Source: an uncultured Clostridia bacterium (GTDB lineage Bacteria > Bacillota > Clostridia > Christensenellales > CAG-1252). Taken from it: DNA of 32,504 nt. The translations under genes and the position numbers were made by a program. The stretch covers positions 1-32,504 of the forward strand of contig CAMOTC010000009.1 of NCBI GenBank assembly GCA_946625545.1, read 5' to 3'. The notes beneath the pieces are model-generated. The model saw only the letters and a program-made list of their open reading frames with translations, was not told the DNA's origin and did no database searches. The stretch's first letter is position 1; every line of letters begins with the position of its first letter. Below, in pieces: positions 1 through 32,504 of the stretch.

Positions 1-6
1 TTTTTT

Positions 7-1353
7 TCATCTTATTCTCAGTCCTTTCGGATAATGATTTTTGATCCTGCCGTCCACGGCTTTTCCTCCGCCGAGGGTGTGTCCGTTGACGCGCACCGCG
101 ACGTAGCCTTCCTTCGCCGATCTCGCGTCGATCTCGAGTCCCGTCAGATATTCTGTCACGCGGGGATCGTCGAGGGCGAGCTCTTCTGTATTATAAAATG
201 TGTCGCCGTAGGCGGTAAATAGGTTGTGGTGGGGGAGAAACTTGCCGCCCGAGAGTTCGCCGAGTCTGACTCCTTCGGAGAGATAGCGAAGGGGCAGGGT
301 GCGTGCGAGGGGATGGACGGCGTAGTAGTCCTCGCCTTGCTTATTGATGACGGGGATCTCTGCGGAGAGATTTCGGGAGAGAAAGTCGCGTACACGCCTC
401 TCCTCGTTGATCGAGACCTTCGGTGGAATGCTTTTTGTCGTGTAGATGCGTTCGCCCCTCTTTTCGAGCAGGGCGAAAAACTGTCCTTCGCCCGCTTCGA
501 TAAAAGGATAGAAGCGGCGGGCATTCGTTAGATCGAGCCCGCGGAGGGATATCCCGGGTGCGGTCGCGGCGAGGAGCGACTCTCGCGGCGGGAGCAAGCG
601 CATATCGTACTTTTCGATGAGATAGGCGACGATCTCCTCGTTCTCCTCGGGCGCATAGGTGCAGGTGGAGTAGAGGAGTCTCCCTCCTTTTTTCAGGGCG
701 GGCAGGACGTCCGATAGTATCTCCTTTTGCCGCTCGGCGTTCATCGCGTTGATATTCTCGTTCCACGCCGCCACCGCCTGCGGCTCCTTGCGAAACATTC
801 CCTCTCCGCTACAGGGAAGATCGGCGATGATCATATCAAAGCTCTCGGGAGTATAGCGAGCAAAGTCGCGCGGGGGAAGCGAGGTCACGGCGACGTTCGT
901 GAGTCCCATGCGTTCGACGTTTTGGAGTAAGATCTTCGCGCGGGAGAAGTTCACTTCGTTCGCGACGATAAAGGCGTCCTGTCCCGCCGTCAGTGCGGCG
1001 GCGATGGTCTTTCCTCCCGGAGCGGCGGCGACGTCGAGGACTCGACCCTTGATCTCGGGGAGCGCGGCGACCGAGCTCATCGCACCGGAGTCCTGCATAT
1101 AGTACAGCCCTGCGGCGTGGAGGGGATCTCCGCCCACCTTTTCCTCCGAGAGGAGTCGTCTCCCGATCTCGAGATAGGGGATCTTTCGTGTGGGGAGAGG
1201 AAAGAGAGCGTCAAAAGCATCCGTTTCTACCTTTGACGTATTTACGAGGAGACCTCTCGCGGGACCCTCCTCAAAGCTCGCCTCGTATCTCGGATAGTCG
1301 CTCCCGAGGAGGCGCTTCATTCTTTCCGCATAAGCGATGGGTAATATGATCAT
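7..1353 (-). CDS. rsmF: RsmF-type 16S rRNA m5C methyltransferase (NOL1/NOP2/Sun family)
   Basis: SAM-dependent enzyme that methylates a cytosine C5 in rRNA in the cytoplasm. The 448-residue protein has the N-terminal LPxxxxxRMKxLLG signature, a SAM-binding motif (VAAAPGGKT), the PCSGEGMFRK motif with one conserved Cys and the STCTYAPEENE motif with the second, as expected for the two-cysteine RNA m5C mechanism. A C-terminal extension of about 160 residues (GLRIR end) fits the RsmF/YebU-type PUA-like tail rather than the NusB head of RsmB. The start is chosen because the family motif begins within the first residues. No Shine-Dalgarno precedes it, and an extended -10 box lies six bases upstream, so a leaderless transcript is possible. 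An internal ATG at codon 12 preceded by GGAAAG is the alternative but would cut the conserved head. The stop lies seven bases from the window edge, so the gene is complete. The exact target cytosine is not predictable. Confidence 0.9.
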   Translation of the reverse strand: MIILPIAYAERMKRLLGSDYPRYEASFEEGPARGLLVNTSKVETDAFDALFPLPTRKIPYLEIGRRLLSEEKVGGDPLHAAGLYYMQDSGAMSSVAALPEIKGRVLDVAAAPGGKTIAAALTAGQDAFIVANEVNFSRAKILLQNVERMGLTNVAVTSLPPRDFARYTPESFDMIIADLPCSGEGMFRKEPQAVAAWNENINAMNAERQKEILSDVLPALKKGGRLLYSTCTYAPEENEEIVAYLIEKYDMRLLPPRESLLAATAPGISLRGLDLTNARRFYPFIEAGEGQFFALLEKRGERIYTTKSIPPKVSINEERRVRDFLSRNLSAEIPVINKQGEDYYAVHPLARTLPLRYLSEGVRLGELSGGKFLPHHNLFTAYGDTFYNTEELALDDPRVTEYLTGLEIDARSAKEGYVAVRVNGHTLGGGKAVDGRIKNHYPKGLRIR

Positions 1354-1359
1354 ATATGC

Positions 1360-1388
1360 ATATTAGCATAGTTCCCTCGCCTTTGCAA
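1360..1388 (-). promoter_or_regulatory. Candidate promoter of rsmF
   Basis: Reading the minus strand: TTGCAA, 17 bases, TAATAT, with TGC directly before the -10 (extended -10). The -10 ends six bases before the ATG, so the predicted transcription start falls on the start codon. Each hexamer matches the consensus at 4 of 6 positions, so this is moderate evidence. Confidence 0.5.
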
Positions 1389-1524
1389 GCGATGATCTTA
1401 TTTCGCACGCTCGGGGAGGGATCTTCGGAGAGGGAAATCGGCGTGAGATTGCTCCCTGCAAGCAGGCGCAGAAGGCAGGTGATTTTTTACGACAAGAGCC
1501 GATGCTTTTCGCCATTCTTTTCCC

Positions 1525-1554
1525 TTGCGCTAGGGAGAATGCGGGCTCTATAAT
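1525..1554 (+). promoter_or_regulatory. Sigma-A type promoter of the 1589 gene
   Basis: TTGCGC, an 18-base spacer and a perfect TATAAT, 34 bases upstream of the start codon. An imperfect inverted repeat (TCCCT/AGGGA) overlaps the -35 side. The rest of the divergent interval 1354-1588 shows nothing else I can support. Confidence 0.6.
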
Positions 1555-1588
1555 GTAGTCAATCACTTAGCTTATCGAGGTAAATGAA

Positions 1589-1921
1589 ATGAAGGAAAAT
1601 TCCGAACTCAAGAAACTCGCGCAATCGGCGAAAAACAGGTTGAAAAAGGGCTACTGGCAGGGCGCTTCGCCGGAGGAGATCGTCCCCACCCGCGCCGAAT
1701 CGGAGATCGGCTACGCCGCCGAGGAGGAGATGTACGCGAAGGTCCGGGAGATGCTGACCGCCGACGAATGCGTGATGGACCCGATCGGAAGGCTCATCGA
1801 CAGGAGCCGCTATCAACAGATGACCCAGCCCGAGCGCGACAGCTACGTCCTCGAGCTCGCAAAGATCTACGCACGGCTCAAGGAGCGCTTTTATCGGGAA
1901 AAGAGGAGACGCAATCAGTAA
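1589..1921 (+). CDS. Small hypothetical protein, 110 aa
   Basis: I do not recognise this family. The product is highly charged, largely helical by composition, with a basic head (KKLAQSAKNRLKKGYW) and a very basic tail (KERFYREKRRRNQ). There is no signal peptide, membrane segment, Cys pair or obvious helix-turn-helix. Codon usage matches the neighbours and a TATAAT promoter plus a GAGG ribosome site precede it, which supports a real gene. It stands alone between divergent rsmF and the rpiB promoter. The charge pattern would fit nucleic-acid or ribosome binding, but that is only a guess. Confidence 0.75.
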   Translation: MKENSELKKLAQSAKNRLKKGYWQGASPEEIVPTRAESEIGYAAEEEMYAKVREMLTADECVMDPIGRLIDRSRYQQMTQPERDSYVLELAKIYARLKERFYREKRRRNQ

Positions 1922-1943
1922 ACTCGCGTGTTCGGAATTTTAT

Positions 1944-1973
1944 TTGACATAGTGCGCATACGTAAGATATAAT
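1944..1973 (+). promoter_or_regulatory. Consensus promoter of the rpiB/V-ATPase operon
   Basis: Perfect TTGACA and TATAAT hexamers with an 18-base spacer, about 50 bases upstream of rpiB. This is the strongest promoter in the window and the only clear one before the V-ATPase genes. The rpiB ribosome site is a long GGGAGGAGG eight bases before the ATG. Confidence 0.85.
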
Positions 1974-2022
1974 TTCTACATAAATATTTAGCGCATTCGC
2001 GCGTAGGGAGGAGGTATCTTAT

Positions 2023-2466
2023 ATGCGTATCGCGATCGGTTGCGATCACGGCGGCATCGTCTTGAAGCCCGCCGTACTGGCATATCTCAAGGAAAAAGAC
2101 ATCGAAATCACCGATTTCGGCACCAATGACACCGCAAGCGTGGATTATCCCATCTATGCGAAAAAGGTCGCCGAGGCTGTTGCTTCGGGCGCGGCGGATA
2201 AGGGCATCCTTCTCTGCGGCACCGGTATCGGGATGTCCATCGCGGCGAATAAGGTGAAAGGCATCCGCGCGGCGGTCCTCTCGGACGAGTTTTCCGCGGC
2301 GGCGTGCTCCGCGCATAATAACGCGAATATCCTCTGTCTCGGCGGCAGAGTGGTCTCCCCCGAAAAGGCGGTAAAGCTCGTGGACCTCTGGCTCACCACC
2401 CCCTTTGAAGGAGACAGGCACAATAGACGTCTCCAGATCATCGCCGAGATGGACGAGAGGAAATAA
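2023..2466 (+). CDS. rpiB: Ribose-5-phosphate isomerase B
   Basis: Interconverts ribose 5-phosphate and ribulose 5-phosphate in the pentose phosphate pathway (RpiB/LacAB family). The 147-residue length is normal. Visible motifs: N-terminal IAIGCDHGG, the phosphate-binding loop CGTGIGMSIAANK containing the catalytic Cys65, and SAHNNAN containing His98, the ring-opening base of the family. The presence of this Cys favours RpiB over the LacA/LacB isomerases. It is the first gene after the consensus promoter, and its stop is separated by a single base from the next ATG, so it should be co-transcribed with the V-ATPase. There is no obvious metabolic link between the two. Confidence 0.95.
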   Translation: MRIAIGCDHGGIVLKPAVLAYLKEKDIEITDFGTNDTASVDYPIYAKKVAEAVASGAADKGILLCGTGIGMSIAANKVKGIRAAVLSDEFSAAACSAHNNANILCLGGRVVSPEKAVKLVDLWLTTPFEGDRHNRRLQIIAEMDERK

Positions 2467-2467
2467 T

Positions 2468-2780
2468 ATGCTGAAAGAAGTCATGGACGAGATCCTTTCT
2501 GCGGAGGCGCGTGCGACGGAGATCATCGCCGATGCTACTCTTCGCGCGAAGGAGATCCGTCAAGCGGGTGAGAAGGAGAGTTCTATGATCGTCGCCGAAG
2601 GAAAAAAGGCGGCGAGCGACCTTCTCGCTTCTTTAGAGAAAGAGACCGACCTCGCCGCAGCGGGCGAGGAGAGAGCCGTCCTCGAGAAGGGACAGCGTGA
2701 CGCGGCAGCGATCAAGAAGGGCGCGGAGGGGAGAGTCACCGACGCCGCCGAAAGTATCAAGGATCGTTTGCTCGAGAAGT

Positions 2781-2800
<20 letters not shown>
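2468..2800 (+). CDS. ntpF: V-type ATPase peripheral stalk coiled-coil subunit (NtpF / subunit H-G type)
   Basis: A 110-residue almost wholly helical protein rich in Ala, Glu, Lys and Arg with heptad-like spacing (SAEARATEIIADATLRAKEIRQ), the look of the short stalk subunit that pairs with subunit E in the V-ATPase stator. The ORF track starts it at 2405 inside rpiB. I choose ATG 2468 because GAGAGG precedes it, it begins directly after the rpiB stop, and MLKEVMDEIL aligns with the usual start of the family. Its last 20 bases overlap the start of the subunit I gene in another frame. Position as first gene before I-K-E-C matches ntpF of Enterococcus hirae. Confidence 0.85.
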
Positions 2801-5257
<2,457 letters not shown>

Positions 5258-5260
5258 GTT

Positions 5261-5833
5261 ATGGCAAAGCAGGAACTCATCGATAAGATCCTCTCGGACG
5301 CCGAAGCGCGCGCCCGTGAGATCATAGCCGAGGCAGAGGAAAAGTCGGCTCGCGCCGTAGCCGCCGCAGAGGAGGAGCGCTCCGCGCTTCTCGCCGGCGC
5401 GCGAAAGATGGCGTCTGCCGCCGCTCCCGAGGTCATCCGCAGGAGAAAGGCTATGGCGGAGCTCGAGGGGAGGAAACTCGTCCTCTCGGAGAAGCAATCC
5501 TTGATCAACGAGGCGTATCGCCGCGCTCTTATCGCGGTCAGAGAGAGCAAGCAGTACGAGGCTCTCCTCGTCAAGATGATTCTCTCCGTCGCGGAGGACG
5601 GCGACCAAGTGATCTTTGCCGCCGCGGACTATGATAAGATCGATCGCAAAAAGGTGCTCTCTCTGGCGATGAAGCAGGGGAATATCCGCCTGCAAGAGGC
5701 GGCAGAGAAAGGTGCTTTCAGCGGAGGGATCGTCCTCCGTGGAAAGGACTGTGACAAAAATCTCTCCCTCGAAGTGGAGCTCGATACCCTCCGTGCGGAG
5801 GAGAACGTGACGGCGAAAAAGCTGTTCTCCTAA
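5261..5833 (+). CDS. ntpE: V-type ATPase stalk subunit E
   Basis: 190 residues. The N-terminal ~100 residues form a long charged helix (DAEARAREIIAEAEEKS), followed by a small globular head ending in a FSGGIVLRGKD-like strand typical of subunit E. It pairs with NtpF as the peripheral stalk between the A/B head and subunit I. The gene begins three bases after the ntpK stop; the ribosome site is weak, so coupling to ntpK is likely. Confidence 0.9.
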   Translation: MAKQELIDKILSDAEARAREIIAEAEEKSARAVAAAEEERSALLAGARKMASAAAPEVIRRRKAMAELEGRKLVLSEKQSLINEAYRRALIAVRESKQYEALLVKMILSVAEDGDQVIFAAADYDKIDRKKVLSLAMKQGNIRLQEAAEKGAFSGGIVLRGKDCDKNLSLEVELDTLRAEENVTAKKLFS

Positions 5834-5835
5834 AG

Positions 5836-6792
5836 ATGAACGCAGGTCTTCTGTACCAAAATGCGAGAGTAAAGTCTCTCGAGATGAATCTCCTCGGAGC
5901 GGACCGCTTACAGCGTATTGCGGACGCAGGTTCCATCACGGAAGCGATGCGTCTCCTCGTCGAGGCGGGCTATCCCACGGCGGATAGCTATGACGAGATG
6001 CTCTCCGCGGCGGAGAAGGAGGCGGCTCGCCTCTTTAACGCCAATATGGCGGAGGGGTACGGCTTGGAGCTCTTCCTCGTGATCGCGGACTACCATAATG
6101 CAAAGGTCGCGGCGAAGGCGCACTACCTCGGCGGATCCAAGGACGGCTACAGACCCGAAGGGTCCCTCGCGATCTCTGCACTTGAGGAGGCTCTCGAAAA
6201 GGGCGAGTATAAAGCGCTCCCCGCAGGCGTCGGCGCCGCTTTCACAGCGCTTGACGGATTGAAGGCGAGAGAGTCTCTCCTCCCCTCCGACGTGGACTAC
6301 GCGCTCGACAGGGCGGCTTTTGAAGAGATCGCGCAGGGGAAAAAGAATGCGGCGAAGGTCATCGTGCGCTACTTTGATCTCCTCGCCGACTTAAAGAATA
6401 TCTCGGTCGCATACCGAGCCCATCGCGCGGGTTTTTCGCGTGAAAAAGCAAAGAATATGCTGCTCCCCGCAGGTACGCTCTCGGAGAGGGATCTCTTGAA
6501 GATCGCAGAGGGCGGAGAGGAGGCGGCGGAAAAGATGAAGGCGGACAGCGTCGTGCACGACGCGATCTCCTCTCTCAAAGAGGGACTCACCGCTTACGAA
6601 GTATTTACCGACAATGCGCTCCTGTCCCTTCTCAGGAAGGAGCGTTACGATATGTTCTCTCCCGCGCCCATCGCGGGGCTGTATATCGGCAAGCTGAGAG
6701 AGATCATGAACGTCAGACTCATCCTTGCCCGCATCGTGAACGGCGTGGATAAGGAAGTTATCAAATCGAGAATGAGGGAGTTATATGTCTGA
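5836..6792 (+). CDS. ntpC: V-type ATPase subunit C (AC39/d type)
   Basis: 318-residue helical protein that caps the K ring and docks the central stalk. It has the family start (YQNARVKSLEMNLL), a middle region (YFDLLADLKNISVAYRAHRAG) and the C-terminal IGKLREIMNVRLILARIVNG motif in which subunit C proteins end. Two bases separate it from ntpE and it overlaps ntpG by eight bases. Confidence 0.92.
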   Translation: MNAGLLYQNARVKSLEMNLLGADRLQRIADAGSITEAMRLLVEAGYPTADSYDEMLSAAEKEAARLFNANMAEGYGLELFLVIADYHNAKVAAKAHYLGGSKDGYRPEGSLAISALEEALEKGEYKALPAGVGAAFTALDGLKARESLLPSDVDYALDRAAFEEIAQGKKNAAKVIVRYFDLLADLKNISVAYRAHRAGFSREKAKNMLLPAGTLSERDLLKIAEGGEEAAEKMKADSVVHDAISSLKEGLTAYEVFTDNALLSLLRKERYDMFSPAPIAGLYIGKLREIMNVRLILARIVNGVDKEVIKSRMRELYV

Positions 6793-7117
6793 TAAAAGTA
6801 GTATCGCCGCGCTCGGAGATGCGGACACCGTCTTTGCCTTTAAGGCAGTCGGCGCAGACGCCTATCCCGTCATGGACGAGAAAGAGGCGAGGGAGAAACT
6901 CAGGATCCTCGCCCGCAATTACGACATTATATTTATCACCGAGCAGCTCGCGGAGAAGCTGCCCGATCTGATCGCACGCTACAAGACGCGTCCTTTCCCC
7001 GCCGTGATCCCGATGCCTTCCGCTTCGGGTAGCACGGGATACGGCAAGCGTTCGGTCAAGGAGGACGTCGAGAAGGCGATCGGTACGGATATATTGCAAG
7101 TAGAGGAGAAGAAATAA
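6785..7117 (+). CDS. ntpG: V-type ATPase central stalk subunit F (NtpG)
   Basis: 110-residue Rossmann-like subunit of the rotor stalk that partners with subunit D. Family features: [17 protein letters not shown] at the start, [11 protein letters not shown] in the centre and [17 protein letters not shown] near the end. It overlaps ntpC by eight bases and ntpA by one base (TAATG). Called subunit F in the general V-ATPase naming and NtpG in Enterococcus. Confidence 0.93.
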
Positions 7118-8880
7118 TGACTAACGGTAGGATTATTAAAGTCGCGGGACCCTTGATCGTCGCTGAAAATATGCAGGACAGCAAGATGTACGACGTCGTG
7201 CGCGTAAGCCACGAAGGTCTGATCGGCGAGATCATCGAGCTCAGAGGAGATAAGGCGTCCATTCAGGTCTACGAGGAGACAGGCGGTCTCGGTGTGGGCG
7301 AGGAGGTCGTCTCCACGGGCGAACCCCTCTCCGTGGAGCTCGCTCCCGGACTCATCGAGAGTATATTCGACGGCATTCAGCGTCCTCTCGTCAAGATGCG
7401 CGACCTTTCGGGCGGCAGGATCGGGAGAGGTCTCCGGGTGGACGCTCTCGACCACGAGCGCAAGTGGGAGTTTGTCCCCCGCGTGAAAGTGGGCGACACC
7501 GTCGTCCCCGGCGACGTCCTCGGCGTCGTGAAGGAGAATACCTTGATCGATCATAAGATCCTCGTCCCCTTCGGCGTCTCGGGCAAGGTGAAGAGCATCG
7601 AGAGCGGCAGAAAGACCATCGTGGAGGATATCGCCGTCATCGAGACCGAGAAAGGAGACAAGGCGGTGCAGATGCTCAGGAAGTGGCCTGTGCGTCGTCC
7701 CCGTCCCATCAAGGAAAAGCTCTCTCCCTATATGCCGATGGTTACGGGTCAGCGCGTCATCGATACCCTTTTCCCCGTGGCGAAGGGCGGCGTGGCGGCG
7801 GTCCCCGGTCCTTTCGGCAGCGGCAAGACGGTCGTACAGCATCAGCTCGCGAAGTGGGCTGACGCAGACATCATCGTTTATATCGGATGCGGCGAACGCG
7901 GCAACGAGATGACCGACGTTTTGAATGAGTTTCCCGAGCTCATCGACCCGAAGTCGGGCGAGCCTTTGATGAAGAGGACGGTGCTCATCGCGAATACTTC
8001 GGATATGCCCGTCGCGGCGCGCGAAGCGTCCATCTATACCGGTATCACCATCGCGGAGTATTTCCGTGATATGGGCTATAACGTCGCCATCATGGCGGAC
8101 TCCACCTCGCGTTGGGCGGAGGCGCTCAGAGAGATGAGCGGCAGGTTGGAGGAGATGCCCGGTGAAGAGGGCTATCCCGCCTACCTTTCCAGCCGTCTCG
8201 CGGAGTTCTACGAGAGAGCGGGTATGGTGAAGGTGCTCGGCAAGGAGGACGTCACGGGTTCGGTCACGGCGATCGGCGCGGTCTCCCCTCCGGGCGGCGA
8301 CCTCTCGGAGCCTGTCTCTCAGGCGACGCTCCGTATCGTCAAGGTCTTCTGGGGTCTCTCCGCCCAGCTCGCGTATAAGAGACACTTCCCCGCGATCGAC
8401 TGGCTCACGAGTTACTCTCTCTACAGCGATAAGCTGAACCTTTGGTTTGATAAGAACGTGGACGCCGACTGGGAAAAGCAGCGTGCCGCGGCGATGCGCA
8501 TATTGCAGGAGGAGGCGTCGCTCGACGAGATCGTACGTCTCGTGGGTATGGACGCGCTGTCGCAGGAGGATAGACTCACGATGGAGACCGCGAAGGCCAT
8601 TCGTGAGGACTACTTGCACCAAAACGCATTCCATGAAGTGGATACTTTCGCTTCTTTGAAGAAACAGTACAAGATGCTCCGCTTGATCCTTCTCTCGGAT
8701 GAGCTCGGACGTGACGCACTCGCTCGCCGTGTGGACATCGAGGATATCCTCGCTCTCCCCGTCAGAGAGGAGATCGGCAGATCAAAGTATATCCCCGAGA
8801 CCGAGATGGACAAGCTGGATATGATCGAGAATAAGCTCAAGCAGGAGATGGCGGCGCTCATCTCCGAAGGAGAGATTTGA
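7117..8880 (+). CDS. ntpA: V-type ATPase catalytic subunit A
   Basis: 587 residues, normal length. The nucleotide-binding P-loop GPFGSGKT lies at residues 231-238, and [12 protein letters not shown] carries the catalytic Glu. The large non-homologous insert typical of A subunits lies between about residues 110 and 200. ATP hydrolysis or synthesis takes place here at the A/B interface. The start codon shares one base with the ntpG stop, and GAGGAGAA gives a good ribosome site. The 551-aa minus-strand ORF across it is a shadow. Confidence 0.98.
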
Positions 8881-8881
8881 T

Positions 8882-10264
8882 ATGGTAAAGGAATACAGGA
8901 CGATCCGTGAAGTCGTAGGCCCCTTGATGCTCGTGGAGAATGTCAGCGGCGTCACCTACAATGAGCTCGTGGAGATCCGTCAGGAGGACGGCGACGTCCG
9001 CCGCGGCAAGGTGCTCGAGGTGATGAACGATAAGGCGCTCGTGCAGCTCTTTGAAAATTCGCAGGGGCTGAAGATCAGCACCTCCAAGGCGCGCTTCCTC
9101 GGCAAGAGTATGGAGCTCGGCGTCTCCGCCGATATGCTCGGCAGGGTCTTTGACGGTATCGGCAGGACCAAGGACGGCGGCCCCGATATCCTCGCGGAGA
9201 AGTATCTCGATATCAATGGTCAGCCCATCAACCCCACCGCGCGTGACTATCCCGACGAGTTTATCCAGACGGGCGTCTCGGCGATCGACGGCTTAAATAC
9301 CCTCGTCAGAGGACAGAAACTCCCCGTTTTCAGCGCGTCGGGTCTCCCGCACGCAAATCTCGCGGCGCAGATCGCGCGTCAGGCAAAGGTATTAGGTGAC
9401 GAAGGGAACTTCGCCGTCGTCTTTGCCGCCGTGGGTATCACCTTTGAGGAGGCGGACTTCTTTATTCAGGACTTCAAGAGGACGGGAGCGATCGACCGCA
9501 CCGTGCTCTTTATGAACCTCGCGAACGACCCCGCCATCGAGCGTATCGCCACCCCGCGTATGGCGCTGACGGCGGCGGAATATCTCGCCTTTGACAAGGG
9601 TATGCACGTCCTCGTCATCATCACCGATATCACCAATTACGCCGAGGCGCTCCGCGAAGTGTCCGCCGCGCGTAAGGAAGTCCCCGGCAGACGCGGCTAT
9701 CCCGGCTACCTCTATACCGACCTTGCCACGATGTACGAGAGGGCAGGTAGGCTCAAGGGGAGCAAGGGTTCCATCACGATGATCCCCATCTTGACGATGC
9801 CCGAGGACGATAAGACCCACCCCATCCCCGACCTTACGGGATACATCACCGAGGGACAGATCATTCTCTCGCGTGAATTGCATAAGCGCGGTATCGTCCC
9901 CCCGGTGGACGTCCTTCCCTCTCTTTCCCGTCTGAAGGATAAGGGTATCGGCAAGGGCAAGACCCGCGAGGATCACGCCGACACGATGAATCAGCTCTTT
10001 GCCTGCTACGCACGCGGCAAGGAGTGCAAGGAGCTCGCCGCCATTCTCGGCGACGCCGCTCTGACCGAGGTGGATAAGCTGTACGCAAAATTTGCGGGCG
10101 AGTTTGAGAAGCGCTACGTCTCGCAGGGTTTTGAGAGAAATCGCTCCATCGAGGAGACCCTCGATATCGGTTGGGAGCTTCTCGGCATCCTGCCGCGCTC
10201 CGAACTCAAGCGTATCAAGGACGCCTATCTCGATAAGTACTACAAGAAGGCAGAGGAGAAGTAA
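8882..10264 (+). CDS. ntpB: V-type ATPase regulatory subunit B
   Basis: 460 residues. Related to subunit A but with a degenerate P-loop ([18 protein letters not shown]), as expected for the non-catalytic partner. [22 protein letters not shown] is the standard B-subunit signature. One base separates it from ntpA; its stop overlaps the next ATG by one base. Confidence 0.98.
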
Positions 10265-10896
10265 TGGCAGTCATGCGGGTAAACCCCACGCGTATGGAAT
10301 TGACCCGCCTGAAGGGCAGGCTCAAGACCGCGACGAGGGGACACAAATTACTCAAGGATAAGTCGGACGAGATGATACGGCAGTTTATGCTGCTCATTCG
10401 CCGAAATCTCGCCTTGCGCGAGGAGGTCGAACGCGAGCTTCGCTCGGTGCTCGGCTCATTTATGCTCGCGAAAGCGGTGTCTTCCCCCGCCGACCTCGAG
10501 GAGGCTGTCGCCGTCCCCGGCAAGAAGATCAGGATCAAGTCGGGCTCAAAGAACGTGATGAGCGTCGAGGTCCCCGCCTTTATCGTGGATAGGAGCGAGA
10601 AGGGGGAGGACTATCCTTACGGCTTCGCGTCCGTCACGGGCGAACTCGACTCCTGCATCGGCGCGATGGGGGATCTCTTGCCCAAGATGATCGAGCTCGC
10701 CGAGGTGGAGAAGAGCTGTAATATGCTCGCCGACGAGATCGAGAAGAATAGGAGACGCGTCAATGCCCTAGAGTACGTGATGATCCCCGAGTTTCAGGAG
10801 ACCATCAAGTATATCACGATGAAACTCGACGAAGCCGAGAGGGCAAATACCATACGACTGATGAAGGTCAAATCCATGATCGAGGGTCGGAAATGA
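10264..10896 (+). CDS. ntpD: V-type ATPase central shaft subunit D
   Basis: 210 residues. Long antiparallel helices at both ends with the family start (VNPTRMELTRLKGRLKTATRGHKLLKDK) and end (RRRVNALEYVMIP plus a helical tail). It forms the rotating shaft inside the A3B3 head. It closes the V-ATPase set and overlaps the following esterase gene by ATGA. No terminator separates them. Confidence 0.96.
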   Translation: MAVMRVNPTRMELTRLKGRLKTATRGHKLLKDKSDEMIRQFMLLIRRNLALREEVERELRSVLGSFMLAKAVSSPADLEEAVAVPGKKIRIKSGSKNVMSVEVPAFIVDRSEKGEDYPYGFASVTGELDSCIGAMGDLLPKMIELAEVEKSCNMLADEIEKNRRRVNALEYVMIPEFQETIKYITMKLDEAERANTIRLMKVKSMIEGRK

Positions 10897-11897
10897 CGGA
10901 GATAAGATCCACACTGCTCGAACACATATTCCAATGCGAAGGTAGGCGTTACGTGAAAAACGGGCGCCTGTTTTTGAACGCCTCGGGTGCGAGCCTCAAG
11001 GGACGTTTTAGGGGAGAGCGTCTCTCTTTGAACCTCTTTTCCGAGCCTACCGTCAAGGGGCGGAACGCCTATATCCGTTTGACTATGGACGGCGCGCGTC
11101 GCCGCGTCCGATTGCCTGTCGGGGAAAAGGTGCTTTCCTTTTCTTTCCCCGCGGGTGAGCATACCTTCGAGCTCATTAAACTCAACGAATCGGAGAGTAA
11201 TTCTCTCGCCCTTATCTCGGCGACCACCGACGGCGAGTTTCTGCCCGTCATAGAGGGCGAAAAACCGAAAATAGAGTTTATCGGCGACTCCATCACGACG
11301 GGCTTCGGCGTGCGTGCGAAAAGGGCGGACGAGGAGTACACGACCGCCACGCAGGACGTGACTCTCGCCTATTCCTATTCTACCGCTCGCGCCTTAAATG
11401 CCGAGATGGAGATCTGTGCCGCGAGCGGATGGGGACTGTATAAGTCCAAGTATGCGGAGAACGCCGTTCCCGACTTTTACGAGAATATCGACCTCACGCG
11501 CAATAGAGAAAAGTACGACTTCTCTTTCCGTCCCGACGTCATCGTCCTCGCCCTCTGCACCAACGACTTTTCCTATCTCGCCGACCTCGCGGGGGAGGAA
11601 AGGGAAAGGGAATACGCCACTCTCAAGCGGAAGTCGATCGCTTTTATAAAGAAGTTATTACAGCGCGCTCCCGTCGTATGGGTGTACGGCTTCAGCGGCT
11701 CGGAGAGTCAAAAGGGTCTCCCCGCCTTTATCGAGGAAGTTTGGCTCGAAACGGAGTGCTCTAACTTCTATACCTTGCAGGTCAAGGACTCGCACTCATT
11801 GAATGATATTTGCGCGGGACACCCGGGGAGAAGGACGCACAAGCTTGCTTCGCGCCGGCTTGCGCGCTTTTTGCGCTCCCTTATAGGCAGCGTATAA
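10893..11897 (+). CDS. SGNH/GDSL hydrolase with CE2-like N-terminal domain
   Basis: 334 residues. Residues about 1-120 look like the beta-sandwich head of CE2-type carbohydrate esterases (paired strands around LNLFSEPTVKGRNAYIRLTMDG); the rest is an SGNH hydrolase. Block I is IEFIGDSITTGFG with the nucleophile Ser133, block II is ASGWG, block III is LCTND with Asn224, and block V is AGHPG with His310. The residue three before His310 is Cys307, not the canonical Asp, so a Ser-His dyad as described for some CE2 enzymes is possible. No signal peptide is visible, so the enzyme seems cytoplasmic and may remove acetyl groups from imported glycosides. Its ATG lies in the stop of ntpD, which makes it a coupled tenth member after the nine V-ATPase genes. 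Confidence 0.85.
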   Translation: MTEIRSTLLEHIFQCEGRRYVKNGRLFLNASGASLKGRFRGERLSLNLFSEPTVKGRNAYIRLTMDGARRRVRLPVGEKVLSFSFPAGEHTFELIKLNESESNSLALISATTDGEFLPVIEGEKPKIEFIGDSITTGFGVRAKRADEEYTTATQDVTLAYSYSTARALNAEMEICAASGWGLYKSKYAENAVPDFYENIDLTRNREKYDFSFRPDVIVLALCTNDFSYLADLAGEEREREYATLKRKSIAFIKKLLQRAPVVWVYGFSGSESQKGLPAFIEEVWLETECSNFYTLQVKDSHSLNDICAGHPGRRTHKLASRRLARFLRSLIGSV

Positions 11898-12072
11898 GGG
11901 CGCATCAGCTTTGTTATTTGCAGAGCTTAAACTGCGGATGTAATAAAGTGCGATGGGCTTGGCATTTCGCTTGCAGAGTTTTTCTCCGCTCCCTCATTTT
12001 TCGGTTTGGAGCAGGAAATCAAATAACGCTTTTTCGGAGCGAATGCGACCCGCAACTACGAGCATAGCGAGT

Positions 12073-12141
12073 AACTTCACTTGCCGCACGTAAACTTCAC
12101 TGCGCGCAAAGAGCGCGCAACTTCACTGTCCCGTAGGGACA
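12073..12141 (+). repeat. Palindrome array with AACTTCACT spacers
   Basis: Three exact copies of AACTTCACT (12073, 12093, 12119) alternate with hairpins: TGCGCGC/GCGCGCA with a five-base loop (12101-12119) and TGTCCC/GGGACA with a three-base loop (12127-12141). The spacer word stays constant while the hairpin sequence changes. The array sits in the 305-base non-coding gap 11898-12202, which otherwise shows a weak GCTCC/GGAGC stem but no clear terminator or gene. Confidence 0.8.
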
Positions 12142-12167
12142 ACTCTTCGCTTCCTCTCGCATAGTCC

Positions 12168-12196
12168 TTTACAATTCCCGTTACTTGCTTTATACT
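12168..12196 (+). promoter_or_regulatory. Promoter of the GH36 gene, possibly leaderless
   Basis: TTTACA, 17 bases, TATACT (5 of 6 at both boxes). The -10 ends six bases before ATG 12203, so transcription is predicted to start at or within a base of the start codon. No purine-rich ribosome site lies in the 20 bases before the ATG. Confidence 0.7.
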
Positions 12197-12202
12197 ATCG
12201 TT

Positions 12203-14725
12203 ATGGAAAATACCGCAAACGTTGAACAAAGCAAGATCCGCTCGTTCTTCCTGTCGCCCGCACTTCTCATCGCGGCACAGATCGTTTTGTCTATAGCGAT
12301 CGCCGCGGGGGCGATATTCTATACCTATGCGACCGTCATCGTCTATCGCTTGTGGAAGCTCGTCTTGATCGACATCGACTTTATCCTCTGCGCGGGGGCC
12401 CTCTTTACCATCGTGTATTTCGAGAAACATCCCGATTGTAAACTATGGCACCTCGCCTTTCCTTTCGTGATCGGCGCGGGAGTCTTTGCGGGTCTCTTTT
12501 TCGGCGCGCAGGCGATCCTCGCCCATTACTTCAATCCCACCTTATGCTGTATTATCGGCGTCTCCATCGCACTCGCCTTTGACATCGCTTGCGTGATCGC
12601 GCAGGACATCTTTGCCATCAAGCGGGACAGGCGCTTTTACCTGATCTGGACCATCGTCTTTGTGATCGCGGTATATATCGGGACGCTCCTATTATCCTTT
12701 ATGACCCTGCCGCACGGCTGGCTTTTTAAGAATCTATCCAAGGACGCCCATACCTTCAGTACGGCGGGATACGAGGCGTATGCTCTGACCGCCGAGGACA
12801 GGGAGGCGGGGAAAGACTGGATGAATGCCGCGCTTATGGGAGATGGAAAGGACGCACCCTTTGACTTCGCGATCGGGGACACGACCTTCCGCACGGCGAG
12901 CGCCTCGTGGGAGAGTATAGTCGAAAAGAACGACACTGCCGAAAACGGCGATCTCTCCTTTATCAAGACCTATACCTCTCCGTCGGGCTTGGAGGTGCGC
13001 CTCGTGGCGGCATACTACGACCTGACGGGGACGGTCGAATGGACGGTCTATCTAACGAATCGCGGCGCGGGAAATACCCCCGAGGTCACCGACCTCTACG
13101 CGATGGATGCCTCTCTCGACATCCTCTCTCCCACCCTCTATTTCAGCGGCGGGAGCAACGAGGCGAATGACGACTACGTCCTCTATTCCCGCTCACTCGG
13201 AAAGTCGGGTTGCACCTTCGATACCGTGAACGGCAGGGCGTCTAAACTCTATCTGCCTTTCTTTAATCTCACGTCGGAGGAGCGCGGCGCCACGATCGGC
13301 ATCGGCTGGTCGGGAGAGTGGACGGCGAGCTTCGCCGCAGACGAGAATACCTCGGTCAAAATCGGACAGAGCGCCCTCGCGGGCTATCTCTCGCCGGGGG
13401 AGAGCATCCGCACCCCATTGGTCTCGCTCTCTCTGTATGCGGGGGGCAATCCTCTCAAGGGCTTCAACAATTTCCGCGCAGATATAAAGCGCGGACTCGG
13501 AGAGGATCGCACGGCGAATATGGTGATGTTTGCGGGAGCGGAAGGGCAGGACGACACGTCGCGCGCGAATGAAGCGGGGACGAAAGCCTATCTCGAAAAG
13601 CTCGCGGAGCTCACGCTCCTCGACGAATTGGACTACGCTTGGTACGACGCCGCCTGGTACGATACCTCGGGGACGAAGGATTGGCGTCAGTCGATCGGAG
13701 ACTGGACGGTGGACTCTGTGAAATATCCGAGCGGTCTCGGCGCGGTCAGCGACACTCTCGGGGAAAATGAGGTCGGGATGCTTCTATGGTACGAGCCCGA
13801 GCGCGTCCCGATGACCTCTAAACTCTACGCTTCCATCAAGGCGGCGGGGCACGACTCTTGGCTGATCGAACCTACGAACGGCTCCTCAGACTGCTTATGG
13901 AATATGGGGAATCCCGCGGCCCTCGCGTATATGACGGACTATATCGCCTCCTCTCTCATCGAGAATGGGGTCAGCTATTACAGGCAGGACTTTAATATCG
14001 ACCCGAAGCGCTATTGGGAGAGGGCGGATCGCGAGCTCGAGAATGGCAGGATCGGCTTTGCCGAGAATAAGTACGTCGCGGGGGAATACGCCTTCCTCGA
14101 CGCCCTTCGCGAGCGTATCCCCGGGCTCTTGATCGACAACTGCGCCTCGGGCGGCAGACGTATCGACCTCGAGATGTGCCGTCGCGCGGTGCCCCTGTGG
14201 CGGAGCGATTATCAATGCAAGAAGGAAAAGACCGACCTCTCCGAGGCGGCGCAGCAGCAGACCTACGGCTTGTCGCTATGGCTTCCCTATTCCTCTATCA
14301 CCCATCCTGCCGCGAGCAGTGAGTACGACTTCCGCTCTCTCCTCGGCGCCTGCGTGATGTGCTACGGGGACGTGCTTTACGACGCGCCCGAAGCGTACTC
14401 GGACTTTATCCGCGACTACGAGAGGATCAAAGGCTATTTCACCGAAAATTACTATCCATTGACCCCCTGCGCTCCGCGCACGGAGTGCGTCGCGATGCAG
14501 TTCGGCAACGAAAAGGAGGGAGTGATCCTACTCTATTCGCGCGAGGGGAACGACGGTGAAGTCACCTTCCTTCTGAATGGGCTCGCGGCGGACAAGCACT
14601 ACGTCCTGCGTCCTCTCGAGGGGGGCGCGGTCGTGAGGAGCACGGGCAGTAGCCTGATGAATAAGGGATTTACTGCAGAGGCGGCGGAAAAGACGGCGCA
14701 TATCATTCTATACAGCGAGGGTTGA
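12203..14725 (+). CDS. Membrane-anchored GH36-like glycosidase (alpha-galactosidase clan)
   Basis: 840 residues. Five predicted membrane helices (about 20-47, 52-73, 83-107, 111-135, 145-167) come first; with the basic KRDRR loop inside, the C-terminal part faces outward. The outer part is a GH36 fold: YAWYDAAWY, LLWYEPERV, the nucleophile motif YRQDFN with Asp596, then CASGGRRIDLEM and LWRSD with Asp669 as acid/base. The 73-residue gap between the two Asp fits GH36. The substrate cannot be read from sequence; alpha-galactosidase is the family default. The track start TTG 12185 would lie within the promoter, so ATG 12203 is chosen. A multi-helix anchor on a GH36 enzyme is unusual. It is followed after four bases by a GH127-like gene. 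Confidence 0.88.
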   Translation: MENTANVEQSKIRSFFLSPALLIAAQIVLSIAIAAGAIFYTYATVIVYRLWKLVLIDIDFILCAGALFTIVYFEKHPDCKLWHLAFPFVIGAGVFAGLFFGAQAILAHYFNPTLCCIIGVSIALAFDIACVIAQDIFAIKRDRRFYLIWTIVFVIAVYIGTLLLSFMTLPHGWLFKNLSKDAHTFSTAGYEAYALTAEDREAGKDWMNAALMGDGKDAPFDFAIGDTTFRTASASWESIVEKNDTAENGDLSFIKTYTSPSGLEVRLVAAYYDLTGTVEWTVYLTNRGAGNTPEVTDLYAMDASLDILSPTLYFSGGSNEANDDYVLYSRSLGKSGCTFDTVNGRASKLYLPFFNLTSEERGATIGIGWSGEWTASFAADENTSVKIGQSALAGYLSPGESIRTPLVSLSLYAGGNPLKGFNNFRADIKRGLGEDRTANMVMFAGAEGQDDTSRANEAGTKAYLEKLAELTLLDELDYAWYDAAWYDTSGTKDWRQSIGDWTVDSVKYPSGLGAVSDTLGENEVGMLLWYEPERVPMTSKLYASIKAAGHDSWLIEPTNGSSDCLWNMGNPAALAYMTDYIASSLIENGVSYYRQDFNIDPKRYWERADRELENGRIGFAENKYVAGEYAFLDALRERIPGLLIDNCASGGRRIDLEMCRRAVPLWRSDYQCKKEKTDLSEAAQQQTYGLSLWLPYSSITHPAASSEYDFRSLLGACVMCYGDVLYDAPEAYSDFIRDYERIKGYFTENYYPLTPCAPRTECVAMQFGNEKEGVILLYSREGNDGEVTFLLNGLAADKHYVLRPLEGGAVVRSTGSSLMNKGFTAEAAEKTAHIILYSEG

Positions 14726-14729
14726 CCAC

Positions 14730-16511
14730 ATGAAATATACCTATCTCCCGAACGGCTATCAATCGTACACCGACAGATCGGACGCCTATCTGCGTTTCAT
14801 CATTGAAAGGCAACTGATGGACAGCGCTCTGTGGTCAAAGTTCGTCGATGTCTATAGGACGCGCGAGGACGCAGGAGACGACGGCTGGCGCGGCGAGTAC
14901 TACGGCAAGATGATGCGGGGTGCCTGCCTCGCCTATAAGTGCCGTCCCGACGAGGCGCTCTACAGCGTGCTCGAGAGGACGGTCAAGGAGCTGATCGCGA
15001 CCGCCGATGAGATGGGGCGCATCTCCACCTATCCCGTGGATCACGAGCTGTGCGGCTGGGATATGTGGTGCAGAAAGTACGTCCTCGTCGGCTCTCTCTA
15101 TTTCTACGATATTTGCCATGACAAGGATCTCAAGGAGAGCATTCTCACGGCGCTTCGCCGACATTTGGACTATATCGCGGCGAGGATCGGAGAGGGGAAG
15201 ACCTCTGTCACCGATACCTCGAATTGGTACGGTGGGATGAATGCCGCCTCTATCTTGGAGCCCGTCGTGGAGATGTATAAGATCACCCGAGAGCCTGCCT
15301 ATCTCGCCCTCGCTCAGCACATCATCGCCTCGGGCGGGTGCCGTGACGGCAGCGTTCCCGAAGCGGTGGAAAAGGGGGTACTTCCGCACGAATTTCCCAC
15401 CACCAAGGCGTATGAGACGATGTCCTACTTTGAGGGTATCCTCGCCTATTATGAGCTCACGGGGGAGAGAGAGTATCTCGACCTCGTGGAGAAGTTCTCC
15501 GACCTCGTGGCGGAGAATGAGATCACCTTGATCGGCTGTGCGGGGTGCCGTGACGAGCACTTCGATCACGCCGCCGTGACCCAGGCAAACGACGTCCCCG
15601 AGAAGACCATTATGCAGGAGACCTGCGTGACGGTGACCTGGATGCGCCTCGAGGAGAGACTGCTCCGCGTGACGGGGAATATGAAGTACGCCGAGCGCAT
15701 CGAGACCTCGGCATTGAACGCCCTCTACGGTGCGATCAATCTGTACGGTGAAAAGCAGTACTGCAAGGAGGAGAAAGCCTTTTTGGATGGCGTCCCCTTT
15801 GATAGTTACAGCCCCCTCGTTGCGTCTCGCCGCGGCGTCGGGATCGGCGGTTATAAGAAATTTGCGAGCGGCGGCTACTACGGCTGTTGCGCCTGTATCG
15901 GTGCGGCGGGCGTCGCGCTCTATCCTCTCGCTTCGGTGATGACGTCCAAGAAGGGCGCAATCGTCCTTTTCTATCACGCGGGCGAGATCAAGATCCCCTT
16001 CGATGGCGGCGAGATGCGCCTTGCGGCGACAGGATCTCTCGCAACGGGGCAGATGGATTACGTCGTGACTGCCGCCCCGACAGGGGAGTGCGAGATCACC
16101 TTCCGTATCCCCGCCTGGAGCAAAGGGAGCACGGTCACCTTGAACGGCGAGAAAGTCGAGAGTGCGGAGAGTACTTGCACCCTTCGCCGCACGTGGAAAG
16201 CGGGCGACGCTATCTCTCTCTCCTTCGCGCTCTCGGGCGAGAAATATCTTTTGAATGGAAAGGTCGCCTTCAAGTACGGCCCCTTCGTCCTCGCGCGGGA
16301 CGAAGCGAAAGGGAGCGATCCGAGTGAAAAGCTGAAACTCACGGACCTTCTACTCCTCCTCCCCATCACACCGACGGAAGAGGAAGAAGTGCGGCTCCTC
16401 CTGCATACCGAGAAGGGAGAAGTCCTCCTAAGCGACTACGCCTCCTCGGGCAAGCGCTGGACGGAGAAAAAGAGCAGGATCGCCGTTTGGCTCCCCGCTG
16501 TGCGAAAATAG
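14730..16511 (+). CDS. GH127-like (DUF1680) glycosidase, beta-L-arabinofuranosidase type
   Basis: 593 residues, no signal peptide, so cytoplasmic. The (alpha/alpha)6 barrel part carries NWYGGMNAAS and the metal/nucleophile set of GH127: Glu297 and Cys299 in QETCVTVTWM, Cys386 and Cys387 in YYGCCACIG. These match Glu338, Cys340, Cys417 and Cys418 of Bifidobacterium HypBA1, where Cys417 is the nucleophile and the set binds zinc. The beta-rich C-terminal part (EITFRIPAWSKG, VTLNGEKV) is normal. Slightly shorter than HypBA1 (658 residues). Its ATG follows the GH36 stop by four bases with GAGGG as ribosome site, so both enzymes should act on one glycan, first outside and then inside the cell. Specificity within GH127 and related families is uncertain. 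Confidence 0.88.
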   Translation: MKYTYLPNGYQSYTDRSDAYLRFIIERQLMDSALWSKFVDVYRTREDAGDDGWRGEYYGKMMRGACLAYKCRPDEALYSVLERTVKELIATADEMGRISTYPVDHELCGWDMWCRKYVLVGSLYFYDICHDKDLKESILTALRRHLDYIAARIGEGKTSVTDTSNWYGGMNAASILEPVVEMYKITREPAYLALAQHIIASGGCRDGSVPEAVEKGVLPHEFPTTKAYETMSYFEGILAYYELTGEREYLDLVEKFSDLVAENEITLIGCAGCRDEHFDHAAVTQANDVPEKTIMQETCVTVTWMRLEERLLRVTGNMKYAERIETSALNALYGAINLYGEKQYCKEEKAFLDGVPFDSYSPLVASRRGVGIGGYKKFASGGYYGCCACIGAAGVALYPLASVMTSKKGAIVLFYHAGEIKIPFDGGEMRLAATGSLATGQMDYVVTAAPTGECEITFRIPAWSKGSTVTLNGEKVESAESTCTLRRTWKAGDAISLSFALSGEKYLLNGKVAFKYGPFVLARDEAKGSDPSEKLKLTDLLLLLPITPTEEEEVRLLLHTEKGEVLLSDYASSGKRWTEKKSRIAVWLPAVRK

Positions 16512-16542
16512 TTCAAGCGGGACTTGGTTATCTTCAAAGAAA

Positions 16543-16575
16543 AAAAGCAGCGATGCTTTGTCGCTGCTTTTTATT
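16543..16575. terminator. Bidirectional intrinsic terminator
   Basis: AAAAGCAGCGA pairs perfectly with TCGCTGCTTTT around a seven-base loop (16554-16560), flanked by an A run on the left and a T run on the right. It serves both the GH36-GH127 pair and the convergent DUF4349 gene. Confidence 0.9.
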
Positions 16576-16592
16576 ATATCCTTTCGATATCC

Positions 16593-17528
16593 TTATTTGT
16601 CTTCTTTCGGGTTTTCTTCCTTTTCGGGGGCGCTTTCGGGAGCGGCGGGGCGCACCGCTTTCACGCTTATCGCTTTCTTTTTCTTGGGTCTAAAGAGGGT
16701 AAAGGGCTGTTTCTTTACGCGGCAGACGATATAGCGTATCAAGGCATAGATGCCGAAGACCACCCCGAGCAGTAGGGCGTAGGGGATCACGGCGATGATC
16801 ACGGTCAGGATCAAGCCGAAGACGGTGCCGATGCTCTTTGTGCTGCCAAAGAAGATCTCGCCCAGCTTTTCCCAAAAGTCGGGTTCTTCGTAGGTGCCCT
16901 CCTCGTACAAAGTGATCTCCACCGTGCTGTAATCGCTGGATTTCTTGTAAGCGGAAAGCTTTCCGTTGTAGCTGTCGATCTCGGCGGCGACCTCGATGAT
17001 CTTATCTTGGATCTTCAATTGCTCGTCAAAGGTCGTTGCCTGCGTAGCCAGCGCTTCAAATGCGGCTTTCTTTGCGATCAGGGCGTCGCGCTCTTGCTCG
17101 GCATTCGTGTATTCATCGGTGATATCCTTCCCCGCTACCGTCTGTTCCTCGACCGTCCCTATATCTCCTACCTTTTCAAGGAAGGCGTTTAGGTTTGTCG
17201 TCGGCACCCGCAGCGTGAATCTGTATAGTCCGGAATTTGAAGTATAGGAGGATTCCTCGTATCCTTCCGCTTCGCTGAGGTGGGTGCGGATGGTGGCTGC
17301 TGCTGCCGAATAGTCCTCTACGCTCAGACTGAGATCCACCGTATAGACGATCATTCTGTCGGAGGTTACTATGACTTTTTGAATGCCGTTTCGCGTGGCG
17401 CCGCCCGAGGCTACCCGCTCTTCTGCGGAACGATAATCGCTGTCCTCGGTCTTATCACACGCGGCGAAGGTGCCGATCATCGTGACGGCAAGCAGAAGGA
17501 TCAATATGGAGATCAGTACTTTTTTCAT
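16593..17528 (-). CDS. DUF4349 lipoprotein with C-terminal membrane helix
   Basis: 311 residues. Lipoprotein signal (MKKVLISILILLLAVTM, lipobox FAAC, Cys24). The DUF4349 region runs from about 50 to 225: an RMIVYTVDLSLSV strand, RFTLRVPTTNLNAFL, and a coiled coil with EYTNAEQERDALIAKK. A strong hydrophobic helix pair follows (about 233-267), then a basic tail ending in a Pro/Glu-rich stretch. The lipid plus membrane helices put the DUF4349 domain outside. The track start adds nine residues; ATG 17528 is preferred because the signal peptide begins there and a G8 tract gives the ribosome site. Function of DUF4349 is not established. Confidence 0.88.
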   Translation of the reverse strand: MKKVLISILILLLAVTMIGTFAACDKTEDSDYRSAEERVASGGATRNGIQKVIVTSDRMIVYTVDLSLSVEDYSAAAATIRTHLSEAEGYEESSYTSNSGLYRFTLRVPTTNLNAFLEKVGDIGTVEEQTVAGKDITDEYTNAEQERDALIAKKAAFEALATQATTFDEQLKIQDKIIEVAAEIDSYNGKLSAYKKSSDYSTVEITLYEEGTYEEPDFWEKLGEIFFGSTKSIGTVFGLILTVIIAVIPYALLLGVVFGIYALIRYIVCRVKKQPFTLFRPKKKKAISVKAVRPAAPESAPEKEENPKEDK

Positions 17529-17561
17529 ACGAAATTCCCCCCCCTTACGGATCATGTCCTA

Positions 17562-17570
17562 ATTATAGCA
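17562..17570 (-). promoter_or_regulatory. Extended -10 promoter of the DUF4349 gene
   Basis: On the minus strand TGCTATAAT, a perfect -10 with the TGn extension, 33 bases upstream of the ATG. No good -35 is seen, consistent with an extended -10 promoter. A run of eight G follows inside the leader. Confidence 0.6.
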
Positions 17571-17607
17571 CATTCCAAAGGGGGGATTTCATAAAGATCC
17601 GATTAAA

Positions 17608-18549
17608 TTATCTAAACTGTTCCGTCACCGTCATATCGGGTCTCCTGCCTGAGATAAATCGCATCCTCCACCTTTCGTCCGAGGTCAGTGAGACGGGACC
17701 GCCGTTTGCGCTGTAGGTCTGGAGGAGATATCCTCCGCCGAGATAGATCACGACGTGCGAGATCTTGCCCGTCCCCGTGAAGTAGAAGTCGCCGCGGCGT
17801 AGATCGGCGTAAGAGGTTATCTTTTCCCCCACGGTGTAGTCCGCCTGGCTCCCCGTGTAGTTGCCGAGTTTGATCCCGCATCCGACGTAATAGCAGTATT
17901 GTACAAAAGAGGAGCAGTCAAAGCTTTTCCCCGTGAAATAGGGGCTGACGTTTCCCGACCCTGTCAAGATGCGGGTCGCTCCCCATTCGTAGGGAGTGCC
18001 GAGCTTTGCAAGTCCCGCGCGGATCACCCTCTCGATCATCTCGGTGGTCTCCGCGAGATATACGTAGTCGCCGTGAAGGTAGCCGACGCCGCTCTCGGTG
18101 CGCACTTTGATCCACTCCCCCGCCTTCTCGATATAGGGGAGGCTTGACCCCTTTTTCAGAGTGAAAAGAAGGGGATAGTTCCTTCCCGCGCCGCTCCTGA
18201 CGTTGACGTTTGTGCTTGCGCAGGCGGCGAGGTATGTATCGTATTCGGAGAGTATAGGCTCTTCTTTTGGGGCGAGGGTCTCCTCGATCTCCTCCTCAAG
18301 GGGCGGATCGCTCCCTTCTTCGATCGGGGGAGTGACGGTAAAGGGGGTATCCGATAAAAGGTCCTCTCCCTCCGAAGGTTCGTCCGATAAAGGAGAAATC
18401 GGCTCTTCGTCCGTAGGAGGGAGAGGGGCGGCTATATCCTCGTAAAAGTCGGATATTTCCGCATATTTCTCTCCGCCGCATCCCGCAAGGAGCAGGGAGA
18501 ATAGGAGGATAAATGCGATAGCGAGTGTTATTGTCCGCCGAGTTTTCAT
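17608..18549 (-). CDS. SH3b-NlpC/P60 cell-wall endopeptidase lipoprotein
   Basis: 313 residues. Signal peptide with lipobox LAGC (Cys24), an acidic Pro/Glu-rich linker (about 30-100), a bacterial SH3 domain (NVNVRSGAGRNYPLLFTLKKG, about 112-165) and an NlpC/P60 domain (about 170-302). The catalytic Cys212 is in FDCSSFVQYCY and His265 in SHVVIYLGGG. Such enzymes cut gamma-D-Glu-diaminoacid bonds in peptidoglycan. The insertion after PYEWGATRILTGSGN before the Cys is longer than in many members. The first 12 residues of the track ORF are dropped because MKTRRTITLA begins the signal peptide. It lies upstream of the DUF4349 gene on the same strand but that gene has its own promoter. Confidence 0.9.
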   Translation of the reverse strand: MKTRRTITLAIAFILLFSLLLAGCGGEKYAEISDFYEDIAAPLPPTDEEPISPLSDEPSEGEDLLSDTPFTVTPPIEEGSDPPLEEEIEETLAPKEEPILSEYDTYLAACASTNVNVRSGAGRNYPLLFTLKKGSSLPYIEKAGEWIKVRTESGVGYLHGDYVYLAETTEMIERVIRAGLAKLGTPYEWGATRILTGSGNVSPYFTGKSFDCSSFVQYCYYVGCGIKLGNYTGSQADYTVGEKITSYADLRRGDFYFTGTGKISHVVIYLGGGYLLQTYSANGGPVSLTSDERWRMRFISGRRPDMTVTEQFR

Positions 18550-18564
18550 AAGCACCACACTCTC

Positions 18565-18570
18565 ATTATA
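18565..18570 (-). promoter_or_regulatory. -10 box of the NlpC/P60 gene
   Basis: A perfect TATAAT on the minus strand ends 15 bases before the ATG. The leader would be very short (about 8-9 bases) with only GTGGTG as a weak ribosome site. No convincing -35 was found. Confidence 0.45.
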
Positions 18571-18624
18571 ACGGGGGAAGCACATATCTTTTACAGGGAA
18601 ATCCTGGAAAGAGGGCGAAATCCG

Positions 18625-18653
18625 TTGACGAATACTAACTTGTATAATATACT
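18625..18653 (+). promoter_or_regulatory. PadR-operon promoter with palindrome over the -10
   Basis: TTGACG, 17 bases, TATACT. The 11-base perfect palindrome GTATAATATAC (18642-18652) covers the -10 region and is a good candidate operator for autoregulation by the PadR encoded just downstream. AAAAGG before the ATG is the ribosome site. Confidence 0.6.
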
Positions 18654-18685
18654 ATTTCTAAAATACATAGGAAAAGGTGTTTGTT

Positions 18686-19228
18686 ATGTCATTGAAACAC
18701 GGTTTACTCGGACTGCTTACTCTGCGCAAGTCGTCCGGCTACGATCTGTCGAAACTATTTCAGGAATCCCTGAGCTTTTTCTGGGTGGCGAATCAGAGTC
18801 AGATCTATCGCGAACTCGACAAGATGGAGGAGGTCGGCTGGGTGGTCTCTTCCAAGGTGGAGCAAGACGCCCGCCCCAATAAGAGGGTGTACGGCATCAC
18901 GAAGGAAGGCAATAAGGAATTGATCCGTTGGCTGAAAGAGGGCAACGCGGAGGATCTCGCCGTCGTGAGAAATCCTCTCTTGATGAAGCTCTTTTTCTCA
19001 GGCAAAGTGGACAGGGAGTACGCGATCGGTATGCTCAAGGAGTATCGCAAGATCTGCGAGGAAGCGAGAGCGGAGATCGCCGCCGAGGTCGCAGGGATCG
19101 GCGAAGTGGAGGAGAGCGCGGCAAAGCCCGCCTATTGGCTGTATGCGACGCAGTATGCCGTCCGCCAGTATGAGTTTCAGATCAAGTGGATCGACGAGAC
19201 CGTCGCACGCTTGACAAAATTGAAGTAA
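18686..19228 (+). CDS. PadR-family transcriptional regulator
   Basis: 180 residues. N-terminal winged helix (LKHGLLGLLTLRKSSGYDLSK; QSQIYRELDKMEEVGWV; KRVYGITKEGNKEL) and the C-terminal helical dimerisation domain of the long PadR group (about 90-178). The start is ATG 18686 rather than the GTG in the track. It opens a tight gene run and lies five bases before the helicase gene; the palindrome in its promoter suggests it represses its own operon, perhaps in response to a small molecule or stress. Confidence 0.93.
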   Translation: MSLKHGLLGLLTLRKSSGYDLSKLFQESLSFFWVANQSQIYRELDKMEEVGWVVSSKVEQDARPNKRVYGITKEGNKELIRWLKEGNAEDLAVVRNPLLMKLFFSGKVDREYAIGMLKEYRKICEEARAEIAAEVAGIGEVEESAAKPAYWLYATQYAVRQYEFQIKWIDETVARLTKLK

Positions 19229-19233
19229 AGACC

Positions 19234-21573
19234 ATGTCCGAGGCAGCGAGACTACCCGAAAGAGTGGTCGTTGATTACGATGACTACTATCTCACGGAGT
19301 ATTCCGTCTATAAGACGGAGTCTCTCTCCCTCGCGACGGAGAAGCTCGCGGGAGTCAATCTCCTTTTGACCCATCTCGCCTTTGCCGCGCTTGCTGCGGG
19401 AATACGGGAGGGGACGTACGGATTTTCGGCGGAGGACGTAAAGTTCTTCGCCCGTTTTTCTCTCTCGGGGGAGGGTCGCACAGGGGGTGCGAGCGTTATT
19501 TTTTACGACTTTCGCTCCTATCCCGTGACCTCGAGCGGGGATATGCGGCTTAGAGGTCTCACGGATTTTCGCGTGGAGAGAGCCTCTGCCAATGACATCT
19601 CGTATGCGAAACTCTATCGCACTTTCAGCGCGGAGACAAATCTCCCTCTCCTCGACGACTTGCAGAGAAAGATCGTCTTTACCGAGGGCAAGAATATGCT
19701 CGTGCAGGGCATCGCGGGGAGCGGCAAGACCAATCTCTGTATCGACAAGATCCTCTTTGCCGCCTCGATGAATTACGGCGGGCGCACGCTGTACAGCACC
19801 TATTCGCGCGGCTTGCTCCTCGACGTGAGAAATAAGGTGGAGGCATATCTCCGCTCCTTGAAAGAGTATTACGCCGCCTATGCGGCAGGGCGGGCGACTG
19901 TCGGAGGAGACTCCGAGATCCTCGCGGCGGAGCGCTTGATCGGCGTCCCGCTCTCCTCTGCGGAAGGGGTGGCGCCTCAGCTCGAACGCATCATCGACTA
20001 TCTCGAGAATAAGGTGGACTATCTCCTGCTCGAGGACATTTTTCGCGCTTCTCTCGGAGAGAGGACGCGTGCCGACGAGAATACCTTTTTTGACTTTCTC
20101 CGTCATTCCAAAAACTATAATCTCCTCCAACGCAGGAAAAAGTCAGAGGTCTCCGACGAGGTCCTCTATAAGGAGATCTACGGCTTTATCTACGGGAAAG
20201 CCACGACTCGCCCCCTCACCAAGGAGGAATATCTCCTCGCGAGGAAGGGCGCCTTCTCCCGCTTTGACACGGAGTTTATCTACGACCTGTCCGAGGAGTA
20301 TCTCTCGGAGATCCGCGCAAGGGGGCTTTTGGACTTAAATCTCGCCTGCGCCGAGGTCGCTCTCCCCGCTATCCCCACCTACTCCCTCGCGATCCTCGAC
20401 GAGGTGCAGGACTTCACCGAGCGTCAGCTCGCTTTCTTCCGCTCTCTCGCGGTCAAGCTCTTTTGCGTGGGTGACGCCTCGCAGATGGTAAACCCCGCTT
20501 ATTTCTCCTTTGCGCGGCTCAAGGATCTCCTCTATAAAAAGGACGTGACCGACGTCGAGGAGCTCAGCTACAATTACCGCAACAGTCCCGAGATCGCAGG
20601 GGTGGTCGCCTCTCTCTCCGACCTAAATCGCGCTACCTTCGGCGTGCACGGATTCGTGCTCTCCGCAGAGGCGGTGGCGTCAGAGGCAGGCTCTATTGCG
20701 GTGCATTTCAAGACGGCGGACTTTATAAAAAGGATCGCAAGGGAAAAGACGGATAACTTCACCGTCGTCGTCGCGACCGCCCGCGAGAAGCAAGCGCTCC
20801 GCGAGCTCCTGCCGAAAAAGGAGATCTTGACCGTCTCCGAGATCAAGGGCTTAGAGCGCGATACCGTCGTCCTCTACAACGTCCTTTCCTCCAATAAGGA
20901 CAAGTTCCACGCCCTCGCTCGCACCGAGATCGACAGGAAGGGCGCGGATGAAAACAGCGTCTATCGCTACTATTTCAATCTCTTTTACGTCGGCGTGTCG
21001 AGAGCGCGCCGCCATCTCTTTGTCGCAGAGGAGGGGGAGATCGCGCAGTTCAGCGATTTCTTTAAGGAGAATTTCCGCTCTCTCACCACCGCGGACGCCG
21101 TGATGAAGCTCAAGGAGACGGTGGGCAGTACCCTCGTCGATCAGGAAGAGCACAAGCGCCGTGCGGAGGAGTTTACCCGTCTCGGGCAGTACGATAACGC
21201 TATCCACGCCGCGAATAACCTCGTCAACGATAAGGAGCGCGAGCAGGCGATCTTGAACGTCACCGTCTGGCGCGACTACGTCTCGCGTGGCGACTACGTC
21301 GGCGCGGGTGTGGCGTATTGGGAAGGGGGCGACCTCGATAATGCCAAAAAGTACTTTGCCCTCGGCGGCGAGGGAGATCTCGTCGAGCTCTTGGAGGCTG
21401 CGTCGGGCGGCACCGACGAGAAGCTGGACTACAATATCCTACGTTACTACGACAGGCTGAAGGGGAATCCTTCGGTAATGCGTATCATCGAGTCGCTCTT
21501 GCGGCGTGATATCGATATGATCAATAAGATGACGCGAGAGACCTCTCGCAAGCTGAAAGCGAAAGCAAAATAA
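19234..21573 (+). CDS. Unusual SF1 (UvrD-like) helicase with TPR-like tail
   Basis: 779 residues. Residues 1-130 match nothing I recognise. SF1 motifs follow: Q residue in LDDLQRKIV, Walker A GIAGSGKT (159-166), Walker B LAILDEVQDFT (387-395), GDASQ (413-417), YNYRNSPEI (446-454), SEIKGLERDTVVLYN (motif V) and YVGVSRARRHLF (motif VI). All residues for ATP hydrolysis are present. The DEVQD form recalls the TRANK1-like branch more than PcrA/UvrD/RecB. Residues ~640-720 form repeated helices (FTRLGQYDNAIHAANNL, YWEGGDLDNAKKYFALG), TPR-like and so a likely protein-binding arm. No nuclease motif was seen. ATG 19234 is used because the track start lies within padR. It may be a DNA or RNA remodeller that works with the next two genes. 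Confidence 0.85.
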   Translation: MSEAARLPERVVVDYDDYYLTEYSVYKTESLSLATEKLAGVNLLLTHLAFAALAAGIREGTYGFSAEDVKFFARFSLSGEGRTGGASVIFYDFRSYPVTSSGDMRLRGLTDFRVERASANDISYAKLYRTFSAETNLPLLDDLQRKIVFTEGKNMLVQGIAGSGKTNLCIDKILFAASMNYGGRTLYSTYSRGLLLDVRNKVEAYLRSLKEYYAAYAAGRATVGGDSEILAAERLIGVPLSSAEGVAPQLERIIDYLENKVDYLLLEDIFRASLGERTRADENTFFDFLRHSKNYNLLQRRKKSEVSDEVLYKEIYGFIYGKATTRPLTKEEYLLARKGAFSRFDTEFIYDLSEEYLSEIRARGLLDLNLACAEVALPAIPTYSLAILDEVQDFTERQLAFFRSLAVKLFCVGDASQMVNPAYFSFARLKDLLYKKDVTDVEELSYNYRNSPEIAGVVASLSDLNRATFGVHGFVLSAEAVASEAGSIAVHFKTADFIKRIAREKTDNFTVVVATAREKQALRELLPKKEILTVSEIKGLERDTVVLYNVLSSNKDKFHALARTEIDRKGADENSVYRYYFNLFYVGVSRARRHLFVAEEGEIAQFSDFFKENFRSLTTADAVMKLKETVGSTLVDQEEHKRRAEEFTRLGQYDNAIHAANNLVNDKEREQAILNVTVWRDYVSRGDYVGAGVAYWEGGDLDNAKKYFALGGEGDLVELLEAASGGTDEKLDYNILRYYDRLKGNPSVMRIIESLLRRDIDMINKMTRETSRKLKAKAK

Positions 21574-21590
21574 CATAAAGGAGCAGAGCT

Positions 21591-22298
21591 ATGGAAGACG
21601 TAAAGACCTTGATAGAGACCTTTAGAGAATATCGCGATCTCTTGACCCCGATCACGGAGAATCTCCGTGACTTTGCGGATACCTACGATGGGATGAAAGG
21701 GGATATCGCGAGGCTGTCCGCCGCCTTTGAAGGGGACGTGACGGGCAATCTCGACCGCATCTATAAGACCCTATCCGCCGAGGCGGCGAAGGCGCAGAGC
21801 CTATCGCACGAGATCGACGCTTTCCTGTCAAGGAGCGAGAAGTACGAAGCGCAGCTCTCCAAGCTCACTGCGACTCTCGGCAAGCTGGACGGCACCTTGG
21901 ACTCCCTCTCCAAGCTCGAGAGCGAGGCGGAGACCCAGATCGGCAAGCTCGAAGCCACCCTCGAGGAGCGCAGGAAAAACTACAATCTGAAGGAGCTCGA
22001 GCGCACCGTCGCGAACTATCAGGCGGGCGTCACCAAGGTCAGCGAGTATATCAATCGTGACGTGGTCTCCGCTCTGCAGGATAATAACGATAAACTGAAT
22101 TCCATTCGTGACGGAATGGAGGAGATCCGCGTGGGCATTCGCGAGGGAAATCGCGATATGGAGACCCTTGTCGAATCCTTCGCTGCCACTTCGGAACTTT
22201 TACGCAAGGTCACCGAGGGCGAGCAGGTCAACGAAGCCTATATCTACGATATTCTCGATCGTTGGGCGGCGGAAAGAGGAGTCAAAAGGACGAAATAA
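21591..22298 (+). CDS. Long coiled-coil protein, unknown function
   Basis: 235 residues, nearly all helical with heptads from about 35 to 215 (DAFLSRSEKYEAQLSKLTAT, LDSLSKLESEAETQIGKLEA). There is no signal peptide or membrane helix, so it should be cytosolic. A predicted conserved tail (VNEAYIYDILDRWAAERG) may be a docking site. The ribosome site AAAGGAG is good. The stop overlaps the next ATG by one base, so its product is made in step with the GLUG membrane protein. Possible role: a linker or scaffold between helicase and membrane protein. I do not recognise the family. Confidence 0.8.
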   Translation: MEDVKTLIETFREYRDLLTPITENLRDFADTYDGMKGDIARLSAAFEGDVTGNLDRIYKTLSAEAAKAQSLSHEIDAFLSRSEKYEAQLSKLTATLGKLDGTLDSLSKLESEAETQIGKLEATLEERRKNYNLKELERTVANYQAGVTKVSEYINRDVVSALQDNNDKLNSIRDGMEEIRVGIREGNRDMETLVESFAATSELLRKVTEGEQVNEAYIYDILDRWAAERGVKRTK

Positions 22299-24607
22299 TG
22301 CTGAAAGAGACGCGTGAAAAACTGATCGAATGTATCCGCAAGGATGACAAGGCGGCATTCGGGGTTTTTATGACCCCCGAGATCCTCTCCGCCGTCTTCG
22401 GTCGTTTTCCCCTCCTCTCTCTCCTCTATCTCTACGACGCGAAGAGGATCGTCAAGCGCTATCTTTCCGAGCTTGTCAAGGAGAGACCGCGCAATAAGGA
22501 AGCCTCCTTCGCAGAGGCGGACGCTCTCTTTGCTTCGCGTGCGGGGAAGTGTTTGCGCTATTATATCTTCGCCGACGTCCCGCCTCTCGAGATGCTCGCG
22601 GTGCTCGGCAAGAGCAGGGAGCTCGAAAAGCTGTATGCGGTAGATCCCTCCGCCTCTCGCTCTCTCCCGATGCTCCATAAGATCTACTATACCCGCCTCG
22701 GCGCGGGCATCATCGTGAAGGGGGAGAAGCTCATCCTTCCGCGCGAGCCCCTCTCCTTTGGAGAAAAGAGGACTTTCACTCGATTTGCCCTGATCTTTCT
22801 CAGTGTATTTATCCTGATCGCCGCACTCACGAGCGTGACTTTCTTCTATTACGGCGTCGGGAGCGGCGGCAACTACTATCGCGTGAGAAGCGCGGAGGAA
22901 GTGGCGCTTTCTTTAGAGAAAGACCAAGATTTTAAGTTGGAGAAGGACGTCACCCTCTCCGCCGTCGTGGAAAATTATACCTCCAAGATGGATGGCGGCG
23001 GCCATTTCGTATATTTGAGCGCTCCCTTTGCACAAAAGCTGACGGGAGAGATCACCGACGTGATCTTTGTCATCGAGAAAGGGTTTGTCGGCGACGCGAT
23101 CATTCTCGAGAACGCAGGTGCCTTAAAGAACGTGCGCGTCATCGCAGAGGAGGTCACTTTCGCTAAAAGCGGCGAAGTCATGGGACTCCTGACTGCTGTA
23201 AACACGGGGGTCATTGAGAAGTGCACCGCCGTCCTCGACGTGACCATCGAGGGGGATGGCGGCGGAGACTGCTATTTCGCACCCTTTGCGGGAGAGAATA
23301 ACGGCACCATTCACAGCTGTGACATGGACGGCTCCGTCAAGGCGCGCAACGTGGACGTCGCGGGCGTCGTGGGCAAGAACGGCGAGAAGGGCGTCGTGAC
23401 CGACTGCGTCGTCAAAGGGGAGCTCGTCGAGCGCGCGGATATCAAAAATTGGACGCCGAACGTCGCGGGGATCGCGACGCAGAATGACGGCACGATCTAC
23501 GGCTGTACCGTGACAGGCAGTACGACCTCCATTCTCAGCGCTCCCGCTCTTGAGGAGACCGAGTCCCCTGCGAGCGCCTATGCCGCAGGGATCGCCTGCG
23601 TGAACGGCGGCAGTATCACCTCTTCGGAAAATCGCGGCACCGTCCTCGCGGAGAGCACGAACGGCTATGCCGATGCGGGCGGGATCGTGACCTTAAATGC
23701 CCACTATCTCTCTGATGGGACCATCCTCGCGGGAAAGGTGGACTCCTGCACGAGCTCGGGGGAGGTAAAGGCTCTCTCCTACAGTTATAACCCCTATGCG
23801 GGCGGGATCGCGGCGCAAAATCTGCAGGGCGGAGAGATCCGCGGGAGCACCGTCAGCGCACCTGTTCTCGCCACGCTCACTTTGGGAAAGATGACAGCGG
23901 GGCAGACGGGACTTTCCGCCGGTGCGGGCGGGATCGTCGCCTTGAATGTCGCGCTCGTCGAAGATTGCCGCGTGAATGCGCCCGTTCGCTCGATCGCCGA
24001 CTACGGACACGCGTCGGCAGGGGGCATCGTGTCGCTGAATTCCTACACGGGCAGTTATTACGGCAGGATCAGCGCTTCGCGCTCCTCGGGAGGAGTGTAC
24101 GGCGCGTCGGGGCAATATAACGTCTACGTCGGCGGGATCGCCGCGGAGAATTATCAGGCTTCTATCTCCACCTGCGGTCAGACGGGAGAGGTCTCGGGCG
24201 AGACCTCGGGCGAGCAGGCGTACTCCTTTATCGGCGGTATCGTCGGGTACAATTCGGGTGCGGTGGAAAAAAGCTTCTTTATCGGGACGATCTCGGACTA
24301 TGACGAGTCCAACTTTGTCGGCGGGATCTGCGGTCTGATCCGTCCCTCTTTCGCGATCAACCCTTTCACCGGGCGTTACCAAATGCAGATCGCCATGGCG
24401 GACAATTATTTCTCGGCGGGCGCTCATGCGAGCGGCTCTCTCTATCTCGATATGGCGTATCTCGATCTCCGTGCGAGAACGATCTACTCTCTCGCTTTCT
24501 TGGAGACGCACGAAGGATACGATCGCTACGTGACCGAATTGCTCGATTTCGGCGGGACGGCGGCAAGCGTAGATGCGATCAAGGCATCGGAGGTGTACTA
24601 TGAGTAA
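22298..24607 (+). CDS. Single-pass membrane protein with extracellular GLUG-like repeats
   Basis: 769 residues. Residues 1-160 are cytosolic helices with an ankyrin-like feel (GRFPLLSLLYLYDAKRIV; ADVPPLEMLAVLGKSRELEK). One membrane helix at about 161-187 (LIFLSVFILIAALTSVTFFYY). The outer part (about 200-700) holds some eleven GLUG-like units such as AGGIAAQNLQGGEIRG, VGGIAAENYQASISTC and IGGIVGYNSGAVEKSFFIG, which build a right-handed beta-helix in surface proteins. No signal peptide, sortase motif or lipobox. The track start at 22262 overlaps the coiled-coil gene; ATG 22298 is used. The cytosolic head and co-translated partners suggest an outside-to-inside sensor or anchor rather than a plain adhesin, but that is inference. 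Confidence 0.82.
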   Translation: MLKETREKLIECIRKDDKAAFGVFMTPEILSAVFGRFPLLSLLYLYDAKRIVKRYLSELVKERPRNKEASFAEADALFASRAGKCLRYYIFADVPPLEMLAVLGKSRELEKLYAVDPSASRSLPMLHKIYYTRLGAGIIVKGEKLILPREPLSFGEKRTFTRFALIFLSVFILIAALTSVTFFYYGVGSGGNYYRVRSAEEVALSLEKDQDFKLEKDVTLSAVVENYTSKMDGGGHFVYLSAPFAQKLTGEITDVIFVIEKGFVGDAIILENAGALKNVRVIAEEVTFAKSGEVMGLLTAVNTGVIEKCTAVLDVTIEGDGGGDCYFAPFAGENNGTIHSCDMDGSVKARNVDVAGVVGKNGEKGVVTDCVVKGELVERADIKNWTPNVAGIATQNDGTIYGCTVTGSTTSILSAPALEETESPASAYAAGIACVNGGSITSSENRGTVLAESTNGYADAGGIVTLNAHYLSDGTILAGKVDSCTSSGEVKALSYSYNPYAGGIAAQNLQGGEIRGSTVSAPVLATLTLGKMTAGQTGLSAGAGGIVALNVALVEDCRVNAPVRSIADYGHASAGGIVSLNSYTGSYYGRISASRSSGGVYGASGQYNVYVGGIAAENYQASISTCGQTGEVSGETSGEQAYSFIGGIVGYNSGAVEKSFFIGTISDYDESNFVGGICGLIRPSFAINPFTGRYQMQIAMADNYFSAGAHASGSLYLDMAYLDLRARTIYSLAFLETHEGYDRYVTELLDFGGTAASVDAIKASEVYYE

Positions 24608-24863
24608 GCGTTTTAAGGTCATTGTCCTCTCCGTTGCCGCAGGACTTTTGGTGATTTTCCTCGCGATGCTGCTCCTCGCGGTGCCGATCGGGGCGAAAGC
24701 GGCGGTTTTGCCCATCCTCGCCTTTTACGTCACGGGCGGGATCGTCGGACTGCTCTATCTCGCGGCGGGGATTTTTTCTTTGGTTTGTCGCTTTCGCGGG
24801 TTGACGGGAAAGGGCGCGAAGTATTATGATAATAAAAATACCTCAAATTATAAGGGGAATTAG
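24600..24863 (+). CDS. Small two-helix membrane protein
   Basis: 87 residues with two hydrophobic helices (about 6-34 and 40-62; IVLSVAAGLLVIFLAMLLLAV, GGIVGLLYLAAGIFSLVC) and a polar tail (KYYDNKNTSNYKGN). It overlaps the GLUG gene by eight bases, so it belongs to the same cassette. Its 3' end contains the probable rel promoter. Function unknown; the track extends it nine residues too far upstream. Confidence 0.75.
   Translation: MSKRFKVIVLSVAAGLLVIFLAMLLLAVPIGAKAAVLPILAFYVTGGIVGLLYLAAGIFSLVCRFRGLTGKGAKYYDNKNTSNYKGN
24801..24830 (+). promoter_or_regulatory. Probable internal promoter for rel
   Basis: TTGACG, 18 bases, TATGAT inside the end of the small membrane gene, in a stretch that becomes sharply AT-rich. 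Predicted start about 30 bases before the rel ATG, with AAGGGGA as ribosome site. It would let rel be expressed without the PadR cassette. Confidence 0.55.
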
Positions 24864-24869
24864 CGAGAT

Positions 24870-27005
24870 ATGACGAAGGTAACGCTGGATGAGAACGAAT
24901 TGATCGAGAAGATCAAGAGAGCTTATTCCGAAACGCAGAGCGATATGGTCCTGCGCGCCTTTTCTCTCGCAAAGAGGGCGCACGAAGGGCAAAAGCGTAT
25001 GTCGGGCGAGCCCTATATCATCCACCCCTGTCACGTCGCGAATATCCTCCTCGACCTCGGTATGGACGCCGAGACCGTCTCGGCAGGTTTCCTGCACGAC
25101 GTGCTCGAGGATACCGACGTCCCGCGTGAGACCCTCGTAGAGGAGTTCGGCGAGGAGGTCACCTCTCTCGTGGACGGCGTCACGAAGCTCACCAAATTGC
25201 AGTTCAAGAGCAAGGCGCAGGCGGAGGCGGAGAACCTCCGTAAGATGCTGCTCGCGATGGCGAAGGATCTCAGGGTCATCATCATCAAGTTTGCGGATCG
25301 CTTGCATAATATGCGTTCTCTCGACTATATGTCGGAGGAGTCGCAGATCGCCACGGCGCGTGAAACGATGGAGATATACGCGCCTCTCGCCGCCCGTCTC
25401 GGTATGTCGAGGATCAAGGGTGAGCTCGAGGATATCTCGATGCGCTACTTGTACCCCAAGGAGTACTACGAACTCGTGGATCTCGTCGCTTCCAAAAAAG
25501 AGGAGAGGGACGAATTCGTGAAGAAGGTCACCGAGCAGCTCCGCGCGGAGCTCGATAAACTCGGGATCAAGTGCGAGATCAACGGCAGGGCGAAGCATTT
25601 TTACAGCATTTACAGAAAGATGAAGAGGCAGAACTGCCCCATCGATCAGATCTTTGACCTCGTCGCGGTGCGCGTGATCGTGGATACGGTCAGGGACTGC
25701 TACGAGGTGCTCGGCACCGTGCACGGTATGTGGAAGTCGTTAAACCGCGTCAAGGACTATATCGCGACGCCGAAGCCGAATAACTATCGTTCGCTCCACA
25801 CCACGGTAACCAATGAATTCGGGAGACCCTTCGAGGTGCAGATCCGCACCAAGGAAATGCACCGTTTGGCTGAGTACGGTATCGCGGCGCATTGGAAGTA
25901 TAAGGACGGCAAGACCGATCGCGCTCTGGACGAAAAGATGCGCTGGATCCGCGAGGTCATGGCGATCCACGAGAGCGACGTCGAGGATAGCGAGGAATAT
26001 CTCAATATGCTGAAGAGCGAGATGTTCAATGACGAGGTCTTTGTCTTTACCCCGCAGGGAGACGTAAAGGCGCTCCCCGTCGGCTCCTGTATCGTGGACT
26101 TTGCCTATGCGATCCACAGCGACGTGGGTAATAAGTGCGTGGGCGGCAAGGTCAATATGAAGATCGTGCCTCTCTCCACCAAACTCCAGACGGGGGACAT
26201 CGTGGAGATCAATACTTCGCCGAATGCTCACCCCAGCCGCGATTGGTTCCGATTTGTCGCATCTCCCTCGACCAAGGCGAAGATCCGCCAGTATTTCAAG
26301 CGTACGATGCACGACGAGAACGTCCGCATCGGCAGGGATATGCTGATCGCCGCTTGCAAAAAGTCGGGCTACAGCGCAAAGGAATTAATGGTGGACGACT
26401 GGATCTGCGAGACGGTAGAGAAGCAGAGTTTCAATTCGACGGACGACGTCCTCGCGGCGATTGGGTACGGCGAGCTCAAACCGAAGCCCGTCATCGATAA
26501 ACTCGTCCAGCGCTATCGCGAGACGGTGCCCAAGGAGGAGATCAAGGAGCGTCCCGTCAAGAAGGTGACGGGAAATAGCGGCATCTTGATCGACGGCGAG
26601 GATGGGATGCAGATCCATCTGTGCAAGTGTTGCAATCCTCTCCCGGGAGACGAGATCGTGGGTTACGTCACGCGCGGCAGGGGGATCAACGTGCATCGCG
26701 CCGACTGTGAGAACGTCAAGACGATGGAGAAGGAGCGTCTCATCGCCGCAGAGTGGAGCGGGGTCGCCGCAGGCAAGTTCTCCGCCACCCTCTATATCTA
26801 CGCGACGAGCACCGCCGCGATCAATCAGGCGACCGAGGTCTTCAGCGGGATGAAGATCGAGTTGACGCATATCAACGCCTCGGTGGATAAGGATAAGAAC
26901 GTAAAGATCGAGGTCACGATCGAGCTCGCGAATAGGGAAGAGCTCTTTGCGGTCAAGAATAAATTATTACAAATCAAGACGGTCACAGACGTCGTGAGAG
27001 GATAA
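24870..27005 (+). CDS. rel: Bifunctional (p)ppGpp synthetase/hydrolase Rel
   Basis: 711 residues, full length. Order: HD hydrolase domain (RAHEGQKR, HPCHVANIL, HDVLEDT), synthetase domain (FDLVAVRVIV, YIATPKPNNYRSLHTTV, EVQIRT), TGS (EVFVFTPQGDVKALP), zinc-finger/RIS region (CKCCNPLPGDEIVGYVTRGRG ... HRADC, cited in parts), and a C-terminal ACT domain. SLNRVKDYI carries the RxKD signature of bifunctional enzymes rather than the ExDD of RelA. It makes and destroys the stringent-response alarmone on the ribosome. It sits six bases after the small membrane gene and three before the acyltransferase gene. Confidence 0.97.
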   Translation: MTKVTLDENELIEKIKRAYSETQSDMVLRAFSLAKRAHEGQKRMSGEPYIIHPCHVANILLDLGMDAETVSAGFLHDVLEDTDVPRETLVEEFGEEVTSLVDGVTKLTKLQFKSKAQAEAENLRKMLLAMAKDLRVIIIKFADRLHNMRSLDYMSEESQIATARETMEIYAPLAARLGMSRIKGELEDISMRYLYPKEYYELVDLVASKKEERDEFVKKVTEQLRAELDKLGIKCEINGRAKHFYSIYRKMKRQNCPIDQIFDLVAVRVIVDTVRDCYEVLGTVHGMWKSLNRVKDYIATPKPNNYRSLHTTVTNEFGRPFEVQIRTKEMHRLAEYGIAAHWKYKDGKTDRALDEKMRWIREVMAIHESDVEDSEEYLNMLKSEMFNDEVFVFTPQGDVKALPVGSCIVDFAYAIHSDVGNKCVGGKVNMKIVPLSTKLQTGDIVEINTSPNAHPSRDWFRFVASPSTKAKIRQYFKRTMHDENVRIGRDMLIAACKKSGYSAKELMVDDWICETVEKQSFNSTDDVLAAIGYGELKPKPVIDKLVQRYRETVPKEEIKERPVKKVTGNSGILIDGEDGMQIHLCKCCNPLPGDEIVGYVTRGRGINVHRADCENVKTMEKERLIAAEWSGVAAGKFSATLYIYATSTAAINQATEVFSGMKIELTHINASVDKDKNVKIEVTIELANREELFAVKNKLLQIKTVTDVVRG

Positions 27006-27008
27006 AGA

Positions 27009-28142
27009 ATGATAGAGATCAGAGAAGTACAGACAGGTTGCCAGCGCCGTGCTTTTGCGAATTTTCCGCTCAAGCTTTACCGCGACAACGAACATTACGC
27101 CCCCTTGTTTTATATGGATGAGAAGGCGCTGCTCAGCGAAAAGACCAATATCTACACCGACTACACCAAGAGCCGCTTCTTCCTCGCCTACGATGAGAAG
27201 GGCAAGGTCGTTGGGCGCGTCGGCGCTATCATAAACTATGCGGACATCGAAAAGACAGGGGTAAAGGCGATGCGCTTCACCCGCCTCGACGCGGTGGACG
27301 ATCCCGCCGTTTTCGCTGCCCTGATGGGTGCGGTGGAGGACTACGCTCGCGAGGAAGGGATGAGTAGCGTACACGGTCCTCTCGGCTATAACGACCTCGA
27401 TAAAGAGGGCTTGCTCGTGGAGGGGTTCGAGTACGACGAGACCTACGGCGGCGTGTATAATTATCCCTACTATCTCCCCAGGCTCGAGGAGCTCGGCTAC
27501 GCGAAGGAGTTCGACTGGATCGAGCGTAAGATCTACGTCGGCGATAAAGTGGACGAGAGATACGTCCGCATGGCGGAGGTGGTGAAAAACCGCTACCATT
27601 TCAAGGAGCTCATCGATAACGATATGTCCACGGGCTACGTCATCGACACCTACGCGGATCAGATCTTTCAGCTTCTCGACGAAGCCTATCGCAAACTGCA
27701 CGGCACCGTCCCCTTTACCGAGAAGGCGAAGGCGTCCATCATCTCGGGGCTCCGCATCATCGTCAAATCGCGCTATATCTCCTGCATCGCGGATGAAAAC
27801 GGCAAGCTGGTCGCTTTCGGCCTCCTGCTCCCCGCCATCTGGCACGCCCTGCGTAAGAGCCGCGGCAAGCTCTTTCCCTTCGGTATCTTCCACTTCCTCC
27901 CCCTCCTTTTCAAGAAACCCAAGGAGATGGAGATGGCACTCATCGGGATCGTGGACGAATATCGCAATAGCGGCGCCCACACCCTGATCATTCGCCGCTT
28001 GTGGCAAAACGTCATCGACGACGGCATCAAAGAGCTCGAGTCCAACGCAAACCTCGAGGATAACGTGGAGATCAATAACCTCCTCGGCAAGTTCCCGCAG
28101 AAACAGCATAAACGCCGTCGCTGTTTGATAAAGCAGCTTTGA
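27009..28142 (+). CDS. GNAT-superfamily (YghO-like) acyltransferase, predicted
   Basis: 377 residues. It resembles the large YghO-like group of GNAT proteins: an N-terminal FPLKLYRDNEHYAPLFYMDE motif, a GKVVGRVGAIINYADIEKTG core strand, VHGPLGYNDLDKEGLLVEGF in the middle, and a second acyltransferase-like half with ALIGIVDEYRNSGAHTLIIR. Substrates are not known for the family. No membrane helices. It follows rel by three bases, so both should be expressed together. It ends in a strongly basic tail (KQHKRRRCLIKQL). Terminators lie at 28185 and 28317. Confidence 0.78.
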   Translation: MIEIREVQTGCQRRAFANFPLKLYRDNEHYAPLFYMDEKALLSEKTNIYTDYTKSRFFLAYDEKGKVVGRVGAIINYADIEKTGVKAMRFTRLDAVDDPAVFAALMGAVEDYAREEGMSSVHGPLGYNDLDKEGLLVEGFEYDETYGGVYNYPYYLPRLEELGYAKEFDWIERKIYVGDKVDERYVRMAEVVKNRYHFKELIDNDMSTGYVIDTYADQIFQLLDEAYRKLHGTVPFTEKAKASIISGLRIIVKSRYISCIADENGKLVAFGLLLPAIWHALRKSRGKLFPFGIFHFLPLLFKKPKEMEMALIGIVDEYRNSGAHTLIIRRLWQNVIDDGIKELESNANLEDNVEINNLLGKFPQKQHKRRRCLIKQL

Positions 28143-28184
28143 TCGGCGTATAGCGACATATTCTCGCGAACCTAACTATCGGAT

Positions 28185-28223
28185 AAAAAGGGCAGTCACG
28201 TAAATATGCGCGCCTGCCTTTTT
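28185..28223 (+). terminator. Intrinsic terminator after the acyltransferase gene
   Basis: AAAAAGGGCAG pairs with CTGCCTTTTT with one bulged G, leaving an 18-base loop; the right arm ends in a T run. It lies 43 bases after the stop and would close the PadR-to-acyltransferase transcript. Confidence 0.7.
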
Positions 28224-28224
28224 C

Positions 28225-28312
28225 TTCTCGCGTGACGAGAAATATCCCTTTCGGCAGCGCCGAAAATATCACTCGAGGGAGCGAATGTCACTCCGCATCG
28301 CGAAATATCACT
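28225..28312 (+). repeat. Palindrome array with AAATATCACT spacers
   Basis: Hairpins TTCTCG/CGAGAA (28225-28241) and TTTCGG/CCGAAA (28249-28265), each with a five-base loop, are followed by AAATATCACT (28264), AATGTCACT (28284) and AAATATCACT (28303), about 20 bases apart. Same architecture as the array at 12073 but another spacer word, sharing the TCACT end. Confidence 0.75.
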
Positions 28313-28316
28313 AAGA

Positions 28317-28344
28317 AAAAAGAGCGCTCACTTGCGCTCTTTTT
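28317..28344. terminator. Bidirectional terminator overlapping the ECF stop codon
   Basis: AAAAAGAGCGC and GCGCTCTTTTT form an 11-bp stem around a six-base loop (28328-28333). The last codons and the TGA of the minus-strand ECF gene are part of the stem-loop, and a T run follows on the minus strand. It also backs up termination of the plus-strand operon. Confidence 0.85.
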
Positions 28345-28906
28345 CGTCGCTTTCTTCGTTTGATTTCGGTAGTTCATCGTAAAACTGATTTTTCCCCACG
28401 AGCTCGGAGAAGGACTTGATACGAGAGGTGGAGAAGAGGAGAAGGAGGGCGAGGACGATGCCGATCCCCCCCTGGATCGCGTTGCCGGGGACGCTCGTAA
28501 CTGCCACCGCGGCGCTCCCTTTCATGATCCAGGAGGCAAAGAAGTATCCCGCCACCATGAGTATCGCGGAGGGGATAGCGGATATCCCTGCCGAGAGGAA
28601 ACGATTTAGGCGGAGCTTCTTCAAGAGATAAAATAGGACGCCTGCGAGCGCGCCTTCCGCCCCCTTGATGAGGAGGGTCGGGAGGATCCAATGCGCGTAG
28701 CCCGAGATCAGGTCGGCGAGGGCGCTCCCGATCCCGCCCGCGATAAAGCCCGCCGCAGGACCGAACGCCACGCCCGTGAAGAGAACGATCCCGTCACCGA
28801 TATTGAGGTATCCGTCCGTCGCGACCATAGGGATACGGATGGCGAAGGTCGCCACCGTGACAAGGGCGCTCATCAGTGCGTACACGGCGATCGTTTTGCT
28901 CTTCAT
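28328..28906 (-). CDS. ECF transporter S component (substrate unknown)
   Basis: 192 residues with about five to six membrane helices. The head AVYALMSALVTVATFAIRIPM and the block GYLNIGDGIVLFTGVAFGPAAG match the ECF-type S component group (riboflavin-transporter-like Pfam family, COG4720 type). S components bind a vitamin or related micronutrient and use shared EcfA/A'/T modules, which are not in this window. There is no recognised vitamin riboswitch in the leader, so the ligand cannot be assigned. The tail after about residue 160 is hydrophilic and charged (NEESDEKERK). A strong AAAGGAGG ribosome site precedes the ATG. Confidence 0.87.
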   Translation of the reverse strand: MKSKTIAVYALMSALVTVATFAIRIPMVATDGYLNIGDGIVLFTGVAFGPAAGFIAGGIGSALADLISGYAHWILPTLLIKGAEGALAGVLFYLLKKLRLNRFLSAGISAIPSAILMVAGYFFASWIMKGSAAVAVTSVPGNAIQGGIGIVLALLLLFSTSRIKSFSELVGKNQFYDELPKSNEESDEKERK

Positions 28907-28928
28907 ACCTTCCTCCTTTGTCTATTTC

Positions 28929-29002
28929 TCGCACCATTATGGGTGCATATCGCATTTGCGAAAGCAAACACCTCGCATCCGATAGGGCTATCGCTTCTCG
29001 CA
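28929..29002 (-). repeat. Palindrome array with TCGCA spacers in the ECF leader
   Basis: On the plus strand TCGCA recurs at 28929, 28950, 28973 and 28998, interleaved with hairpins GCACC/GGTGC (28931-28946), TTTGC/GCAAA with a GAAA loop (28955-28968) and CGATAG/CTATCG (28980-28993). It lies within the ECF 5' leader on the minus strand. The gap 28907-29073 holds no gene. No T run follows, so it does not look like a terminator. Confidence 0.65.
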
Positions 29003-29035
29003 ACAGATTTTCCCCACCGATCCGATAGGTTAATT

Positions 29036-29064
29036 TATACTACCATCAGTAGGTGCGGATGTCA
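29036..29064 (-). promoter_or_regulatory. Candidate promoter and operator of the ECF gene
   Basis: On the minus strand a perfect TTGACA is followed after 17 bases by TAGTAT (or after 20 by TATAAA). Between the boxes sits the dyad CTAC-N5-GTAG, well placed for a repressor. The regulator is not identifiable. Confidence 0.5.
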
Positions 29065-29073
29065 AGAAAACCG

Positions 29074-29766
29074 CTACACTTTCTTGCTGATGACTTCGCC
29101 TGTCGCGGGGTCGAGGAGGAGCGCCCAATAGTCGGAGGGCGACTTGATAAAGGAGACGTAATAGTAGTAGGGGGAGTCCTCCGAGAGGGCGTTCACGAGC
29201 TTAACGTAGATCTCGCGCTCGAGTTTGCCTGTGTCGCTCTCCGCTTTGATCGCGTCCTCAAATTCGCGCTCCGCGATGGCGAGGATCTCCTTTCTCGGGA
29301 GGGTGCCTTCCATCTTATCCGTCAGGGTGACCTCGCTACTCACGATCCCTTCGCAGGTGATGGTGACCGAGAGCACCTTGCCGATCTCCTTCGCGTCTGC
29401 GATCTCGGCGCTGAAGGCGGCGCCCACGACGTCTTTTACAAGGTCTCCGGTTCTTTCGCCCGCCTCGCCCTTGAGGGTATAGGTGTAGGTATTATTGTAG
29501 AGGGCGGCGGAGCGCGGAGTCACGGTCAGCGTGGCGAAGGGGGTCAGCTCCCCGACTTTCCCGTCGATTTCGATGAGTTTCTCCTTCTCTCCGAGGATAA
29601 AGTCGGCGGAGAAGTCGTCGCTCGCACCGACGTACACGGCGTCGTGACAGGTGCTGACGCGCTGTTCGAGGGGGCTTTTCTCCTCTTGCGGCGTCTCCTC
29701 TTTGCAGGCGGCGAAGGTAAAGAGAAGGGCGAAGATCAATGTGATCACGATAAATGCTTTTTTCAT
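29074..29766 (-). CDS. Hypothetical lipoprotein with PepSY-like tail
   Basis: 230 residues. Signal peptide MKKAFIVITLIFALLF with lipobox FAAC (Cys21), then a soluble extracellular domain. The C-terminal end (SFIKSPSDYWALLLDPATGEVISKK) resembles the end of PepSY-type domains, and the region at about 170-195 (ILAIAEREFEDAIKAE) resembles their helix. The rest (beta strands around LYNNTYTYTLKGEAG) is unknown to me. Ribosome site GGAGGAA is good. It diverges from hflX; no clear promoter was found, but the palindrome GGAATTATTCC lies between the two genes at 29813-29823. Confidence 0.8.
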   Translation of the reverse strand: MKKAFIVITLIFALLFTFAACKEETPQEEKSPLEQRVSTCHDAVYVGASDDFSADFILGEKEKLIEIDGKVGELTPFATLTVTPRSAALYNNTYTYTLKGEAGERTGDLVKDVVGAAFSAEIADAKEIGKVLSVTITCEGIVSSEVTLTDKMEGTLPRKEILAIAEREFEDAIKAESDTGKLEREIYVKLVNALSEDSPYYYYVSFIKSPSDYWALLLDPATGEVISKKV

Positions 29767-29812
29767 ACAGTTCCTCCGAATGAATGATGATATATGCTAT
29801 GTCTTGTCCCGA

Positions 29813-29823
29813 GGAATTATTCC
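29813..29823. promoter_or_regulatory. Palindrome in the divergent lipoprotein/hflX gap
   Basis: GGAATTATTCC is a perfect odd-centred 11-base palindrome, 23 bases upstream of the hflX -35 box. It could be an operator; no regulator is suggested by the neighbours. Confidence 0.3.
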
Positions 29824-29845
29824 GCGGCGATATTACGGAGAAAAC

Positions 29846-29875
29846 TTGATAAAGGGGGAAATTTTATATTATAAT
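29846..29875 (+). promoter_or_regulatory. Promoter of hflX, possibly leaderless
   Basis: TTGATA, 18 bases, perfect TATAAT. The -10 ends six bases before ATG 29882. The only purine-rich stretch (AAGGGGGAA) lies more than 20 bases upstream of the ATG, inside the promoter spacer, and would not be transcribed. Confidence 0.75.
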
Positions 29876-29881
29876 AACTAT

Positions 29882-31435
29882 ATGATACACGGCAATACGG
29901 AAGGGATCAAACGCGCGCTCCTGTGGCGCTTGGAGAAACATCTCGGTTACACCGACAAGTCCTCGCTCGTCAGCGAGGAGACTCTCGCTTTGATCTCGGA
30001 GTTTACCATCGCGACGGGGAGAGAGATCTCCGTCTTTATCTCGCGCGCGGGCAGAGTGGAGGCGATCTCGATCGGAGACAGCTCCACCGTAGAGGTGCTC
30101 CCCATCGGGAAGCGCCGTGGTGAGTCGAGCAAGAGCGGCATTCGCGTGATCCACACCCACCCGAAGGGCTCCGCCGTGCTCTCGAATGCCGACGTATCCG
30201 CGCTCAAGCAGATGCACTACGACTGCATTGCGGCGGTGGGGGTATCCCAGCAAGGGGCGAGAAAGATGCAGATCGGCTATATGGCGCCCACGGGGTACAA
30301 GTACGTGGACGTGGAGATCGCGTCGATGGATCACGACGCCCTCCTCGAGATGATCCTCGAGTGCGATAAGGTGGGTAAGAATAAGTCCTCTCTCAAGGAG
30401 GAGATCAATAACCGCTGTATCCTCGTGGGGGTGGGGGACGACGAGTCTCTCTACGAATTGAAGCGTCTCGCCGAGACGGCAAATTACGAGCCTGTCGGGC
30501 AGATCTCACAGCGCCGCACCACCATAGACTCTGTCTATTACGTCGGCAGCGGCAAGATAGACGAGATCGCGATGGAGGCGCAGGTCAAGGGCGCGGCGAT
30601 CGTGATCTTTGACGCTCCCCTGACGGCGGCACAGCACGCGGCGATCGGGGAGAGACTGATGCGTAAGGTCATCGACAGGGGGACCCTGATCCTCGAGATC
30701 TTTGAGAAACACGCCACCACGGCGGAAGGCAGGCTCCAGGTCGAGCTCGCCCGATTGAAATATACTCTCCCGCTCCTCGTGGGACAGGGCGCCTCGATGA
30801 GCCGTCAGCGCGGCGGTTTATACGCGATGGGCGGCTCGGGTGAGACCAAGCTCGAGACGGACAGACGGCATATCCGCAAGCGCATCTCCGAGCTCTCGGA
30901 GAAGCTCCACGCCCTCGAGCAGGGACGTGAGCTCCGCAGGCGTAAGCGCAGTGCGAGCGGGGTAAAGAGCGTGACCCTCCTCGGCTATACGAATGCGGGC
31001 AAGAGCACCCTCATCAACCAAATGAGCCGCTCCGACCTCTACGCGGAGAATAAGCTCTTCGCCACCTTGGACAGCGTCAGCCGCAGTGTGTGGACAGAGC
31101 GCGGGACCTTTGTCCTCACCGATACCGTCGGCTTTATCCGTAATCTGCCGCACACCTTTGTAGAAGCATTCAAGTCCACGTTGGACGAGGTCAGATACGC
31201 AGACCTTTTGATCCACGTCGTGGACGCGTCTTCTCCCGAGATGGCGTCGCAGATCGCGACGGTGGAGTCGGTCATTCGTGAGATCGGCGCAGGAGAGGTC
31301 CCCATCATCACCGTATATAATAAGGCGGACAAAGCCCCCCGCGAGGAAGGCAGGATCTACATCAGCGCGAAATACGGAGAGAACGTCGATCTTCTCAAGA
31401 AGATGATCGTCGAGCGCCTCTTCGGAAAGGAGTAA
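29882..31435 (+). CDS. hflX: Ribosome-associated GTPase HflX with N-terminal JAMM-like domain
   Basis: 517 residues. The C-terminal two thirds is a standard HflX: N-terminal HflX domain (VGSGKIDEIAMEAQ), RLQVELARLKYTLP, the GTPase motifs GYTNAGKST (368-376), DTVGF, NKAD (480-483) and SAKYG. HflX splits stalled ribosomes. Before it, residues 1-170 form an extra domain with HTHPKGSAVLSNAD (91-104): H-x-H-x7-S-x2-D, the JAMM/MPN+ zinc motif also found in RadC; Glu48 in GREISVFISRAGRVE is a candidate partner. The start MIHGNTEGIK fits long clostridial HflX proteins. The track start at 29651 would add 77 residues that cross the promoter and is rejected. It is followed by dut after three bases. Confidence 0.93.
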   Translation: MIHGNTEGIKRALLWRLEKHLGYTDKSSLVSEETLALISEFTIATGREISVFISRAGRVEAISIGDSSTVEVLPIGKRRGESSKSGIRVIHTHPKGSAVLSNADVSALKQMHYDCIAAVGVSQQGARKMQIGYMAPTGYKYVDVEIASMDHDALLEMILECDKVGKNKSSLKEEINNRCILVGVGDDESLYELKRLAETANYEPVGQISQRRTTIDSVYYVGSGKIDEIAMEAQVKGAAIVIFDAPLTAAQHAAIGERLMRKVIDRGTLILEIFEKHATTAEGRLQVELARLKYTLPLLVGQGASMSRQRGGLYAMGGSGETKLETDRRHIRKRISELSEKLHALEQGRELRRRKRSASGVKSVTLLGYTNAGKSTLINQMSRSDLYAENKLFATLDSVSRSVWTERGTFVLTDTVGFIRNLPHTFVEAFKSTLDEVRYADLLIHVVDASSPEMASQIATVESVIREIGAGEVPIITVYNKADKAPREEGRIYISAKYGENVDLLKKMIVERLFGKE

Positions 31436-31438
31436 ACT

Positions 31439-31879
31439 ATGATCGTGAAAGTGAAGAAATTGGATAGACGCGCCACCCTCCCCACCTACGGCTCCCCGCA
31501 GGCGGCGGGAGCGGATCTCTATGCTCTGATCGAGGGGGAGTCCCTCGCGATCAAGGCAGGGGAGACCGTCCTCGTAGGTACGGGACTCTCCGTCGAGATC
31601 CCCGAAGGGTACGTCGGCTTGATCTATGCGCGTAGCGGACTCGCCACCAAGAAGGGTCTCGCCCCCGCAAATAAGGTCGGGGTCATCGACGCCGACTATC
31701 GCGGCGAGATCAAGGTCGCTCTGTATAATCAGTCGGGCAAGGAGCAGACCATTCTCGCAGGCGAGCGCATCGCACAGTTCGTGATCGCCCCCTATTTGAC
31801 CGCGCAGTTCGAGGAGTCGGACACCCTTTCGGACACCGCCCGCGGCGCGGGAGGCTTTGGCTCGACGGGTAATAAGTAA
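31439..31879 (+). CDS. dut: dUTP diphosphatase
   Basis: 146 residues, trimeric dUTPase type. It hydrolyses dUTP to dUMP and pyrophosphate, keeping uracil out of DNA. All five motifs are seen: AGADLYA, ARSGLA, GVIDADYRGEIKVAL, GERIAQFVI and the C-terminal RGAGGFGSTG. AAAGGAG at the end of hflX is its ribosome site, and the three-base gap means one transcript. The terminator at 31902 ends the unit. Confidence 0.97.
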   Translation: MIVKVKKLDRRATLPTYGSPQAAGADLYALIEGESLAIKAGETVLVGTGLSVEIPEGYVGLIYARSGLATKKGLAPANKVGVIDADYRGEIKVALYNQSGKEQTILAGERIAQFVIAPYLTAQFEESDTLSDTARGAGGFGSTGNK

Positions 31880-31901
31880 AACAATCCCTAAAGTCTGATC
31901 G

Positions 31902-31925
31902 AGGCGGCAGAAATGCCGCCTTTTT
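31902..31925 (+). terminator. Intrinsic terminator of hflX-dut
   Basis: AGGCGGCA and TGCCGCCT form a perfect 8-bp stem with a GAAA tetraloop, followed by a T run. Confidence 0.95.
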
Positions 31926-31927
31926 AA

Positions 31928-32063
31928 TAAGGAATTATGAATTGGGAGTTAGGAATATCGGATCGCATGGCTCCGTTTTTTTTGCGGAATGTGTGCGACC
32001 GAGTGCTATGAAGGATCAGCTATCGGGGGTTTTATTCTCTACAAATAGTAGATACAAAAGAAG
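31928..32063. other. Non-coding stretch before the tandem array
   Basis: No gene is visible. It opens with imperfect direct repeats of the kind GAATTATGAATTGGGAG/TTAGGAAT (31930-31957), then GC-richer sequence, and ends with a small TCTAC/GTAGA hairpin (32039-32053) and ACAAAAGAAG, which resembles the tail of the array units and may be the decayed end of an earlier unit. Confidence 0.5.
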
Positions 32064-32504
32064 AAACTCTATCACACGCGGATAGATAACAATCGCTGAG
32101 GGTGGAGACCGGGGGAGAGACGATTGCTCCGTAGATGCTTGCTTGCTGAGCCGTAGAGTGGTATGAGAACAAACGCTCACAAGAGAGAATAAATAAACTC
32201 TATCACACGCGGATAGATAACAATCGCAGAGGGGGGGAACGAGCGCCAGGCAGAAACATCGCTTGCTGACCCGTAGAGTGGTATGAGAACAAACGCTTAC
32301 AAGAGAGAATAAAAAACTCTATCACACGCGGATAGAGAAAAATCGCTGAGGGCGGAGAGTGGGGGAGAGACGATTGCTCCGTAGATGCTTGCTTGCTGAC
32401 CCGTAGAGTGGTATGAGAACAAACGCTTACAAAAGAGAATAAAAAAACTCTATCACACGCGGATAGAGAAAAATCGCTGAGGGCGGAGAGTGGGGGAGAG
32501 ACGA
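32064..32504. repeat. Tandem repeat array, units of 131, 119 and 131 bases plus a partial unit
   Basis: Units begin with AAACTCTATCACACGCGGAT at 32064, 32195, 32314 and 32445; the last is cut by the window end after 60 bases. Units 1 and 3 differ at about nine positions; unit 4 is identical to the first 60 bases of unit 3. A block of about 75-80 bases spanning each unit junction is nearly invariant, while the part between AATCGC and GCTTGCTGA is replaced in unit 2. Each unit head folds as TCTATC/GATAGA (CTCTATC/GATAGAG in units 3 and 4) with loop ACACGCG. No long ORF crosses the array in the supplied track. Confidence 0.9.

Follow-up and report, generated by a model that had tools for sequence, protein, structure and literature searches.

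The window, i.e. the whole analysed stretch of 32,504 nucleotides, is a single contig from a draft genome of 1.45 Mb that is 81% complete; the closest relatives of this genome are draft genomes listed as Christensenella sp. and Clostridia. Its forward strand carries five consecutive genes. The first one (18686-19228, ATG start) encodes a PadR-family regulator (PF03551, 5.6e-14; PF10400, 3e-12) and is preceded by a sigma-70-like promoter candidate at 18625-18653 on the same strand (TTGACG-17-TATACT, 10/12), proposed solely from its match to the consensus. Next come the genes of an SF1A (UvrD/HelD-like) helicase (19234-21573, ATG), a cytosolic coiled-coil protein (21591-22298), a single-pass GLUG membrane protein (22295-24607, ATG) and a small protein with two transmembrane helices (24600-24863, ATG). 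Five bases separate padR from the helicase gene and 17 bases the latter from the coiled-coil gene, while the coiled-coil and GLUG genes overlap by 4 bases, and the two-helix gene overlaps the end of the GLUG gene, including its stop codon, by 8. The tight packing reported in the preliminary description, with gaps of at most 17 bases and two overlaps, agrees with the coordinates and open reading frames. A GTG at 19186 inside padR is an unlikely start of the helicase gene; ATG 19234 is the best one, because the orthologs begin there.

Divergent NlpC/P60 and DUF4349 genes lie upstream of the block and a RelA/SpoT gene downstream. Further 5' of the operon, at 10893-16511, we noticed an unrelated carbohydrate-use cluster with CE2-type esterase, melibiase-like and GH127 genes. 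After the RelA/SpoT gene a 377-residue open reading frame (27009-28142) shows 62-85% identity in loci of the same genus; it gave no Pfam match at E 0.001, and a frame of similar length overlaps it on the other strand.

The helicase had been described as an SF1 enzyme with a head of about 130 residues and a TPR-like tail, and its AlphaFold2 model (pLDDT 83) presents this layout: a beta-rich head (residues ~1-135), the SF1 core and an all-helical tail (~619-742). Its ATPase motifs are all intact: Walker A (G159-N167), the DExQD box (389-393) and the arginines of motifs IV and VI are invariant in 22 orthologs. The enzyme belongs to the UvrD-like SF1A group on account of Walker A, DExQ, motifs III-VI, PF00580 above its cut-off (1.5e-7) and UvrD/PcrA/Rep folds. 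The top Foldseek match is HelD (6wvk), with UvrD, IGHMBP2 and UPF1 also found, so that both RNA and DNA are possible substrates. SF1 proteins related more remotely (25% identity; loci L039-L061 of Intestinibacter, cyanobacteria and others) were considered as carriers of the same system and rejected as separate families; no coiled-coil, GLUG-head or release-factor neighbours were found in those loci.

Every intact locus has an ortholog of the coiled-coil protein in the adjacent position (31-87% identity), and the C-terminal motif VN..YIFEILD.WA..R.VK is conserved; Pfam returned only generic coiled-coil matches. For the GLUG protein (PF07581, 1.9e-6) the AlphaFold2 model agrees with the topology put forward earlier: a confidently modelled helical cytosolic head (residues 1-150; 22295-22744), a transmembrane helix (155-186; ~22757-22852) and then a GLUG beta-helix ectodomain, predicted to face outside. 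Foldseek gave weak generic beta-helix matches (best 2.7e-3). By eye the head resembled ankyrin repeats, an identity for which neither Pfam nor PDB provided a match, and we leave it unnamed; its profile (A3) is specific to the operon. The length of the ectodomain is highly variable, the whole protein ranging from ~580 to more than 1000 residues (e.g. L037 13038-16286; L129 4981-8001). The two-helix protein had no Pfam match.

The suggestion that these genes form a cassette of unrecognised kind was examined in other genomes, where their falling apart would have spoken against it. In every sufficiently long locus (55 loci, some being second copies of one genome's record) the helicase, coiled-coil and GLUG genes are adjacent, on one strand and in the same order, therefore their grouping is not a matter of chance. 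The helicase and coiled-coil genes overlap by a median of 4 bases, the coiled-coil and GLUG genes are a median of 2 bases apart, and this arrangement holds down to 34-38% helicase identity. Co-occurrence of all four structural genes had been proposed as a check; it is complete for these three in such loci, whereas about half of the loci (31/55) have a two-helix-like frame after the GLUG gene. PadR, counted earlier as the controller of the cassette, was found only in loci of the window's genus and is a genus-specific addition. Thus the conserved unit is real, PadR does not belong to it, and a key partner, a release-factor-like protein, lies outside the window.

Searched with the GLUG-head profile, 63 of the 396 genomes of the window's order carry the operon, as a single copy and across 8 families; a sample of 398 genomes from elsewhere in the phylum gave nothing beyond noise. 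The helicase profile gave an agreeing distribution, and candidate orthologs elsewhere in the phylum were discarded as partial core-helicase matches (147-164 bits vs 1068). The operon is nearly universal in some genera, among them the window's own (12/13 genomes).

Directly upstream of the helicase gene, in 45 loci all outside the window's genus, stands a gene for a paralog of class-I release factors, often with a 4-base overlap between its stop codon and the start of the helicase gene. The protein matches PF00472 at 1e-26 to 4e-34, its PCRF part is usually degenerate, and it remains far below the NCBIfam cut-off for RF1/RF2 (97-291 bits vs 400-423). The GGQ peptidyl-hydrolase loop, GGQ(N/H)(V/I)N, is kept in 46 of 46 aligned copies, operon-borne and detached, and every one of them lacks the codon-reading segment (RVPxTESQGRxHTS of RF1, SPF...HTS of RF2) that housekeeping release factors in this order possess. 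In the 396 genomes counted, three or more RF-1 proteins were found in 52 of 63 with the operon vs 5 of 333 without it (Fisher p ~5e-48, ignoring relatedness). Two of the 11 operon genomes lacking a third factor (G019, G369) show the divergent copy only, because their housekeeping factors are missing from the draft. The operon-less genomes with at least three such proteins are G090, G102, G116, G118 and G253, several of them low-quality drafts; other members of the genus of G116 carry the operon. In one locus (L031 6170-9956, Lab288P1bin40) the release-factor-like gene is 2.8 kb away from the helicase gene, with a 556-residue frame in between.

In the window's genus PadR sits where other operon carriers have the release-factor-like gene, and the latter is found at another locus (G002, G009, G011 and G006); a third factor is also present in G005 and G010, hence a third or detached copy was found in 6 of the 12 operon carriers of this genus. 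In the tree the detached copies of G002, G009 and G011 are separated from RF1 and RF2 (100/99) and group as sisters (95/92) with the copies that the sister genus has in its operons. The gene has thus moved, PadR has taken its slot, and at least half of the genus has kept it. After the detached gene, in all four genomes examined, comes a gene for a secreted TYAWFT-type protein (L180 4773-6908; L181 4808-7277; L182 3911-6596; L202), which begins with MKKRLLITSIVMMLVVAVALSTATYAWFTSN in the three loci read. Neither the release-factor-like gene nor this neighbour was found in the window's 81%-complete draft; since the neighbour is missing as well, the former may still be present in the full genome. 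In the window's genus the module may also work without the release-factor-like protein.

The operon is patchy, being present in some and absent from other genomes of several genera. In both the helicase and the release-factor trees the operons of one family nest inside those of another, and gene-tree distances are concordant among the four genes (Mantel r 0.87-0.94); the operon has been transferred between families. One genome pair of the same genus exposes an empty site, with a block of ~7.3 kb in one genome vs ~250 bases in the other between collinear flanks, and no terminal repeats were found at the cassette borders. Inside the inserted block a small helix-turn-helix-like frame (L125 5238-5803) lies just upstream of the release-factor-like gene and is possibly a regulator of the cassette in that genus. 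All genes of the operon are under purifying selection, with the ectodomain evolving faster than the cytosolic parts. In well-sampled genera dN/dS is 0.07-0.17 for the helicase, 0.06-0.12 for the coiled coil and 0.12-0.20 for the release-factor-like gene, values which are approximate because synonymous sites are near saturation.

Taken together, the operon points to a new, membrane-linked way of controlling or rescuing ribosomes, and we give about even chances to its being a membrane-anchored translation-release module. Its core would consist of the class-I release-factor paralog, the SF1A helicase, the coiled coil and the single-pass protein with its predicted extracellular beta-helix. Retention of the GGQ loop suggests that the paralog hydrolyses peptidyl-tRNA on stalled ribosomes: it would enter the ribosomal A site in the absence of a stop codon, and the ATP-driven helicase, moving on mRNA (or rRNA), would clear or split the same ribosome. 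The coiled coil would bind the helicase, probably at the helical tail, and connect it with the cytosolic head of the membrane protein, whose ectodomain may recruit or switch the complex on an outside or envelope signal; the envelope sensing considered in the preliminary description is thus retained in this model. In vivo, however, a hydrolase blind to codons could lack activity or serve in regulation. Nearly every operon genome tested also has SmpB and RqcH, so the operon is an added system; its role as a substitute for trans-translation or RqcH was rejected on the same grounds. Most likely it would serve, in addition to normal rescue, as an accessory response when ribosomes stall or are damaged or when the cell is attacked (phage, toxin). 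More tentatively, and here we lean towards doubt, the operon may be an envelope-to-ribosome signalling system, in which the beta-helix acts as a receptor triggering the paralog and the helicase to abort or rescue translation independently of codons, possibly as a form of immunity.

Among other explanations phage defence survives best, even so we find it rather unlikely. In a manner similar to Zorya or Gabija, the helicase would act on incoming DNA, the beta-helix would sense adsorption or injection, and the release-factor-like protein would be the effector stopping translation in infected cells. Patchiness within genera, movement between families as a discrete cassette and the fast-evolving ectodomain all fit such a role, as do the matches of GajB-type models to the window helicase (best 1.4e-12). 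However, the operon is flanked by ordinary metabolic genes. An enrichment in defence islands, proposed previously as a check, was not seen in a scan of 108 flanking proteins (with no matched control set), where no defence family occurred in more than two of them and the 25 commonest Pfam families included neither integrase nor transposase. Moreover, there is no nuclease or TOPRIM partner, and the operon is confined to one order while being nearly universal in some of its genera.

Envelope quality control has still less in its favour. Here a housekeeping-like complex, anchored near the translocon, would free ribosomes stalled on membrane or secreted proteins. This would account for the joint presence of a membrane anchor, a release factor and a helicase, as well as for single copy number, purifying selection and near-universality in the window's genus. 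Absence from most relatives and patchiness within genera are, on the other hand, unusual for a housekeeping function, and the ectodomain is large and variable; we consider this explanation improbable.

It is very unlikely that the release-factor-like gene is an unrelated hitchhiking neighbour and the true unit comprises the helicase, coiled coil and GLUG protein only. The trio of the window's genus does persist without that gene beside it, and about half of these genomes yielded no copy of it. Nevertheless, the 45 loci with adjacent genes have differing outer flanks, the 4-base overlap is frequent, and the co-occurrence is as strong as given above, with relatedness ignored; in addition, the gene has been retained after its relocation, and the trees match. 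Finally, a DNA uptake or DNA transport machine, to which a helicase and a surface-exposed protein in one operon had pointed, is hardly credible, as the operon is without any channel, pilin or ComEC-like part and its conserved partner is a release factor, which directs attention to the ribosome instead of DNA uptake or DNA-directed defence.

There are few release-factor paralogs, and the known kinds, such as ArfB and PrfH, each stand for a rescue pathway of their own. Provided that the translation-release reading is true, the operon would stand for a further pathway of this sort and for a direct link from the cell envelope to translation termination; to our knowledge no other release-factor paralog pathway is tied to an SF1 helicase and a transmembrane, outside-facing protein. 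The operon also shows that translation machinery not seen before can still be concealed in conserved operons of uncultured bacteria.

Comparison with known systems yields several partial likenesses. HelD is an RNA-polymerase recycling SF1 motor with a coiled coil that inserts into the polymerase. It is the top fold match of the operon helicase and a weak sequence match, scoring 27.1 bits vs the NF041464 cut-off of 419, and the head of the operon enzyme is beta-rich in contrast to that coiled coil. GajB of Gabija is a UvrD-like helicase similar in sequence (the above-mentioned 1.4e-12), differing in head, tail and neighbours, and no gene for GajA, the OLD-type nuclease, recurs beside the operon, which places it outside Gabija. 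Zorya, with a membrane protein, a coiled-coil part and a helicase, resembles the operon in its manner of working; neither the ZorA/ZorB motor pair nor ZorD is found in the operon, there being only cross-matches to the ZorA coiled coil, and it is no Zorya system. In eukaryotic mRNA surveillance UPF1 is an SF1 helicase working with release factors (eRF1). It is among the fold matches of the operon helicase, but it belongs to SF1B, and the fold of eRF1 is unrelated to that of the operon factor, which leaves an analogy only.

In the literature covered, with subscription journals and preprints mostly outside the search, we found no release factor paired with such a helicase, and a survey of bacterial release-factor paralogs (PMC6514570) does not mention a helicase. 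The closest in working is PrfH-RtcB, where release factor H shares an operon with an RNA ligase (PMC1586002, PMC9223846): the two share a class-I release-factor paralog, a patchy distribution and, as far as the proposed action of the operon holds, an RNA-acting enzyme beside the factor and a link to ribosome damage. Yet the operon proteins fail the PrfH scores (70-94 bits vs the TIGR03072 cut-off of 166.65) and, unlike PrfH, keep an RF1-like N-terminal part with the codon-reading motifs gone. Nor is rtcB a neighbour; where PrfH has RtcB, the operon factor is accompanied by the SF1 helicase, the coiled-coil protein and the GLUG membrane protein, and no further partner recurs. The parts of the operon come from known superfamilies, and no known kind of system combines them in this way.
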